A stretch of 64,000 nucleotides of DNA. Origin: Thermoflexus hugenholtzii. Lineage in GTDB: Bacteria; Chloroflexota; Anaerolineae; Thermoflexales; Thermoflexaceae. The first letter of the stretch is position 1. Each line of letters starts with the position of its first letter. Shown here piece by piece: positions 1-64,000 of the stretch. The notes beneath the pieces were generated by a model. That model searched no databases, was not told where the DNA came from, and saw only the letters and a list, made by a program, of their open reading frames with translations. A program made the translations under genes and the position numbers. The stretch lies in assembly GCF_018771565.1 (NCBI RefSeq), contig NZ_CP076326.1, positions 62,001-126,000 of the forward strand, given 5' to 3'.

Positions 1-36
1 GGCCTTTCCCTGAGGAAACAGAAAGGAGGGATGGGG

Positions 37-537
37 ATGAGCGAGATCGATGAGCTGTTGCGCCGCAACGAGGCCTACGCGGCCTCCTTCGACCAGGGTC
101 ACCTCCCCGCCGCTCCCTCCCGGCGGCTGGCCATCGTGACCTGCATGGACGCGCGCATCGATGTGCACCGGATCCTGGGCCTGCGGGAGGGGGAGGCGCA
201 CATCCTCCGCAACGCCGGAGGGGTGGTCACGGAGGATGTGATCCGTTCCCTGACGATCTCCCAACGCCTGCTGGGCACGCGGGAGATCATGCTCATCCAT
301 CACACGGACTGCGGCATGCTGACGTTCCGGGATGATGATGTAAAGGATCGCATCCAGGCGGAGATCGGGATCCGGCCGCCCTTCGCCTTCGAGGCCTTCT
401 CCGATCTGGAGGAGGATATCCGACAATCCATCCGGCGGCTTCAGGCCAGCCCCTTCCTGCTCCATAAAGACGCCATCCGCGGCTTCATTTACGACGTGCG
501 CACCGGCCGGCTTCGCGAAGTTCCCATGAATCCCTAA
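37..537 (+). CDS. beta-class carbonic anhydrase
   Basis: Predicted zinc enzyme that interconverts CO2 and bicarbonate in the cytoplasm. The 166-residue protein has the family's metal and catalytic motifs: TCMDAR with Cys36, Asp38 and Arg40, and HHTDCG with His89 and Cys92, giving a Cys-His-Cys zinc site. RNAGGVVT at about 58-65 is the usual active-site strand. The small size resembles the short Rv1284-like clade. I chose the ATG at 37 rather than 31 because AAAGGAGGG (21-29) sits 7 nt before it but directly abuts the earlier ATG. It is the first gene in the window, so its upstream context is unknown. It precedes the complex I operon but is not part of it, because a separate promoter lies downstream. 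Confidence 0.88.
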   Translation: MSEIDELLRRNEAYAASFDQGHLPAAPSRRLAIVTCMDARIDVHRILGLREGEAHILRNAGGVVTEDVIRSLTISQRLLGTREIMLIHHTDCGMLTFRDDDVKDRIQAEIGIRPPFAFEAFSDLEEDIRQSIRRLQASPFLLHKDAIRGFIYDVRTGRLREVPMNP

Positions 538-555
538 CCCTTCCAGAGATGAGCG

Positions 556-738
556 ATGGCGCTCCGGGGGCTCGACCCCAGCTTCTATCCGTCCCCTCGG
601 CTCACCATGCAGGCGCCCCCGGAGCGCCCGGCCGATGTGGCGACGGTGAACCCGAACCCGGATGGGCGGCCCGATGCCCTTGCGGTGGTGGATGTGGATC
701 CCCGTTCCCCCACTTACGGGCAGGTGGATCAGCGGTGA
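556..738 (+). pseudogene. N-terminal remnant of a selenium-binding protein (SBP56 / methanethiol oxidase family)
   Basis: The 60-codon frame encodes DPSFYPSPRLTMQAPPER, then NPNPDGRPDALAVVDVDP and SPTYGQV. This matches my memory of the first 55 or so residues of SBP56-family proteins, which are normally about 450 residues long. After GQV the family sequence is lost and the frame stops at 736-738. Nothing downstream resumes it before nuoA. It is therefore best read as a truncated relic, not a functional gene. No convincing promoter was seen in front of it; it lies 18 nt after the carbonic anhydrase stop. Family recognition is from memory and is moderately firm because several consecutive blocks match. 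Confidence 0.6.
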
Positions 739-747
739 AACAAATGA

Positions 748-906
748 CGATGCGCTGCGGGGTGGTATGCATGGACCGCCGGCCTGATCGCCCGGGTCAT
801 GGATGAGGGCAGTCCCTTGGCCCTTCTCCGACAGGCCGGGGTGAACCTGGACCTCCTCGGGGCGTTCGCGTTGATCGGCCCGGCGCTGCGGACATTTTTT
901 GGATGA
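748..906 (+). pseudogene. unrecognised C-terminal gene remnant
   Basis: This frame opens after a stop at 745-747 and reads about 52 codons to a TGA at 904-906. The product contains AWTAGLIARVMDEGSP and ends with a hydrophobic stretch LLGAFALIGPALRTFFG. There is no plausible start codon with a ribosome binding site. It looks like the tail of a lost membrane or enzyme gene left beside the SBP56 relic, but I cannot name the family. It could equally be chance open frame in GC-rich DNA. Confidence 0.25.
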
Positions 907-983
907 AGGACCTCTTTCAAATTCAGAGTCCCCGTGCGGGGCTTGCAGCCTCCCCCCAATCTTGTTCCGCTGCGCACGAAAGA

Positions 984-1011
984 TTGACGCTCCCTCCCTT
1001 TGTGGTAAAAT
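984..1011 (+). promoter_or_regulatory. sigma-70-type promoter of the nuo operon
   Basis: TTGACG (984-989), a 16-bp spacer, then TAAAAT (1006-1011). Transcription would start near 1018, giving a leader of about 22 nt. This placement argues that nuoA starts at the ATG at 1040 and not at the in-frame ATG at 1010, which lies inside the -10 element. Confidence 0.75.
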
Positions 1012-1039
1012 GAACAAAAGGTTCCCGAGGGGGATATCG

Positions 1040-1411
1040 ATGTCGACGGGGACGTTGCTGGAGTATGTGCCCATCGGGATGTTGCTCCTGATCGGGCTGG
1101 GGATCGGGGGCGTGGCCCTGGTGGCGCCGGCCCTGCTGGCTCCCAAGCGGCCCAGCCGCCGCAAGCATCTCCCCTATGAGTCCGGCATGCTCCCCATCGG
1201 GCCGGCCCAGCGTCGCTTCCCGGTCAAGTTTTACCTCACCGCCCTGCTTTTTATCCTCTTCGACATTGAGATCATCTTTTTCTACCCCTGGGCCCTGCAG
1301 GTGCGGGCGTTGCGGACCCTGGCCCTCGTGGAGATGGGGCTCTTCGTCCTGGTCCTGCTGATCGGGTATGTCTACGCCTGGCGGAAAGGAGCCTTCGAAT
1401 GGGAGCGGTGA
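1040..1411 (+). CDS. nuoA: NADH-quinone oxidoreductase subunit A
   Basis: Small membrane subunit of complex I, which couples NADH oxidation to quinone reduction and proton pumping. The 123-residue protein has three predicted membrane helices (about 10-30, 64-84 and 92-113). It also has the family block [34 protein letters not shown], given here only to locate residues about 45-78; the acidic FDIEI is conserved. The start follows GAGGGGG. It is first in the operon, and its last 13 bases overlap nuoB, which suggests translational coupling. Confidence 0.95.
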
Positions 1412-1926
1412 GCGAGCCTTTGACGGGATACAGCCCTTCGGCGCCGGGTCAGAAGAACGGGGAGATGGGGGTGGCTTTGACCACCCTGGAGGAGGCCCTG
1501 GAGTGGGTGGCCGCCTGGGGGCGCACCCGGGCGATGTGGCCGCTGCTCTTCGGCCTGGCCTGCTGCGCCATCGAGATGATGGCCACCCAGGCCAGCCACT
1601 ACGACCTCTCCCGCTTCGGGATGGAGATCATGCGGGCCTCCCCCCGTCAGGCGGATCTCATGATCGTGGCCGGGCGGGTGAGCCGGAAGATGGCCCCGGT
1701 GGTCCGGCGGCTCTACGATCAGATGACCGAGCCCAAGTGGGTGATCGCCATGGGCGATTGCGCCTCCACCGGCGGCGTCTTCAACAACTACGCCATCGTC
1801 CAGGGGGTGGATGAGATCATCCCCGTGGACGTCTACGTCTCCGGCTGCCCCCCGCGCCCGGAGGGCCTGATCGACGGCATCATGCGGCTTCACGAGAAGA
1901 TCCGCCGGGGGAGCCGATCCCGCTGA
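1399..1926 (+). CDS. nuoB: NADH-quinone oxidoreductase subunit B
   Basis: Peripheral-arm subunit that holds iron-sulfur cluster N2, the last electron carrier before quinone. The 175-residue protein shows the paired cysteines Cys55-Cys56 in [10 protein letters not shown], Cys121 in GDCAS and Cys150 in GCPPRPE, which are the four N2 ligands. Its start overlaps the nuoA stop and is preceded by AAGGAG. The N-terminal 25 or so residues are an unconserved extension. Residues are complete, so the subunit should be functional. Confidence 0.97.
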
Positions 1927-1996
1927 TGGGCGATCGAGGGGCTCCCACCGGCCATGCGCAGGATGTTGCCTGACCCCTGGGAAGAGGAGGACGGCG

Positions 1997-2515
1997 GTGC
2001 CTATCCCTGAGGTGATCGAGCGGGTGCGCGCGCGGTTCGGCGAGGCGGTTCAGGAGGTCATCGAGTTCCGGGGAGAGACCACCCTGGTGGTCCGCCGGGA
2101 GGCCCTGGTGGAGATCTGCCGCTTCCTGCGGGATGATCCGGCGTGCCGCTTCAATTTCCTGTCCGACCTGTGCGCAGTGGATTACTGGCCGGAGCGTCCC
2201 CGCTTCGCGGTGAACTATCATCTTTACTCCCTCCCGCACAACCTCCGGCTGCGGGTGAAGGTCTTCCTGGAGGAAGAGGACCCGGTGGTCCCTACGGTGA
2301 CCGGGATCTGGCCCACGGCGAACTGGCACGAGCGCGAGGTCTATGATCTCTTCGGCATCCGCTTCGAGGGCCACCCCGACCTGCGCCGCATTCTGTTGCC
2401 GGAGGACTGGGAGGGGCATCCCCTGCGGCGGGATCACCCGCTGGTGGTGGAGCCGGTTCAGTTCTCCTTCAACTGGCGGGAGATCGACGCCCGCAAACCC
2501 TACGCGCGGGAATGA
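1997..2515 (+). CDS. nuoC: NADH-quinone oxidoreductase subunit C (30 kDa type)
   Basis: Peripheral-arm structural subunit near the quinone site. The 172-residue product begins at a GTG preceded by GAGGAGG. It carries the 30-kDa subunit signature ERE-VYDLFGIRFEGHPDLRRILLPEDWEGHPLRRD in its C-terminal third (about residues 113-148), here cited only as a landmark. It is a separate gene and not fused to nuoD as in enterobacteria. It follows nuoB after 70 nt. Confidence 0.95.
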   Translation: MPIPEVIERVRARFGEAVQEVIEFRGETTLVVRREALVEICRFLRDDPACRFNFLSDLCAVDYWPERPRFAVNYHLYSLPHNLRLRVKVFLEEEDPVVPTVTGIWPTANWHEREVYDLFGIRFEGHPDLRRILLPEDWEGHPLRRDHPLVVEPVQFSFNWREIDARKPYARE

Positions 2516-2526
2516 GAGGGCCGGCC

Positions 2527-3768
2527 ATGGCCATCCGGGAAGGTGAGGTTCAGGCGTTCACCCTGGAGCAGCTGAAGCATCTGGTCTCCGAGCGCGCCCT
2601 GCGCGGGGAGACCATCCTCCTCAACGTCGGGCCCCAGCATCCCAGCACCCATGGCGTGTTGCGCCTGCTGGTGGAGCTGGACGGGGAGACCATCGTCTCC
2701 GTGGTCCCGGACATCGGGTATCTCCACACTGGCATCGAGAAGCACTGCGAGTCCAAAACCTACACCAAGATCATCCCCCTCACGGATCGCATCGATTACC
2801 TCTCCCCGATGTCCAACAACCTGGCCTACGTGATGGCCGTGGAGAAGCTGATGGGGGTGGAGGTCCCCCTGCGGGCCCAGTATATCCGGGTCATCCTGAC
2901 AGAGCTGCAGCGCATCGCCAGCCACCTGGTCTGGCTGGGGACCCATGCCCTGGACATCGCGGCGATGAGCGTGTTCCTGTATTGCTTCCGCGAGCGGGAG
3001 ATGATCCTGGATATCTTCGAGATGGTCTCCGGCCAGCGGATGATGGTTTCTTATTTCCGGGTCGGCGGGCTGTGGCGGGACGTCCCTGAGGGGTTCGAGG
3101 AAGCGGTGCGGGCTTTCCTGAAGATCATGCCGGCGCGGATCAACGAATACGAGCGTTTGCTCAAGAAGAACCCGCTCTGGCTCCGGCGGACGAAGGGGGT
3201 GGGCGTGATCTCCCCGGAGGACGCCATCGCCTGGGGCGTCACCGGCCCCTCCCTGCGGGGCTCCGGGGTGAACTACGACGTCCGCAAGGCCCAGCCGTAT
3301 TCCTCTTATGATCATTTCGAGTTCGATGTGCCGCTGGGGGAGAACGGGGATGTCTATGACCGCTTCATGGTGCGCATCGAGGAGATGCGCCAGAGCCTGC
3401 GCATCATCGACCAGGCCCTGCGGCGTCTCCCCAAGGGTCCTTACATCACCCCGGACCGCAAGGTGACGCCGCCGCCGAAGGAGGAGCTGGCCTGGAGCAT
3501 GGAGGCGCTGATCCATCACTTCAAGTTCTGGACGGAGGGCTTCAGCCCGCCGCCGGGCGAGGTCTATCACGCCGTGGAATCCCCGCGCGGGGAGTTCGGG
3601 GTTTACATCAACAGCGATGGCTCGCCGAAGCCTCGCCGGGTCCATTTCCGGGCTCCTTCCTTCGTGAACCTGCAGGCCCTCCCGATCATGGCCAAGGGAT
3701 GCCTGGTGGCCGATCTCGTGGCCATCATCGGCAGCATCGACATCGTGCTGGGGGAGGTGGATCGCTGA
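2527..3768 (+). CDS. nuoD: NADH-quinone oxidoreductase subunit D (49 kDa type)
   Basis: Peripheral-arm subunit that lines the quinone chamber; it descends from the large subunit of NiFe hydrogenases. The 413-residue protein has the family blocks VGPQHPSTHGVLR near the N terminus, SHLVWLGTHALD, and a C-terminal GEFGVY...RPRRVHFRAPSF region. The nickel-binding cysteines of hydrogenases are absent, as expected. I chose the ATG at 2527, with GAGAGGG 6 nt upstream, over the ATG at 2512, which overlaps the nuoC stop but has no purine-rich site. After it the operon is interrupted by two genes not belonging to complex I. Confidence 0.96.
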   Translation: MAIREGEVQAFTLEQLKHLVSERALRGETILLNVGPQHPSTHGVLRLLVELDGETIVSVVPDIGYLHTGIEKHCESKTYTKIIPLTDRIDYLSPMSNNLAYVMAVEKLMGVEVPLRAQYIRVILTELQRIASHLVWLGTHALDIAAMSVFLYCFREREMILDIFEMVSGQRMMVSYFRVGGLWRDVPEGFEEAVRAFLKIMPARINEYERLLKKNPLWLRRTKGVGVISPEDAIAWGVTGPSLRGSGVNYDVRKAQPYSSYDHFEFDVPLGENGDVYDRFMVRIEEMRQSLRIIDQALRRLPKGPYITPDRKVTPPPKEELAWSMEALIHHFKFWTEGFSPPPGEVYHAVESPRGEFGVYINSDGSPKPRRVHFRAPSFVNLQALPIMAKGCLVADLVAIIGSIDIVLGEVDR

Positions 3769-3811
3769 GGGGACCGGTTCGCCGGCCTCTCCTCAAGTCA
3801 GGAGGTGAGGG

Positions 3812-4639
3812 ATGCCGGAGGTGGTGATCCGCGGACGCCGCATGTTCTACGAGGAGCACGGGAGAGGGTTCCCGGTGCTGTTTGGGCACAGCTACCTGTG
3901 GGATGCCCGGATGTGGGAGCCCCAGGTGGCCGTCCTCTCGCGGGCCTACCGCTGCATCGTGCCGGAGATCTGGGCCCACGGCCGCTCAGACCCTCCGCCG
4001 CATTCGCCCTACTCGGTGGATGAGCTGGCGGAGGACATGTGGGCTTTCGCCCAGGCCCTGGGGCTTTCCCGGTTCGCGGTGGTCGGCCTCTCGGTGGGCG
4101 GGATGTGGGGGATGCGCCTGGCCCTGAACCACCCGGAGGCCGTCGCCGCCCTGGTGCTGATGGACACTGATGCGGGGGCGGAGCCGGAGGAATCCCGGCA
4201 GCGCTATTTCGCCATGATGGCCGCCGTGGAGCAGGCCGGGGCGCTCCCTCCGCCCATCCTGGAGGCGCTGGTGCCCTTCTTTTTCTCGCCGGTCACGGTC
4301 CAGCGGGACCCGGAGCTCATCGCCCGGTTCAAGGCGGCCCTCGCGGCCATCCCGCCGGAGCGCCTGCCGGGGATTTTGGCCATCGGGCGCGGGATCTTCA
4401 GCCGGACCTCGGTACTGGAGCGGCTGGGGGAGATCCGGGCGCCGACCCTGGTGGTGGTGGGGGCCGATGATGTCTCGCGACCCCCTCATGAGGCGGAGCG
4501 GATGGCTCGGGCGATCCCGGGGGCGCGCCTGGAGATCATCCCGGAGGCCGGGCACATCGCCAACCTGGAGCGCCCGGACGTGGTGACGCCGCTGCTGGAG
4601 TCCTTCCTGGCCCAGGCTCTGGGGGAGGGCGCCCGATGA
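3812..4639 (+). CDS. alpha/beta-fold hydrolase within the nuo operon
   Basis: Predicted soluble serine hydrolase of 275 residues; substrate unknown. The nucleophile elbow GLSVGG places the catalytic serine at 94. Asp219 or Asp220 in GADD and His248 in EAGHIAN complete a likely triad. The N-terminal LFGHSYLWDARMW fits the oxyanion region of the family. Start is preceded by AGGAGGTGAGG. It sits between nuoD and nuoE, and its last four bases (ATGA) are the start of the next gene. Cotranscription with complex I is therefore likely, but no complex I role is known for this family. It may be a hitchhiking gene. Confidence 0.88.
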   Translation: MPEVVIRGRRMFYEEHGRGFPVLFGHSYLWDARMWEPQVAVLSRAYRCIVPEIWAHGRSDPPPHSPYSVDELAEDMWAFAQALGLSRFAVVGLSVGGMWGMRLALNHPEAVAALVLMDTDAGAEPEESRQRYFAMMAAVEQAGALPPPILEALVPFFFSPVTVQRDPELIARFKAALAAIPPERLPGILAIGRGIFSRTSVLERLGEIRAPTLVVVGADDVSRPPHEAERMARAIPGARLEIIPEAGHIANLERPDVVTPLLESFLAQALGEGAR

Positions 4640-5244
4640 GCGGGCAGATCACCGATCGCTACGCCCGGCAGATCCTGGACGCCGCCCGATCCCTGATCGG
4701 GCCGGAGGCCTATCGGGATGCGCTGCGCAAGGCCGGGCTGACGCGGTATGAGGAGGCCTTGCCGCCCCTCAGCCCGGAGCCCGGGATCACCTTCGAGGAG
4801 ATCTCCGCCTTCTGCCAGGCGATCCGGGAGCGCTTCGGCCCGGATGGGGGGTGGATGCTGCGCCGGATCGGCCATGAGGTTCTCCAGCGGGATCTCCAGG
4901 CCTACGGCTGGGTGGCGAACCTGATCCGGCTGGTCTCCGGGATCCTGCAGGCACCCCGGGAGCGGGTTTACAACGCCTGGCAGCGGGCCGCCGCGGTGGT
5001 CCGCACGGAGACCGGCTCCTCCCCTCAGGTATGGCGGGAAGGGGACCGGGTTTACTGGGAAAACCCCTCCTGTCCTTACTGCGTGGGGGTGAGTTGTGCG
5101 GAGCCTTGCTGCGATCTTCCCGCCGGCGTGCTCGAGGCCCTCACCGCCTGGGTCCTGGAGCGGCCGGTGGAGGCGATTCGGGTGATGGAAGAGTCCTGTC
5201 GCGGCCGCGGGGAGCCGGCCTGTCGATACCGGGTTGAATGGTGA
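4636..5244 (+). CDS. V4R-like domain protein within the nuo operon
   Basis: Unnamed 202-residue protein. The C-terminal half resembles the V4R (4-vinyl reductase) small-molecule-binding domain, ending with the typical EESCRGRGEPACRYRV. A cysteine-rich patch CPYCVGVSCAEPCC (about residues 146-159) could bind metal or a hydrophobic ligand, as V4R domains do in XylR/DmpR-type sensors. No DNA-binding or membrane segment is visible. The start codon overlaps the hydrolase stop (ATGA), so the pair is translationally coupled. The gap to nuoE is 69 nt. The family call is moderate. A role in complex I assembly or in sensing is possible but unsupported. Confidence 0.6.
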   Translation: MSGQITDRYARQILDAARSLIGPEAYRDALRKAGLTRYEEALPPLSPEPGITFEEISAFCQAIRERFGPDGGWMLRRIGHEVLQRDLQAYGWVANLIRLVSGILQAPRERVYNAWQRAAAVVRTETGSSPQVWREGDRVYWENPSCPYCVGVSCAEPCCDLPAGVLEALTAWVLERPVEAIRVMEESCRGRGEPACRYRVEW

Positions 5245-5313
5245 GGGGGGCAGGGCCTCGCGTGAACGTGCCCCTGCGAGCCGGGTTTCCCACTTCGGAT
5301 CGAGGTGGAAGGG

Positions 5314-5790
5314 ATGCTTCGGGAGAAATACGCGCAAGAGATCGAGGCGATCCTGGCGAAGTATCCGGTCAAGCGCTCGGCGGTGCTGCCGTTGCTCTAC
5401 CTGGTGCAACGGGAATACGGCTACTGCACGGAGGAGGGCATCCAGGAGGTGGCGGAGATCACCGGGGTCAGCCCCACGGAGGTCCGGGAGGTGGTGGGCT
5501 TCTACACTCTTTTCTATGACCACCCCATCGGACGCCATTTGATTCAAATCTGCGACGATCTCCCCTGCGCGTTGCGGGGCGCGGAGGATCTGGTGGCCCA
5601 TGCGACGCGCCGTCTGGGGGTGCGTCCGGGCGAGACCACGCCGGACGGCCGGTTCACCCTAGAGACGGTGATGTGCATCGGGGCGTGCCATCGTGCGCCG
5701 GCGATGCAGGTGGACCTGGAGTTTGTGGAGAACGTGACGCCGGAGGTCTTCGATCGGATTGTGGAAGATCTCTCCCGGGATGGGATGTGA
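5314..5790 (+). CDS. nuoE: NADH-quinone oxidoreductase subunit E (24 kDa type)
   Basis: NADH-module subunit with a thioredoxin-like [2Fe-2S] domain (cluster N1a). The 158-residue product has ligands Cys80 and Cys85 in CDDLPC and Cys121 and Cys125 in CIGAC. The N-terminal helical part (about 1-70) matches the family. I chose the ATG at 5314 with GAGGTGGAAGGG upstream over an in-frame GTG at 5305. Its stop TGA shares a base with the nuoF ATG. Confidence 0.95.
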
Positions 5791-7076
5791 TGGGGCGCTA
5801 TATCCTGTTGCGGCATCGGGAGATCCCCGACCTCCACCGGCTGGAGGTGTATGTCCGCCACGGGGGCTATGAGGCCTGGCGGAAGGCCCTCACGGCCATG
5901 ACCCCGGAGCAGGTCATCGAGGAGGTGAAGGCCTCGGGCCTGCGGGGGCGGGGCGGGGCGGGCTTCCCCACCGGGATGAAATGGTCCTTCGTGCCGAAGG
6001 ATGTTTTCCCCAAATACGTGGTGGTCAACGCCGATGAGTCCGAGCCCGGGACCTTCAAGGACCGGGAGATCATGGAGGGGAACCCCCATCAGTTGATCGA
6101 GGGGGCTCTTCTGGCGGCTTACGCCATCCAGGCGGAGCGGGTCTACGTTTACGTGCGGGGGGAATACCGTTCGGTGGCCCGTCGGCTGGAGGCGGCCATC
6201 GCCGAGGCTTACGCCGCCGGCTTCATCGGCCGCAACGTCCTGGGCACCGGCTACTCGGTGGAGATGTTCGTCCACCTGGGGGCCGGGGCCTATATCTGCG
6301 GGGAGGAGACCGCCCTTCTGGAGTCCCTGGAGGGGAAGATCGGCCACCCTCGGGTGCGCCCGCCCTTCCCGGCCACCCACGGCCTCTACGGCAAGCCGAC
6401 GGTGGTCAACAACGTGGAGACCCTGGCCAACGTCCCGCCCATCATTCTCCACGGGGCGGCCTGGTATCGGGCCATGGGGACGGAGAAGAGCCCGGGCCCC
6501 AAGATCTTCTGCCTGAGCGGGCGGGTGCGCCGGCCCGGAAACTACGAGGCGGAGCTGGGCAAGATCACCTTCCGGGATCTGATCTTCGGGGAGGAATACG
6601 GGCAGGGCCTCCTGGAAGAGGGGCGCGCGGTGAAGGCCATCCTCCCCGCCGGGGCCTCCGCCCCCATGCTGCCTCCCTCCGCCCTGGACACGCCTCTGGA
6701 TTACGAGTCCGTCCAGGCCGCGGGCTCCATACTGGGCTCGGCCTCCATCATCGTCCTGGACGACACGGTGGACATCGTCTGGGCGGCTTACAAGATGATC
6801 CGCTTCTTCCAGCATGAGTCCTGCGGCAAGTGCACGCCGTGCCGGGAGGGGACTTACTGGCTGCGGCGGGTCTACGAGCGGATCGTCGCCGGGCGCGGGC
6901 GGCCGGGGGACGCTGATCTTCTGGAGAGCATCGCTCGCCAGATGGCGGGCAAGACCCTGTGCCCGCTGGGGGACTTCGCCACCAGCCCGGTCCTCTCCAG
7001 CCTGAAACACTTCCGGAAGGAATACGAGGCCTACCTCCGGCGCACGATCGAGGCGCCGGTGGGAGCGCCTGCATGA
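5790..7076 (+). CDS. nuoF: NADH-quinone oxidoreductase subunit F (51 kDa type)
   Basis: NADH-oxidising subunit that binds FMN and cluster N3. The 428-residue product has the FMN/NADH loop [13 protein letters not shown] (about 50-62) and [19 protein letters not shown] (about 165-183). The cluster N3 motif [12 protein letters not shown] is followed by a fourth cysteine in TLCPLGD. Start and stop of nuoE overlap as TGATG. Downstream, 96 nt separate it from a two-gene insertion that splits nuoF from nuoG. Confidence 0.97.
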
Positions 7077-7172
7077 GCGGGGGCCGTCCGCGGATGGGGA
7101 GCACGAATACACGGGAGAAAGGATAAGAGCGATGGCGATCGCTTCGATCCAGCGCGGCGGCTGGAGGGGACG

Positions 7173-7460
7173 ATGCCTCGGGCGTCTTTCGCATGGAGCG
7201 GGGACTTAACGGAAGAGGAGATCCGGCGAATCCTTCGCGAGGGGGATCCGGAGGAGCGGGCCCGGCTCATCGGGCGGATCGTCTCCGAGGCCCCCTTCGA
7301 GGAGATCTGGCGATATGTCACGCCTGCTGAGATCGCCGCGAACTGGCCGGTGGTCCGCCGTTACATCTGGCCGCCGGACCTTCGCGAGATCTGGGAATGG
7401 GGGCTCCGTGTCTGGGGATATGAGGTCGCTTCTGACGCCCCTTCAGGAGAGGGTGCTTAA
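7173..7460 (+). CDS. small acidic protein paired with an AbiEii-like nucleotidyltransferase (putative antitoxin)
   Basis: 95-residue protein of unknown family. Its sequence is helical and acidic (LTEEEIRRILREGDPEERARLIGRIVSEAP), then rich in Trp (EEIWRYVTPAEIAANWP, IWPPDLREIWEW). It resembles the small partner genes that commonly precede stand-alone AbiEii/MenA-type nucleotidyltransferases. The start is preceded by GGAGGGGACG. The next gene starts inside its 3' end (41-bp overlap), which is typical of toxin-antitoxin couples. Antitoxin function is inferred from position only. Another reading is an accessory subunit that guides the nucleotidyltransferase to a substrate. Confidence 0.55.
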   Translation: MPRASFAWSGDLTEEEIRRILREGDPEERARLIGRIVSEAPFEEIWRYVTPAEIAANWPVVRRYIWPPDLREIWEWGLRVWGYEVASDAPSGEGA

Positions 7461-8184
7461 AGCGTTCTTCGCCATGCCCCTCTCCCGGGGGTTCGTGCTG
7501 ACCGGTGGGACCGCGCTGGCTGCCTTCTACCTGTTCCATCGGATCAGCGAGGATCTGGATCTTTTCACGCCGAACCCGGAGGATATGCAGGATGTGGAGC
7601 GTGGGGTGAGCGACATCGCCCGCCGGGAAGGGCTGACGGTGGAGCTCGAGCGCCGCTCGCCCTTTTTCTGTCGCGCCTTCCTCTTCGAATCCAGGGATCA
7701 GCCACCTCTCAAGGTGGATCTGGTGTATGATCCCGGACCATGGTTTGGCTCCCCCATGGAGTGGGAGGGAATACGGGTGGATTCTCTGGAAAACATCGCG
7801 GCTAACAAAGTGACGGCCCTGATGAGCCGTGGCGAGATGCGGGATTTCATCGATCTCTACTTCATTTTGAGGGAGACGGATTTGGATTTCGATCACTTGC
7901 TGATCCTGGCTCGTCAGAAGGATCCGGGACTGAGGGAGTTCTATCTGGCGGGCTTCATTTATCAGCAACTGAAACGAATGCGGGCCCTCCCGCCTCTCCT
8001 TAAGCCTCTGGATCTGGAGGACTTCCGACGGTTCTACACCGATCTGGCGGAGGCGCTGGCGCGCCGCTCCAGGCCGGATGGTCCTGGAGGACGCGAGGGA
8101 CGATCAGACATCCCGGCGCGATACCCTTTCGCGTCGAACTCGCTGATGAGGGATGAAGGATGGCCGGAACGGTGCGGATCCTGA
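7420..8184 (+). CDS. AbiEii/AbiGii-type nucleotidyltransferase
   Basis: 254-residue member of the DUF1814/AbiEii nucleotidyltransferase family, whose toxin members can modify tRNA or proteins. It has GGTALAAFYLFHRISEDLDLF with Gly29-Gly30 and the metal-binding Asp45 and Asp47, a third acidic residue Asp100 in LKVDL, and the family block ENIAANKVTALMSRGEMRDFIDLYFI. The ATG at 7420 overlaps the small upstream partner; an in-frame GTG at 7408 is possible. Its last 25 bases overlap the start of nuoG, so it is locked inside the complex I operon. The final 30 or so residues are low-complexity and read through the nuoG ribosome-binding region, suggesting an extended C terminus after insertion. Confidence 0.85.
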   Translation: MRSLLTPLQERVLKAFFAMPLSRGFVLTGGTALAAFYLFHRISEDLDLFTPNPEDMQDVERGVSDIARREGLTVELERRSPFFCRAFLFESRDQPPLKVDLVYDPGPWFGSPMEWEGIRVDSLENIAANKVTALMSRGEMRDFIDLYFILRETDLDFDHLLILARQKDPGLREFYLAGFIYQQLKRMRALPPLLKPLDLEDFRRFYTDLAEALARRSRPDGPGGREGRSDIPARYPFASNSLMRDEGWPERCGS

Positions 8185-10748
8185 TCGATGATCAACCCAT
8201 CGAGGTGCCGGCCGGCACCCTGGTGGTGGACGCGGCCAAGCGGGCCGGCATCGACATCCCGGTGTTCTGCTACCATCCCAAGCTGGAGCCGGCCGGGATG
8301 TGCCGGATGTGCCTGGTGGAGATCGGGACGCTCCAGACGGACCCGAACACCGGCCAACCCCTCCGGGACGAGGAGGGGCGGCCGGTGGTGCGATGGATGC
8401 CCCGGCTTCAGACCGCCTGCACCACCCGCGTCGCCGACGGCATGGTGGTGCGGACGAACACCCTCCAGGTCCGGGAGGCCCAGCGGGCGGTCCTGGAGTT
8501 CCTGCTCACCAGCCATCCTCTGGATTGTCCGATCTGCGACAAGGGCGGGGAATGCCCCCTCCAGAACCTCACGATGCGTTACGGCCCCGCCGAGTCCCGC
8601 TTCGATTACTGGGACAAGATGCGCCAGGAGAAGCGGGTGCCCCTGGGCGATCTGATCATCCTGGATCGGGAGCGGTGCATCCTGTGCGGCCGCTGCATCC
8701 GCTTCCAGGAGGAGATCGCCGACGACCCGGTGCTGGGGTTCTCGGATCGGGGGCGGGGGATGGAGATCATCACGTTCTCGGATCCTCCCTTCGCCAGCTA
8801 CTTCTCCGGCAACACCACGGACATCTGTCCGGTGGGGGCGCTGACCACCACGGACTTCCGGTTCCGCGCCCGGCCCTGGGAGATGACGCCCATCCCCAGC
8901 ATCTGCCCGCACTGCCCGGTGGGTTGCAACATCACCCTGGACGTTCGGATCTCGGCCCGCAAGGGCGGCTGGGACATCCTGCGGGTGATGCCGCGCCAGC
9001 ACGAGGAGGTCAACGAGATCTGGATCTGCGACAAAGGCCGCTTCGTCCATCACTTCGCCACCGCAGAGGACCGCCTCCGCCAGCCCCTGGCGCGGCGGAA
9101 CGGGGAGCTGGTCCCCGTCTCCTGGGAGGAAGCCCTGGCGCGCGTGGCGGAGGCCATGCGGCAGGCGGGGGCCCGGGCGGCCGGGATCATTGGGGATCGC
9201 TTGCCGAACGAAGATCTCTACCTGTTCCGCCGGCTGTTTGCGGAGGTGCTGGGTTCCTCCTGGATCACGATGGACCCGCCGATCGCCGGCGCCGAGTGGG
9301 TGGCCCGCTACGGCGTGGGGGTGGGCACAGACTTCGGACGGATGGGCCGTGGGAGCCTGATCGTGGTGATGGCGGGCGACCTGGAGGAGGAGGCCCCGGT
9401 CTGGTTCCTGCGGGTCCGAGGGGCGGTGCGCCGCGGAGCCCGGCTGATCGTGGCCGGCGGCCGCCCGCAGAAGGCCGAGCGCTATGCGGATCCCATCCTC
9501 CGCTATCGATATGGGACCGAGGCGCTGGTGCTCATCGGGGCGCTTCGGGTGCTCTTCGAGGAGGACCGCATCGCCCCCGAGGCGCGGCCCCGCCTGGACG
9601 GGGTGGAGGCCCTGCGGAAGGCGGTGATGGGGTATTCCCTGGACGAGATCGGTCGGCGGAGCGGCGTCCCGCGGGAGGCCCTGCAAGCCTTCGCCCGGGC
9701 GGTGGCGGAGGCGCGGGATGTGGTGTTCCTCTTCGGGCGAGAGGGGGTTTTCGACGAGGAGGCCCTCGTCGGGCTGGCGGCGGATCTGCTGGCGTTGACC
9801 GGTCATGTGGGCCGGGCCCAGAACGGGCTGTTGCCCCTCTGGCCTCACGGCAACACCCAGGGGGCCCTGGACTTCATCGGCGCGCAGCCTCTTCCGGGGG
9901 AGGTTCCCTTCCTGTATGTGGTCGGCGCGGATCCCCTGGGGGATGGCCGCCCGATGCCGCGGGCGGGCTTTCTGGTCGTGCAGGACCTCTTCCTCACCGA
10001 GACGGCCCGCCTCGCGGATGTGGTGCTCCCGGCCCAATCCTGGGCCGAGCGGGATGGCACGTTCACCAGCGCGGAGCGGCGGGTGCAGCGGTTCTACAAG
10101 GCCATCCCGGCGCAGGGGGAGGCCCGGGCGGACTGGGAGATCTTCACCGCCCTGGCCCGCCGGCTGGGTGCGGGCTGGCTCTACCTCACCCCGGAGGCCG
10201 TGATGGATGAGATCGCCCGCGCTCTCCCCCGCTATGCCGGGATGGATTACGGGGCCCTGGCCTGGACCCGGCCCCAATGGCCGCCGGTGGGCACGTCGCG
10301 GGATCTTTACTTCGGCGGGACGGCGCGGCCGAACACCGGGGGCCTGGGCCGGGTCTGGCCGGCGGAGGCGGAGTCCCCTCAGGCCCGCTGGCCGCTGGCC
10401 TGGAAGGCTCCCGCTGTCCCCTCCGAGGAGGCGGTGCTGGTGGTGCCGGTCCGCCGGCTTTACGACGAGGGGATGCTGATCGCGCGCACGCCGCACCTGC
10501 GCAACCGGATGGTCCCGCCGGCGGCGCGGGCGCATCCGGAGACGGCCGCGCGGTTGGGCCTGCGGGACGGGCAACCGGTCCTCCTGCCGGTGAACGGGGG
10601 TAGCGTCCCGCTCCGGGTGGAGCCGGATGCCACGGTTCCGGCCGGGGTGATCCTGGCCCCGGCCTCCCGAATCGGGCGGACGGGCATCCTGGAGGGGCTC
10701 CCGGTGGCGTTGCCGATGGAGGTGGGAGATGGGGCCGTTTCTGCTTGA
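8160..10748 (+). CDS. nuoG: NADH-quinone oxidoreductase subunit G
   Basis: Large iron-sulfur subunit of the NADH module (862 residues). The N-terminal [2Fe-2S] domain has Cys37, Cys48, Cys51 and Cys87. The His/Cys cluster has His119, Cys123, Cys126 and Cys132. A [4Fe-4S] cluster has Cys173, Cys176, Cys179 and Cys223. The extra N7 site is intact: CPHCPVGC (Cys249, Cys252, Cys256) and Cys290. A molybdopterin-oxidoreductase-like domain without expected cofactor function follows. The start overlaps the nucleotidyltransferase gene. The nuoH start lies 20 bases before its stop and is preceded by GGAGGTGGGAG. Confidence 0.96.
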   Translation: MAGTVRILIDDQPIEVPAGTLVVDAAKRAGIDIPVFCYHPKLEPAGMCRMCLVEIGTLQTDPNTGQPLRDEEGRPVVRWMPRLQTACTTRVADGMVVRTNTLQVREAQRAVLEFLLTSHPLDCPICDKGGECPLQNLTMRYGPAESRFDYWDKMRQEKRVPLGDLIILDRERCILCGRCIRFQEEIADDPVLGFSDRGRGMEIITFSDPPFASYFSGNTTDICPVGALTTTDFRFRARPWEMTPIPSICPHCPVGCNITLDVRISARKGGWDILRVMPRQHEEVNEIWICDKGRFVHHFATAEDRLRQPLARRNGELVPVSWEEALARVAEAMRQAGARAAGIIGDRLPNEDLYLFRRLFAEVLGSSWITMDPPIAGAEWVARYGVGVGTDFGRMGRGSLIVVMAGDLEEEAPVWFLRVRGAVRRGARLIVAGGRPQKAERYADPILRYRYGTEALVLIGALRVLFEEDRIAPEARPRLDGVEALRKAVMGYSLDEIGRRSGVPREALQAFARAVAEARDVVFLFGREGVFDEEALVGLAADLLALTGHVGRAQNGLLPLWPHGNTQGALDFIGAQPLPGEVPFLYVVGADPLGDGRPMPRAGFLVVQDLFLTETARLADVVLPAQSWAERDGTFTSAERRVQRFYKAIPAQGEARADWEIFTALARRLGAGWLYLTPEAVMDEIARALPRYAGMDYGALAWTRPQWPPVGTSRDLYFGGTARPNTGGLGRVWPAEAESPQARWPLAWKAPAVPSEEAVLVVPVRRLYDEGMLIARTPHLRNRMVPPAARAHPETAARLGLRDGQPVLLPVNGGSVPLRVEPDATVPAGVILAPASRIGRTGILEGLPVALPMEVGDGAVSA

Positions 10749-11727
10749 GGCGGCCATCAAGAGCGCGGTGCTGGTGATGCTCTTGCTCACCGGCTTCGCT
10801 TATCTCACCCTGGCCGAGCGCAAACTGGTGGCGGATTTCCAGGCTCGCATCGGGCCGAACCGGGCCGGGCCTTACGGGCTGCTCCAGCCCCTGGCGGACG
10901 CCGTTAAGCTGTTCTTCAAGGAGGATTTCGTCCCGACTTATGCGGATCGGGTCCTGTTTGTCCTGGCCCCCCTGATCACCCTGGCGCCGGCCATCATGAT
11001 CTTCGCCGTGATCCCCTTCGGGCCGGAGCTCACCCTGTTGGGCTATCGGACCCGGCTGCAGCTGACGGATGTGAACGTGGGGGTGCTTTACATCGTGGCC
11101 ATCACCTCCATCAGCGTTTACGGGGTCACCCTGGCGGGCTGGGCTTCGAACAACAAATACGCGCTGCTGGGGGGCATCCGGGCGGCGGCCCAGATGATCA
11201 GCTACGAGCTGGCGATGGGGTTGGCCATCGTCAGCGTGGTGCTGACCGCAGGCACGTTGCAGGTCAGCGGGATCGTGGAGTTCCAGCGCGGGGGATGGTT
11301 GATCTTCTATCAACCCCTGGCGGCGGTCATCTTCTTCCTCACCGGCCTGGCGGAGATCAAGCGGGCTCCCTTTGACCTGGTGGAGGCGGAGCAGGAGCTG
11401 ACAGCCGGCTATCTGACGGAATACAGCAGCATGAAGTTCGCCCTCTTCTTCATGGCCGAATACGTCAAGATGATTGGCTTCAGCGCCCTGATGGCCACCT
11501 TCTTCCTGGGAGGCTATCTGGGACCCTGGGTGGATCTCTACCCGGCCCTGGGGGTGGTTTACTTCACCCTTAAGGTGATCCTGCTGCTCTTCCTCCTCAT
11601 CTGGATCCGGGCCACGTTGCCGCGGATCCGCTACGATCAGCTGATGGGGCTGGGCTGGAAGGTGCTTCTGCCCCTGGCGCTGGCGAACGTGATGGGGACG
11701 GCGGTGGTGATCGCGCTGATCGGATGA
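10729..11727 (+). CDS. nuoH: NADH-quinone oxidoreductase subunit H
   Basis: Membrane subunit at the junction of the membrane and peripheral arms, forming part of the quinone channel. The 332-residue protein has about eight membrane helices and the family blocks RIGPNRAGPYGLLQPLAD and KRAPFDLVEAEQEL, the latter with conserved acidic residues for proton coupling. It overlaps nuoG by 20 bp, indicating coupled translation. Confidence 0.97.
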   Translation: MGPFLLEAAIKSAVLVMLLLTGFAYLTLAERKLVADFQARIGPNRAGPYGLLQPLADAVKLFFKEDFVPTYADRVLFVLAPLITLAPAIMIFAVIPFGPELTLLGYRTRLQLTDVNVGVLYIVAITSISVYGVTLAGWASNNKYALLGGIRAAAQMISYELAMGLAIVSVVLTAGTLQVSGIVEFQRGGWLIFYQPLAAVIFFLTGLAEIKRAPFDLVEAEQELTAGYLTEYSSMKFALFFMAEYVKMIGFSALMATFFLGGYLGPWVDLYPALGVVYFTLKVILLLFLLIWIRATLPRIRYDQLMGLGWKVLLPLALANVMGTAVVIALIG

Positions 11728-11755
11728 GCCGGCAGACGGGAAGCGAGGTGAACCG

Positions 11756-12280
11756 ATGGTGGCGGAGCTGTTGCGAGGTTTGCTGACCACGTTGCAGGAG
11801 TTCCTGCAGACCAACTTGCGGGGCCCGGTGACCTATCCTTACCCGGAGGTGCGGCGGCCCCTGCGCACGCGCTTCAAGGGGGTTCACGAGTTGCGGCGCT
11901 ACAGCAACGGCCTGGAGCGCTGCATCGGCTGCGCCCTCTGCGCCGCAGCCTGCCCGGCCGACGCCATCTACGTGGAGGCGGGGGAGAACACCGACGAGGA
12001 GCGCTACTCGCCGGGGGAGCGCTACGCCCGGGTTTACGAGATCAACCTGCTGCGGTGCATCTTCTGCGGATACTGTGAGGACGCCTGCCCGACCAACGCC
12101 ATCGTGCTGACGGATAAGATCCCGCCGGCCGGCTACACCCGGGAGTCGTTCATCGTGACCAAGGCGCAGCTGCTGGTGCCGCCGCCCCCCGGGGTCCCGG
12201 GCACCCCTCAGCGGACCACGGACCCGGCCCTGCGCACGCGCTCCATCTGGGAGGAGGGGCTGGTCAACGAGCCGGTGTGA
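11756..12280 (+). CDS. nuoI: NADH-quinone oxidoreductase subunit I
   Basis: Ferredoxin-like subunit carrying clusters N6a and N6b, linking nuoG to nuoB. The 174-residue product has two CxxCxxCxxxC motifs: Cys56, Cys59, Cys62, Cys66 and Cys101, Cys104, Cys107, Cys111. A GAGGTG site precedes the ATG. The C-terminal 30 residues are proline-rich and not conserved. Confidence 0.96.
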   Translation: MVAELLRGLLTTLQEFLQTNLRGPVTYPYPEVRRPLRTRFKGVHELRRYSNGLERCIGCALCAAACPADAIYVEAGENTDEERYSPGERYARVYEINLLRCIFCGYCEDACPTNAIVLTDKIPPAGYTRESFIVTKAQLLVPPPPGVPGTPQRTTDPALRTRSIWEEGLVNEPV

Positions 12281-12322
12281 GGCGGCGCTGCTTTCGACGG
12301 ATCTCGATCCCGGGAGGCGACG

Positions 12323-12832
12323 TTGGGGGAGCTGATCGCATTCTATGTGCTGGCTGGGGTTGCGGTGGCCACTGCCCTGGCGATGGTCCTCACCCGAAAC
12401 GCGGTGCACAGCGCCCTGTTCCTGGTGCTGAACCTGATCACCGTGGCGATCTTCTATTTGCTTCTGAACGCTCCCTTTGTGGCGATGGTGCAGATCGCGG
12501 TCTACGCCGGGGCGGTGATGGTCCTCTTCCTCTTTGTGATCATGATGCTCGGGGCGGAGCGGGTGGGCGGGGCCATCGGTCTGCGCACTCAGATCCCTCT
12601 GGCCGTCGGTCTGGGGATCGTGCTGGTCGGGGGGGCGCTGTTCGCTTTTCTCCAGGCGCCGGCCGGGCTGGCCCCCGCCGGGAGCCCGCCGGCTCCCCTG
12701 GGGGATCCGGCCGCCATCGGGGCGCGGCTGTTGACGACCCATGTGCTTCCTTTCGAGATCACCTCCATCCTGTTGCTCATCGCCATGGTCGGGGTGGTGG
12801 TGCTGGCCCGGGATCTGCGGTCAGGAGGCTGA
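12323..12832 (+). CDS. nuoJ: NADH-quinone oxidoreductase subunit J
   Basis: Membrane subunit of 169 residues with about five helices. It shows MVQIAVYAGAVMVLFLFVIMML, a conserved helix with a pi-bulge in complex I structures (residues about 54-75). Start is TTG at 12323, chosen because GGGAGGCGA lies 5 nt upstream and no closer ATG or GTG fits. It ends 3 nt before nuoK. Confidence 0.93.
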   Translation: MGELIAFYVLAGVAVATALAMVLTRNAVHSALFLVLNLITVAIFYLLLNAPFVAMVQIAVYAGAVMVLFLFVIMMLGAERVGGAIGLRTQIPLAVGLGIVLVGGALFAFLQAPAGLAPAGSPPAPLGDPAAIGARLLTTHVLPFEITSILLLIAMVGVVVLARDLRSGG

Positions 12833-12835
12833 GGG

Positions 12836-13138
12836 ATGGTCACCTTGACTCATTATCTGGCCCTCAGCGCGTTGCTCTTCGGCATCGGGGCGGTGGGGTT
12901 CCTGATCCGACGGAACGCGTTGATCGTCTTCATGTGCGTGGAGCTGATGCTGAACGCTGCCGCTTTGGCCTTCGTGGCCGCCTCCCGATATCGCGGCCTG
13001 CTGGAGGGGCAGATGGCCGTCTTCTTCGTGTTGACGGTGGCTGCGGCCGAGGTGGCGGTGGGCCTGGCCCTGATGGTGGCCATCTTCCGCACCAAGCAGA
13101 CCACCAACGTGGATGAGCTGCGCAGCCTGAAAGGCTGA
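12836..13138 (+). CDS. nuoK: NADH-quinone oxidoreductase subunit K
   Basis: Small antiporter-like membrane subunit (100 residues, three helices). The conserved glutamates lie in CVELMLN and [11 protein letters not shown], which are part of the proton-transfer path in this family. Directly follows nuoJ. Confidence 0.95.
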
Positions 13139-13211
13139 GCGGCGAGATCCGCGGGATCGAGAGGATCCTGGGGCCGGACCCGGCCCTTTCACTTTGAAGC
13201 GGAGACGGGAG

Positions 13212-15137
13212 ATGGACGCGCTGTTCGGGTGGTCGTGGCTGATCATCGCCTTCCCGTTGTTGGGCTTCTTGATCAACCTGGTCTCCACCGGCCAGACGCG
13301 GGAGCGCACGGTCGGGATCGTGGCCTCGGCGGCCGCTGCGGCCTCCTTCGGGGCCTCGGCCCTGGTCTTCGCCGCCCTGCTGGCCCGCCCGGCGGAGGCC
13401 CGTCTGGTGGAGATCTCCCTCTATCGCTGGGCGGCCGTCCCGCCGCTCGCGGTCGAGGTGGGGCTCCGCCTCGATCCCCTCTCCACCGCTATGGCGCTGA
13501 TCGTGACCCTGGTGGGGACGCTGATCCACATCTACTCCATCGGCTACATGGCGGGCGATCCCCACATCCGCCGCTTTTTTATGTTCCTCAACCTCTTCCT
13601 GGCTTCGATGCTCCTCCTGGTCCTGGCCGACAACTTCTTTCTCCTCTTCGTGGGCTGGGAGCTGGTGGGGCTCTGTTCGTATCTGCTGATCGGCTTCTGG
13701 TTCGAGGTGCCCTACAACGCATGGGCGGGGCGCAAGGCCTTCATCGCGAACCGGATTGGGGACTTTGGGTTCACGGTGGGCCTTCTGCTGCTCTTCTGGA
13801 CCTTCGGCACGTTCCGCTACGGGCCGGTCTTTGAGGCGGTGGAGCGGGGGGCGGTGGAGGCGGGCCTGCTCACGCTGATCACGCTGTTGCTTTTCGCAGG
13901 GGTGACAGGGAAGAGCGCCCAGATCCCCCTCTATGTCTGGTTGCCCGATGCCATGGCCGGCCCCACGCCGGTCTCCGCCCTGATCCACGCGGCGACCATG
14001 GTCACCGCAGGCGTCTACCTGATCGCCCGCGCCCATCCGCTCTTCGCCGCGGCCCCGCTGACCCAGGGTGTGGTGGTCATGGTGGGGGCGGCCACGGCCC
14101 TGTGGGCGGCATTGATCGCGGCGGGGCAGTTTGACATCAAGCGGGTTCTGGCTTTCTCCACTATTTCCCAGTTGGGCTATATGGTGGCGGCGGCGGGAGC
14201 AGGGGCCACCACGGCGGCGATCTTCCACCTGGGCACCCATGCCTTTTTCAAGGCCTTGCTCTTCCTGGGGGCGGGATCGGTGATCCACGCCCTGGAGCAC
14301 GCGCACCATCACGGTGGAGGATCCGGCCCCTTCGATCCGAATGACATGCGTCGCATGGGCGGCTTGGCCCGGCGGATGCCGACCACCGCCTGGACCTATG
14401 GGATCGGGGCGGCGGCCCTGGCCGGGATCCCGCCCCTGGCCGGGTTCTGGAGCAAGGATGAGATCCTGAACGCCCTCCGGGGAACAGCGGGATGGTCCGC
14501 CCTGGCTTACGGGTTGCTGCTCGCCGCGGCCTTCCTCACCGCCTTCTACATGACCCGTCAGGTGTGGATGGTGTTCGCCGGCGCGCCCCGCAGCCCCGAG
14601 GCCGCCCATGCCGAGGAGAGCCCGGCGGTGATGACGGCCCCGCTGGGGATCTTCGCCTTCTTCTCCATCGTGGCGGGGTGGATCAACGCCCCCGGCCTGG
14701 GCCTGCTCGCCGCCTGGCTGGAGCCGGGGCATCCTCCCGCCTTCCATCCCGAGCAGGCCGCCCTGGCCACCCTCATCGCCCTGGCGGGGGTGGGGGCGGG
14801 ATGGGCGATCTACCGTCCCCAGGCCTGGCCGGCGGGCGTGGAGGATCCCTTGCAGAAGGCCCTCGGCGCCTTCTTCACCGCCCTGAACCGCAAGCTCTAC
14901 GTGGATGAGGTCTACGATGCGCTGTTCGTCCGCCCCTTCCAGGGGCTGGCGCGGGCGGTGGCAACGGTGGTAGAGCCTTACGGGATCGACGGGGCGGTGA
15001 ACGGCCTGGCCCGCCTGGTGGGGATGGCCGCCGCCCAAGCGCGTCGCTGGAGCAGCGGCTACGTGCGGCAGTATGGTCTCTCCGTGCTCTTCGGCGCGGT
15101 CTTCCTGCTGCTCTACGTGTTGCTCATGCTGCGCTGA
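13212..15137 (+). CDS. nuoL: NADH-quinone oxidoreductase subunit L
   Basis: Largest proton-pumping subunit of complex I (641 residues). It has the Mrp-antiporter core with GWELVGLCSYLLIGFW (conserved Glu), the block KSAQIPLYVWLPDAMAGPTPVSALIHAATMVTAG, cited as a landmark, and the long C-terminal extension with the lateral helix. I prefer the ATG at 13212 to the in-frame TTG at 13194, because GGAG and GGGAG lie just upstream of it. Confidence 0.95.
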   Translation: MDALFGWSWLIIAFPLLGFLINLVSTGQTRERTVGIVASAAAAASFGASALVFAALLARPAEARLVEISLYRWAAVPPLAVEVGLRLDPLSTAMALIVTLVGTLIHIYSIGYMAGDPHIRRFFMFLNLFLASMLLLVLADNFFLLFVGWELVGLCSYLLIGFWFEVPYNAWAGRKAFIANRIGDFGFTVGLLLLFWTFGTFRYGPVFEAVERGAVEAGLLTLITLLLFAGVTGKSAQIPLYVWLPDAMAGPTPVSALIHAATMVTAGVYLIARAHPLFAAAPLTQGVVVMVGAATALWAALIAAGQFDIKRVLAFSTISQLGYMVAAAGAGATTAAIFHLGTHAFFKALLFLGAGSVIHALEHAHHHGGGSGPFDPNDMRRMGGLARRMPTTAWTYGIGAAALAGIPPLAGFWSKDEILNALRGTAGWSALAYGLLLAAAFLTAFYMTRQVWMVFAGAPRSPEAAHAEESPAVMTAPLGIFAFFSIVAGWINAPGLGLLAAWLEPGHPPAFHPEQAALATLIALAGVGAGWAIYRPQAWPAGVEDPLQKALGAFFTALNRKLYVDEVYDALFVRPFQGLARAVATVVEPYGIDGAVNGLARLVGMAAAQARRWSSGYVRQYGLSVLFGAVFLLLYVLLMLR

Positions 15138-15194
15138 GCGGGAGCCGGATCCCCCTGGCAAAAGCGGACGATCTGCTTTCGGGAGCGAAAGGGG

Positions 15195-16718
15195 ATGCGG
15201 GAGTTTCCGATCTTGACGGCGATCCTCATGACCCCCTTGGTCGGGGCCCTGTTGATCCTGGGCCTCCCACGGGAGCGAACGAGGGCCATCCGGTGGACGG
15301 CCCTCGGGTTCAGCCTGATCTCGCTGGGGCTGGCCCTGGTGGCCCTGGCCCGTTTGGATCTCTCCCGTCCGGAGCCCCAGCTGGTGGAGCGCTGGGTCTG
15401 GGCGCCCGCCATCGGCGCCTCTTACACAGTGGGCGTGGATGGGATCAGCCTGTGGCTGGTGCTGCTCACCGCCCTGATCTTCCCCCTGGCCCTGGCCGCC
15501 TCCTGGACCATCGAGGAGCGGGTGAAGGAATACATGGCGCTGATGCTCGCCCTGGAGACCGGGGTGCTGGGGGTGTTCCTGTCCCTGGACCTTTTGCTGT
15601 TTTACATCTTCTGGGAATTCACCCTGGTGCCCATGACGCTGCTCATCGGGATCTGGGGCGGCCCGCGCCGGGTGTATGCAGCGGTGAAGTTCTTCCTTTA
15701 TACGATGGCCGGCTCGGTGTTCATGCTGGTGGCCATCGTGGCCCTCTGGCTCCTCTCCCGCCCGCTGACCGGGACGGGGACCTTCGATCCCCAATGGATG
15801 GCCGCGCGGCTTTCCCCGCTGCTCGCCCCGGAGGTCCAGCGCTGGCTCTTTCTGGCCTTCGGGCTGGCCTTCGCCATCAAGGTGCCCATGTGGCCTTTCC
15901 ATTCGTGGCTCCCGGATGCCCATGTGGAGGCCCCAACGGCCGGGTCGGTGATCCTGGCCGCTCTGTTGCTGAAGATGGGCGCCTACGGGTTCCTGCGCTG
16001 GAACTTCACGCTCTTCCCGGCCGCAGCCCGGGAGCTCGCTCTCCCCATCGCCATCCTGGCGGTGGTGGCCATCCTCTACGGGGCCCTGGCCTCTTACGCC
16101 CAGGAGGACTTCAAGCGCCTGGTGGCCTTCTCCAGCGTTTCCCATATGGGGTTCGTGATGCTGGGGCTTTCCGCCCTGAACCCCCTGGGGGTGCAGGCGG
16201 CGCTGCTCCAGATGGTCAACCACGGTCTGAGCACCGGGGGGCTGTTCCTGCTGGTGGGGATGCTGTATGAGCGCACCCACACGCGGGACTTCCGGGCGCT
16301 GGGGGGGCTGTGGAAGGCGCTGCCGCTGTATGGTGGGATCCTGATGGTGGTGGGGTTTTCCTCCATGGGGCTGCCCGGCCTCAACGGCTTCGTGGGGGAG
16401 TTCCTGATCCTGCTGGGCGCCTTCGGATCCACAGCCCTGGGGGCGGCGGCCCGCGCGCTGACGGTCCTGGCGGCCTTCGGGGTGGTGCTGGCGGCGGTCT
16501 ACATCCTGACGATGATCCTGCGGGTGTTGCATGGTCCGCTGCCGGAGCGCTGGCGGGGGTTGCCGGATCTCAACGGGCGGGAGCTGGCGATCATGGCGCC
16601 GCTCCTGGCGTTGATTGTGTTCATTGGGCTTTATCCGCATCCCTTCTTCGCGGCGATGCAGGCTTCGGTGCAGCAAACGCTGGCTGCCCTGGCTGGGGCG
16701 GCGCTCGCGATGCGTTGA
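15195..16718 (+). CDS. nuoM: NADH-quinone oxidoreductase subunit M
   Basis: Antiporter-like proton-pumping subunit (507 residues, about 14 helices). Typical blocks are GVDGISLWLVLLTALIFPLAL, FYIFWEFTLVPMTLLIGIWGG with its conserved Glu, and KVPMWPFHSWLPDAHVEAPTAGSV. It follows nuoL after 57 nt and precedes nuoN by 21 nt. Confidence 0.96.
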   Translation: MREFPILTAILMTPLVGALLILGLPRERTRAIRWTALGFSLISLGLALVALARLDLSRPEPQLVERWVWAPAIGASYTVGVDGISLWLVLLTALIFPLALAASWTIEERVKEYMALMLALETGVLGVFLSLDLLLFYIFWEFTLVPMTLLIGIWGGPRRVYAAVKFFLYTMAGSVFMLVAIVALWLLSRPLTGTGTFDPQWMAARLSPLLAPEVQRWLFLAFGLAFAIKVPMWPFHSWLPDAHVEAPTAGSVILAALLLKMGAYGFLRWNFTLFPAAARELALPIAILAVVAILYGALASYAQEDFKRLVAFSSVSHMGFVMLGLSALNPLGVQAALLQMVNHGLSTGGLFLLVGMLYERTHTRDFRALGGLWKALPLYGGILMVVGFSSMGLPGLNGFVGEFLILLGAFGSTALGAAARALTVLAAFGVVLAAVYILTMILRVLHGPLPERWRGLPDLNGRELAIMAPLLALIVFIGLYPHPFFAAMQASVQQTLAALAGAALAMR

Positions 16719-16739
16719 GATCGAGCGAGGGGATCGGGG

Positions 16740-18152
16740 ATGATGTGGACACCGCTGTGGCCGACGATCGTCCTGACGGCGGGGGCGCTGGGGTTGCTCC
16801 TCGTGGAAGCCTTCCGGCGTCCGGGATCGGCCCATGGGATGGCCTGGGGGGCCCTGGGGATCACCGGAGCGGGGCTGGGGGTCACCCTCGCCCTGGCCGG
16901 CGAGGGGCCCGTCGAGGGGTTCCATCGGATGGTCGTGTGGGATCGCCCGGCCTTCTGGTTCAGCCTGGCCGTCCTGCTTGGGACCGGGATGGCCATCCTG
17001 CTGTCGCGCCATTATTTGGTGGATCGGGGGCTGGAGCGCGGGGAGTATTACGCGCTCCTGTTGCTGGCCTCCGCCGGCATGCTGCTGATGGCGGTGGCCG
17101 GGGATCTGCTCATCGTGTTCCTGGCCTTGGAGTGGCTGTCGTTTCCCCTGTATGTGCTGACGGGCTTCGCCCGGCCCCGGGCCGAATCGGAGGAGGCGGC
17201 CCTCAAGTATTTCCTGCTGGGGGCCTTCGCCTCGGCCTTCCTGGTGTTCGGGATCGCCCTGATCTTTGCCGGGACGGGCGTGACGAACTTGCGGGACCTG
17301 GCCGCATGGCTGGAGCGGCCGGATCCCGGGGCCCGGCCCCTGGTCTGGATCGGCGGGGCGCTCCTGCTGGTGGCCCTCGGCTTCAAAGTGGCGGCGGTGC
17401 CTTTCCATCTGTGGACGCCGGATGTGTATGAGGGGGCGCCCACGCCGGTGACGGGGTTTATGGCCGCGGCGACCAAGACCGCGGCCGTCGCCGCCCTGGC
17501 CCGGGTGCTCCTCACAGGTCTGGCGCCGGCAACGGCTCTCTGGGCGGGGCCGCTGGCGTGGATGGCTGCGGCGACCATGCTGGTGGGCAACATCGTTGCC
17601 CTCATGCAATCCGACTTCAAGCGGATGATGGCCTATTCCAGCATCGCCCATGCCGGGTATCTGCTCCTGGGCCTGCTGGGGGAGCCGTCGCTGGCGCTGC
17701 CGGGCGTGGTGTTCTACCTGCTGGCTTACGCCTTCGCCACCCTGGGGGCCTTCGCGGTGGCGGTGAGCATGGCAGGCCCCGAGGGGGAGGATCACTCCTT
17801 TGAGGCCTACGCGGGGGTGGCCCGCCGCGCCCCGGGGATGGGAGCGGCCATGGCGCTTTTCATGCTCTCCCTCATCGGGGTGCCGCCGACGGCGGGCTTT
17901 TTCGCCAAGCTGCTCCTGTTCGCGGCGGCCTGGCAGGCCGGGTGGACAGCCCTGGTCCTTATCGGGGTGATCACCACAGTGATCTCCGCGTATTTCTACC
18001 TGCGGGTGGTGGTGGCCATGTGGATGGGCCGGCCGGAGCCCCTTCGTCTCCCGGCCCGCTATCCCTGGGTGCGCGCCTCCGTGGTGATCTCCGGCCTGGG
18101 CACGCTCCTCCTGGGCTTCCTCTGGTTCCTGCTAAAAGGGGTGACCCTCTGA
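16740..18152 (+). CDS. nuoN: NADH-quinone oxidoreductase subunit N
   Basis: Third antiporter-like subunit (470 residues) and last gene of the operon. It has ALEWLSFPLYVLTGF, KYFLLGAFASAFLVFGIAL and KVAAVPFHLWTPDVYEGAPTPVTGFMA, the conserved helix 7-8 region with a key Lys. Two adjacent ATG codons (16740 and 16743) could both be used. No T-rich terminator follows; instead a tandem repeat begins 20 nt after the stop. Confidence 0.95.
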   Translation: MMWTPLWPTIVLTAGALGLLLVEAFRRPGSAHGMAWGALGITGAGLGVTLALAGEGPVEGFHRMVVWDRPAFWFSLAVLLGTGMAILLSRHYLVDRGLERGEYYALLLLASAGMLLMAVAGDLLIVFLALEWLSFPLYVLTGFARPRAESEEAALKYFLLGAFASAFLVFGIALIFAGTGVTNLRDLAAWLERPDPGARPLVWIGGALLLVALGFKVAAVPFHLWTPDVYEGAPTPVTGFMAAATKTAAVAALARVLLTGLAPATALWAGPLAWMAAATMLVGNIVALMQSDFKRMMAYSSIAHAGYLLLGLLGEPSLALPGVVFYLLAYAFATLGAFAVAVSMAGPEGEDHSFEAYAGVARRAPGMGAAMALFMLSLIGVPPTAGFFAKLLLFAAAWQAGWTALVLIGVITTVISAYFYLRVVVAMWMGRPEPLRLPARYPWVRASVVISGLGTLLLGFLWFLLKGVTL

Positions 18153-18172
18153 ACGTTCCTGACCCCTCTGGT

Positions 18173-18391
18173 GGGGCGCGCCGGATGAATCCGGCCTTAG
18201 AAGGCCTGCGGCCGACAGTCGGCATGCGCCAACCGAAAAAGGCATCCTTTGCGTTGGCGGAGGCCGACGCTCGGCGCGGGGCGTGCCGGATGAATCCGAC
18301 CTCAGAAGGCCTGCGGCCAGCGGTCGACCTGCGCCGACCGAAAAAGGCATTCTTTGCATCTGTGTCGGCGGAGGCCGACGCCTGGCGCGCA
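18173..18391 (+). repeat. two tandem copies of a ~105-bp GC-rich repeat after the nuo operon
   Basis: Copy 1 spans 18173-18277 and copy 2 about 18278-18391. They share GGGGCG(C/T)GCCGGATGAATCC, AGAAGGCCTGCGGCC, GACCGAAAAAGGCAT-like segments and GGCGGAGGCCGACGC. Copy 2 has a small insertion (about 7-9 nt). A related fragment follows, with an imperfect palindrome (CCGATT...AATCGG) near 18406-18420. The element has several short inverted repeats and no convincing protein. The 487-bp gap between nuoN and ffh holds only this element and the ffh promoter. It looks like a dispersed intergenic repeat of this genome, but only this locus is visible here. Confidence 0.7.
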
Positions 18392-18568
18392 AGCGCCGAT
18401 GAAGGCCGATTTCAATCGGCGCAAAGGCCGGCACGGGGCGTCTATGGGGGGCCGAGTTCCCATCGGTGCGATCGCCATCCCGGCGAGCCTCCCCGATGAA
18501 GGCGCATAGACCCATCCGCGCCTCGATGCATGGGCGGTGGCGCGAACCCGTAGATCGATCCGCGCTTG

Positions 18569-18577
18569 TGTTATAAT
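18569..18577 (+). promoter_or_regulatory. extended -10 promoter of ffh
   Basis: TGTTATAAT, an extended -10 element with TATAAT at 18572-18577. No good -35 hexamer is seen at the proper distance, as is usual with an extended -10. The start site would be near 18584, giving a 55-nt leader before ffh. Confidence 0.6.
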
Positions 18578-18639
18578 TTCCCCCTGGGTTAGCGAGGAGG
18601 ATCTGTGCCCCGGGACCCCTGAAAGGGAAAGATCAGAGA

Positions 18640-19962
18640 ATGTTTGAGGGGCTGACCCAGAAATTCCAGCAGATCTTCGACCGCCTGGGGCGGCGGGGGG
18701 TGCTCACCGAGGCCGACGTGGACGCGGCGCTGCGGGAGATCCGCCTGGCCCTCCTGGAGGCGGACGTCCACTACACCGTGGTCCGCGACTTCCTGGCCCG
18801 GGTCCGGGAGCGGGCGGTGGGGGCCGAGGTGTTGCGGAGCCTCACCCCGGCCCAACAGGTGATCAAGATCGTCTACGAGGAGCTGGTGAAAACCCTGGGC
18901 AGCCCGGCCCCGCTCCATCTCGCGGGCTCCCCGCCCCACGGGGTGATGCTGGTCGGGTTGCAGGGATCGGGCAAGACCACTACGGCGGCGAAGCTGGCCC
19001 TGCGCATGCGGAAGGCCGGCCAGCGCCCCCTGCTGGTGGCGGCCGACGTCTACCGCCCGGCGGCCATCGATCAGCTGGAGATCCTGGGAAAGCAGCTGAA
19101 CATCCCGGTCTACCGGGAAGGGCCGGAGGCGGACCCGGTGGACATCGCCCGCCGCGCGCTGCGGTTCGCCCGGGATCACGGACATACCCTGGTGATCCTG
19201 GACACAGCGGGCCGGCTGCACATCGATGAGGAGATGATGGCGGAGCTGGAGGCCATCCGGGCTGCCATCCGGCCGGAGGAGATCCTGCTGGTGGTCGACG
19301 CGATGACCGGCCAGGACGCCGTCCGGGCGGCTGAGGCTTTCCATCGGCGGCTGAGCCTGACCGGCCTCATCCTCACCAAGCTGGATGGGGATGCCCGCGG
19401 CGGGGCGGCCATCAGCATCCGAGCGGTGACCGGGGTCCCCATCAAGTTCATCGGAGTGGGCGAGAAGCCAGATCAGCTGGAGCCGTTCCAGCCGGAGCGG
19501 CTGGCCTCCCGGATCCTGGGCATGGGGGATGTGCTCACGTTGATCGAGCGGGCCCAGGAGGCGGTGGAGGCGGAGAAGGCGGCGGAGATGGCCCGCAAGC
19601 TGAGCCGGGCCGAGTTCACCCTGGAGGATTTCCGGGAGCAGCTGCGGATGTTGCGGAAGATGGGGCCGCTCTCCCAGCTGCTGGAGATGTTGCCCGGTTA
19701 CAGTCAGATGGCTCGAATGCTCTCGCCGGAGGAGGCGGATCGCCAGTTCAAGCGCATCGAAGCGATCATCAACTCGATGACGCCGGAGGAACGGCGCAAC
19801 CCGGAGATCCTGAACGCCAGCCGCAAGCGGCGGATCGCCCGGGGCAGCGGGACCACCGTGCAGGAGGTCAACCAGCTGCTCAACGAGTTCCGCCAGCTCC
19901 AGCGTCTGATGAAGCAGATGAAAGCCGGCCGCGGCGGCTTCCCCTTCCCGTTTTTCCGTTGA
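18640..19962 (+). CDS. ffh: signal recognition particle protein Ffh
   Basis: GTPase that binds signal peptides on ribosomes and delivers them to the membrane with FtsY. The 440-residue protein has an N domain, a G domain with the P-loop GLQGSGKTTTAAK (106-118), DTAGRLHIDEEMM and TKLDGDARGGAA, and a methionine-rich M domain at the end (MLRKMGPLSQLLEMLPGY and later). Length is normal. A GGGG-CGG...CCG-CCCC hairpin follows the stop (19968-19986) and might attenuate transcription into rpsP. It heads the common ffh-rpsP-khpA-rimM cluster. Confidence 0.97.
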   Translation: MFEGLTQKFQQIFDRLGRRGVLTEADVDAALREIRLALLEADVHYTVVRDFLARVRERAVGAEVLRSLTPAQQVIKIVYEELVKTLGSPAPLHLAGSPPHGVMLVGLQGSGKTTTAAKLALRMRKAGQRPLLVAADVYRPAAIDQLEILGKQLNIPVYREGPEADPVDIARRALRFARDHGHTLVILDTAGRLHIDEEMMAELEAIRAAIRPEEILLVVDAMTGQDAVRAAEAFHRRLSLTGLILTKLDGDARGGAAISIRAVTGVPIKFIGVGEKPDQLEPFQPERLASRILGMGDVLTLIERAQEAVEAEKAAEMARKLSRAEFTLEDFREQLRMLRKMGPLSQLLEMLPGYSQMARMLSPEEADRQFKRIEAIINSMTPEERRNPEILNASRKRRIARGSGTTVQEVNQLLNEFRQLQRLMKQMKAGRGGFPFPFFR

Positions 19963-20060
19963 GGCCCGGGGACGGCCTGCCGCCCCCTATGACGTTTCCG
20001 CTTCGGAACGGGACAGCCTTTGGGTTGTCTCGATAAAACTTCATCCTGTGAGAGGTGGAG

Positions 20061-20393
20061 ATGGTTCGGATCCGACTGCAGCGCATGGGGAAGAAGCACG
20101 AACCCACTTATCGGATCGTCGTGGCGGATTCGCGGGCGCCGCGGGATGGGAAGTTCATCGAGATCATCGGGCATTATAACCCCCGCACGGAGCCGGAGAC
20201 CATCGTGGTGAACGAGGCCCGCGCCCTCCACTGGTTGCGGGTAGGCGCCCAGCCCACGGAGGCGGTGCGGATCCTGTTCCGTAAGACGGGGACGCTGGCT
20301 CGCTTCGAGCGGCTGAAGGCCGGCGAGCCGCTGGAGGCGCTGGTCGCGGAGGCCACAGCCCTGGAGGCCGGCACCCGCACCTCCACCCGCTGA
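20061..20393 (+). CDS. rpsP: 30S ribosomal protein S16
   Basis: Small-subunit ribosomal protein of 110 residues. It has the S16 N terminus [40 protein letters not shown], and a C-terminal acidic tail longer than in E. coli. Start ATG at 20061 follows GAGGTG; an in-frame GTG at 20055 lies within the binding site. It lies downstream of ffh and 9 nt before khpA, the usual arrangement. Confidence 0.97.
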
Positions 20394-20402
20394 GAGGCTG
20401 CG

Positions 20403-20636
20403 ATGCGGGCCTTCCTGGAGTTCATCGTCCGGGCCCTGCTGGACGATCCCTCCGCGGTGCAGATCCGGGAGCTGCGCCGGGGGCCGGTGATCCGTTACAT
20501 CCTGAAGGCGCCGCCCGGCGAGATGGGACGCCTGATCGGCCGGGAGGGACATCTGGCGGAGGCCATCCGTCAGGTCATGCGGGCCGCGGCCCCTCCGCAT
20601 CGGAAGGTGGATCTGCGGATTGAGCCCCTGGAGTAA
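20403..20636 (+). CDS. khpA: KH-domain RNA-binding protein KhpA
   Basis: 77-residue protein that is a single KH domain. The GxxG loop region reads GRLIGREGHLAEAIRQVM. The family usually sits between rpsP and rimM, as here, and acts as an RNA chaperone with KhpB in some bacteria. Length and context are typical. Confidence 0.92.
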   Translation: MRAFLEFIVRALLDDPSAVQIRELRRGPVIRYILKAPPGEMGRLIGREGHLAEAIRQVMRAAAPPHRKVDLRIEPLE

Positions 20637-20660
20637 GCCGTCGGACCGGGGTTGTCCGCG

Positions 20661-21188
20661 ATGCGGAAGCCGCTCCCCCGTTTCCTCGCCGTGGCCCGGA
20701 TCGCCCGCCCCTGGGGGGTCCGGGGCGAGATGAAGCTGGAGATCCTCACCGATTTCCCCGAGCGGCTGAAACGGCTCAAGCGGGTCTACATTGGGGAGGA
20801 AGCCATCCCCTACGAGGGAGTCCGCTTCCGGTATTACAAGGGGATGGTCCTCATGCGGTTGCCCGGATGCGAGACGCGGGAGGCGGCGGAGGCGTTGCGG
20901 GGACGTCTGGTGCTGATCGAGCGGGAGGAGGCCGTCCCGCTCCCGCCGGGGGAGTTCTACGAGCACGAGATCCTGGATATGGACGTCTACACCACCGAAG
21001 GGGTATACCTGGGGCGCGTGAAGGAGATCCTCTACACCCGAGCCAACGACGTGTATGTCGTCCTGGGCCCCTTCGGGGAGGTCCTCATCCCGGCCATCCG
21101 GGATGTGGTCCGGGAGATCGACGTCGAAGCCAACCGGATGGTGATCTGGCCCATGCCCGGCCTCCTCGATGAGGCGGAGGAGGCGTGA
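20661..21188 (+). CDS. rimM: ribosome maturation factor RimM
   Basis: Assembly factor for the 30S head domain. The 175-residue product has the N-terminal RimM barrel (VARIARPWGVRGEMKLEILTD, REAAEALRGRLVLIE) and a C-terminal PRC-type barrel (GEFYEHEILDMDVYT, LIPAIRDVVREIDVEANRMVI). ATG at 20661 is preferred; TTG at 20652 is in frame. No trmD follows, although it is a common neighbour in other genomes. Confidence 0.95.
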   Translation: MRKPLPRFLAVARIARPWGVRGEMKLEILTDFPERLKRLKRVYIGEEAIPYEGVRFRYYKGMVLMRLPGCETREAAEALRGRLVLIEREEAVPLPPGEFYEHEILDMDVYTTEGVYLGRVKEILYTRANDVYVVLGPFGEVLIPAIRDVVREIDVEANRMVIWPMPGLLDEAEEA

Positions 21189-21256
21189 GGCCGGGCCTCC
21201 GATCCTCCCTTCCGGCGCTTAAGCGAGACAGGACTTCGGGGTTCCGCTGGCTAACC

Positions 21257-21286
21257 TTGCTCAAACTCCGTGCCTTATGTCATACT
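21257..21286 (+). promoter_or_regulatory. probable promoter of the regulator-FemAB operon
   Basis: TTGCTC (21257-21262), an 18-bp spacer and CATACT (21281-21286). This partial match to sigma-70 consensus is the only plausible promoter in the 158-bp gap before the response regulator. Confidence 0.4.
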
Positions 21287-21346
21287 GGAAGCTGAGGATG
21301 GGGATGCTTCCCGGGACCCTTCGATCTCTGCGCGGGGAGGGCGCGG

Positions 21347-22036
21347 ATGGCGGAGACGATCCTGGTGGTGGAGGATGAGGCGGAGCTGGCGGAACTCATC
21401 CGTCGTTTCCTGGAGCGGCGGGGCTTCCAGGTGGTCCTGGCCTTCAACGGCACGGAGGGCTGGCAGAAATTCCAGGAGCACCAGCCGGACCTGGTGATCC
21501 TGGACCTTATGCTTCCCGATATCGATGGGCTGGAGGTCTGCCGGCAGATCCGCGCGGTCTCCACGGTGCCCATCCTGATCCTGACCGCCCGCGCCGCTGT
21601 GGAGGAACGGGTGGAGGGGTTGAAGCTGGGCGCCGATGACTACATCGTCAAGCCTTTCTCAATGGAGGAGCTCCTGGCCCGCATCGATGCCCACCTGCGC
21701 CGGGTTCGCCTGCCGCCGCCCGGCAAGCGGATCTACTGGCGCTTCGGGGAGGGCGCCCTGCTCATCGATCCCCAGTATCCCCGGGTGATCCTGCATGGGG
21801 AGGAGCGGCTGTTGACCGAGACGGAACACCGCCTGCTGTGCTATCTGGCGGAGCGGGCCGGGCAAACCCTCAGCCCCGAGGAGATCGCCCGGAACGTCTG
21901 GCCCGACGGCAGCGTGGATCCCCAGAACGTCAAATGGTATATCTGGCGCCTCCGCCAGCGGATCGAGCCGGACCCTGATCAGCCGCGCTTTTTGCTGACG
22001 GAGCGCGGCCACGGTTACCGGTTCGCCCTCGGATGA
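21347..22036 (+). CDS. OmpR/PhoB-family response regulator
   Basis: Two-component transcription regulator of 229 residues. The receiver domain has Asp9-Glu10-Asp... near the N terminus (VVEDEAE), phosphoacceptor Asp53 in LDLMLPD, Thr80 and Lys102 in VKPFS. The C-terminal winged helix ends with the typical VKWYIWRLRQRIEPDP...LLTERGHGYRF. No histidine kinase is adjacent; the nearest are at 26023 and 33635 on the other strand. Its stop overlaps the next start (ATGA), so it is coupled to two FemAB-like genes. This suggests control of cell-envelope peptide modification, by inference. Confidence 0.93.
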   Translation: MAETILVVEDEAELAELIRRFLERRGFQVVLAFNGTEGWQKFQEHQPDLVILDLMLPDIDGLEVCRQIRAVSTVPILILTARAAVEERVEGLKLGADDYIVKPFSMEELLARIDAHLRRVRLPPPGKRIYWRFGEGALLIDPQYPRVILHGEERLLTETEHRLLCYLAERAGQTLSPEEIARNVWPDGSVDPQNVKWYIWRLRQRIEPDPDQPRFLLTERGHGYRFALG

Positions 22037-23127
22037 CGGAACGCTGGCCTCACCGGGAGCCTGAGCCGCACGGCGGGTTTGTGGTCCCTCCGGGGGGCGG
22101 TTGCGCGCCGGAGGGGATGGGCGTCCGGGAGGTGGATGCGGAAGCCTGGATGGCCTTCCTGGAAGCCCATCCGGAGGCGCACATCCTCCAGACCGCCCCC
22201 TGGGCCACGTTGAAGGCGGGCTTCGGCTGGCAGGCCCGCCGGTGGCTGGTGATCGAGGGCGGCTTCCCCCGCGCCGGCCTGCAGGTTCTGATCCGCTCCC
22301 TCCCCCTGGGCTTTTCCATCCTCTATGTTCCGAAAGGGCCGGTGGGAGACTGGCAACGCCCGGAGGTCTTCCGCTGCTTGCAGAGCGCCCTGGACCGCCT
22401 GGCCCGGGAGGTCCGGGCCCTCTACCTGCGCCTGGAGCCCGACGCGGCCGAGGGAGAGCTCACCCTGGACCTTCTCGCCTTCGGATTCCAGCCCGCCCCG
22501 CCGGTGCAGCCCCGGCGGACCATCCTCGTCTCCCTCGAGGGAGAGGAGGAGGCCCTGCTTCAGCGGATGCATCCCAAGACCCGCTATAACATCCGCCTGG
22601 CCGAGCGCAAGGGCGTGACGGTGCGGGAGGCCGGGCCGGAGGATCTCCCCCGATTTTACGAGCTGCTTCGTCGGACAGCGGAGCGGGATCGCTTCGCCAT
22701 CCACACCTTCGCGTATTATCGCGCCGCCTACGAACGCTTCGTCCCTCATCTGGCCCGCCTCTGGCTGGCTTACTATGAGGAGGAGCCTCTGGCCGGGCTG
22801 ATGGCCTTCGCCTGGGGAGAGCGAGCCTGGTATTTCTACGGCGCCTCAGGAGACCGCCACCGGGAGAGGATGCCCACCTACGCCCTTCAGTGGACGGCGA
22901 TGCGCTGGGCGAAGGCGCGGGGATGCCGCCTGTATGACCTGTGGGGGATCCCGGATGAGGAGCCGGAGATCCTGGAGGCCCAGTTTATGGCCCGCCGGGA
23001 TGGGCTGTGGGGCGTGTATCGCTTCAAGCGGGGGTTCGGCGGCCGCATCGTCCGCTGGGCAGGCGCCTTCGATCGCGTCTATCGCCCCCGGCTCTACCGC
23101 TTGCTTCGGAGGCTGATCCGGGCATGA
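22033..23127 (+). CDS. FemAB-like aminoacyltransferase, first copy
   Basis: 364-residue protein with tandem GNAT-like folds of the Fem family, which adds amino acids from aminoacyl-tRNA to peptidoglycan precursors in some bacteria. Visible family blocks are MHPKTRYNIRLAERKGVTVR (residues about 179-198), WYFYGASGDRHRERMP, and the C-terminal WGVYRFKRGFGG. The first 30 residues are a non-conserved extension, so the real start may be further in, although ATGA overlap with the regulator supports 22033. It shares the same blocks with the next gene, marking a tandem duplication. Substrate and tRNA are unknown. Confidence 0.82.
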   Translation: MTERWPHREPEPHGGFVVPPGGGCAPEGMGVREVDAEAWMAFLEAHPEAHILQTAPWATLKAGFGWQARRWLVIEGGFPRAGLQVLIRSLPLGFSILYVPKGPVGDWQRPEVFRCLQSALDRLAREVRALYLRLEPDAAEGELTLDLLAFGFQPAPPVQPRRTILVSLEGEEEALLQRMHPKTRYNIRLAERKGVTVREAGPEDLPRFYELLRRTAERDRFAIHTFAYYRAAYERFVPHLARLWLAYYEEEPLAGLMAFAWGERAWYFYGASGDRHRERMPTYALQWTAMRWAKARGCRLYDLWGIPDEEPEILEAQFMARRDGLWGVYRFKRGFGGRIVRWAGAFDRVYRPRLYRLLRRLIRA

Positions 23128-24224
23128 TCCGCTCCCTCCGCATCGAGGATCCGCAGGCCTGGGATCGGGCGCTGCTCCAGCTGCCTTCCCCCCACATCCT
23201 CCAGAGCTGGACATGGGGGGCCTTCAAGGCTCTTTATGGCTGGCGGCCCACGCGCTGGCTCTGGGTCGATGCGGACGGACGGGTGCGGGCGGCCGCCCAG
23301 GTTCTGTGCCGGGAGGACCGCCTGGGCCTGTTCCGCCTGCTCTACATTCCCCGAGGGCCTCTGATGGATCCGGCCGATGAAGAAGCGGCGGAAGTCGTCC
23401 TCCGGGACCTGGAGGCGCTGGCCCGCCGGAGTCGGGGGATCCTCTTGCGGATCGACCCCGAGGTGGTGGAGGCGGAGGGCCCTGCGGAGGAGGGGCCGCG
23501 GGCTCCGGTGGCTGCCCCCTTGAAAACTATCCTTTTGCGTCGCGGGTGGCGACCGGCCGCCGAGTCGGTGCAGTTCCCCGCCAGCCTGTGGCTGGACCTG
23601 GAGGCGGATGAGGAGACCTTGCTGCGCGGGATGCATCCGAAGACCCGCTACAACATCCGTCTGGCCGAGCGCAAGGGCGTGACGGTGCGGCCGGTGGGCC
23701 CGGAGGCCTTCGACCTGCTTTACGAGCTCTACGCGGAGACGGCGCGGCGGGACCGCTTCGTGATCCGACCGCGGGCTTACTACCGGCAAGCCTGGGGGAT
23801 GTTCTACGAGGCGGGTTGCGCCCGGCCGCTCCTGGCCGAGGTGGGCGGGGAGCCGGTGGCGATGGTGATCCTCTATCGCTTCGGGCCCACCGCCTGGTAT
23901 TTCTACGGCGCCTCGCGGGACCGCCACCGGGACAAGATGCCGAACCACCGCCTGCAGTGGGAAGCCATCCGCTGGGCCCGCTCGGTCGGATGCCGCCGGT
24001 ATGACTTCTGGGGAGCACCGGCGGAGCCCGTGGAGTCAGATCCCATGTGGGGAGTATATCGCTTCAAGCGGGGGTTCGGGGGACGCTATGTGCGCTTCAT
24101 CGGGACCTGGGATTACCCCGTCCGGCCGCTTCTCTACCGGCTTTACACCGAGCTGATCCCCCGCTACCTGGCATGGTTGCGCCGCCGCTACTGGCGCCGG
24201 ATAGAAGGGGGAGGCCCTACGTAG
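23124..24224 (+). CDS. FemAB-like aminoacyltransferase, second copy
   Basis: 366-residue paralogue of the preceding gene, coupled to it by an ATGA overlap. It repeats MHPKTRYNIRLAERKGVTVR almost base for base, WYFYGASRDRHRDKMP and WGVYRFKRGFGGRYVR. The flanking N-terminal lobe differs, as expected if the two copies add different residues or act as a heteropair, like FemA and FemB. No membrane segment is seen. The operon ends with a strong hairpin. Confidence 0.82.
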   Translation: MIRSLRIEDPQAWDRALLQLPSPHILQSWTWGAFKALYGWRPTRWLWVDADGRVRAAAQVLCREDRLGLFRLLYIPRGPLMDPADEEAAEVVLRDLEALARRSRGILLRIDPEVVEAEGPAEEGPRAPVAAPLKTILLRRGWRPAAESVQFPASLWLDLEADEETLLRGMHPKTRYNIRLAERKGVTVRPVGPEAFDLLYELYAETARRDRFVIRPRAYYRQAWGMFYEAGCARPLLAEVGGEPVAMVILYRFGPTAWYFYGASRDRHRDKMPNHRLQWEAIRWARSVGCRRYDFWGAPAEPVESDPMWGVYRFKRGFGGRYVRFIGTWDYPVRPLLYRLYTELIPRYLAWLRRRYWRRIEGGGPT

Positions 24225-24304
24225 GGCAACTGCGAGCACTTGCCCTGCATGTATGTGGCCGAAAGCAATCACCTGCCCGGGAAATCCGGAAGGCCCCGAG
24301 AGCG

Positions 24305-24337
24305 GAGCCGGCGGGCTCCCATAGGGCCCGCCGGCTC
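24305..24337. terminator. strong hairpin between convergent genes
   Basis: A perfect 12-bp stem (GAGCCGGCGGGC, 24305-24316, with GCCCGCCGGCTC, 24326-24337) with a 9-nt loop. A run of six T follows on the + strand at 24366-24371, though it is about 30 nt away. A second, smaller perfect stem (AGGGCAA/TTGCCCT, 24223-24246) lies at the FemAB stop. The position between converging genes suggests a bidirectional terminator. Confidence 0.55.
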
Positions 24338-24371
24338 TGAGAGGAACTGGACCTCATCGGCGCAGGTTTTT

Positions 24372-25061
24372 TCATTTCAGCTCGAAGGTCCCGCCGGGCT
24401 CCAGCACCACCACTTTGAGGCCCTTCACCGCCGCCTTCGCCTTCCGGGCCCAGGCATGGGGGTCCTGCTGGATCAGCTCCCAGGTGTTGTAGTGCATGGG
24501 GATGACCACCTTCGGCTTCAGCAGGCGGACGGCCTGGAGGGCGTCGGCGGGCCCCATGGTGAAGTTGTCCCCGATGGGCAGCAGGGCCAGGTCCAGCTTC
24601 TCCGCGCCGATCAGCTTCATATCCCCGAAGAGCCCGGTGTCGCCGGCGTGGTAGATGCGGTGCTTGCCCAGATACAGGAGGACGCCCGCCGGGTTCCCCC
24701 CATAGGCGCCATCCGGAAGGACGGAGCCGTGGAGGGCGGGGGTCAGCTTGACGCGGCCGAAGTCGAAATCCCGGCCTCCGCCGATGTGCAGCGCCCAGAC
24801 GTTCTGCACCCCCTTGCTCTGGAACCAGGAGGTGATCTCATAGTTGCTGATCACCAGCGCGCCGGTCCGCCGGGCGATGTCCACCGCGTCGCCCACGTGG
24901 TCGGCGTGGCCATGGGTGATGATGATGACATCGGCCTGCACCTCCTCGGCCTTCACCGGAGCCAGGGGGTTGCCGCTCAGGAAAGGATCGATGAGGATAC
25001 GCTTGCCATCGCTCTCCAGGAGGAACGCCGCGTGGCCATACCAGGTGACCCGAACCGCCAT
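24372..25061 (-). CDS. UPF0173-type metal-dependent hydrolase
   Basis: Metallo-beta-lactamase-fold protein of 229 residues. It has THGHADH, the metal-binding HxHxDH motif (about residues 50-56), GDTGLFGDM with a metal-bridging Asp, and a C-terminal PMHYNTW histidine. Natural substrate is unknown in this family. The start at 25061 follows GGAGGT at ideal spacing. Upstream in-frame codons are not protein-like. It is transcribed divergently from the PAP2 gene. Confidence 0.9.
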   Translation of the reverse strand: MAVRVTWYGHAAFLLESDGKRILIDPFLSGNPLAPVKAEEVQADVIIITHGHADHVGDAVDIARRTGALVISNYEITSWFQSKGVQNVWALHIGGGRDFDFGRVKLTPALHGSVLPDGAYGGNPAGVLLYLGKHRIYHAGDTGLFGDMKLIGAEKLDLALLPIGDNFTMGPADALQAVRLLKPKVVIPMHYNTWELIQQDPHAWARKAKAAVKGLKVVVLEPGGTFELK

Positions 25062-25200
25062 GGGGACCTCCTTTCCGCACGTGGAATGGAAAGTCCGGCT
25101 TCCCTTTGTATATACTATAGCACTGCGTCTGCGGACGAGGGTCAGGGGTGGAGGCACCCCCCCGGGCTGCTTCGTTACCTCTCCCCCTGGAGGCGTGAGG
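25062..25200. promoter_or_regulatory. divergent promoter region
   Basis: The only AT-rich island here is GTATATACTATAG (25109-25120 region). It offers a -10 on each strand: TATACT (25111-25116) rightward for the PAP2 gene, and TATAGT or TATACA leftward for the hydrolase. No clear -35 elements are seen. The two transcripts may share or compete for this site. Confidence 0.4.
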
Positions 25201-26154
25201 ATGCCGGATTGGATCCGCTGGCAGATCGAGGGGATCGTTGCGCTGCAGGCGCTCCAGCCGCCCTGGGCCCTCCCGCTGTGGCGGGCGATCACCTGGCTGG
25301 GGGAGGAGCAGGCCTTCCTGCTCATCCTCGCCGTGCTGCTCTGGGGTTACCGCAAGCGGGAGGCGCTTTACGCCGCCACAGCGTTGCTGCTGGGAGCTTA
25401 TCTCACGTTCGTCCTCAAGGACCTCTTCGCCACGCCCCGGCCCTTCCAGGTCGCGCCCGACCGGGTGCAGGTGTGGCTGCCGGGTGGGGAGGCCCTGGGC
25501 TACGGGTTGCCCAGCGGGCACGCGCTGAACGCGGCGGCCATGTGGGGGACCCTGGCCGGGATGATCCGCAGCGGGCCCTTCACCCTCTTTGCGGTTCTCC
25601 TCATCCTGCTCGTCGGCCTCTCCCGCGTCGTCCTGGGCGTGCACTTCCCGCACGATGTGGTGGCCGGCTGGGCCGTCGGGGCTCTGGTGGCGCTGGCGAC
25701 CCTGCGTCTGTTCCCCGGGCTGGTTCGGCGCCTTCCTCATTCCGCCCTTTCGAAAGCGGCCCTGGCTGCCGGGGCGGCCCTGGCGTTGTTCCTCCTCCAC
25801 CCCACCCGGGAGACCGCCGTGCCTCTGGGCGCCTGGCTGGGGATGGCCTGGGGGGTCCTCGTTGAATCCCGGGCCTCCGGGGGATTGGATCCCGGAGGGG
25901 TGTGGATGCAGCGCGGCGTCCGGCTCTCGCTCGGCCTGGTCAGCCTGGGGGCGGTTTACGTCCTTCTGGGGATGGTCTTCACCGGCCTCCTTGGGGAGGC
26001 CGCCGGGATGCCCGGGCTCCGGTTACTCCGCTACCTCCTGGTTGGCCTCTACGTGACCGCCGGGGCGCCCCTCCTGTTCCTCCGGCTGGGGCTGGCCCGA
26101 CCACAGGGGACGATAGAGGTCCCCCCGACGGATCCCTCCCCACGGGATCTCTAA
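25201..26154 (+). CDS. PAP2-family membrane phosphatase
   Basis: Integral membrane acid phosphatase (317 residues), possibly acting on undecaprenyl or other lipid phosphates. The three PAP2 motifs are present: KDLFATPRP, PSGH, and SRVVLGVHFPHD. About eight or nine membrane helices extend past the PAP2 core, more than in the minimal family. The last helix and tail are encoded within a 132-bp region that also encodes the 3' end of the opposing histidine kinase gene. The ATG at 25201 is chosen because codons upstream lie in the promoter region. Confidence 0.87.
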   Translation: MPDWIRWQIEGIVALQALQPPWALPLWRAITWLGEEQAFLLILAVLLWGYRKREALYAATALLLGAYLTFVLKDLFATPRPFQVAPDRVQVWLPGGEALGYGLPSGHALNAAAMWGTLAGMIRSGPFTLFAVLLILLVGLSRVVLGVHFPHDVVAGWAVGALVALATLRLFPGLVRRLPHSALSKAALAAGAALALFLLHPTRETAVPLGAWLGMAWGVLVESRASGGLDPGGVWMQRGVRLSLGLVSLGAVYVLLGMVFTGLLGEAAGMPGLRLLRYLLVGLYVTAGAPLLFLRLGLARPQGTIEVPPTDPSPRDL

Positions 26155-27483
26155 GATCACGGTGGTCCCCACGCCGGGCTGGCTCTGGATCTCCAGACGC
26201 CCGTTCAGGAGGTGCGCGCGCTCTTCCATGTTGCGCAGGCCAAAGCCGGGCTGGGCCTCCGGCCCGAAGCCCCGACCATCGTCGGCGATGCGGATCTGCA
26301 GGCGCCCGTCCTTCAGCGCCGCGGCGATGCGAACGCGACGGGCGCGGGCGTGGCGAACCACGTTGCTCAAGGCCTCGGAGACGATGGCCAGGATGTGGCG
26401 GAGCTGGGTCGGAGGGAGCTGGGCGTCGGCCGGGATCTGCCAGTCGGTCTCCACGTCCATCAGGGCGGGGAGCCCGTATTCGCGGATCAACCGCTCCATC
26501 CCATCCACCAGGCTGGCCATGGCCGGACGGGCCTGCCACTCCTGCAGGATCTCCCGCAGGCTCTGCACCGCCTGGTCCAGCATGCGGATGACCGGGTCGA
26601 GGGTGGCAGCTTGGGCGGGCTCCATCTGGGTCTGGAGGTTGCGGAGCAGGAGCCCGGCGCCGTAGATCATCTGGAGGGTGCGGTCGTGCAGCTCCCGGCT
26701 CATCCGCTCCCGCTCGCTGGCCAGGATCTGAGCTTCCTCCAGGCTGCCCAGCCGGCTGCTCAGCTCGATCTCGAAGATCTCCAGAGCCCGCAGCATCCCT
26801 CCGACCAGCACGATGCCGGCCAGGCTGCGCAGCAGGAACACCGGGACCCCGAGGAAACGCTCCAGCGTCGCTTCGCTCAGCGGAGGGAAAATCTCCGCCG
26901 GTCCGATCAGCCCGGCCAGGACGCTGTAGGCGGCGATGGCGAGGCCGGCCATGCGCAGCATGCTGATGATATGGGGACGGGCCAGGGGAACGAGCAGGTG
27001 GAAGGTGTGGCGGCGCAGGGCGTAAGCGGTGAGCATCCCGCCGGGGAAGCCCAGGAGGAGCCGGGCGGCGGCCTCAATATCCATCCGCCAGGCGGGCAGG
27101 GGCTGGGGGAGGAGGCTGAGGAGCAGGGCCACGCTTCCCCAGGTCAGGAACAGGCCCCACCCGAGGGAGCGCAGCCATCGCCAGCGGGGGCCCAGTGGGG
27201 CCACGATGTCCGCCCCGAACTCAAACAGGCACAGGAAGGCCAGGGCCAGGGTCACCGTCCGGCCGAGGGCCAGCAGTTCCCCGGACGGAACGCGGTCCAG
27301 CAGCGGGAAGACCCCGCTCCACTCGTAGAGGGCGTGCAGAAGGCCGAACCCCGCCAGCCAGGGGAGGCTGCGGGCCAGACGGAGCCGGCTCTGGCCCCGG
27401 GACTGCAGGAGGAGGATCAGCCCCAGGGTGTAGTAGACCAGTCCGGCGAAGAAGCGCAGCGCCGTCCCGGAATCCGCGTTCAG
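26023..27483 (-). CDS. membrane sensor histidine kinase (HisKA_3 / NarL-type partner), probable CTG start
   Basis: Sensor kinase of about 486 residues with several N-terminal membrane helices, a dimerisation segment with phosphoacceptor His in SRELHDRTLQ (about residue 266), and an HATPase with EALSNVVRHA and ADDGRGFG. The protein-like frame continues upstream of the first GTG (27255) as ALRFFAGLVYYTLGLILLLQ and beyond. It opens after a TAG with no ATG, GTG or TTG. CTG at 27481-27483 has AAGGAGG 5 nt upstream and is my chosen start. Beyond the ATPase (LEIPWGG) a 40-residue polar tail overlaps the PAP2 gene antisense. A NarL-type regulator is not adjacent. Confidence 0.8.
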   Translation of the reverse strand: MNADSGTALRFFAGLVYYTLGLILLLQSRGQSRLRLARSLPWLAGFGLLHALYEWSGVFPLLDRVPSGELLALGRTVTLALAFLCLFEFGADIVAPLGPRWRWLRSLGWGLFLTWGSVALLLSLLPQPLPAWRMDIEAAARLLLGFPGGMLTAYALRRHTFHLLVPLARPHIISMLRMAGLAIAAYSVLAGLIGPAEIFPPLSEATLERFLGVPVFLLRSLAGIVLVGGMLRALEIFEIELSSRLGSLEEAQILASERERMSRELHDRTLQMIYGAGLLLRNLQTQMEPAQAATLDPVIRMLDQAVQSLREILQEWQARPAMASLVDGMERLIREYGLPALMDVETDWQIPADAQLPPTQLRHILAIVSEALSNVVRHARARRVRIAAALKDGRLQIRIADDGRGFGPEAQPGFGLRNMEERAHLLNGRLEIQSQPGVGTTVILEIPWGGIRRGDLYRPLWSGQPQPEEQEGRPGGHVEANQEVAE

Positions 27484-27551
27484 CGCGCCCTCCTTGGCTT
27501 CCCGCGTGCGATTCCTTATCCCCTATTTTGCCATCCCCCGCGGCGAAGCGA

Positions 27552-29735
27552 CTACCAGGGAAGACGGTTCCGGAAGATCCAGTCGTAATCCCACCGATAG
27601 CCCTCCGGAGGGATCCGGAAGGCGAAGAGGGGGAAGAGACCCCCACCCTCCCAGAAAACCTGATAGCGCCCCGGGGGGAGCGGCTCCCGCCATTCCCAGA
27701 TCTCCGCGGCCTCCTCGCCGGCAATCCGGGATCCCGGGAACCATCCCTCCGGGGGATCCAGGGGCCGCATCGTCCCGTCCGGACCCCGGATCCAGAGGCG
27801 ATGGGTGTCATCCGGGAGCGGGCGGTCCGTCTGCCAGAGGAGGTGCACCCGCAACCGTGGCGTCCCATCCAGGGTCGTCCGCCACGCACCCTGGGGCCGG
27901 ACGGTGATCCCGCCCGGCAGGGGGATGCCGGAGGCGAAGGCGCTCGCAAGGCGGGGGCGGATCTCCGCTTCTCCGATCTGCCAGGCCTCCGCGCCCTCCG
28001 CCGTGCGCAGGCGCCGCCAGCCGGAGCCCAGGCGCTCGTAAAGCCCCACCATCAGGCGATAGCGGCCGGCCGGCAGGAACGGCGGGGCCGCGAGGGCCAG
28101 GGTCTGGGTGACGAGCTGCCCGGGCTGCCATTCGGACGTGGGGGGATCCGGCTCTCGATCGACGCCGGCCCGGTAGCGCCCCTGCTCATCCCATAGGTGG
28201 AGGAAGACCACGTAACGCCCTTCAGGGATGCCCTCCGCTCGCCAGCGCAGCCCCACCCGGATGCTCCCGCCCGGGTCCGTGACCGGGTCCAGCCAGGCCA
28301 CCGCTTCCAGGACGATCCCCTGTTCGAAACGAACCCCGGTCGGCCGCCACGGCGCGGGTTCCTCCCAGGGGACGAAGCGAAAGACCTCCGCCATCGGATA
28401 CCAGGCATGGACGTCGAAGGGGCCCTCCCGGGCGAGGGCCTCAACGACCGGCCGGTAGAGGTCCTGGAAGAAGGTAACGCCCACCACCCAGGTGCGCGTC
28501 GGAAGCGAGGAGTCCGCCGGACGGATCGCCTCCAGCGGGAGCAGACGCGGACGGGTCTCCGGGTAGAACAGGGCCATCTCCGCCTGGTTCCAGTAGCCGT
28601 GGAAAGCGATCCGGTCCGTCGGATGGGCCATTTCGAAGAGGGTGGCGTAGAGCTCCCGCTGGGCCTCGGCGTAGATCGGCGCGTTGGCGTAAACCGCCCA
28701 TGTCCGTCCGATCCCGTAGAGCCCCAGGCTCAACAGCAACGGCCACAGCACGCGCCGCCGCGCCGACCCGCCGGCGGCCAGGGCCCAGGCGTAGAGGGGG
28801 AGGAGGGGGGCGAAATAGCGGGCCGCATAGAAAGGGAAACGCAGGGTGAGGAGGAGCCCCAGGCCCACGGGCAGCGCCATCGCGCCCCAGAGGCGTCGGG
28901 CCCGCCATGAGGCCAGGATCCCCAGGGCGACGGCGAGGGCCCCCAGCATCCCCAGCCGCCCGTCCGCCCCGATCCCGATCCCCAGGGCGCCCATCAGGTT
29001 GGCCAGGACCTCCAGGGGGGTGGGACGAACCGGGATGCGGGACAGGGTGCGGACGGTGTGGGCCATGGAGGGGCCGAGGGCCCAGAGGGACCACCCGGCG
29101 ATGGGGAGGAGGGCCAGGGCCATCCGGCCCAGCTCCCGGAGCCGGGGGCGCCATCCCGGGATCAGCAGGCGCTGGGCCGGGAGGAAAAGGAGGCCGTAAA
29201 AGTGGGTGAGGGTCAGGACCCAGGCGCTGAGCAGCCAGCTGCCATCGCGCCGGCGGAGGGCCTGCCGGAACCCCAGGGCGGCGGCGGCGATGGCCATCGG
29301 ATACATCCGGCCCAGGGTGGCCAGGGCGAAGAACAGCGGGTTGAAGGCCATCAGGAGCACCGCCCCCGCGGCGGCCCGACGCCCGGCGGCCTCCGCCACC
29401 AGGCGGTAGGTGAGGGCCAGCGCCAGCAATGCGAAGAACGGCGATACGAACTTGAGGGCGAACGGATGCGGGACCAGGCGGAGCCATCCCCAGAGCACGA
29501 GGTAATAGAGCGGCGGATGGCTGTCCCGGGCCACGGCGGCGAGGGTGCCCGGGAGATCGTAGATCCACACGACGGCTCCATGGGCTTCATCGTTGTGGAC
29601 AAAGGACGCAGGCAGCCCGAGCAGGTAGAAGGCGAAGGCGATCAGGAGGATCCCCAGCGGAGCCCCCAGGGCGCAACATCGCCCCCCTGGGGCCTGGCCT
29701 TGATGAATGATCCGAGGCGATGGGTGTTCACGCAT
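27552..29735 (-). CDS. GT39/ArnT-like membrane glycosyltransferase with large C-terminal domain
   Basis: 727-residue membrane protein. The N-terminal part (about 25-360) has roughly ten helices and the catalytic-loop acidic pair in HNDEAHG (about residues 47-53), plus DSHPPLYY. These are typical of polyprenyl-phosphate-sugar-dependent GT-C transferases. The C-terminal 330 residues look like beta-rich extracytoplasmic domains (repeated VGLRWRAEG.., RYVVFLHLWDE). The ATG at 29735 has only a weak ribosome site (GAGGGA about 17 nt upstream). It follows a TPR gene and probably shares its transcript. Target could be lipid or protein; unknown. Confidence 0.8.
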   Translation of the reverse strand: MREHPSPRIIHQGQAPGGRCCALGAPLGILLIAFAFYLLGLPASFVHNDEAHGAVVWIYDLPGTLAAVARDSHPPLYYLVLWGWLRLVPHPFALKFVSPFFALLALALTYRLVAEAAGRRAAAGAVLLMAFNPLFFALATLGRMYPMAIAAAALGFRQALRRRDGSWLLSAWVLTLTHFYGLLFLPAQRLLIPGWRPRLRELGRMALALLPIAGWSLWALGPSMAHTVRTLSRIPVRPTPLEVLANLMGALGIGIGADGRLGMLGALAVALGILASWRARRLWGAMALPVGLGLLLTLRFPFYAARYFAPLLPLYAWALAAGGSARRRVLWPLLLSLGLYGIGRTWAVYANAPIYAEAQRELYATLFEMAHPTDRIAFHGYWNQAEMALFYPETRPRLLPLEAIRPADSSLPTRTWVVGVTFFQDLYRPVVEALAREGPFDVHAWYPMAEVFRFVPWEEPAPWRPTGVRFEQGIVLEAVAWLDPVTDPGGSIRVGLRWRAEGIPEGRYVVFLHLWDEQGRYRAGVDREPDPPTSEWQPGQLVTQTLALAAPPFLPAGRYRLMVGLYERLGSGWRRLRTAEGAEAWQIGEAEIRPRLASAFASGIPLPGGITVRPQGAWRTTLDGTPRLRVHLLWQTDRPLPDDTHRLWIRGPDGTMRPLDPPEGWFPGSRIAGEEAAEIWEWREPLPPGRYQVFWEGGGLFPLFAFRIPPEGYRWDYDWIFRNRLPW

Positions 29736-29756
29736 AGGCGCTTCGGTGTCGTTCCC

Positions 29757-30938
29757 TCAAGGCGTGGGGGACTGGCCCTCGCACAACCGGAGGCCGCGCC
29801 GAGCGTTTTCCTCTTGAGGGGAGATGGCGAGGGCCTGCTCCAGCCAGGGGCGCGCAGCGGCGCAGTCCCCCAGATAGTAGTGGGAGAGACCCAGCAGGTA
29901 GGCCATCTCCACCAGGCGGGCGCAGCGCGGCTCCGTCGGCAGCGTCTCCGGGGCGCAGGTTTTCCCCTCTGCCCGGAGGACGGCCTGCAGCCGGGCGATC
30001 CCCCGCGGCAGATGGTTCGCGTCCACCACTTCCTCATACTTCCGCCGGGCGTAGAGGGTGACCCCCAGGTGATACAGAATCCGCCAGTCGTCCGGGTCTT
30101 GTTCCCGGGCCTTCCTCAAGGTTTGCTCCGCCTCCTCCAGCCGGCCCAGGTTGTAATACAGCCAGCCCAGCTCGTCCAGAACCCGTGGGTCCTCCGGCCG
30201 CAGGGCAGCGGCCCGCTGGAAGGCGTCCAGGGCGGCGGCGGTCTGCCCGAGGACCAGGGCGTTGCGCCCCAGGGCGAGCCAGGTCACCACCATCAGCGGA
30301 TCCCGGCGCAGGGCCTCCTGGTAGGCCGCCATCGCCTCCGCATAGCGCCCCAGGGTCTCGTAGACGTAGCCCAGGGCCCGGTGGGCGTCCGGCGAATCCG
30401 GGGCCAGGCTCAGGGCTTTCCGGGCGGCGGCCAGGGCGGCCTGCGGGCGATGGGCGTCGGCGTAGGCTTCTGCCAGATAAGCGTGGAGGGCGGCCTCCTC
30501 GGGAAGGCGGGCCACCGCCTGTTCCCCAGCCTGGATCGCCTCGGGGATCCTCCCCTGCCAGTCCAGGATCAACGCGGCCATCCCCAGAAGGCGCGGATCC
30601 TCCGGAGCCAGCCGGCGGCCTCGCTCCAGCCAGGCGGCGGCTTCCTCCAGGCGGTTGGTGAAGGCCAGGAGGCGGATCAGCGGGAGGTAACGCGCCGGGT
30701 TCTCCGGCTCCAAGGCCAGGGCGAGGCGGTAGCCTTCCTCCGCGCTCCGGAGGTCTCCCGCCTGATAGGCGGCCTCCGCCCGGCGGGCGTAGTGCGCGGC
30801 GGAGAGGGTCGGGGTGGGCGTCACGGCCATGGCGGGCATGCGTCCCCCGGCCCGCAGCCGCCAGTCCAGCGCGAACAGGGCGGACAGGGCCAGCAGATCG
30901 AGGAGCAGCCAGAGCAGCCAGCGCCGGCGTCGGGTCAT
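29757..30938 (-). CDS. membrane-anchored TPR-repeat protein
   Basis: 393-residue protein. Residues 1-35 form a signal anchor (RRRRWLLWLLLDLLALSALFALDW). About eight tetratricopeptide repeats follow (for example AYQAGDLRSAEEGYRLALALEPENP and ALGYVYETLGRYAEAMAAYQEALRRDP, here as landmarks). Such proteins act as scaffolds for envelope complexes. Its start overlaps the methylglyoxal synthase stop (ATGA), and it precedes the glycosyltransferase by 21 nt, so the three are probably one operon. Confidence 0.82.
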   Translation of the reverse strand: MTRRRRWLLWLLLDLLALSALFALDWRLRAGGRMPAMAVTPTPTLSAAHYARRAEAAYQAGDLRSAEEGYRLALALEPENPARYLPLIRLLAFTNRLEEAAAWLERGRRLAPEDPRLLGMAALILDWQGRIPEAIQAGEQAVARLPEEAALHAYLAEAYADAHRPQAALAAARKALSLAPDSPDAHRALGYVYETLGRYAEAMAAYQEALRRDPLMVVTWLALGRNALVLGQTAAALDAFQRAAALRPEDPRVLDELGWLYYNLGRLEEAEQTLRKAREQDPDDWRILYHLGVTLYARRKYEEVVDANHLPRGIARLQAVLRAEGKTCAPETLPTEPRCARLVEMAYLLGLSHYYLGDCAAARPWLEQALAISPQEENARRGLRLCEGQSPTP

Positions 30939-31309
30939 TCCTCCTCCAGGCCGCGCAGCACCATCGAGGCGGTGGCCAGGTTGGTGGCCAGGGGGATGTT
31001 GTGGACGTTGCACAGGCGCATCACCGTGCGGATATCCGGCTCGTGGGGGTGGGCGTAGAGGGGGTCGACCAGGAAGATCACCGCGTCGATCCGGCCTTCC
31101 ACCACCATCGCGGCGATCTGGGCATCCCCGCCCTGGGGGCCGGAGCGGACGCAGGCCACCTCCAGCCCCAGGGCTTCCTGGAGGGTGCGCCCGGTGGTGG
31201 CGGTGGCCACCAGCTGATGCCGGGCCAGGCGCTCCCGCTCCTGCCGGGCCCATTCGACCAGCTCCCCTTTCTTGCCGTCGTGGGCGATGATCGCGATCCG
31301 CTTGGGCAT
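30935..31309 (-). CDS. mgsA: methylglyoxal synthase
   Basis: Converts dihydroxyacetone phosphate to methylglyoxal and phosphate. The 124-residue protein has IAHDGKK at the N terminus, ATTGRT phosphate loop, SGPQGGDAQIA with the catalytic Asp, and CNVHNIPLATNLATA. The ATG at 31309 follows GGGAGG. The size is near the minimal family length. A longer upstream extension is open but not protein-like. First gene of a probable mgsA-TPR-glycosyltransferase operon. Confidence 0.93.
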   Translation of the reverse strand: MPKRIAIIAHDGKKGELVEWARQERERLARHQLVATATTGRTLQEALGLEVACVRSGPQGGDAQIAAMVVEGRIDAVIFLVDPLYAHPHEPDIRTVMRLCNVHNIPLATNLATASMVLRGLEEE

Positions 31310-31754
31310 GACTGCGATGCCTCCCGATTCGTTCTGAAGCCGCGCGGGAAGGTTCCCCTCAATGTTAACCCAGGTCCTCCGCCCGGCGGGAGCTCCACGC
31401 ATGAGAGGGCCCACTGCGGATCCTCCAGACCACACCGAGGAGAGATCGCTCCCCCGCTCGCCTGGTGGAAATCCCGGGGTGATGTGTGACCGGACCCTCT
31501 ATCCCTTCACCAGGAGCGGAGGCCGATGGGATCAAGGCCATCCGAACCCATGAGGGGGATCCTCGTTGGAAGGGATTGGAGGCCCTTGAGGGCTCGATAT
31601 CCGGTCTGCCGGTTTTGATTCGTCCCCCATAGGTTGCAGGGCACCGACGAGCGGTTGCCCACCTCCTCTTTTATCTGAAGGTGGAAACCGGCTCGTCCTG
31701 TCTGGAGAACCGGGAAATCCAGGCCGCTGCGGGCGTTGCCTTGCCTGCGCCATG
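31310..31754. other. gene-free stretch upstream of mgsA
   Basis: 445 bp between mgsA (leftward) and the promoter at 31755 (rightward). I see no convincing gene, repeat or terminator. A weak -10-like TTAACAT on the minus strand near 31360 could serve mgsA. Open frames here lack ribosome sites and known motifs. Confidence 0.5.
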
Positions 31755-31783
31755 TTGTTCGCCTGCGCACATTTTGCTATAAT
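31755..31783 (+). promoter_or_regulatory. strong promoter of the polyamine fusion gene
   Basis: TTGTTC (31755-31760), a 17-bp spacer and TATAAT (31778-31783), with TG at 31775-31776 forming an extended -10. Start of transcription would be near 31790, leaving a 234-nt leader before the ATG at 32024. Confidence 0.78.
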
Positions 31784-31789
31784 CAAAAC

Positions 31790-32023
31790 CTGCGGACCGG
31801 TGGGGAAAGCCGGCCGGGTTGGTGTGCAACTACGCGGCGTTGAGGCAAGCGACAACTCAATAGGCAGCCGTTCCGGCTTTTGGCATGCGTCGGGACTTCC
31901 GATGATGCCGGGTGCGGAACCCGTGCTGCCTATTTGCTTTGTAAGGGGACGGTGCGTGCGGAGCCGTCTCCGCTTCCGGGCGCCGGAAGGCGCCGCCAAC
32001 ATTCCGGGGAAAGGAGGTGAACA
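31790..32023 (+). promoter_or_regulatory. long structured 5' leader of bpsA-speD (candidate riboswitch or other RNA regulator)
   Basis: The leader contains a compound hairpin at 31859-31934. The outer stem is AATAGGCAGC/GCTGCCTATT (10 bp perfect). Inside it are GTTCCG/CGGAAC (31870-31875 with 31915-31920), GGCAT/ATGCC (31882-31886 with 31905-31909), and a terminal six-pair stem around a GACTT loop. Two further hairpins follow: GCGGAG/CTCCGC (31958-31973) and CTTCCGG/CCGGAAG (31973-31989). An optimal AAAGGAGGTG site lies 4 nt before the ATG. I do not recognise a known SAM, guanidine or polyamine-related riboswitch consensus. A separate small RNA is an alternative reading. Confidence 0.6.
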
Positions 32024-33547
32024 ATGGCGGGGGAGATCCTGACCCTGGGGCGCTCGGAGCTGGCCCGCCTCCTGCGCGCCATCGTGCGGGAGGGGGACCC
32101 CTGGCAGGCCGCCGGCACCGCTGGGCTTCCCTTTCCACGGGTGGTGGAGGGCGTCCAGCAGCTGCTCCGCCACGGGCTCCTGGCCTTCGACGGGCAGCGC
32201 CTGCTCCTGACGGACCGCGGCCAGGCCCTGGCCCGGGAGCTGGGCGTTCAGGTGGTGCCCGAGATCCGCTGCGCCGCCTGCGGGGGGACCGGGGTGGACC
32301 TGGGTTTCTTCACGGAGGTGACGCGGCGCTACGCGGAGCTGGCCCAGGGCCGTCCGGAGCCTCTGGCGGCCTACGACCAGGGCTATCAGACCATCGACTC
32401 GGTGATGCGGCGGGTCGCCCTCATGGTCGCCCAGGGGGATGTGGAGGGCAAAGACATCATCGTGCTGGGCGATGACGACCTGGCCAGCCTGGCCCTGGCC
32501 CTGACCGGGTTACCCCGCTCGGTCGTGGTGATTGAGATCGACCGCCGCCTTTGCGACTTCATCGAACAGGCCGCCCGCCGGGCCGGCCTGAACATCACCG
32601 TCTACTGCCGCAGCCTCACCGAGCGCCTCCCCACCGAGCTGCTCGGCCGCTTCGACACCTTCCTCACCGACCCGACCGAGACCGAGCACGGCCTGCTGCT
32701 CTTCCTGGAGAAGGGCTTCATGTGCCTGCGGAAAGGGGAGGGGCATGCGGGCTACTTCGGCATCACCCGCATCGAGTCCAACATCAGCAAGTGGCACGTG
32801 TGGCAGCGGGAGCTCCTCAGCCGGCACGCCATCACCTTCACCCACATCCTGCCGGACTTCAGTCTCTACGCCAACTGGGAGGACCCGGACGAGCAGCCCA
32901 TCCCGGATCTGCCGCCCTTCGCCCGCCCGGCGCGGACGCCATGGTATCGCTCGACCTTCTTCCGGGTGGAGACGCTGCCGGAGTTCCAGCCGCCGGAGGA
33001 CTACGTCATCGAGGGAGGGCGGGAGCTTTACGAGGACGAGGACGCCATCGATCAGGTGTGGCGCAGCCCGGATGTGGATATGGCCATCACCGCCTCGGTG
33101 ATGACCCCCGCGCCCACCCCGTTCCCCACCCAGCTCACCCTGGGCCGGCACATCATCGCCGAGTTCTGGAAATGCCGGAACCGGGAGCCCCTGCGCGGGC
33201 TGAAGCAGGTCCTGGAGCATGCGGTGCGTCGGGCCGGCGCCACCCTGCTGAACATGAAAATCCACCGCTTCGTCCCGGATGGGTTCTCCGCCCTGGTGCT
33301 CCTGGCGGAGTCCCACATCTCCCTTCACGCCTGGCCGGAATACGCCTACGTAGCCGTGGATGTGTTCACCTGCGGGGAGGCGGATCCGGAGGTGATCGTT
33401 GAGGTGCTCAAGGACTATCTGCAGCCCGAGGAGTCGGCCCAAATCACCCTGGAGCGCGGCCTGGGCCCCCTGATGGTCCTCCCCGCTCTGCGAGCGGAGA
33501 CGGAGACGCCTTCGCTCCGCTCCTCCGCCCTCCCGATGGGCGTCTGA
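32024..33547 (+). CDS. bpsA-speD: fusion of branched-chain polyamine synthase (BpsA) and S-adenosylmethionine decarboxylase (SpeD)
   Basis: 507-residue bifunctional protein. Residues 1-75 form a winged-helix-like start. Residues about 80-360 match BpsA (DUF43), the aminopropyltransferase that makes N4-bis(aminopropyl)spermidine: Cys83/Cys86, GDDDLASLAL (149-158), EIDRRLCDFIE, FDTFLTDPTET and GYFGITR. Residues about 370-480 match a class 1b SpeD proenzyme: LGRHIIAEFW, AESHISLHAWPEY with Ser430 as the pyruvoyl precursor after Glu429, and VFTCG with Cys450. SpeD makes decarboxylated SAM, which BpsA consumes, so the fusion joins producer and consumer. It is transcribed alone after a structured leader and ends at a 14-bp hairpin. 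SpeD homologues can also act on arginine or ornithine; sequence alone does not exclude this. Confidence 0.88.
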   Translation: MAGEILTLGRSELARLLRAIVREGDPWQAAGTAGLPFPRVVEGVQQLLRHGLLAFDGQRLLLTDRGQALARELGVQVVPEIRCAACGGTGVDLGFFTEVTRRYAELAQGRPEPLAAYDQGYQTIDSVMRRVALMVAQGDVEGKDIIVLGDDDLASLALALTGLPRSVVVIEIDRRLCDFIEQAARRAGLNITVYCRSLTERLPTELLGRFDTFLTDPTETEHGLLLFLEKGFMCLRKGEGHAGYFGITRIESNISKWHVWQRELLSRHAITFTHILPDFSLYANWEDPDEQPIPDLPPFARPARTPWYRSTFFRVETLPEFQPPEDYVIEGGRELYEDEDAIDQVWRSPDVDMAITASVMTPAPTPFPTQLTLGRHIIAEFWKCRNREPLRGLKQVLEHAVRRAGATLLNMKIHRFVPDGFSALVLLAESHISLHAWPEYAYVAVDVFTCGEADPEVIVEVLKDYLQPEESAQITLERGLGPLMVLPALRAETETPSLRSSALPMGV

Positions 33548-33561
33548 AGGCGTCGGACACC

Positions 33562-33593
33562 CCGGTGGGGGGAGAAGTCTCTCCCCCCACCGG
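33562..33593 (+). terminator. perfect 14-bp hairpin after bpsA-speD
   Basis: CCGGTGGGGGGAGA (33562-33575) pairs with TCTCCCCCCACCGG (33580-33593) around a 4-nt loop, 15 nt after the stop. It has no U tract, so it is a hairpin of terminator position but not of classic intrinsic form. It may also serve the converging gene at 33635. Confidence 0.55.
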
Positions 33594-33634
33594 CGATGCT
33601 GTCTCCCGATCCCCCATGGGCCTCGGCGGAGCTT

Positions 33635-34570
33635 CTACTCGGGGACCCTGGGGCTTGGCCGCTGGGGCTCGGAAGAGGGAAGGCGTTCCAGGGCCTGGCT
33701 GAGCAGGGCGATTTGATCCTCCACCCCCAGGGGGCGGGCCGGGAGCAGGACGCTCAGGGTGATCCCCTGGTCCCCCTCGCTCCGGAGGAAGAGATCGCCG
33801 CCTAAGGCCTGAGCGGCCCTTCGGGTGATCGCCAGGCCCAGCACCGCAGGATCCACCCGGGGGCGAGCGGGTTGTGGCCCGGAGATCCCGGCGGCCCCTT
33901 CGTTCAGCCAGGCCAGCGTCTCCGCCGGGAGGCGGAGAGTGGGATCGACCAGCTCCACCAGCAGGACGGATTCCCGGATCCGGGCGCGGATCTCCAGGGG
34001 GCCTCCCTCTCGACGAGCGGCGAAAAGGAAATCCAGTAAGGTGCGCAGGATGTAAGCCCCATAAGGTCCATCGACGCGGGTGTTCTCCGCCTCCTCGCTC
34101 AGATCCAGACGGATCTCCGTTGAACGCTCGGCGAGGGTCGGCTGCTCCGCCCGGAGCAGATCATGGATCAACTGGCCCAGCGGGAGAGGCTCCACAAAAG
34201 CCGTCGGCTGGCGGTGTAACTCCGCAAAGGCGGTGAGAGGAGCGATGTATTCCAGCAGCCGATAAGCTCCTCGCAAGGCCCCCTCTAACATCGCCGCGAT
34301 GTCCGGCATCTCCGAAGATGGAAGCTGGCCGAGGGCCGCTTCCAGGAAGCCGATCACCAGCCCCAGGGGCTGACGGAGCTCCGCGCCCGCGCGGGCCACG
34401 AAGGTCGTCTTCAGCTCGTCCAGATCCTTCAACCGCCGGTAGGCCCGTTCCAGCTCTTCCCGCCGGGCTCTCTCCTGCTCATACAACCCCCGGAGCTCTC
34501 GAAAGGCGGAGAGGACCTGCTGCTCCAGCCGGGAAAGCCATTCATCCGGTGTGAGATACGGGTGCCCCAT
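33635..34570 (-). CDS. degenerate histidine-kinase-like protein (pseudokinase)
   Basis: 311-residue soluble protein: coiled-coil (about 12-55), then a HisKA-like dimerisation helix and an ATPase-like domain. The phosphoacceptor motif, normally S-H-E-L-R-T-P, reads GAELRQP, so the histidine is Ala63. The N-box asparagines are absent (ILRTLLDFLFAARREG) and the D/G1 box reads VDPTLRLPAE without the GxG. The G2-like end LGLAITRRAAQALGGDLFLRSEGDQG is kept. It is therefore unlikely to autophosphorylate and may act as a scaffold or ligand-binding regulator. The ATG at 34570 follows GAGGAG. It has its own promoter at 34671-34698. Confidence 0.78.
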   Translation of the reverse strand: MGHPYLTPDEWLSRLEQQVLSAFRELRGLYEQERARREELERAYRRLKDLDELKTTFVARAGAELRQPLGLVIGFLEAALGQLPSSEMPDIAAMLEGALRGAYRLLEYIAPLTAFAELHRQPTAFVEPLPLGQLIHDLLRAEQPTLAERSTEIRLDLSEEAENTRVDGPYGAYILRTLLDFLFAARREGGPLEIRARIRESVLLVELVDPTLRLPAETLAWLNEGAAGISGPQPARPRVDPAVLGLAITRRAAQALGGDLFLRSEGDQGITLSVLLPARPLGVEDQIALLSQALERLPSSEPQRPSPRVPE

Positions 34571-34670
34571 CGCGGCGCTCCTCGAAAACACTGGGATGCC
34601 GAATCGCCGGAAGATCCCAACCCGGGCAAGGACGCTTCCACCCCGGCGGGCGTCGCGCCTGTTAGAAACC

Positions 34671-34698
34671 ATTTTAACATCCTTTTAGGTGGAAACAA
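34671..34698 (-). promoter_or_regulatory. promoter of the pseudokinase gene
   Basis: On the minus strand TTGTTT (34698-34693), a 16-bp spacer and TAAAAT (34676-34671). The start of transcription would be near 34664, about 95 nt before the ATG at 34570. Confidence 0.6.
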
Positions 34699-34848
34699 CT
34701 AAATTGCAGACCAGGGCCACGCGCTTTTCCGTGGGGCTCGGGTGGGCGGAGCGCCCGGAGGGCGGAACGCGTTCCGGCCTGCGCGTAAAATGGGGAAGGT
34801 ATCCCGGGGGGCGTCTGTGCCCCCGCCGAATCCAGCGCGGAGACCGGC

Positions 34849-36435
34849 ATGGACCGGTGGGAAGGGTTCCGCAGGCGGATCCGACAGATGGCCGGGCGGG
34901 AGGCGGAGACGGTCCTTCTGGCCCGGGATGCGATGATCATCGCCGCGGGCAACGTCGCCAGCCGCCTGATCGGCCTGCTGCGCGAGACGGTCAAGAGCGG
35001 GCTGTTCGGGTCCAGCGGGCCGCTGAGCGCCTTCGAGGCCGCAGCGGTGGTCCCCGTCCAGCTGTATGACCTCTTGGTCGGGGGCATGGTCAGCTCCGCC
35101 CTGATCCCGGTGTTCCGGGAATATGCGGATCAGCCTCAGGAGCTCCGGCGTCTGGCCGGGGCGGTCCTGGTCTGGGCCGGGTGGATCATCGGGGCGGTGG
35201 TGCTTCTGGTGGAGATCGGGGCCAGGCCGGTCGCGTGGCTGTTAGCCGGGGGCCTGGATCCTCACCTGCTGGACCTGACCGCAAGCCTCCTGCGCCTGAC
35301 GGTTCTGGCGGTGTGGTTCCTCGCCGCCGCCGGGGTCATCGGCGGGCTCTTGCAGGCGTTCCAGCGGTTCACCCTGCCGGCCTTCACCGCGGCCGCCTTC
35401 AACGCCGCCATCGTCGCGGCCGCCCTCCTGCTGGGGCCGCGCATCGGGGTGTTCGCCCTGGCCCTGGGGATGGTCCTGGGCGCCATCGCCCAGGTGCTGT
35501 TGCAGCTGCCTGCCCTGCATGGCCTGTGGCCCCGCCCCTCCGTGTATCATCCCGCCTTGCGGCGGATCCTGCGCCTTTACCTTCCCGTCGTGTTCGGGCT
35601 GGCGGTCAATCAGGTCGCCATCCTGCTGAGCTACCACCTGGCTTCCCGCACCGGCCCGAACAGCATCGCCTGGATGCGCTACGCGACCACGTTGATCCAG
35701 TTCCCCCTGGGGCTGGTGGTGACCGCCATCTCCGTGGCCATCCTCCCCCGCCTCTCCCGCCTCAGCGTGGAGGCCCGCCAGGGGAGGGGGGATCTGGAGC
35801 CCTTCCGGAGCACCCTGGCCGCCGGGTTGCGGATGGTGCTGATCCTGATCATCCCCGCCGCCTTCGGCCTGTATGTGCTGGCGGAACCCGTGATCGCCCT
35901 CCTCTTCGAGCATGGCCGCTTCACTTCCACAGACACGGCGGTGGTGGCCGGGGTGCTGCGGGGCTACCTGCCCGGCCTGATCTTCGCGGCCGTCGATCAG
36001 CCGCTGGTGTTCGCCTTCTACGCCCGGCAGGACACCTTCACCCCCGCCCTGGTGGGGCTGATCTGCAACGTGGGGATCTACCTTGCGGCCGCCCTGGCCC
36101 CCACGCTGTTCCGACCCCTGCAGGTGACCGACCTGGCGGTGGCCAATTCGGTGCAGTGGGCCGCCCATGCGGCGATCATGGGGGCCCTGCTGCTCCGTCA
36201 GGTGGGCTCGATGCGCCCCTACGGCCTGTCCCGGCTCGCTCTCCGCGTCCTCGTCGCCTCCCTGATGATGGCGCTGGGCATCTCCATGGCATGGGCCCGG
36301 CTTCCTCTCCCCCATTCCACCACCGGCGAAGCCCTTCACCTCCTCGCCGTCGGAGGCCTTGGGGCGTTGATCTATCTCCTGACCCTTGGGGCGCTGACCC
36401 GTCTCGTCGCCCGCCCCTCGGGGTTCGCTCGCTGA
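34849..36435 (+). CDS. murJ: lipid II flippase MurJ (MviN family)
   Basis: MOP-superfamily membrane protein of 528 residues with about 14 helices that moves lipid II across the membrane for peptidoglycan synthesis. Family features: N-terminal ARDAMIIAAGNVASRLIGLLRE, VVPVQLYDLLVGGMVSSALIPVF, and the mid-protein block YATTLIQFPLGLVVTAISVAILPRLS. A TAAAAT at 34786-34791 may be its -10. The family assignment is firm; whether it is the housekeeping copy or moves another lipid-linked sugar is not settled by sequence. Confidence 0.9.
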   Translation: MDRWEGFRRRIRQMAGREAETVLLARDAMIIAAGNVASRLIGLLRETVKSGLFGSSGPLSAFEAAAVVPVQLYDLLVGGMVSSALIPVFREYADQPQELRRLAGAVLVWAGWIIGAVVLLVEIGARPVAWLLAGGLDPHLLDLTASLLRLTVLAVWFLAAAGVIGGLLQAFQRFTLPAFTAAAFNAAIVAAALLLGPRIGVFALALGMVLGAIAQVLLQLPALHGLWPRPSVYHPALRRILRLYLPVVFGLAVNQVAILLSYHLASRTGPNSIAWMRYATTLIQFPLGLVVTAISVAILPRLSRLSVEARQGRGDLEPFRSTLAAGLRMVLILIIPAAFGLYVLAEPVIALLFEHGRFTSTDTAVVAGVLRGYLPGLIFAAVDQPLVFAFYARQDTFTPALVGLICNVGIYLAAALAPTLFRPLQVTDLAVANSVQWAAHAAIMGALLLRQVGSMRPYGLSRLALRVLVASLMMALGISMAWARLPLPHSTTGEALHLLAVGGLGALIYLLTLGALTRLVARPSGFAR

Positions 36436-36552
36436 GGATTCTTCCGCTCTCCGGCGTCGTCCGGGGGCCGGGAACCGCGGGGCGATCCGGAACGTCTTTC
36501 CTCCGGATGCTGAAGCGAGCTTCGGCTTACATTTCAGGAGCGGGAGGCGGAT

Positions 36553-37311
36553 ATGAACCGCTGGCGATGGCTGGGGGTAGTGGGGGGGATCCTGCTGGCC
36601 GCGTGCCGGACGAATCCCTCCGCGCCCGGAGCAGGGGTGCCGGTGGGGCCATCGGCCCAGGCCGTGCGTTCTCAGGGAACAGAGGCAAGCCCGCGCACGC
36701 TGACGGTGAACGGGGTGGGGACCGTGCGGGCGCGCCCGGATCAGGCGGTCGTCACCCTGGGGGTGGAGACGTCCGGGGAAACCCTGGCCTCCGCCCTGGC
36801 CGAGAACAACCGACGGGCCGCCGCGGTGCTGGACGCCTTGAAGGCCCATGGGGTGGCGGAGAACGACATCCAGACCGCCTCCTTCCAGATCCAGATCGAG
36901 GAGCCCCGGGATCCGCAAACCGGCCGGCCCATCGGCCCTCGGGTGTATCGGGTCGTCCACGTTTACACCGCGATCTTCCGGGATCTGGAGGCGGTGGGCG
37001 CTGGGGTGGATGCCGCCGTGGGGGCCGGGGCGAACCGCGTGGAGGGGATCGCCTTCCAGGTCGGGAGCCCGGACCGCCTGGCGATGGAGGCGCGACGGCT
37101 GGCCGCCGAGGACGCGAAAGCCCGGGCCCAGACCCTGGCGGCCACCCTGGGAGCCCAGCTGGGGCCTGTGCAGTCCGTTCGCGAAACCTCCCTCACGCGT
37201 CCCATTCCTGGCCCCATGGCCCGAATGGCTGCCGAGGCGGCCGCTGTCCCCGTCGCAGCCGGGGAGCTGGAGATCACCGTCGAGATCGAGGTGACCTGGC
37301 AGCTCCAATAA
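36553..37311 (+). CDS. SIMPL-domain (DUF541) lipoprotein
   Basis: 252-residue secreted protein. It has an N-terminal lipoprotein signal with lipobox LLAAC (Cys18). The SIMPL domain begins at TLTVNGVGTVRARPDQAVVTLGVET and ends with GELEITVEIEVTWQL. Members are periplasmic or surface proteins with poorly known roles, such as stress tolerance. It stands alone between murJ and the converging yqeY, with 24 nt between the two stops. Confidence 0.9.
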   Translation: MNRWRWLGVVGGILLAACRTNPSAPGAGVPVGPSAQAVRSQGTEASPRTLTVNGVGTVRARPDQAVVTLGVETSGETLASALAENNRRAAAVLDALKAHGVAENDIQTASFQIQIEEPRDPQTGRPIGPRVYRVVHVYTAIFRDLEAVGAGVDAAVGAGANRVEGIAFQVGSPDRLAMEARRLAAEDAKARAQTLAATLGAQLGPVQSVRETSLTRPIPGPMARMAAEAAAVPVAAGELEITVEIEVTWQLQ

Positions 37312-37335
37312 TCTACGAATGATGAGCCGGTGGGA

Positions 37336-37797
37336 TCATGAGCCGGCGGACGGCTCGGAGAGCAGGCGGCGCACGATCTCCTGCACCTCCCGGCCGTCCG
37401 CCCGGCCGCGGACCCGGGGCATCAGCCGCTTCATCACTTCCCCCAGCTGGGCGGGTGAGGCGGCGCCGACCTCCGCGATCACCTCCCGGGCCATGGCTTC
37501 GATCTCCTCCCGGGTGAGAGGCTGCGGGAGGTAGGAGAGCAGAACCTCCAGCTCCGCCTGCTCCGCCGCCAGCCGGTCCGGCCGGTTCGCCTTCTCCAGC
37601 TCCGCCAGGGTCTCGCGGCGCCGCTTCACCTCGTTCTGGAGCACCTTCAGGATCTCGTCCTCGGTCAGAGGGCGAGCGGCCTCCACCTCCGCCATCCGGA
37701 TCGCCAGCAGCGCCATGCGGATGGCGGTCTTGCGCGGTTCGTCCCCCGCCCGCATCGCCGCCTTCAGGTCTTCTTGCAGCCGTTCTTTCAAGCCCAT
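37336..37797 (-). CDS. yqeY: GatB/YqeY-family protein
   Basis: 153-residue stand-alone YqeY domain, similar to the tRNA-binding tail of GatB. Features: MGLKERLQEDLKAAMRAGDEPRKTAIRMALLAI and YLPQPLTREEIEAMAREVI, then LGEVMKRLMPRVRGRADG. Function is not established. The start follows GGGGAGGA. It precedes nothing further on its strand and lies 36 nt downstream of rmlD. Confidence 0.92.
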   Translation of the reverse strand: MGLKERLQEDLKAAMRAGDEPRKTAIRMALLAIRMAEVEAARPLTEDEILKVLQNEVKRRRETLAELEKANRPDRLAAEQAELEVLLSYLPQPLTREEIEAMAREVIAEVGAASPAQLGEVMKRLMPRVRGRADGREVQEIVRRLLSEPSAGS

Positions 37798-37833
37798 TCA
37801 GGTCCTCCCCTGTCGGGTTGCATGGGATCCTGC

Positions 37834-38700
37834 TCAGGACGAGAGATGGCGCACCCGGAGCCCCATCCGCTCCAGGCACTCCGCCAGGGCCTCCGTCCAC
37901 GGCCGCATCGGGTCCCGGCCCTGCAGCTCCAGCACATAATTGCGCAGGGGGCTGCGATCGGGGCGGGGAGCCCGCCGGCCGGAGATCCCCGAGAGCCGCA
38001 CAGCCTCCTCTGGATCTCGCCCCAGCATCGCCAGGATGGTCCGGGCCATCTCATAGCGGGAGACCGCCCCGTGATTGGCGATGTGATACAGCCCGTAGGC
38101 CGGATACTCCAGCAGGCGGAGCAGGGCCTGGGCGAGGTCCAGGACGAAGGTGGGGGAACCGACCTGGGCGATCCCTCCCACGGGCTCCCCCTTCCGGATC
38201 CGTTCCACCGTGTGGGTGACGAAGTGTTGCCCCCAGGGGGCGAAGAGCCACGCCGTGCGCACCACGAAGTGGCGGGGACACAGCGTCCGCACATACTCCT
38301 CCGCCTGCAGTTTGCTCCATCCGTAAACGTTGATCGGGTTGGGCCGGTCGAACTCCGTGTAGGGAGTTCCCTTGGTGCCGTCGAACACATAGTCGGTGCT
38401 GATGAAGATCAGGGTGGCACCGGACATCTGGGCGGCCGCCGCCAAACAGGCGGTTCCCACCGTGTTCACCCGGAAGGCCAGGTCGGGGTTGGCCTCGCAA
38501 CGGTCGACGTCGGCGATGGCGGCGGCGTGAAGGATCACCTCGGGGCGGATGCGCGAAACGGCCTCGAAGATCTGGGGCGGATCGGCGAGGTCGAGCTCCG
38601 CGCGGGGCGGGGCGAGGAGCTCGATCCCCGGCTGCGATCCCCAGACCTCCCGGATCGCGCGCCCCAGCATGCCCGTGCCGCCGGTGAGAAGCACCCGCAT
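37834..38700 (-). CDS. rmlD: dTDP-4-dehydrorhamnose reductase (RmlD-type SDR)
   Basis: NAD(P)-dependent sugar reductase of 288 residues for dTDP-L-rhamnose synthesis. Rossmann motif GGTGMLGRAI at the N terminus, HAAAIADVDRCE, STDYVFDGTKGTPYTE and the catalytic YGWSKLQAEE (Tyr-x-x-x-Lys) are all present. GAGGAGGG precedes the ATG. Other rml genes are not in the window. Related reductases that form other deoxysugars or bind MAT2 cannot be excluded. Confidence 0.9.
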   Translation of the reverse strand: MRVLLTGGTGMLGRAIREVWGSQPGIELLAPPRAELDLADPPQIFEAVSRIRPEVILHAAAIADVDRCEANPDLAFRVNTVGTACLAAAAQMSGATLIFISTDYVFDGTKGTPYTEFDRPNPINVYGWSKLQAEEYVRTLCPRHFVVRTAWLFAPWGQHFVTHTVERIRKGEPVGGIAQVGSPTFVLDLAQALLRLLEYPAYGLYHIANHGAVSRYEMARTILAMLGRDPEEAVRLSGISGRRAPRPDRSPLRNYVLELQGRDPMRPWTEALAECLERMGLRVRHLSS

Positions 38701-38737
38701 CCCGAACCCTCCTCTTGGGGGGGTGAAACCGGAGCCT

Positions 38738-40381
38738 TTAGAAATACCGAGCGGAGAGCACGCCCGGCGGCAGAGGCCGGGTGCGGACGTTCAGGCAGGC
38801 CGGGCGGCGGGCCGCGGCCATCCGCTCCAGGGCAGGCCGGATCTCCTCCGGCCGCTCCACCAGCTCCCCGTATCCCCCGAGGGCTTCCACCACCCGGTCA
38901 TAGCGGGTGGGCGCGAGCGCGGTGGCCACCGCCCGGGCTTCCCCCAGCATCTCGATCTGGGGCCGCCGGATTTGGCTCCAGGCCGCGTCGTTGGCCACCA
39001 CGCCCATGATCGGCAGCCCGAAGCGGACCGCGGTGTCGAACTCGAACCCGTTGAAGCCGAAGGCCCCGTCCCCGAACAGCACCAGCACCCGGCGGTCCGG
39101 ATAAGCCAGCTGGGCGGCGATGGCGAAGGGCGCCCCGATTCCCAGACAGCCGAAGGGCCCCGGATCCATCCAGTTCTCCGGGCGGTAGACCGGGAGGACC
39201 CGGGAGGCCGCCGCCACGATATCCCCTCCGTCCCCGATGACAATGGTTCGCTCGTCGATGAAGCGGGCCAGCTCGTGACACAGCCGCAGCGGGTGGATGG
39301 GGACGTCCGTCGCGTCCTTCCCCTGCTCCCAGAAGGCGGCCTGCTCCGCTTCGACGGCCCGCAGCGCCTCGCGCCACGCCGTGAAGCGCCGGCCGGGGAA
39401 GCGCGCCTGCATGCCCTGGCGCCATGCCTCCAGGATCTCCCCGATGTCCCCCACCAGCCCCAGGTCCACCGGGCGGTTATGACCGATCACCGTGGGCTCC
39501 AGGTCCACGTGGATGACCCGGGCGGTGGCGGCGATCTCCTGCCCGAACCGCAGCCGGAAGTCGAACTCCCCGCCGACCAGGATGAGCAGATCCGTCTGCG
39601 CGAAGGCCTTACGGCGAGCGTGCTGGAAAAACTGGGGGGAGTCTGGCGGCAGCGTCCCGCGGGCCATGCCGTTGGTGAACAGCGGGAGGTCGAGGTCGGC
39701 CACGAAGCGGGCCAGGGCGCTGTAGGCGTTGCACCAGCGGACCGCGCTCCCGGCCATCACCACCGGGCGCTCGGCCTCGCCCAGCATCCCCACCGCCTGC
39801 TCCAGCGCCGCCTTCGCCGGCCCGGGCCGCGGCACAGGGCGGTCGAAACGGGGGAAGTTCACATGCCGCTCGTCCACGAAGCGGAACAACACGTCCAGGG
39901 GGATCTCCAGGAAGACGGGGCCAGGGCGCCCGCTCCAGGCGTGGCGCAAAGCCACCTCGATGAACTCCGGGATCCGCTCGGTTTCGTAGACTGCGCCGGC
40001 CCATTTGGTGATCGGCCGCATCACCGCCACGTGGTCCATCTCCTGCAGCGACCCGCGGCCCAGCTGGGCGAAGGGCCCCTGCCCGCCGATGACCAGCACC
40101 GGGCTGTTGGCCCGGAAGGCGTTGGCCACCCCGGTGACGCTGTCAGTCACCCCCGGTCCCGCGGTGACCACCGCCACGCCCGGCCGTCCCGTCAAGCGGG
40201 CCCAGGCATCGGCGGCATGGACCGCCGCCTGCTCGTGGCGCATGTCGATGATCCGGATCCCCTCGTCCAGACAGCCGTCGTAGATGGGCAGGATGTGGCC
40301 ACCGCACAGGGTGAAGATCACCTCCACGCCGGCCGCCTTCAACGCCTTCGCCACCAGCCGTCCCCCATGCACGCTGGACAT
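38738..40381 (-). CDS. thiamine diphosphate-dependent enzyme (acetolactate synthase / 2-hydroxyacyl-CoA lyase-like)
   Basis: 547-residue three-domain ThDP enzyme. The N-terminal domain has the catalytic Glu in RHEQAAVHAADAWARLTG. The central domain is the cofactor fold. The C-terminal pyrophosphate domain has the metal motif GDGAFGFNGFEFDTA...VVAND, with Asp in the last position rather than Asn-Asn. It could cleave or form C-C bonds next to a keto group; the substrate is unknown. The start at 40381 follows GGGAGG. It lies 37 nt upstream of rmlD and is likely cotranscribed. No acetolactate synthase small subunit is nearby, which argues against a biosynthetic AHAS. Confidence 0.85.
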   Translation of the reverse strand: MSSVHGGRLVAKALKAAGVEVIFTLCGGHILPIYDGCLDEGIRIIDMRHEQAAVHAADAWARLTGRPGVAVVTAGPGVTDSVTGVANAFRANSPVLVIGGQGPFAQLGRGSLQEMDHVAVMRPITKWAGAVYETERIPEFIEVALRHAWSGRPGPVFLEIPLDVLFRFVDERHVNFPRFDRPVPRPGPAKAALEQAVGMLGEAERPVVMAGSAVRWCNAYSALARFVADLDLPLFTNGMARGTLPPDSPQFFQHARRKAFAQTDLLILVGGEFDFRLRFGQEIAATARVIHVDLEPTVIGHNRPVDLGLVGDIGEILEAWRQGMQARFPGRRFTAWREALRAVEAEQAAFWEQGKDATDVPIHPLRLCHELARFIDERTIVIGDGGDIVAAASRVLPVYRPENWMDPGPFGCLGIGAPFAIAAQLAYPDRRVLVLFGDGAFGFNGFEFDTAVRFGLPIMGVVANDAAWSQIRRPQIEMLGEARAVATALAPTRYDRVVEALGGYGELVERPEEIRPALERMAAARRPACLNVRTRPLPPGVLSARYF

Positions 40382-40548
40382 CGCTCGCTTCCTCCCGGGA
40401 GGATGCGGACGCGCAGGAGGAGAACGCGCCCCTCTTAATGTTGCGGGCAATGGCCCCCGGAGGCAAGGGGAGGAACGGGCGACGCGCACACATCCTCATC
40501 TCTGCGGTTCGCCGGCGCTCGGAGAAGAGGGGGGACGGATCGAGGTGC

Positions 40549-40577
40549 TTGACGCTGATTTTAGGAAAGCCTAAAAT
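40549..40577 (+). promoter_or_regulatory. promoter of the metal ABC transporter operon
   Basis: TTGACG (40549-40554), 17-bp spacer, TAAAAT (40572-40577). Transcription should start near 40584. This makes the in-frame GTG at 40581 unlikely as start and favours ATG 40629. Confidence 0.8.
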
Positions 40578-40578
40578 C
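40557..40578. promoter_or_regulatory. DtxR/MntR-type operator palindrome
   Basis: Perfect 9-bp inverted repeat: GATTTTAGG (40557-40565), four-base centre AAAG, CCTAAAATC (40570-40578). The core TTTAGG-N4-CCTAAA matches my memory of operators of DtxR/MntR/IdeR-family metal repressors. It covers the spacer and the whole -10 element, so binding would block transcription when metal is abundant. Confidence 0.75.
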
Positions 40579-40628
40579 TTGTGCAGACGATCGCCTCGGA
40601 GGGCGCCGTGGGTGGGGGATCGGAGGGG

Positions 40629-41594
40629 ATGCGATGGGGCGGGTGGGCGCTCTGGCTCGCGCTGGCGGTGAGCGGGATCGTCGCCTGCGCTCCGGTGGAG
40701 CGGCGGGCCCGCGCGGCGGAGCTCGCGCAGCGTCCCATCCGCGTGGTGGCCACCACCACCCTGGTCGCGGACCTGGTTCGGCGGATCGGGGGCGATCGGG
40801 TGGAGGTGGCCGCGCTGATGGGGCCGGGGGTGGATCCCCATCTCTACAAGGCGCGGGAAAGCGACGTGTGGAAGCTGATGCGGGCGGATCTGATCGTTTA
40901 CCATGGCCTGCATCTGGAGGCTCGCATGGCCGACGTCCTGGCCGGGATGTCCCGCTGGGCCCCGGTGGTCGCCGTTGGGGAGGCGATCCCGCCGGAGGAT
41001 CTCCGCTATCCTCCAGGGTTCGAGGGCACCCCGGATCCCCACATCTGGTTCGATGTCCGCCTCTGGATGCGGGCGGCGGAGGCGGTGGCGCAGGCGTTGA
41101 GGGATCTCGATCCCGCCCACGCCGATCTCTACGCGGCCCGGCTGCATGCCTACCAGCGCGAGCTGGAGGATCTGGACGCCTGGATCCGTTCGGAGGTGGC
41201 GCGGATCCCTCCTGAGCAACGGGTGCTGATCACCTCCCACGATGCTTTCGGCTACTTCGGTCGGGCTTACGGTTTCGAGGTCCGCGCCCTTCAGGGGATC
41301 AGCACCGCTGCGGAGGCGGGCCTGGCGGACGTCCAGGCCCTTGCCGATTTCATCGCCCGCCGGCGGATCCGGGCGATCTTCGTGGAGACCAGCGTGCCTT
41401 TCCGTTACCTGGAGGCTGTTCAGGAGGCGGTGCGGGCGCGTGGATGGGCGGTGCGGGTCCTCGGGCCGCTGTATTCCGATGCCCTGGGCGACCCCAACTC
41501 CCCGCAGGGCACGTATGCGGGGATGATGCGCTACAACGTGGAGACCATCACCCGTGGGCTGCTGGAGCCTCTGCCTTCGGAGGAACGGCGATGA
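40629..41594 (+). CDS. metal ABC transporter substrate-binding lipoprotein (cluster 9, Mn/Zn/Fe)
   Basis: 321-residue extracytoplasmic binding protein. It has a lipobox VSGIVAC after a hydrophobic signal, then a ZnuA/TroA fold. Candidate metal ligands are His in GVDPHLY, His in YHGLHLE, and an acidic residue in [10 protein letters not shown] or VETSVPF. The short His-poor loop suggests Mn or Fe rather than a ZnuA with a His-rich loop. It starts an operon under a DtxR-type operator and overlaps the ATPase gene (ATGA). Confidence 0.9.
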
Positions 41595-42337
41595 TCCGGA
41601 AGGAGTGGGCGATCGAAGTGGAGGATCTCACCGTGATGTATGGGGATCGCCCGGCCCTCTGGGATGTGGACTGGCGGGTTCCCCGAGGGGTGCGGATGGC
41701 TGTGGTCGGCCCCAACGGGGCCGGGAAGACCACGCTCCTGCGGGCCCTGATGGGTCTGGTCCGCCCGGTTTCCGGATCCATCACCCTGTTCGGGCGCCCT
41801 CCCGCGGAGGTCCGCCGCCGCATCGGCTACGTCCCCCAGCGCACCGCGGTGGACTGGGATTTCCCGGCCACGGTCCTGGATGTGGTGTTGATGGGCCGCT
41901 ATGTCCACCTGGGCTGGTTCCGCCGGCCGGGCCCGGCGGATCGGGAACGGGCCCTGGAGGCGTTGGCCCAGGTGGGGATGGACCACCTGGCCGACCGGCA
42001 GATCGGCGAGCTCTCCGTAGGCCAGCAGCAGCGGGTGTTCGTGGCCCGGGCTCTGGCCCAGGACGCCGATCTCTACCTGATGGACGAGCCCTTCGCCGGC
42101 GTGGATGCGGTCACCGAACAGGCCCTGGCGGCGGTCCTGCAGCGCCTCCATGCGGCCGGCCGCACCATCGTGGTGGTGCACCACGATCTCCAGACCGTGC
42201 CGACCTATTTCGACTGGGTGACCCTCCTCAACGTCCGTTGCGTCGCCAGCGGACCGGTGGCGGAGGTGTTCACCGTGGAGAACCTGAACCGGACCTATCA
42301 GGGAGCGGCCGCCGGTCTTCCGGTCGCTCTCTCCTAA
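41591..42337 (+). CDS. metal ABC transporter ATPase
   Basis: 248-residue ATP-binding subunit. Walker [13 protein letters not shown]-loop [13 protein letters not shown], signature [15 protein letters not shown], Walker [11 protein letters not shown] and switch His in VVHHDLQ are all intact. The VDWDFP segment after the Q loop is typical of Mn/Zn importers. Coupled to the binding-protein gene by ATGA. Confidence 0.95.
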
Positions 42338-42399
42338 GGCGTGCGTGGGGCAGCGATTCCATCCTCTCATGCTCCGGCCTTGCCTTCAGGAGGGGTGGG

Positions 42400-43290
42400 A
42401 TGATTCCGGAACTGTTTCAGGATCCCACGTTCTGGACGGTCGCCCTGGGTTCCAGCCTGCTCAGTGGAGTGGCGGGGGCCCTGGGGGTCTTCGCCGTGCT
42501 CCGCCGGGAGAGCTTGATCGGGGATGTGATGAGCCACGCCGCGCTGCCCGGCCTCGTCCTCGCTTTCCTGATCACCGGCAGTCGGGAGCTTCCGCCCTTG
42601 CTCCTCGGCGCGGCCCTCTCCTCCGGAATCGGCGCCCTCCTCGCCGTGCAGATCCCCCGGCGCTCCCGCATCAAGCCGGACGCCGCCCTGGGCCTGGTCC
42701 TCTCCGTGTTCTTCGGGATGGGGATGGTGGGGCTGACGGTGGCCCAGCAGCGGCCGACGGCCGCTCAGGCCGGCCTGGATCGCTTTCTCTTCGGCCAGGC
42801 CGCAACGATGCTCCGACGGGATGTGGCGGCCATCGCCATAGCGGCCTTCCTCGTTCTGGTTTTCCTGCTCCTCCTGTGGAAGGAATGGAAGCTCCTCGCC
42901 TTCGATCCGATCTTCGCACAGGCCTGCGGCTTGCCGGTGGGGACTCTGGAGGTCCTCCTCGCCGCCCTCATGGTGCTCACGGTGGCCATCGGCCTGCCTG
43001 CGGTGGGGGTGACGCTGATGAGCGCCCTGCTGGTGGCCCCGGCGGCCGCCGCCCGCCAGTGGACGGACCGTCTGGAGCGGATGGTGGTCCTCGCCGGAGG
43101 GTTCGGCGCCCTCTCCGGCGGGCTGGGGACGCTGATGAGCGCGGGGGTCGGCCGTCTGCCCACCGGCCCGCTTATCGTCCTGGTGGCCTGCGGGCTGGCT
43201 TTGCTCTCCCTCCTGATCGCGCCGCGCCGTGGGCTTCTGCGCCGCTGGTATCTGCACCGGAGGAAGTCCCATGCTCGCCCCGCAGGTTGA
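42400..43290 (+). CDS. metal ABC transporter permease, first subunit
   Basis: 296-residue ABC-3 family permease with about eight or nine helices. Family blocks: RRESLIGDVMSHAALPG near the N terminus, DPIFAQACGLPVGTLE, and AVGVTLMSALLVAPAAAARQ. AGGAGGGGTGGG precedes the ATG. The 3' end overlaps the second permease by 20 bp. Two different permeases suggest a heterodimeric channel. Confidence 0.92.
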   Translation: MIPELFQDPTFWTVALGSSLLSGVAGALGVFAVLRRESLIGDVMSHAALPGLVLAFLITGSRELPPLLLGAALSSGIGALLAVQIPRRSRIKPDAALGLVLSVFFGMGMVGLTVAQQRPTAAQAGLDRFLFGQAATMLRRDVAAIAIAAFLVLVFLLLLWKEWKLLAFDPIFAQACGLPVGTLEVLLAALMVLTVAIGLPAVGVTLMSALLVAPAAAARQWTDRLERMVVLAGGFGALSGGLGTLMSAGVGRLPTGPLIVLVACGLALLSLLIAPRRGLLRRWYLHRRKSHARPAG

Positions 43291-44404
43291 GATCATCCTG
43301 GTGGCCGCCCTGGCTGGGGCCGCCTGCGCCCTGCCGGGGGCCTTCCTGCTGCTGCGCCGGATGGTCCTCATCGGCGATGCCATCAGCCATTCGGTCCTCC
43401 TGGGGATCGTGGCGGCTTTCCTGATCATCCGGGATCTCCGCTCCCCGTTTCTGCTGCTCGGCGCGGCCGGCGCGGGGGTGCTGACGGTGGGGTGGGTGGA
43501 CGCCCTGTTGCGGAGCGGGCGGCTCAAGGAGGACGCAGCCATCGGCCTGGTGTTCCCGGCGATGTTCAGCCTGGGGGTGGTGCTGATCGCCCGCGGCGCG
43601 GGTTCCATCCACCTGGACCTCGATGCGGTCCTGCTGGGGGAGCTGGCCTTCGCGCCCTTCGATCGCCTGACATGGGGTGGATGGGATCTGGGTCCCCGGG
43701 GCATCTGGGTGATGGGGACGCTGCTCGTCCTGCATATCCTCTTCATCCTCGCTTTCTACAAAGAGCTCCAGCTCACCGCCTTCGATCCGGATCTCGCCCA
43801 TGTCTTCGGGTTCCGGCCGGCCTGGTTGCACTACGCGTGGATGGCCCTGACCTCCCTCACGGTGGTGGCGGCTTTCGACGTCGCCGGGGTGGTGCTGGTG
43901 GTGGCGATGCTGGTGGCTCCGCCGGCGACGGCTTACCTCCTGACCGATCGCCTGGATCGCATGCTCCTCGGATCCGTCGGGCTGGGGGTGGCGATGGCGA
44001 TGGGCGGATATGGCTTCGCCAATGCCTTGGATGTCTCCATCGCGGGCGCCATGGCGACGGCGGGAGGTCTCCTGTTCGCCCTGGCCTGGATCGGGGGGCC
44101 GCGCCACGGGTGGATCGCGCGGCGCCGTCAGGCGACGCAGCGACGCTGGCGCCTGGCTCAGCAGTTGTTGGCGGTCCATCTGCTGAGCCATGAGGGCACC
44201 CCGGCGGAGGCAGAGGAGTGCGCCCTCGCCCATCTCCCGGAGCATCTGCGCTGGAAGCCCGGCTTCACGGCTGCGGTGATCCGGCGGGCGGAGGAGGCGG
44301 GGTGGGTGATCCGGGAGGGCGAACGCCTCCGCCTGACGGAGGCGGGGCGTCAGGCGGCCCGGGAAGCGCTTATGGAGGGAGAGTGGGTGTTCCTGTTGCG
44401 GTGA
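43271..44404 (+). CDS. metal ABC transporter permease fused to a C-terminal winged-helix (DtxR-like) domain
   Basis: 377-residue protein. Residues 1-285 or so are an ABC-3 permease (RRMVLIGDAISHSVLLGI, AFDPDLAHVFGF, AGVVLVVAMLVAPPATAYLL). The remaining 90 residues are soluble and helical: RRWRLAQQLLAVHLLSHEG, EEAGWVIREGERLRLTEAGRQAAREAL. This ends like the wing and last helix of metal-dependent repressors. Residues expected for DtxR metal sites are not obvious. Chlamydial YtgCR is a known permease-repressor fusion of this kind. The tail might bind the operator at 40557 or sense metal. Confidence 0.82.
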   Translation: MLAPQVEIILVAALAGAACALPGAFLLLRRMVLIGDAISHSVLLGIVAAFLIIRDLRSPFLLLGAAGAGVLTVGWVDALLRSGRLKEDAAIGLVFPAMFSLGVVLIARGAGSIHLDLDAVLLGELAFAPFDRLTWGGWDLGPRGIWVMGTLLVLHILFILAFYKELQLTAFDPDLAHVFGFRPAWLHYAWMALTSLTVVAAFDVAGVVLVVAMLVAPPATAYLLTDRLDRMLLGSVGLGVAMAMGGYGFANALDVSIAGAMATAGGLLFALAWIGGPRHGWIARRRQATQRRWRLAQQLLAVHLLSHEGTPAEAEECALAHLPEHLRWKPGFTAAVIRRAEEAGWVIREGERLRLTEAGRQAAREALMEGEWVFLLR

Positions 44405-44410
44405 AAGCGC

Positions 44411-45067
44411 TCAAGGGCATGGCGGCCGGCGGGCCAGGATCCCGTGGAGGGTCCAGGCCCCATCGGTGAACGTCCAGGGTTCGACCTCCAGCCCCGCCGG
44501 ATGGGCCGGGTCGCGCAGGAGGGCCTCCGGATGGCCTTCAGGAGATCGGAGCCCGGCCAGGCGGTAGAGCCATCGCCAGGGGAGCCCGACGAGAGAGGGT
44601 GGGGGCTGGGCGGCGAACAGGACCACCACGCGCCCTCCGGGGCGCAGCACCCGGGCTGCCTCCTGCTAGGTGCGGGGTTCCCGGATGAAGGGGGCCGGGA
44701 AGGTGGTCACCACTGTGTCAAAGGATCCGTCCCGGAAGGGAAGCGCCTGGGCGCGTCCCCGCACCAGAGGAACCGATGCGCCTGTCCGCCGACGGGCGCA
44801 CCGTCCCATCGCCGGGGAGGGATCCAGGCCGACGGGGTGGAGGCCCTGGCGGGCCATCGCGGCGAGGAGATGCCCCGGGCCGTGGCCGAGCTCCAGCACC
44901 CGGGTTCCCTCCACTTGATCCAGGACCCGGGTCACCCAGTGCGTCCAGCGCCCCATCGAGACCAGCGCCGCCACCCCCTCGTAGGCCCACGCCCCTTCGT
45001 GATACAGCCAGCGGAAAAAGGCCTGCAATAGGACGAGGGTCCACTTCGATAAAGGCGGAACGATCAT
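44411..45067 (-). pseudogene. class I SAM methyltransferase interrupted by an in-frame TAG
   Basis: The frame starts MIVPPLSKWTLVLLQAFFRW and has methyltransferase motif I LELGHGPG, acidic GLDPSPAM, and FDTVVTTFPAPFI. After EPRT a TAG occurs at 44666-44668 on the minus strand. The same frame then continues QEAARVLRPGGRVVVLF, the expected next family block, to 44411. One base change (for example TTG or TGG to TAG) explains the break. The downstream part could restart at 44650 but would lack the SAM site. Treat as a recent pseudogene, a sequencing error or, less likely, a suppressed stop. Confidence 0.85.
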
Positions 45068-45086
45068 CCTGTTTCCCCTCACTTGT

Positions 45087-45106
45087 AGGAGCGGCTTCAG
45101 CCGCGA
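45087..45106. repeat. REP-like palindromic element
   Basis: TAGGAGCGGCTTCAGCCGCG contains the palindrome GCGGCT-TC-AGCCGC (45091-45104). The same word type, TAGGAGCGGCTTCAGCCGCGA, is a widespread REP-like intergenic palindrome in several bacterial genomes, from memory. One copy is seen here, between two divergent genes. Confidence 0.55.
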
Positions 45107-45133
45107 CTTTCGCTCAGGAGCCCGGGCTATCAT

Positions 45134-45139
45134 TATAAT
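45134..45139 (+). promoter_or_regulatory. -10 element of the restriction-modification operon
   Basis: TATAAT 56 nt before the methylase ATG. The -35 region is poor (CGCTCA at 17-bp spacing). The position fits a short leader. Confidence 0.45.
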
Positions 45140-45194
45140 GGAGGGAGCTTCGGACGCTTTCCGGGCTTGGGTGGGATGAACTTCGAGGAGCGCG

Positions 45195-46458
45195 ATGATG
45201 GATGTGGAAGCCCTGATCGTCATCGGAGACAGCCGGAACATGGCGGAGGTGGCGGATGAGAGCGTGGATCTCATCGTCACCTCCCCCCCCATACTGGCAT
45301 ATCAAGGACTACGGCGTAAAGGGCCAGATTGGCTACGGGCAAACCCTCCACGAGTATCTAATGGATCTCAGCCGGGTCTGGCGGGAGGCATGGCGGGTCT
45401 TGCGGCCGGGTCGCCGTCTGTGCATCAACATCGGGGATCAGTTCGCGCGGGCCGTCATTTACGGCCAGTATAAAGTGATCCCGCTCCATGCGGAGATCAT
45501 CGCCCAGTGCGAGGTCATCGGCTTCGACTACATGGGAGCGATCATCTGGCAGAAGAAAACCACGATGCGCACCACCGGCGGGGCAGTGGTCATGGGCTCC
45601 TTCCCCTATCCCCCGAACGGGATCGTGGAGCTGGATTATGAGTTCATTCTGCTGTTCAAAAAGCCCGGTCGGTCGGAGCCGGTTCCTCCAGAGATCCGGG
45701 AGGCCTCCCGGATGACACGGGAAGAATGGAAGGCTTTCTTCAGCGGCCACTGGTCTTTCGGCGGTGAGCGTCAGACCCTTCACGAGGCCATGTTCCCGGA
45801 CGAGCTGCCTCGCCGGCTGATCCGGATGTTCTCGTTCATTGGAGAGACCGTGCTGGATCCCTTCCTGGGCAGCGGCACAACGGTGAAGGTGGCCCTCGAC
45901 CTGGGTCGGAAGGCCATCGGCTATGAGATCCAGCCGGCCTTCGAGCCGATCATCCGCCAGAAGCTGGGCCTTCATGCGTCGGCGCTGTTCGCGCCCTCAG
46001 TGCGGATCCTCCGGCGGGAGCAGGAACAGCCGCCGGTCGATCCGCCTCCGGATTACATCCCCCGTGTGAAGGACGCCCAGCCGCGGGTGGACCCCGGCCT
46101 CCTATGCTTCGATGAAGAAGCCACCTTCCGGGTGGTGGCGGTCCTGGATGAGCACACCCTGCAGCTTCAGAACGGGCTGGTGGTGCAGCTGCTCGGAATC
46201 CGGGTGCCTCCGGAGCGTCGTGAGGCGGCGATCCATTATTTGCAAAAGTTCGTGTTGGGCAAGCCCGTCCACCTGCGCTTTGATCAACCTCCTGAAGGAA
46301 AAAACGCGCCGATGCCGGCTTATCTCTATCTGACGAATCGGCTTTTCGTGAACCGCAAGATGATTGAGATGGGGCTGGCGGATGCCGATCGCTCAACCTT
46401 CCATCGGTATCGCGAGCGGTTCCTCGCTGCGGAGGAGCGACGGACTGCGATCCTCTAA
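45195..46458 (+). pseudogene. beta-class DNA methyltransferase (N4C/N6A type) with SNase-like tail, frameshifted in a C8 tract
   Basis: Site-specific methyltransferase, split between two frames. The first frame (from ATG 45195) ends its homology at VDLIVTSPP; the second resumes with YWHIKDYG. Eight Cs at 45283-45290 replace the seven needed to read TSPPYW, catalytic motif IV. Restored, the protein is about 420 residues, with motif I FLGSGTT and the SPPYW-first order of beta-class enzymes. The last 130 residues resemble a thermonuclease (SNase) fold (VVAVLDEHTLQLQNGLVVQLLGI, VNRKMIEMGLADAD), but two catalytic arginines are missing, so it may bind DNA only. GAGGAG precedes the ATG. It may be phase-variable, decayed or missequenced. 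Confidence 0.8.
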
Positions 46459-46465
46459 AGAATGG

Positions 46466-46933
46466 GTGCTGAACATCGCCTTCAACCGCTGGCAGTTCAA
46501 CCGCCCTCGCTATGTCGGCCGGCTGTCCGAATCGATCCAAGCCTGTGCTCCACGCACCCTGGAGGACTGGGAGCGCTATTACTTCGAGAACGTCCGTCCG
46601 GAAGGACCTCTTCTGGGCCATGATATGCGGGAGCATCTCGCGGAGGTCGCTCGCAGGCTCTACGTGAAGATCAGCGAGCAGCTCCGGGCTGAAATCCAGG
46701 TGAAGCCTATCACTGACCAGCAGGCCCCGGAGGCCCACAGATGGCATGAGTGGATGGGGCGATCCCACGCGCGTTTCCAGCAGGAGCAGGGTGGGAAGGT
46801 CTTTGTGGTGTTCTCCATCACCGAGAAGGGCGGTCGGAAGCGGATTTGGAATGAGGAGGTGGTGGAGGCGATCCGGGAGGAGCTCGGCCGGCTTCGCGCG
46901 GAAGCCGGCGAAGGACCGGATCATGGCGCGTAG
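46466..46933 (+). CDS. probable type II restriction endonuclease (MjaI-like)
   Basis: 155-residue protein starting at GTG 46466, 7 nt after the methylase stop. The N terminus LNIAFNRWQFNRPRYVGRLSE and the segment LEDWERYYFENVRP resemble the MjaI family of CTAG-type endonucleases as I remember it. The C-terminal part (KVFVVFSITEKGGRKRIWNEEVV) has no motif I can name, and a clear PD-(D/E)xK core is not seen. Adjacency to a DNA methylase supports a restriction role. Its end overlaps prmA by 13 bp on the opposite strand. If the methylase is off, unmodified DNA would be at risk unless this enzyme is weak or also off. Confidence 0.5.
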   Translation: MLNIAFNRWQFNRPRYVGRLSESIQACAPRTLEDWERYYFENVRPEGPLLGHDMREHLAEVARRLYVKISEQLRAEIQVKPITDQQAPEAHRWHEWMGRSHARFQQEQGGKVFVVFSITEKGGRKRIWNEEVVEAIREELGRLRAEAGEGPDHGA

Positions 46934-47853
46934 CGGGCCTCCATCTCCCGCCGCGCCCCCAGGGCGGCCCAGCTCTCCTCGGCCCAGCGGCGCGCCACGG
47001 TGAGGCCGGCGGCCTCCAGGGCCTGACGGACGGTCCCTTCCTGCTCTCCCTGGAAGAACCCCGAGACCACGATCCATCCCCCCGGCCGCAGCAGGTGGGC
47101 GATCCCTTGCTCACAGAAACGGCCGATCACCGGGGCCACGATGTTGGCCACGATCCCATCGAACCGCTCCCTCAGGGCGCGGGCCTCCTCCAGGGAGCCC
47201 TGGATGACCTCCACCCGGTCCGCTACTCCATTGCGCTCCACGTTCTCCCGCGCCACCTGCACGGCCACCGGGTCGATGTCCAGCGCCCACACCCGGCCTG
47301 CCCCCCGCCGGGCAGCGGCGATGGCCAGGATCCCGGACCCGGTGCCCAGGTCCAGGATCCGATCGCCGGGCCGGAGCCACTCCGCCAGGGCCTGCAGGCA
47401 CATCCGCGTGGTGGGATGGGTGCCGGTCCCGAAGGCCATCCCCGGATCCAGCTCGATGAGCACATCCCCCGGCTCCAGCCGCGCGGTCCGCCAGCTGGGC
47501 TTGATCACGAAGGGGCCCACCCGCAGCACATCGTAGTGGGCTTTCCACGCCTCCTCCCACGAGGTTTCATCCAGCTCCCGGAACTGCGGTGGGGGAAAGG
47601 GGAGGATCTGACGCAGATGCCAGAACCCCTCCTCGATGCGTTGCCGCGCCGTCTCCCAGTCTCCAACCATCGGCAGGTAGGCCCGCACCGTGAGCACCGG
47701 TGGGGGCCGGCGAGGGCGTTCCCAGTCCGCCTCATCGGCCTCGATGGGGCCGTAATCGTAGGCGATGCCGTGGGGCGCGTAGCGGGAGAGGATCTCCGCG
47801 ATGTTGTCCGCCAGCTCCGTGGGCACCCGCACCGAGATCTCCAGCCAGCGCAT
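46921..47853 (-). CDS. prmA: ribosomal protein L11 methyltransferase
   Basis: Trimethylates lysines and the N terminus of L11. 310 residues: an N-terminal substrate-recognition domain (MRWLEISVRVPTELADNIAEIL) and a Rossmann methyltransferase domain with FGTGTHPTTRMCLQAL, DLGTGSGILAIAAARRGA and NIVAPVI. Follows dnaJ by 15 nt in a grpE-dnaJ-prmA operon, a frequent order. Confidence 0.95.
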   Translation of the reverse strand: MRWLEISVRVPTELADNIAEILSRYAPHGIAYDYGPIEADEADWERPRRPPPVLTVRAYLPMVGDWETARQRIEEGFWHLRQILPFPPPQFRELDETSWEEAWKAHYDVLRVGPFVIKPSWRTARLEPGDVLIELDPGMAFGTGTHPTTRMCLQALAEWLRPGDRILDLGTGSGILAIAAARRGAGRVWALDIDPVAVQVARENVERNGVADRVEVIQGSLEEARALRERFDGIVANIVAPVIGRFCEQGIAHLLRPGGWIVVSGFFQGEQEGTVRQALEAAGLTVARRWAEESWAALGARREMEARYAP

Positions 47854-47868
47854 CGGATGCGCCCCCGC

Positions 47869-48993
47869 TTATCCGCCGAGAAGCTCCCGCAGGCGCTCCA
47901 GGAACCCTTTCTCCGGTTTCTGCGCGCCCCCCGCCGGGAGGGTGCGCGCCAGCTCCTGAAAGAGCCGTCGCTGCTCCGGGGTGAGGCGCGTGGGGATCTC
48001 CACCTGGACGACCACCAGCAGGTCCCCACGGCCGTTGCGCCGCAGGTGGGGGATGCCCCGCCCCCGCAGCCGGATCACATGCCCCGGCTGGGTCCCCGGC
48101 GGGATCTCCACCAGCTCCTCGCCCTCCAGGGTGGGGACCGGGATGCGATCCCCCAGAGCCGCCTGGGCCACGTTGATGGCCACCTGGACGATCAGGTCAT
48201 CCCCCCGACGCCGGAAGTAGGGATGAGGCTGGACTTTGACCTGGACGTAAAGGTTGCCCGGCGGCCCGCCGTTCTCCCCCGGCTCCCCCTCCCCGGGGAT
48301 GCGGATCTGCATCCCGTCGTCCACGCCGGCCGGGATGCGGACGGCGAGGCGACGACGGGTGAGCACGCGCCCTTCCCCGCCGCACTCCCGGCATGGGGTG
48401 GCGATCACCTCGCCGGCCCCCTGGCAGGTCGGGCAGGTGGTGACCTGGACGAAAGAGCCCAGGAAGGACTGGCTCACCCGCCGCACCTCGCCGATGCCGC
48501 CGCAGGTCGGGCAGCGGGCCGGGCCGGTCCCGGGCTCCGCGCCGTTCCCCCGGCAGCGCGGGCATGGCTCGTGGCGGACGACCTCCACATCCTTCTCCAC
48601 GCCCCGGGCGGCCTCTTCGAACGTCAGCGTGACCTCGGTCTGAAGGTCCGCACCGCGCCGGGGCGCCCGCCGTGCCCGCGTGCGGACCCCGAATCCGAAG
48701 AGATCCTCGAAGAGATCGGCGAAGAGGTCCGTGAAATCCGCCGACTCCGGGCGCAGCCCCCGCCCTTCCAGCCCGGCGTGGCCATACATGTCATAGATCC
48801 GTCGCTTCTCCTCATCGGAGAGGACGGCGTAGGCCTCGTTGATCTCTTTGAATTTCTCCTCGGCGTCCGGCGACTTGTTGACATCCGGGTGATACTGGCG
48901 GGCCAGCCGTCGATAGGCCTGCTTGATCTCCTCCAGCGTGGCGTTGCGTGGGACGCCGAGGATCTCGTAGTAGTCCTTCCGGAAAGTCGCCAT
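47869..48993 (-). CDS. dnaJ: chaperone DnaJ
   Basis: Hsp40 cochaperone of 374 residues. J domain with HPD (residues about 36-38), a short G/F region without long glycine runs, and the zinc domain with four CxxCxG repeats ([32 protein letters not shown]). The substrate-binding C-terminal domains follow. Starts 6 nt after the grpE stop. No dnaK or hrcA is in the window. Confidence 0.97.
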
Positions 48994-48999
48994 GGCGCC

Positions 49000-49614
49000 T
49001 TATCCGCCCTCTGCGGCTGAGGGTTCCGACCCGGGCTCGGCCTTGCGGGCGACCTTCACCAGGGTCGGCCGCAACACCCGATCCCCCAGCTTGTAGCCGC
49101 GCTGCAGCTCCTCCACGATCTGCCCGTCCTCGAACCCCTCGGCCGGCTCGTAGAGCACCGCCTCGTGCAGCATCGGGTCGAAGGGATCGCCGGGCTTCAC
49201 CTCGATGGGCCGCACGCCCTCCGATTCCAGGGCCAGCTGCAGCTTGCGGTAGATCAGGGCCACCCCTTCCACCCAGGTGAGATGCCGCAGGTTGTCCGGG
49301 AGGGTCCGCAGCGCCCGCTCGAAATCGTCCAGGATCGGCAGCAGCTTGCGGATGAAGAGGGCGGTGGCCTCCGCGGCGAACTGGGCCCGCTCGGCCTCCA
49401 CTCGCTTGCGGTAGTTGGCGAAGGCCGCCCGCTCCCGCTGCCAGCCCTCCAGGTATTCCTGGGCCTGGGCCCGGACCTGCTCCAGCTCCTTTCGCAACGC
49501 TTCCAGCTGTTCCACGAGGGAGACCTCGGCTTCCGCCGCCGGGGCCTCCGGGGACATCGCGGGGGCCGTGTTCTCCCCCGCGCTCTCCGTCATCACCTCC
49601 TTGGGCTCCTCCAC
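49000..49614 (-). CDS. grpE: nucleotide exchange factor GrpE
   Basis: DnaK exchange factor and thermosensor, 204 residues. Long N-terminal coiled coil (QLEALRKELEQVRAQAQEYLEGWQRERAAF) and C-terminal beta domain ending with GYKLGDRVLRPTLVKVA. The GTG start at 49614 follows GGAGGAGGTG; an ATG 21 nt in is an alternative. No CIRCE palindrome is seen in the 225-bp upstream gap, so HrcA control is not indicated. Confidence 0.93.
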   Translation of the reverse strand: MEEPKEVMTESAGENTAPAMSPEAPAAEAEVSLVEQLEALRKELEQVRAQAQEYLEGWQRERAAFANYRKRVEAERAQFAAEATALFIRKLLPILDDFERALRTLPDNLRHLTWVEGVALIYRKLQLALESEGVRPIEVKPGDPFDPMLHEAVLYEPAEGFEDGQIVEELQRGYKLGDRVLRPTLVKVARKAEPGSEPSAAEGG

Positions 49615-49755
49615 GGGACCACCTCCTCCATCGGAGATGGATCGGATCGGGCGGAGGGAAAACCGAGGCGCTCCGCCCGGGATTTAATTTTAACCCGGCC
49701 CCATTCGGGGCGTCGGATCCCGGTCCGGCAAAATCGGACCCTGTTGCGCCCGATA

Positions 49756-49764
49756 TGTTATAAT
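49756..49764 (+). promoter_or_regulatory. extended -10 promoter of the 2-oxoacid dehydrogenase operon
   Basis: TGTTATAAT with TATAAT at 49759-49764. A -35 at proper spacing is not visible. The start would lie near 49771, about 70 nt before the E1-alpha ATG. Confidence 0.6.
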
Positions 49765-49839
49765 CACACCGAATTGCAAAATTGGGGTGAGCCCCCAGGA
49801 CGTCCGGTCGAATCGAGCGCACATAAGGGGAGGTCCCGG

Positions 49840-50913
49840 ATGAGCGGTCGTGGGAAAGGGAACGCAGCGAAGGCTGCAGCGCCGGCCGCGGCGCTTGACG
49901 TGGCGACCAAGCTCTCCTTCTACCGCCAGATGGTCCTGATCCGTCGCTTTGAGGAGCTGTCTCGCATCGCGTATCAGCAGGGGAAGATCGCCGGCTTCCT
50001 GCACCTCTACATCGGCGAGGAGGCTGTCGCAGTGGGCGCCATCGCCGCCCTCCGCCCGGAGGACCACCTCATCACGCACTATCGGGATCACGGCCACGCC
50101 ATCGCCCGGGGGCTGGATCCTCGCGTCCTGATGGCGGAGCTGTATGGGAAGGTCACCGGCTGCAGCCGGGGCCGCGGGGGCTCCATGCACTTCGCCAGCC
50201 GGGAGCATAACTTCTGGGGCGGGCACGCCATCGTGGGCGGGCACCTGCCCATGGCCGTGGGCCTGGGCTTCGCCGCCCGTTATCTGGGGGAGCCGCGCGT
50301 GGTGATGGCTATCTTCGGCGATGCCGCCACGGACATCGGGGAGTTCTACGAGGCCCTGAACATGGCCGCCCTCTGGAAGACCCCCGTGGTCTTCCTCTGC
50401 GAGAACAACCTCTATGGGATGGGCGTGGCCATCGAGAAGGCCTCCGCGGTCACGGAGGTCTACAAGAAGGCCTGCATGGCGAACATCCCCGCCGAGCGGA
50501 TCGATGGTATGGATGTCCTGGCCGTCTACGAGGCGGCGACCCGCGCCGTGGAGTGGGCCCGCGCCGGCAACGGCCCCTATTTCCTCGAGGCCCTCTGCTA
50601 CCGCTTCCAGGGCCACTCCGTCGCCGACCCCGAGCTCTATCGAACTAAAGAAGAGGTCGAGCAGTGGAAGCAACGGGATCCCATCCAGCGGTTCCGCCGG
50701 CACCTCATCGAGGTCGAGGGGATCCCGGAGGCCCGGCTGGACGCGATCCACGAAGAGGTGGAACGCGAGATGGAGGAGGTGATGCGCTTCGCCGAGGAGA
50801 GCCCGGATCCGCCCCTGGAGGAGATCTACGACTTCATCTACGCCAACCCGGTGGGGGACTGGCGGGGCGATGAGCGCTTCCTCCGGCTCTGGGATCAATC
50901 CTCAGGATCCTGA
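49840..50913 (+). CDS. pdhA: 2-oxoacid (pyruvate/acetoin) dehydrogenase E1 alpha subunit
   Basis: ThDP-binding subunit of 357 residues. Features: IGEEAVAVGAIAALRPEDHLITHYRDHGHAIARG, the phosphorylation-loop-like GRGGSMHF, and the ThDP motif GDAATDIGEFYEALNMAALW...ENN. GGGGAGGT precedes the ATG. Together with the next two genes it forms the E1 and E2 parts of the complex that makes acyl-CoA from a 2-oxoacid. Branched-chain or acetoin substrates cannot be excluded. E3 is not nearby. Confidence 0.92.
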   Translation: MSGRGKGNAAKAAAPAAALDVATKLSFYRQMVLIRRFEELSRIAYQQGKIAGFLHLYIGEEAVAVGAIAALRPEDHLITHYRDHGHAIARGLDPRVLMAELYGKVTGCSRGRGGSMHFASREHNFWGGHAIVGGHLPMAVGLGFAARYLGEPRVVMAIFGDAATDIGEFYEALNMAALWKTPVVFLCENNLYGMGVAIEKASAVTEVYKKACMANIPAERIDGMDVLAVYEAATRAVEWARAGNGPYFLEALCYRFQGHSVADPELYRTKEEVEQWKQRDPIQRFRRHLIEVEGIPEARLDAIHEEVEREMEEVMRFAEESPDPPLEEIYDFIYANPVGDWRGDERFLRLWDQSSGS

Positions 50914-50936
50914 TCCGTTGCCATGGAGGGCACGCG

Positions 50937-51908
50937 ATGCCGGTGATGACCATCCGTGAGGCGATCCGGCAGGCCCTGCGGGAGGAGATGCAGCGGGACC
51001 GCCGGGTGTTCATCATGGGAGAGGATGTGGGAGCCTATGGGGGGACCTATGCGGTGACCCGCGGCCTCTACGAGGAGTTCGGGGAGGAACGGGTGCGGGA
51101 CACTCCCATCGCGGAGTCGGCGATCGTGGGGGTGGCCCTGGGGGCGGCCCTGGGCGGCCTGCGCCCGGTCGCGGAGATCATGACCATCAATTTCATCCTC
51201 CTGGCCCTGGATCAGATCGTCAACCACGCGGCCAAGATGTCCTACATGTTCGGCGGCCAGTTCAAGGTGCCTCTGGTGATCCGGGTGCCGGCGGGCTGGG
51301 GCCAGCTGGCCGCCACCCACTCCCAAACCTTCGAGGTCTATTTCGCCTACGTGCCGGGCCTGAAGGTGGTCTACCCCGGCACCCCCTACGACGCCAAGGG
51401 GATGCTGAAGGCCGCCCTGCGGGACGAGGATCCGGTGATCTACATCGAGCACACCGCCCTCTACCCGGTGCGCGGCGAGGTCCCCGATGGGGATTACGTC
51501 GTCCCCATCGGCAAAAGCGAAATCAAACGTGTCGGGCGGGATTGCACCATCGTGACCTACGGGCGGATGCTGCAGGCCAGCCTGCAGGCGGCGGAGCAGC
51601 TGGCCCGGGAGGGCATCGAGGTGGAGGTGGTGGACCTGCGCACGCTGCGCCCGCTGGATATGGAGCCGGTGTATGAATCCGTGGCCAAGACCCATCGGGC
51701 TCTGGTGGTCACCGAGGAGTGGCGCTCCTTCGGCGTGGGCGCTGAGGTCGCCGCCCGCATCCAGGAGCACGCTTTCGATGAGCTGGACGCCCCGGTGATG
51801 CGTCTGGGCAGCCGCGAAGTCCCGCTCCCCTACAACAAGCACCACGAACGGGCGGTCCTTCCCTGGCCGGAGGATGTGGTGAAGGCGGTGAAGCTCCTGT
51901 TGCGCTGA
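50937..51908 (+). CDS. pdhB: 2-oxoacid (pyruvate/acetoin) dehydrogenase E1 beta subunit
   Basis: 323-residue transketolase-like partner of E1 alpha. Conserved MGEDVGAYGGTYAVTRGL, RDTPIAESAIVGVALGAA, THSQTFEVYFAYVPGLKVV and the C-terminal LVVTEEW are present. GGAGG lies upstream of the ATG, 24 nt after the alpha subunit stop. Confidence 0.95.
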   Translation: MPVMTIREAIRQALREEMQRDRRVFIMGEDVGAYGGTYAVTRGLYEEFGEERVRDTPIAESAIVGVALGAALGGLRPVAEIMTINFILLALDQIVNHAAKMSYMFGGQFKVPLVIRVPAGWGQLAATHSQTFEVYFAYVPGLKVVYPGTPYDAKGMLKAALRDEDPVIYIEHTALYPVRGEVPDGDYVVPIGKSEIKRVGRDCTIVTYGRMLQASLQAAEQLAREGIEVEVVDLRTLRPLDMEPVYESVAKTHRALVVTEEWRSFGVGAEVAARIQEHAFDELDAPVMRLGSREVPLPYNKHHERAVLPWPEDVVKAVKLLLR

Positions 51909-51935
51909 GGAACACGCCGGGCGGGAGGTTCCGGG

Positions 51936-53204
51936 ATGGCGACGACGGTGACGATGCCCAAGATGGGCTTCGATATGGTAGAAGGGAAGCTGCTGCGCTG
52001 GCTGAAGAAGGTGGGGGAGCCGGTGAAGGCAGGCGAGCCCCTGGCGGAGATCGAGACGGAGAAGGTGAACATCGAGTTCGAGGCACCGGCCTCCGGGGTG
52101 CTGAAGGCGGTGCTCATCGAAGAAGGGACCACGGTGCCGGTGGGCACGCCCATCGCCATCATCGCCGCCCCGGATGAGCCGGTGGAAGCCCCCGCCGCAG
52201 CCCCGGCCGTCCGGGAGGGACCACCACTCCCCACCCCTGCGCCCGGCACTCCTCCTCCACCCGCGCCTGCGCCGGCTCCGGTTGGGGCGCCCACCCCGCC
52301 TCCCGGCGGGCGGGTGAAGGCCTCCCCCCTGGCCCGTCGCCTGGCCCGGGAGGCCGGCATCGACCTGCGGGAGATCCCCGGCACCGGCCCGGGAGGGCGG
52401 GTGGTGAAGCGCGACGTGGATCGCTACCTCCAGGCCCGCGCGCCGGCCGCCGCCCCCCCGCCTCCGCCGGCCGCCGCGCCCATCCCAACCCCAGCGCCCG
52501 CCCCGGTTCCCACGCCCGCGCCCACCGCGGTGCCCGTCAGCCCGTTGCGGCAGGCCATCGCTCGGCGGATGACCGTTAGCAAGCAGACCGCGCCCCATTT
52601 CTATGTCACGGTCGAGGTGGATATGGACGAGGCCATGGCCTGGCGGGCGCGGATCAACGAGGCCCTGGGGGAGCGCGGAAAGGTGACCGTGAACGATATG
52701 GTGGTAAAGGCCGCTGCCCTGGCCCTTCGGGAGTTCCCTGCCCTGCGTTCTTCCTACCAGGAAGGTGGCCTCGTCCGCCACGAGGCCATCCACATCGGCA
52801 TCGCCGTGGCCCTGGAGGAAGGGCTGATCACCGTGGTCCTGCGGGATGCCGATCGCAAGCCTCTGGCTCAAATCGCCCGCGAAAGCAAGGAGCTGGTGGA
52901 ACGAGCCCGGAGCGGGAAGGTGCGCCCCGAGGACATCGAGGGCAGCGTCTTCACCGTGAGCAACCTGGGGATGTTCGACGTGGAGCACTTCATCGCCATC
53001 ATCAATCCCCCGGAAGCCGCCATCATGGCCGTCGGAAGCGTCCGGGAGGTGCCCGTAGTGAAGAACGGGCAGCTCGCCATTGGGCAGCGCATGAAGGTGA
53101 CCGTGTCGGCGGACCACCGGGTGACCGACGGCGCCGAGGTGGCCCGCTTCCTTCAAGCCTTCCGGCGTTATCTGGAGAACCCCCTCCTCTTGCTGGTGGA
53201 ATAA
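51936..53204 (+). CDS. pdhC: dihydrolipoamide acyltransferase E2
   Basis: 422-residue E2 core subunit. One lipoyl domain (about 1-75) with lipoylated Lys43 in ETEKVN, a Pro/Ala-rich linker, a peripheral-subunit-binding domain (VKASPLARRLAREAGIDL), a second Pro/Ala linker, and the acyltransferase domain with His394 and Asp398 in DHRVTDG. Linkers are unusually proline-rich. The operon ends after this gene at a large GC hairpin. Confidence 0.95.
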   Translation: MATTVTMPKMGFDMVEGKLLRWLKKVGEPVKAGEPLAEIETEKVNIEFEAPASGVLKAVLIEEGTTVPVGTPIAIIAAPDEPVEAPAAAPAVREGPPLPTPAPGTPPPPAPAPAPVGAPTPPPGGRVKASPLARRLAREAGIDLREIPGTGPGGRVVKRDVDRYLQARAPAAAPPPPPAAAPIPTPAPAPVPTPAPTAVPVSPLRQAIARRMTVSKQTAPHFYVTVEVDMDEAMAWRARINEALGERGKVTVNDMVVKAAALALREFPALRSSYQEGGLVRHEAIHIGIAVALEEGLITVVLRDADRKPLAQIARESKELVERARSGKVRPEDIEGSVFTVSNLGMFDVEHFIAIINPPEAAIMAVGSVREVPVVKNGQLAIGQRMKVTVSADHRVTDGAEVARFLQAFRRYLENPLLLLVE

Positions 53205-53224
53205 GACCTTGCGTCCCTGCACGG

Positions 53225-53274
53225 CGCGGAGGGACGGGGCCGGGTGTCGGGGAGGCCCGCCCGGCCCCTCCGCG
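53225..53274 (+). terminator. large GC-rich hairpin after the E2 gene
   Basis: Inner stem GGGGCCGGG (53236-53244) with CCCGGCCCC (53260-53268), extended by CGCGGA (53225-53230) with TCCGCG (53269-53274) across a 5-nt bulge. It lies about 20 nt after the stop but has no U tract. Likely a transcript end or 3' stabiliser. Confidence 0.5.
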
Positions 53275-53312
53275 CGGAAGCCCCGCGGATTCCCTCCCTG
53301 GAGCGACTGGCG

Positions 53313-53341
53313 TATGATGGAGAAGGGCCCCCGCGGGGGCC
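53313..53341 (+). promoter_or_regulatory. possible tatA promoter and leader palindrome
   Basis: TATGAT (53313-53318) could be a -10 with a start near 53325. It is followed at once by the perfect 16-bp palindrome GGCCCCCGCGGGGGCC (53326-53341), just ahead of the tatA ribosome site TGGAGG. The hairpin could tune translation. No good -35 is seen. Confidence 0.35.
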
Positions 53342-53368
53342 TTCACCTATCGCGTGCTGGAGGACAAG

Positions 53369-53548
53369 ATGCCGTTCCGTCTGGGACCGACCGAGCTGAT
53401 CATCATCCTTCTGATCGCCCTGCTGCTTTTCGGGCCCGGTCGCCTGAGCAACCTGGCCCGGGAGCTCGGCCAGAGCATCCGGGAGTTCCGGCGCGGTCTG
53501 ACCTCGGAGGAGGAAAAAGGGGAGACGAAGCCGGACAAGCCTTCGTGA
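53369..53548 (+). CDS. tatA: Sec-independent translocase protein TatA-type
   Basis: 59-residue protein with one N-terminal helix (LGPTELIIILLIALLLFGPGRL), hinge FGPGRL and amphipathic helix (LARELGQSIREFRRGL), then a charged tail, the standard TatA layout. ATG 53369 follows TGGAGG; GTG 53354 is also in frame. Its TGA overlaps an ATG of the next frame (TGATG). No tatC is nearby. Confidence 0.9.
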   Translation: MPFRLGPTELIIILLIALLLFGPGRLSNLARELGQSIREFRRGLTSEEEKGETKPDKPS

Positions 53549-53589
53549 TGGGGGACACGATCGCTTCTGGATCCCTGACGAGGCACGCC

Positions 53590-54225
53590 ATGCGCACCCT
53601 CGACGAATGGCTGGAAGAGGCCGCCGCGTTCCACGGCCACCTCTGCCCGGGCCAGATCCTCGGCGTCCGAATGGCCCTCCTGGGATGCCGGTTGCTGGGT
53701 CTGAATCCCGAGGACCCCGCGGATCGCCGTCGGCTCATCGTCTATGTGGAGATCGACCGCTGCCTGACCGACGCTATCGCCACCGTCACCGGCTGCCGGC
53801 TCGGACGGCGGACCCTCAAGCACATCGATTACGGGAAGGCGGCCGCGACCTTCGTGGACACCCGGACCGGTCGGGCGGTGCGGATTGTGGCCCGGGATGA
53901 TGCCCGCGAGACGGCCCTGCATCTGGCCCCCCCGGGCCTCAGCCGGGCCGCCGCCCAACGCCACGCCTATCGCATCATGCCCGACGAAGACCTCTTCTAC
54001 GCCCGGTGGGTCCGGGTGGAGATCCCTCCGGAGGATCTGCCTGGCCATCCGATCCGTCGGGTCTTCTGCGCGCGCTGCGGCGAGGGCATCAACGACGGGC
54101 GGGAGATCGTGCGGGACGGCGAGATCCTCTGCCGGGCGTGCGCGGAAGCCCCTTACTACACCGCCCTGGAGCCGATCCCGCTCACCGGGGAAGTCCCAAT
54201 TCCCATCCCACCGTCGATGCCGTGA
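53590..54225 (+). CDS. FmdE-family protein with C-terminal zinc ribbon
   Basis: 211-residue protein of the FmdE (formylmethanofuran dehydrogenase subunit E) family. N-terminal EAAAFHGHLCPGQILGVRMALLG has the typical His/Cys metal site. A C-terminal zinc ribbon holds CARCGEG...CRAC. Family members occur in non-methanogens with unknown, possibly molybdenum-linked roles. I prefer ATG 53590 with GAGG upstream because family homology begins there; ATG 53548 overlaps the tatA stop and is also possible. The 3' end overlaps the opposing transporter gene by 44 bp. Confidence 0.85.
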   Translation: MRTLDEWLEEAAAFHGHLCPGQILGVRMALLGCRLLGLNPEDPADRRRLIVYVEIDRCLTDAIATVTGCRLGRRTLKHIDYGKAAATFVDTRTGRAVRIVARDDARETALHLAPPGLSRAAAQRHAYRIMPDEDLFYARWVRVEIPPEDLPGHPIRRVFCARCGEGINDGREIVRDGEILCRACAEAPYYTALEPIPLTGEVPIPIPPSMP

Positions 54226-56008
54226 TCGCCCCAACCGAGAGCAGCCAGAGCGGCCATCCGGCTCGCAGGAAATCCCGGGGTCGGTAACCGCCGGCGCCCA
54301 TCACCAGGGCGTTGGCCGGATGGGCCATGGGGGTGAGGAACGCCGCCGAGGTCGCCAGGGCCACCGCCAGCCCCATCTCCGCCGGCGGGACGCCCAGGGT
54401 CGCGGCCGCCCGCAGGGCGATGGGCCCCCACACCACCGCGGTGACCGAGGCGGAGAGCACCTGGGTGAGGGCGGCGGCGATCCCGGTGAAGACCAGCACG
54501 CTGACCCAGGGAGGCGCCCCCGCCAGGCCATGCAGCAGCACCGTCCCCAGCCCCTCCGCGGCCCCGGTGCGCGTCATGGCAATGGAAAGGGGCAGCAGCC
54601 CGGCCACCATGAACACCGTGGGCCACTCGATGGCCCGATACGCCTCTTCCATCGTCAGACATCCCGCCAGGATCATCAGCACCGCCCCGGCCATCGTCAC
54701 CTCGGCCACCGAGCGGGATGTCAAGGCTGAGGCCAGGATCACCCCCGCCATGATCGCGATGGCCGGGATCCGGCGGGAGGTCCGCAACGGTTCCCCGTTG
54801 GATTGCAGGACGATGAACTCGGGATCGCCCTGGAGCAGGCGGATACGTTCCCATGGACCGTAAACCAGGAGGGCATCGCCGAAGCGGAGACGTTCGTCCG
54901 CCAGCCGGGCCCGGATCGGCCGCCCCTCCCGCCAGATGGCTAAGACCTGCAGACCGTAGCGCTCCCGGAAGCGCAGGTCCCGCAACGTCCGGCCGATCAA
55001 CGTCGTGTGGGGGGAGAGAAGGACCTCCATCAGGCCCGCCTCCCCCTCCTCCAGCACCTCCGGGGAGACCGGACGGGGCAGCGGGCGGAGCCCCAGGTCC
55101 CGGAGGGCCTGCTCGAAGGGCGCTGTGCCCTCCGGGCCGGCGGCGACCAGCAACACATCCCCGGCCTGCAAACCCTCTGAGCTGGGCGGGGAAAGGAGCA
55201 GTTGTCCCCTGCGGCGGATCCCGATGACCGTCACGCCGTGCCGCGAAGCCAGCTGGCTCTCCACCAGGGAGACCCCACAGAGCGGCGAATCCGGCTCGAC
55301 CAGAAGCTCCACCAGCCCATCCTTGAGACCGTAGAGCTCCGCCAGCTCCCGGTTCAGCCGGTGCAGGTGCATCAGCTGTCCTGCCGGGGAGCGTTCCGGG
55401 AGGGTGCGCCAGGTGACTCCGATCACCCAGAGCAACCCCAGGGCGGCTGGGAGCAGACCGGCCCGGATGAAATCCAGCATGGTCAGGGATCGGCCGTAGT
55501 GGTCCCGCATCAGCCCGCTGAGAAGCAGGTTGGCGGTGGTGAAGAGAGTCGGCATTCCCCCGAGCAGCGCGCCGTAGGCGATGGGGATGAGGATGCGGGA
55601 AGGGGCCAGGCCGATCCGCCGGGCGGCCTGAACGGCCATCGGCATGACCACCGCCGCTGCGGTCACCGAGTTCATGGTCACGGAGAGCGACGCGCTGAGC
55701 AGCGTCATCCCGGCCACCAGCCGCATGGGGGAATCCCCCGCCCATCGGCTCAGACGCTCCCCCAGCGCTCGGGAGACTCCCGTGCGGTTCAGGCCGGCGG
55801 TGAGGATGAACAGCGCGATCAGCGCGATGACGGCGGAGCGGCTGAACCCACTGAAGGCCTCCTGCGGCGAGAGCAGACCGCTAAAGGAAAGCCCAAGGGC
55901 CAGGATCAGCGCCGCCAGATCGGGCCGCAGCGCCCCGCTCATCAGCAGGCCGGCCATCAGCAACAGGATCAGCGTCAGCCAGACGGCCGTGAGGGAGAAC
56001 ACCTCCAC
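54182..56008 (-). CDS. SLC13/DASS-type anion transporter with TrkA-C (RCK_C) domains
   Basis: 608-residue membrane protein. Two halves of membrane helices flank a cytosolic insert (about 215-400) with two RCK_C domains (GVSLVESQLASRHGVTVIGIRRRG.., GRTLRDLRFRERYGLQVLAIWREG..). The repeat motifs SVTMNSVTAAAVVMP and LSASVTAVVWGPIAL fit ion-coupled sulfate or dicarboxylate carriers. Such SLC13-RCK proteins often transport sulfate or phosphate. GTG start at 56008 follows GGAGAGAG. Regulation by a nucleotide through RCK_C is possible. Confidence 0.85.
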   Translation of the reverse strand: MEVFSLTAVWLTLILLLMAGLLMSGALRPDLAALILALGLSFSGLLSPQEAFSGFSRSAVIALIALFILTAGLNRTGVSRALGERLSRWAGDSPMRLVAGMTLLSASLSVTMNSVTAAAVVMPMAVQAARRIGLAPSRILIPIAYGALLGGMPTLFTTANLLLSGLMRDHYGRSLTMLDFIRAGLLPAALGLLWVIGVTWRTLPERSPAGQLMHLHRLNRELAELYGLKDGLVELLVEPDSPLCGVSLVESQLASRHGVTVIGIRRRGQLLLSPPSSEGLQAGDVLLVAAGPEGTAPFEQALRDLGLRPLPRPVSPEVLEEGEAGLMEVLLSPHTTLIGRTLRDLRFRERYGLQVLAIWREGRPIRARLADERLRFGDALLVYGPWERIRLLQGDPEFIVLQSNGEPLRTSRRIPAIAIMAGVILASALTSRSVAEVTMAGAVLMILAGCLTMEEAYRAIEWPTVFMVAGLLPLSIAMTRTGAAEGLGTVLLHGLAGAPPWVSVLVFTGIAAALTQVLSASVTAVVWGPIALRAAATLGVPPAEMGLAVALATSAAFLTPMAHPANALVMGAGGYRPRDFLRAGWPLWLLSVGAITASTVGWELGLPR

Positions 56009-56170
56009 GGGCTCTCTCCTCTCAAAGATCCGGTATGATATCTCTCCGGGTTAGGATCCCTCCTCATCTTACCTCCGGGATCCATGGGAGAGGATAGTTC
56101 GAAAGTCCGGGGCCCTCCGGGGGCTCCCTGTGGATTCAGAGGCCGTTTCCCGTAGCCCGGGGAGAGGGAG

Positions 56171-56785
56171 ATGCGCTGGGGATACGTGGGCGTGTTGATC
56201 GCCCTGATCGCGGCGACGCCGGTGGCCGCCCGGTTCTTCCTGGGGCTCTACAGCCGCCATCGGATCTACGAACGGCCGGAGGAGGTTCCATCCCGGCCGG
56301 CGGCCCTCATCCTGGGGGCCGGCCTGCGCGCCGACGGCTCCCCCACCGCCGTGCTGGCCGACCGGGTTCGGGCCGGGGCCGCCCTCTATCACCTCGGGAA
56401 GGTCGAGCTCCTGCTGCTCAGCGGGGACGGCCGCTCCTCCCCCTACTACAACGAGCCGGAGGCCATGCGCCGCCTGGCCTTGCGCCTGGGCGTCCCGGAT
56501 GCCGCCCTCCGGCTGGACCCCGAGGGCATGCGGACCCTGGACTCATGCCGGCGGGCCCGGGAGGTCTTCGGCGTGACCCGGGCCGTGGTGGTCAGCCAGC
56601 GTTTCCACCTCGATCGCGCCCTCTGGCTGTGCGCGTCGGCCGGCATCGACGCCGTGGGGCTGGCGGCGGATCGCTCGTCCTACGGGAACCGGGCGATATG
56701 GTGGAGCTTCCGGGAGATCCCCGCCTCCCTCAGCGCCCTCATCGAGGGGCTTCGTCTGCGCCTCGATCGTATGGGTAACCGCTGA
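56171..56785 (+). CDS. SanA/YdcF-like DUF218 protein
   Basis: 204-residue protein with one N-terminal membrane helix and a DUF218 domain: ALILGAGLRADGSPTAVLADRV, LLLSGDGRSSPYYNEPEAM, GMRTLDSCRRAREVFGV and VVVSQRFHLDRALWLC. SanA homologues affect envelope permeability; function unproven. GGGGAGAGGGAG precedes the ATG. The last 47 bases overlap glpX on the other strand. Confidence 0.87.
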   Translation: MRWGYVGVLIALIAATPVAARFFLGLYSRHRIYERPEEVPSRPAALILGAGLRADGSPTAVLADRVRAGAALYHLGKVELLLLSGDGRSSPYYNEPEAMRRLALRLGVPDAALRLDPEGMRTLDSCRRAREVFGVTRAVVVSQRFHLDRALWLCASAGIDAVGLAADRSSYGNRAIWWSFREIPASLSALIEGLRLRLDRMGNR

Positions 56786-57749
56786 TCCGCATCAATTTGT
56801 CCCAGCGGTGATGGGCCTCGACGAATCGAATGGTCCCGGACCGGGAGCGCATCACCAGGGAGTGCGTCCGCGCCCCCGTCCCGGTGTAGCGAACCCCTCG
56901 CAGGATCTCCCCATCGGTGATCCCGGTGGCCGCGAAGAAGATGTTGTCACCGCGGACCAGGTCGTCGGCGGTGAGGATGCGGTGGAGATCGTAGCCCATT
57001 TCGGCGGCGAAGCGGCGTTCCTCCTCGTTCCGCGGCCAGAGCCGGGCTTGGAGCTCCCCACCCAGGCATTTCAGGGCAGCGGCGGCGATCACCCCTTCCG
57101 GAGAGCCCCCGATCCCGATCAGGAGATCGATCCCGGAGTCCGGGAAGGCGGTCATCAGGGCGGCGGAGACATCCCCGTCGGGGATCAGCTTGATCCGCGC
57201 CCCGGCTGCTCGGACCTCCCGGATCAGATCCGCATGGCGCTCCCGGTCCAGGATCACCACGGTGAGGTCGTCGACGTCCTTCCCTTTCGCCCGAGCGATG
57301 CGCCGCAGGTTCTCAACCACCGGCGCGTCCAAGTCGATGACCTCCCGGGCCTCGGGCCCCACGGCCAGCTTGTGCATGTAGACGATGCGGCCCGGGCTGA
57401 ACATCGTTCCCCGCTCCGAGAGGACGATCACCGCCAGGGCCCCGGGCCGTCCCAGCGCCAACAGCCGGGTTCCATCGATGGGATCGACGGCGACGTCGAC
57501 TTGAGGGGGGCGGCCGTTGCCGATGCGCTCGCCGTTGTAAAGCATCGGGGCTTCGTCTTTCTCCCCCTCGCCGATCACCACAACGCCGTCCATGTCGATG
57601 GAGCGGAGCATGAGGCGCATCGCCTCCACGGCGGCGCGGTCCGCAGCCTCGCGATCCCCCCGGCCCATCCAGCGGCCGGCGGCCAGGGCAGCGGCCTCCG
57701 TCACCCGCACCAGCTCCAGGGCCAGGTTGCGGTCGGGTTCCTGAGCCAT
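56739..57749 (-). CDS. glpX: fructose-1,6-bisphosphatase, class II
   Basis: Gluconeogenic phosphatase of 336 residues, metal-dependent. Motifs: VVIGEGEKDEAPML, VDVAVDPIDGTRLLALG, and [29 protein letters not shown] precedes the ATG at 57749. Some class II enzymes also use sedoheptulose bisphosphate; not resolved here. Stands alone, facing away from the ribosomal operon. Confidence 0.95.
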   Translation of the reverse strand: MAQEPDRNLALELVRVTEAAALAAGRWMGRGDREAADRAAVEAMRLMLRSIDMDGVVVIGEGEKDEAPMLYNGERIGNGRPPQVDVAVDPIDGTRLLALGRPGALAVIVLSERGTMFSPGRIVYMHKLAVGPEAREVIDLDAPVVENLRRIARAKGKDVDDLTVVILDRERHADLIREVRAAGARIKLIPDGDVSAALMTAFPDSGIDLLIGIGGSPEGVIAAAALKCLGGELQARLWPRNEEERRFAAEMGYDLHRILTADDLVRGDNIFFAATGITDGEILRGVRYTGTGARTHSLVMRSRSGTIRFVEAHHRWDKLMRISGYPYDRGADEAPR

Positions 57750-57992
57750 CGGGATCCTCCCCGGTTGGTCTATCCCTCCATCGGCCCATTGTATGAGAGG
57801 ATGTGAATCCACGCCCCGGGTGTGGAATGGGCTGGGAGGGAGCAGCACCCCGGGGTCGCGGGCCGGGATTGGGCATCGATGAGGCCCCTCCGGCGGGGAT
57901 ACGCTCCTTCCCGTTCCCGGGATGGACGCTGCGCCTTTCCGGCCGCCCTATCGGGCGACGATCTCCCGGCACGGTGTCCGCGCGAATGGAGT
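57750..57992. other. gene-free stretch between glpX and the str operon promoter
   Basis: 243 bp of divergent spacer. Upstream of glpX no clear promoter is recognised on the minus strand. Open frames in this stretch lack ribosome sites and protein motifs. Confidence 0.5.
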
Positions 57993-58021
57993 TTGACAAT
58001 CCCTTTCCCCCTCGTTATAAT
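57993..58021 (+). promoter_or_regulatory. perfect consensus promoter of the str/S10 operon
   Basis: TTGACA (57993-57998), exactly 17 bp, TATAAT (58016-58021). Start of transcription near 58028 leaves a leader of about 190 nt, GC-rich with many short inverted repeats, before rpsG. The leader may hold an S7-binding autoregulatory structure, but I cannot name one. Confidence 0.92.
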
Positions 58022-58220
58022 CTCTTGTTGCGTCTGCCAGGCGGGTGCTTCCCCGGGATCCTCTTTTCGCCGTCCGGCCGCGGGGACGTTCCGCGCGCCG
58101 GCGGCCTGGGCCGCATCGGCGGCTGGATCCGATGTATGTGCGGTGTGATCCTCTGGGGTGGGAGCCTCATCCCCTGGCAGATATTCGGATCAGAAACCCG
58201 GACCCGCAGGAAGGAGGACG

Positions 58221-58688
58221 ATGCGACGGGGTCGTGCGCCCAAACGGGAAATCGCGCCGGACATTCGTTACAACAGCGTCCTGGTCGCCAAGCTCATCAA
58301 CAAGGTGATGATGAACGGCAAGAAGAGCCTGGCGATGCGGATCGTCTACGGCGCCTTCGACCTGATCGAGCGCCGCACCGGCCGGCCGGCCATGGAGATC
58401 TTTGAGAAGGCCCTGGCCAACACCAAGCCTCTCCTCGAGGTCCGACCCCGCCGGGTCGGCGGCGCCACGTATCAGATCCCTCTGGAGGTGCCGCCGGATC
58501 GCCAGGTCAGCCTGGCCCTGCGCTGGATCGTGAACGCCGCCCGGGAGCGCCCGGGCAAGTCCATGATCGAGAAGCTGGCCGCCGAGCTCATCGACGCGGC
58601 CAACGGGGCCGGGGCAGCCGTCAAGAAGCGTGAGGACACCCATCGCATGGCCGAGGCCAACCGCGCCTTCGCTCACTACCGCTGGTGA
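58221..58688 (+). CDS. rpsG: 30S ribosomal protein S7
   Basis: 155-residue primary 16S rRNA-binding protein. [56 protein letters not shown] and [20 protein letters not shown] are the family blocks. AAGGAGG precedes the ATG. It is the first gene after the promoter: rpsL, which usually leads this operon, is missing. Confidence 0.97.
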
Positions 58689-58904
58689 GCGGTTCCGGGA
58701 GCCAGGAACCGGACCCGCAGGGCGCGGCAGGCGCGACGGCCCAGGGGCCGTGACCCTGCCGCTGAACAACCGGCGCGCTTCCCGCCAGCAGGGAAGAAGA
58801 TCTCAGGGGCGGTGGCCCGAAAAGCGCCTCCGCCGCGGGTATGATTGCTGGATCACGGAGAACATTTCAGAGGGAGCTCGGCTGATCGGGGAGGATCTGA
58901 GAAG

Positions 58905-61004
58905 ATGCCACGGGAAGTCCCGATTGAGAAAATCCGAAACATCGGAATCATCGCCCATATCGACGCCGGCAAGACCACGACGACGGAACGGATCCTGTTT
59001 TACACCGGGCGGACCTACAAGCTGGGCTCCGTGGATGAGGGGACCACGGTGACGGATTACATGGAGCTGGAGCGAGAGCGGGGGATCACCATCACCGCAG
59101 CCACCGTGGCCTGTTACTGGCGGGAGCACCAGATCAACATCATCGACACCCCCGGGCACATCGACTTCACCGCCGAGGTCCAACGGAGCCTGCGTGTGCT
59201 GGACGGGGGTGTCGTCGTTTTCGACGCCGTCCACGGGGTGGAGCCCCAGTCCGAAACGGTCTGGCGCCAGGCGGACCGGTATGGGGTGCCCCGCATCTGT
59301 TTCGTGAACAAGATGGATCGGGTGGGGGCGGATTTCTGGAACACCATCGGGATGATCCGGGACCGCCTGGGAGCGAACCCCGTCCCCATCCAGTTGCCCA
59401 TCGGGGCCGAGGCGGACTTCCGGGGGGTGATCGATCTGCTGGAGATGCGGGCGATCTACTGGGTCGACGAGCTGGGGACCCAGATGGTTTATGAGCCGAT
59501 CCCCCCGGAGCTCCGGGAGGAGGCGGAGCGAGCCCGGGAGACATTGGTGGAGCGGATCGCAGAGACCGACGATGCCCTCACCGTGAAATACCTGGAGGGG
59601 GAGCCCATCTCCACTGAGGAGCTGCGGGCGGCCCTCCGCCGGGCTACCATCGCCGGGAAGGTGGTCCCGGTGCTGTGCGGCTCGGCCCTTCGCAACAAGG
59701 GCATCCAGCCCCTGCTGGATGCCATCGTCGATTACCTGCCTTCCCCGGTGGACATCCCGCCGGTGAAGGGCGTCAACCCTCTCACCGGCCAGGAGGAAAC
59801 CCGGCCTGCCTCCGACGAGGCCCCCCTGGCCGCCCTGGTCTTCAAGGTGGTCACAGATCCTTATGTGGGCCGCCTGGTCTATTTCCGGGTCTACTCCGGG
59901 AAGATCACCGCCGGCCAGCAGATCACCAACTCCACGCGCGGGAACAAGCGGGAGCGGGTCGGCCGCGTCCTCCGGATGCACGCGGACCGTCGGGAGGAGA
60001 TCAAGGAGGTCTACGCCGGAGACATCGCGGCCACGCTGGGGCTGAAGGACACCTTCACGGGGGACACCCTCTGCGATCCGGAGGCTCCCATCATCCTGGA
60101 GAGCATCACCTTCCCGGAGCCCGTGGTCTCGGTGGCCATCGAGCCCAAGACCCTGGCCGATCAGGACCGCCTGAGCGAGGCCCTGCGCAAGCTGTCCGAA
60201 GAGGACCCTACCTTCCGGGTCCGTATGGATCCGGAGACCGGTCAGACCATCATCTCCGGGATGGGCGAGCTGCACCTGGAGGTGCTCATCGAGCGGATGA
60301 AGCGGGAGTTCCGGGTGCAGGCCAACGTCGGCCGTCCCCGCGTTGCCTACCGGGAGACCTTCACCCGCCCGGTGAAGGGCGCCGAGGGCCGTTTCGTGCG
60401 CCAGACCGGCGGTCGGGGCCAGTATGGGCACGTGATCATCGACTTCGAGCCTCTGGAGCGGGGCAAGGGCTTTGAGTTCATCGACGCCACGGTGGGCGGC
60501 ATCATCCCGAAGGAGTTCATCCCGGCCATCGAGAAGGGCCTGATCGAGGCCATGGAGGCCGGGGTGCTGGCCGGGTATCCCCTGACCGACATCCGGGCCA
60601 CCTTGGTGGGTGGGTCCTACCACGAGGTGGACTCCTCGGAGATGGCCTTCAAGGTGGCGGCCTCCCTGGCCCTGCGCAACGCCGCCGAGAAGGCCGCTCC
60701 CGTCCTCCTGGAGCCCATCATGCGGGTGGAGGTGATCGTTCCGGAGATCTACACCGGGGACGTAGTCGGAGATCTCTCCTCCCGCCGGGCCCAGATCCAG
60801 GGGATCGAAAACCGGGGGAAAGGCGTCCAGTCCATCCGCGCCCTGGTCCCCCTGGCCGAGATGTTCGGATACGCCACCACCCTTCGCTCCATCACCCAGG
60901 GCCGCGGCACCTTCTCCATGGAGTTCGATCACTACGCCGAGGTGCCGCCCCACATCGCGGAGGGGATCATCCGCGCCGGCGAAAAGAAGCCCGTCGGTCG
61001 ATAA
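58905..61004 (+). CDS. fusA: elongation factor G
   Basis: Translocation GTPase of 699 residues, full length. P-loop [12 protein letters not shown], switch [21 protein letters not shown] and the domain IV and V blocks [11 protein letters not shown] and [11 protein letters not shown] are intact. GGGGAGG lies 11 nt before ATG 58905. The 216-nt gap after rpsG has a TATAATlike TATGAT at 58840-58845 that could be a second promoter. Confidence 0.97.
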
Positions 61005-61052
61005 TCCGGGCGATTTGTCTCAGAACTCAGAACATTTATAAGGAGGCGAGCG

Positions 61053-62255
61053 ATGTCGAAGGCGGTGTTTGTGCGGGCGAAGCCGCATGTGAATGTGGGG
61101 ACGATTGGGCATATTGATCATGGGAAGACGACGCTGACGTCGGCGATCACGAAGGTGTTGTCGTTGAAGGGGTTAGCGGAGTTTGTGCCGTTTGAGCGGA
61201 TTGACAAGGCGCCGGAGGAGCGGTTGCGGGGGATTACGATCAACATTACGCATGTGGAGTATGAGAGTGAGCGGCGGCATTATGCGCACATTGATTGTCC
61301 GGGGCATCGGGATTACATCAAGAATATGATTACGGGTGCGGCGCAGATGGATGGGGCGATTTTGGTGGTGGCGGCGCCGGAGGGGCCGATGCCGCAGACG
61401 CGGGAGCATGTGCTGCTGGCGCGGCAGGTGAACGTGCCGGCGATGGTGGTGTTTTTGAACAAGGTGGATATGATGGATGATCCGGAGTTGCTGGAGCTGG
61501 TGGAGCTGGAGGTGCGGGATTTGCTGAGCCAGTATGGGTATCCGGGGGATGAGGTGCCGGTGATTCGGGGGAGTGCGTTGCGGGCGCTGGAGAGCAAGAG
61601 CACGGATCCGGAGGCGGAGGAGTATCGGCCGATTTGGGAGCTGATCCGGGCGCTGGACGAGTATATTCCGGAGCCGGTGCGGGAGGTGGACAAGCCGTTT
61701 TTGATGCCGATTGAGGATGTGTTTAGCATTAAGGGGCGTGGGACGGTGGTGACGGGGCGGATTGAGCGGGGTCGGATACGGCCGGGGGAGGAGGTGGAGA
61801 TTGTGGGGCTGCGGGAGGAGGTGAAGCGGACGGTGGTGACGAGCATTGAGATGTTTCACAAGTCGCTGGAGGAGGGGATTGCGGGGGACAATGTGGGGTG
61901 CTTGTTGCGGGGTGTGGCGAAGGAGGAGGTGGAGCGGGGGATGGTGCTGGCGGCGCCGGGGACGATCAAGCCGCATCGGGAGTTTGAGGCGGAGGTGTAT
62001 GTGTTGAAGAAGGAGGAGGGGGGGCGGCACAAGGCGTTTTTCAGCGGGTATAAGCCGCAGTTTTACTTTCGGACGGCGGATGTGACGGGGGAGATTCAGT
62101 TGCCGGCGGGGGTGGAGATGGTGATGCCGGGGGACAATGTGAACCTGCGGGTGCGGTTGATTGCGCCGGTGGCCATTGAGGAAGGGCTGCGCTTCGCCAT
62201 CCGGGAAGGCGGCCTCACCGTCGGCGCCGGCGTGGTCACCAAAATCCTCGACTAA
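61053..62255 (+). CDS. tuf: elongation factor Tu with atypical codon usage
   Basis: 400-residue aminoacyl-tRNA carrier GTPase. [45 protein letters not shown] and NKVD are intact; the switch II Ala is replaced by Arg (GHRDY), which I recall from other Chloroflexota. From the ATG to about 62171 nearly all four-fold codons end in G and pyrimidine-ending codons end in T. From 62172 to the stop (gcc att gag gaa...) codons end in C like the neighbours. AAGGAGG precedes the ATG. This mosaic suggests recombination between copies or a donor gene; the protein itself looks normal. Confidence 0.96.
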
Positions 62256-62289
62256 CCCCTGGCCCGCTGAACTCGGAGAGGTGAGCGCG

Positions 62290-62598
62290 ATGGCCAAGCA
62301 GCGGTTGCGCATCCGTCTGAAGGCTTACGATCACCGGATCCTGGATGAATCCGCCCGCCGCATCGTGGAGGTGGCGGAGCGCACCGGCGCGCGGGTGATC
62401 GGGCCGATCCCGCTCCCCACCAAGCGGGAACGGTTCACGGTGATCCGCTCGCCGTTCATCGATAAGGATTCCCAGGAACATTTCGAGATCCGGACCCATA
62501 AGCGCTTGATCGACGTCCTGGATCCGGATCCGAAGACCATCGATCAGCTGATGCGCCTGAACCTCCCGGCGGGCGTGGATATTGAGATCAAGATCTGA
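62290..62598 (+). CDS. rpsJ: 30S ribosomal protein S10
   Basis: 102-residue protein, also a transcription antitermination factor (NusE). [51 protein letters not shown] and [15 protein letters not shown] are family blocks. GAGAGGTGAGCG precedes the ATG. First gene of the S10 part of the operon, 34 nt after tuf. Confidence 0.97.
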
Positions 62599-62653
62599 TC
62601 CCGGGGATGATGGGCCCGGCTCGGGCGCCAGTCCCCTGATGGAGGCTTCGGCG

Positions 62654-63295
62654 ATGAAGGGCTTGCTGGCGCGCAAGATCGGAATGACGCAGATGTTCAA
62701 CGAGCAGGGCGAGGTGGTCCCGGTGACCGTCCTGCGGGCGGGGCCGTGTTACGTGACGCAGCTGCGCACCCCGGAGCGGGACGGCTACGCGGCGATCCAG
62801 CTGGGGTTCGAGGAGACCAAGCCTCGCCGCCTGACCCAGGGGGAGCTGGGGCATCTGGTGAAGCGGAACCTGCCTCCCCTGCGGGTGCTCCGGGAGATCC
62901 GCCTGCCCAACCCGGCACTTCTTTCTCAATACCAGGAGGGGCAGGTGTTGACGGTCTCAATCTTTTCCCCGGGGGAGCGGGTGGATGTGACCGGCTGGTC
63001 GAAGGGGCGGGGATTCGCCGGCGGCATCAAGCGACACGGGTTCGCCCGCCAGGCGAAAACCCACGGCCAGTCGGACCGACACCGGGCACCCGGGTCCATC
63101 GGCACCAACACGGATCCCGGGCGGGTGATCAAGGGGAAGCGCATGGCCGGCCACTACGGGAACGAACGGGTCACCGTCCGCAACCTCCAGGTGGTCTGGG
63201 TGGATCCGGAGCGCCATCTCATCGCCCTCAAGGGCGCCGTCCCCGGCCCCCGAGGCGGACTGGTGATCATCCGGCAGGCCAAGCGCCCCTATTAA
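62654..63295 (+). CDS. rplC: 50S ribosomal protein L3
   Basis: 213-residue 23S rRNA-binding protein. [26 protein letters not shown] at the start, then [55 protein letters not shown] precedes the ATG. Unusually, 173 bp follow before rplD. Confidence 0.97.
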
Positions 63296-63304
63296 CTGAA
63301 GTAA

Positions 63305-63381
63305 CTCGAAATTTATTTCGAGCATCTGTCTCGCAGTTTTCGAATTAAAGAGAGCGCATCGACGATTATCTTGGTCTCTCT
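63305..63381 (+). promoter_or_regulatory. AT-rich hairpin pair between rplC and rplD
   Basis: First hairpin CTCGAAAT (63305-63312), TT loop, ATTTCGAG (63315-63322). Second: AGAGAG (63349-63354) with CTCTCT (63376-63381) around a 21-nt loop. The 173-bp interval, in particular 63296-63400, is far richer in A and T than the rest of the window. The position suggests an attenuator or L4-type feedback site, an inserted element, or an RNA-processing site. Confidence 0.45.
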
Positions 63382-63468
63382 AAAAGTTAAGAAGATCGAC
63401 CGCGGGATTGGGCAGGGAGCGCCTGCCTGTTCGCATGGATGTGAACCGTTTGAAGAGGAGATCGCACG

Positions 63469-64000
63469 ATGCGGGTTCCAGTCTGGAACATCGAAGGGCA
63501 ACAGGTGGGGGAGGTCGAGCTGCGGCCGGAGGTGTTCGAGGCGCCCATCCACATCCCCCTGATGCATCAGGCCCTGGTCCGGCAGCTGGCCAACGCCCGG
63601 CTGGGGACCCACAAGACCAAGACGCGGGGGGAGGTGCATTACAGCAGCCGGAAGATGTGGCCGCAGAAACACACCGGGCGGGCCCGCCAGGGAAGCCGGG
63701 ACGCCCCCCACTGGTATCACGGAGGGGTGGTCTTCGGGCCGCGGCCGCGCAGTTACGAGCAGAGGATGCCGAAGAAGATGCGTCGCGCGGCCCTGCGCTC
63801 AGCCCTCTCCGTCAAGGCCAGGGAGGGCCAGATCCTTATCCTGGACCGCCTGGAGTTGCCTGAGCCACGGACCCGGCTGATGAAGGAGGTCCTGGCGCGG
63901 CTCCCTGTGGGCAAAAGCGCCCTCATTCTCCTGGCCGGGCCTAACGAGAACGTCCGGCGTGCGGTCCGCAACCTGCCCAACGTCGCTTATCTGCACGCCA
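63469..64000 (+). CDS. rplD: 50S ribosomal protein L4 (partial, runs off the window)
   Basis: First 177 codons; no stop before the window end. MRVPVWNIEGQQVGEVELRPEVF, then HKTKTRGEVHYSSRKMWPQKHTGRARQGSRDAP, and FGPRPRSYEQRMPKKMRRAALRSALS are family blocks. GAAGAGGAG precedes ATG 63469. L4 is the autogenous regulator of S10 operons in enterobacteria. Confidence 0.96.
   Translation, partial: MRVPVWNIEGQQVGEVELRPEVFEAPIHIPLMHQALVRQLANARLGTHKTKTRGEVHYSSRKMWPQKHTGRARQGSRDAPHWYHGGVVFGPRPRSYEQRMPKKMRRAALRSALSVKAREGQILILDRLELPEPRTRLMKEVLARLPVGKSALILLAGPNENVRRAVRNLPNVAYLHA

Follow-up and report, generated by a model that had tools for sequence, protein, structure and literature searches.

What the 234-nt leader (31790-32023) ahead of bpsA-speD does, and what it might respond to, is the question raised by this locus, which lies in a window of 64 kb (the whole stretch of DNA that was analysed). 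The gene had been named bpsA-speD in a preliminary description of this DNA, and its identity was borne out by the finding of BpsA_C and AdoMet_dc within a single open reading frame, in which a branched-chain polyamine synthase domain is joined to an S-adenosylmethionine (SAM) decarboxylase domain. The enzyme both produces dcSAM and consumes it in the synthesis of branched polyamines, polycations thought to stabilise nucleic acids in thermophiles such as this host.

32024-33547, plus strand: bpsA-speD fusion gene, 507 aa, with domains BpsA_C at residues 98-341 and AdoMet_dc at residues 376-479

The SpeD part carries an ESHIS motif, which we take to be that of the pyruvoyl self-cleaving SAM decarboxylases, so that the fusion protein may cut itself. 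Among 60 related genomes, the full-length fusion was found only in Thermoflexus (eight other genomes) and in G030, a genome of the same class and a different family, whose BpsA-SpeD protein is 74% identical. The genome also encodes a gene of the spermidine/spermine synthase family, through which the cell could make spermidine.

Within the leader, a conserved domain was delimited, which is predicted to fold as nested stems with an internal loop and to run into a U-rich tail.

31853-31943, plus strand: conserved core RNA domain (model R1), a compound hairpin of P1, P2 and P3 with flanks, from a ten-genome comparison and fold z-score
31859-31868, plus strand: P1 5' arm AATAGGCAGC, pairing kept in 10 of 10 genomes, with one G-U variant
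31870-31874, plus strand: P2 5' arm GTTCC, paired in G030 with a one-base register slip
31875-31881, plus strand: internal loop, 5' side GGCTTTT, with GCTT invariant
31882-31893, plus strand: P3 5' arm, GGCAT, one bulged base and CGTCGG, from the ten-genome comparison
31899-31909, plus strand: P3 3' arm CCGATG-ATGCC, from the ten-genome comparison
31910-31915, plus strand: internal loop, 3' side GGGTGC, with GGGTG invariant
31916-31920, plus strand: P2 3' arm GGAAC, from the ten-genome comparison
31925-31934, plus strand: P1 3' arm GCTGCCTATT, from the ten-genome comparison
31931-31943, plus strand: U-rich tail TATTTGCTTTGTA, terminator-like, directly after the G+C-rich part of P1, T-score 2.62, in the top 0.3% of window positions

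The outer stem is perfect, as first described, with 10 pairs between AATAGGCAGC (31859-31868) and GCTGCCTATT (31925-31934), and all three inner stems are present (GTTCC/GGAAC, GGCAT/ATGCC and CGTCGG/CCGATG), giving a compound hairpin of 26 pairs in total. The core (78 nt) has a fold z-score of -5.1, the lowest among 398 same-size windows sampled from both strands being -3.7, and no stretch randomly sampled from the window is predicted to fold more stably. The whole 234-nt leader scored -2.9 (200 shuffles) and, in a second run, -3.7, below all 200 sampled 234-nt windows of both strands (lowest -3.5). Since the shuffles keep dinucleotides, G+C content alone does not explain these scores. More structure had been claimed here than in other leaders of the window; the excess stands against the sampled random windows, a comparison that is not specifically one with other leaders. 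P1 is predicted to be formed at 37, 60 and 72 C and the core to be still folded at 72 C. Furthermore, P1 is flanked by A-rich sequence on its 5' side and U-rich sequence on its 3' side, and the T-score of the tail is 2.62-2.85. Based on these flanks and on the rank of the tail in the window, P1 and the tail may form a terminator enclosing the conserved domain; no run of six or more U occurs in TATTTGCTTTGTA.

The same core was found ahead of the same fused gene in nine Thermoflexus genomes (this one included) and in G030, about 140-210 nt 5' of the start codon in all ten leaders, so that the structured leader first described is conserved beyond a single family. The more distant Thermoflexus species differ from the window at 5-8% of core positions, against about 39% (37-44%) at four-fold sites of the downstream gene; within the genus, selection therefore acts on the core about as strongly as on the first two positions of codons. 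Between the window and G030, the divergence is 27% in the core and 59% at four-fold sites. Standard pairs occupy 98.7% of the core pair cells over nine distinct sequences, compared with 24-57% for slid versions. In these nine sequences no pair of the core is altered on both sides, because the core hardly varies; changes in the stems are A-U/G-U exchanges, save for G030, in which P2 (GTTCC/GGAGC) slips by one base and P3 (CATCG/CGATG) loses its closing pair. The observed changes agree with the core pairs but do not prove them. The terminal loop of P3 is variable whereas P1 and the loop letters GCTT and GGGTG are conserved, a receptor-like pattern, and in P1 it is the sequence that is kept, beyond pairing alone.

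The distribution of the core is narrow, with one copy per genome tied to one gene. A search with model R1 gave no other convincing match in 396 genomes of the class, 400 of the phylum and three others of the order of G030, and background scores only were found near bpsA or speD genes elsewhere in the phylum. A pattern search of contigs returned six records of Thermoflexus type and three unrelated ones, which were taken as chance matches and whose core-model score was not above background, and nothing was found in the viral contigs searched. In another genome of the class (G300, L035 1501-1545), a hairpin resembling a terminator lies next to a tRNA-like gene and shares GTGCTGCC...TTTTGCTTTGTA with P1 and the tail; it was rejected as a further copy of the core, being only a short hairpin with a P1-like stem and a GCTTTGTA tail.

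The leader does not belong to a known RNA family by Rfam match, as the preliminary description had supposed in recognising no riboswitch consensus. At gathering score, no family was placed on it in a search of the whole window, the Rfam 15 covariance models gave no riboswitch or 6S RNA match, and a search of 31600-32060 up to E = 10 gave no match of SAM class; weak matches to wcaG, malK-III and HOXA11-AS1_1 lie outside the core and far below gathering score. Like riboswitches, it is a structured and conserved leader, and its gene is metabolic. The spermidine riboswitch of Gram-positive bacteria, a variant of the SAM-I aptamer (Salvail et al. 2023, PMC10853860), likewise lies in the mRNA 5' leader of polyamine-synthesis genes, but it has a four-stem junction of SAM-I type, whereas the Chloroflexota leader is a single compound hairpin lacking the SAM-I consensus. 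The HMP-PP (thiS) riboswitch is a terminator-embedded aptamer (PMC6478431), in which receptor-like conserved nucleotides are also enclosed by a terminator-like stem with U-rich sequence after it; its genes, sequence and internal architecture are different, and the bpsA-speD leader has a weaker U-tract without a run of six U, no Rfam match and no pseudoknot shown. The odc1 (uORF-25-1) motif (PMC8632094) also precedes a polyamine gene, that of ornithine decarboxylase, but consists of one hairpin with a large loop and a pseudoknot near a uORF rather than of a nested three-stem hairpin. Among the open-licence papers searched, riboswitches are unmentioned in the main texts of one that deals with branched polyamines (PMC12979288) and one that deals with Thermoflexus metabolism (PMC8129789), and Chloroflexi are unmentioned in the RNA discovery papers on 26 and 50 genomes.

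The core is preceded by a promoter and a variable stretch and followed by further hairpins, which lead to the ribosome site.

31755-31783, plus strand: promoter with weak -35 TTGTTC, 17-nt spacer and extended -10 TGCTATAAT (31775-31783), from the sequence and equivalent -10 sites in nine of ten genomes
31784-31852, plus strand: variable 5' part of the leader, alignable only among the closest species
31945-31971, plus strand: hairpin 2, GGGGACGG/CCGTCTCC with an invariant 11-nt loop, in Thermoflexus only, all pairs kept through the variants
31979-31994, plus strand: hairpin 3, GGCGCC-GGAA-GGCGCC, in Thermoflexus only, with G-U variants in G006, G007 and G008 that keep pairing
32000-32020, plus strand: putative SD-sequestering element (C)ATTCCGGGGAAAGGAGGTGA, in which UUCC is predicted to pair with GGAG; G030 has an identical ATTCCGGGGAAAGGAGGTGA

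The promoter claimed ahead of the leader was recovered with its extended -10 TGCTATAAT, but its -35 is weak, and it escaped a generic sigma-70 scan. In eight of the nine other genomes an equivalent -10 site lies 5' of the core, the contig of the ninth having only about 240 upstream bases. The ribosome site is very strong, as stated before, with the SD AAAGGAGGTGA at 32010-32020 and ATG at 32024, and a conserved hairpin is predicted to conceal part of it. Of the two further hairpins described as perfect, hairpin 3 is so, while hairpin 2 has eight pairs, one of them G-T. Its four variants keep every pair, one through a compensatory change from G-C to A-U and the others through wobble. The proposed check for covariance yielded this one compensatory change, which with four distinct rows is no better than in shuffles, and none in the nearly invariant core.

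Both hairpins are absent from G030 (L011 1282-1500), the 3' leader part of which differs and has a hairpin GGGGAGG-AAGCAA-CCUCCUC, the 3' arm of which is a perfect anti-SD (ACCUCCU) that, by prediction, masks the SD at 37 C. This suggests, from the sequences, that expression platforms have been exchanged under a conserved core. A simple switch was considered in which CCGUUCC would pair with the 5' arm of hairpin 2 (CCGUUCC:GGRACGG). The sequences fit, and the best fold constrained in this way is 10-14 kcal/mol worse, with a probability of about zero even at 72 C; no mutually exclusive state is obvious among the predicted folds. Since P1 is predicted to form at all three temperatures and the alternative is so much worse, a classic equilibrium switch by opening of P1 is unlikely, and the predictions agree better with a decision taken during transcription, or with a rigid receptor that accommodates either a small molecule or a protein.

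Taken together, the bpsA-speD leader is very probably a real, conserved and undescribed structured leader, and it probably regulates bpsA-speD in cis. That it does so as a small-molecule riboswitch is the main reading, with a probability of about 45%. Transcription would start near 31789 and proceed into a compact, sequence-constrained receptor domain, P1/P2/P3 with its conserved internal loop, set inside a terminator-like hairpin; further hairpins would follow, as would a ribosome site that is enclosed in part by a hairpin of its own. A small molecule linked to the pathway would be bound at the internal loop between P2 and P3. A long or branched polyamine, spermidine, dcSAM, SAM or MTA may be considered, because SAM, dcSAM and spermidine are substrates of the enzyme and MTA and branched polyamines are products; from the gene context, a polyamine, dcSAM or SAM is the likely ligand of such a riboswitch. 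Binding would alter termination at P1 and the U-rich tail or, alternatively, access to the ribosome site, with the SD hairpin as output, and enzyme output would be matched to need. For this scheme we infer ligand binding, the identity of the ligand, the direction of the switch and the choice between transcriptional and translational control. The fuller proposal, a new class of riboswitch, seen to date in Thermoflexus and one related lineage alone, in which an aptamer set within a terminator-like hairpin responds to a polyamine that is branched or long (or to dcSAM) and controls BpsA-SpeD, is doubtful enough to be put forward only tentatively. If true, polyamines or their precursors would be sensed by a second kind of RNA, independent of and unrelated to the SAM-I variant of Gram-positive bacteria, which is the one convincing class of bacterial polyamine riboswitch in the open-licence papers searched.

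The core, being a stable hairpin whose internal loop is conserved and whose stem is invariant, could instead be bound by a protein, either BpsA-SpeD itself or another one of ribosomal or RNA-binding kind, with repression or activation of translation as the outcome. A short conserved hairpin could serve such a purpose just as well, the narrow distribution tied to one gene and the conservation of P1 in sequence agree with it, and in the N-terminal region of BpsA-SpeD (residues 34-69) there is a weak, sub-cut-off match to the winged-helix-like HemN_C. A compound hairpin of 26 pairs with an elaborate 3' part, however, exceeds most protein sites in size, and this explanation is rather unlikely. It is also improbable that the core is only an intrinsic terminator or attenuator, constitutive or growth-dependent, or the end of a short leader RNA, lowering read-through into bpsA-speD without a ligand. 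Such a role would account for the flanks of the G+C-rich stem and for the T-score, and the hairpin of G300 has the same stem and tail; yet a plain terminator needs neither a conserved inner loop nor a sequence-invariant stem, and its U-rich tail is typically stronger than the one found here.

Control by temperature through the SD hairpin, as in an RNA thermometer, is suggested by the thermophilic host and by a hairpin whose predicted partial opening falls between 60 and 72 C (mean unpaired 0.30-0.46 at 37-60 C and 0.41-0.60 at 72 C), but it leaves unexplained the conservation of a core that is predicted to stay folded at the highest of these temperatures, and it has little probability. Least of all should P1 be expected to be a DNA operator, a 10-bp inverted repeat bound by a transcription factor: its arms are almost invariant in sequence, but they lie 56 nt apart, G-T 'pairs' are tolerated and the inner loop is conserved as well. 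Among the genomes, the core lies at about 75 to 275 nt from the promoter, a roughly fourfold variation (the stretch between the two measures about 65 to 265 nt), which favours action in the transcript and, with the unalignable upstream leader, makes an operator at the promoter unlikely.

A leader peptide, MMPGAEPVLPICFV, read through P2 and P1, was rejected because its third codon positions vary no more than the others, one of the few changes (ATG to GTG in G006) is non-synonymous, a 1-nt indel just 3' shifts the frame and G030 alters many residues. On the minus strand, the divergent neighbour of the leader (30935-31435) has an MGS-like domain (methylglyoxal synthase-like). In the Thermoflexus leaders with a visible promoter, TGCGG occurs about 7-9 nt past the -10 box, among the first transcribed bases (31784-31800 in the window), and is shared although the remaining 5' part of the leader is unalignable.
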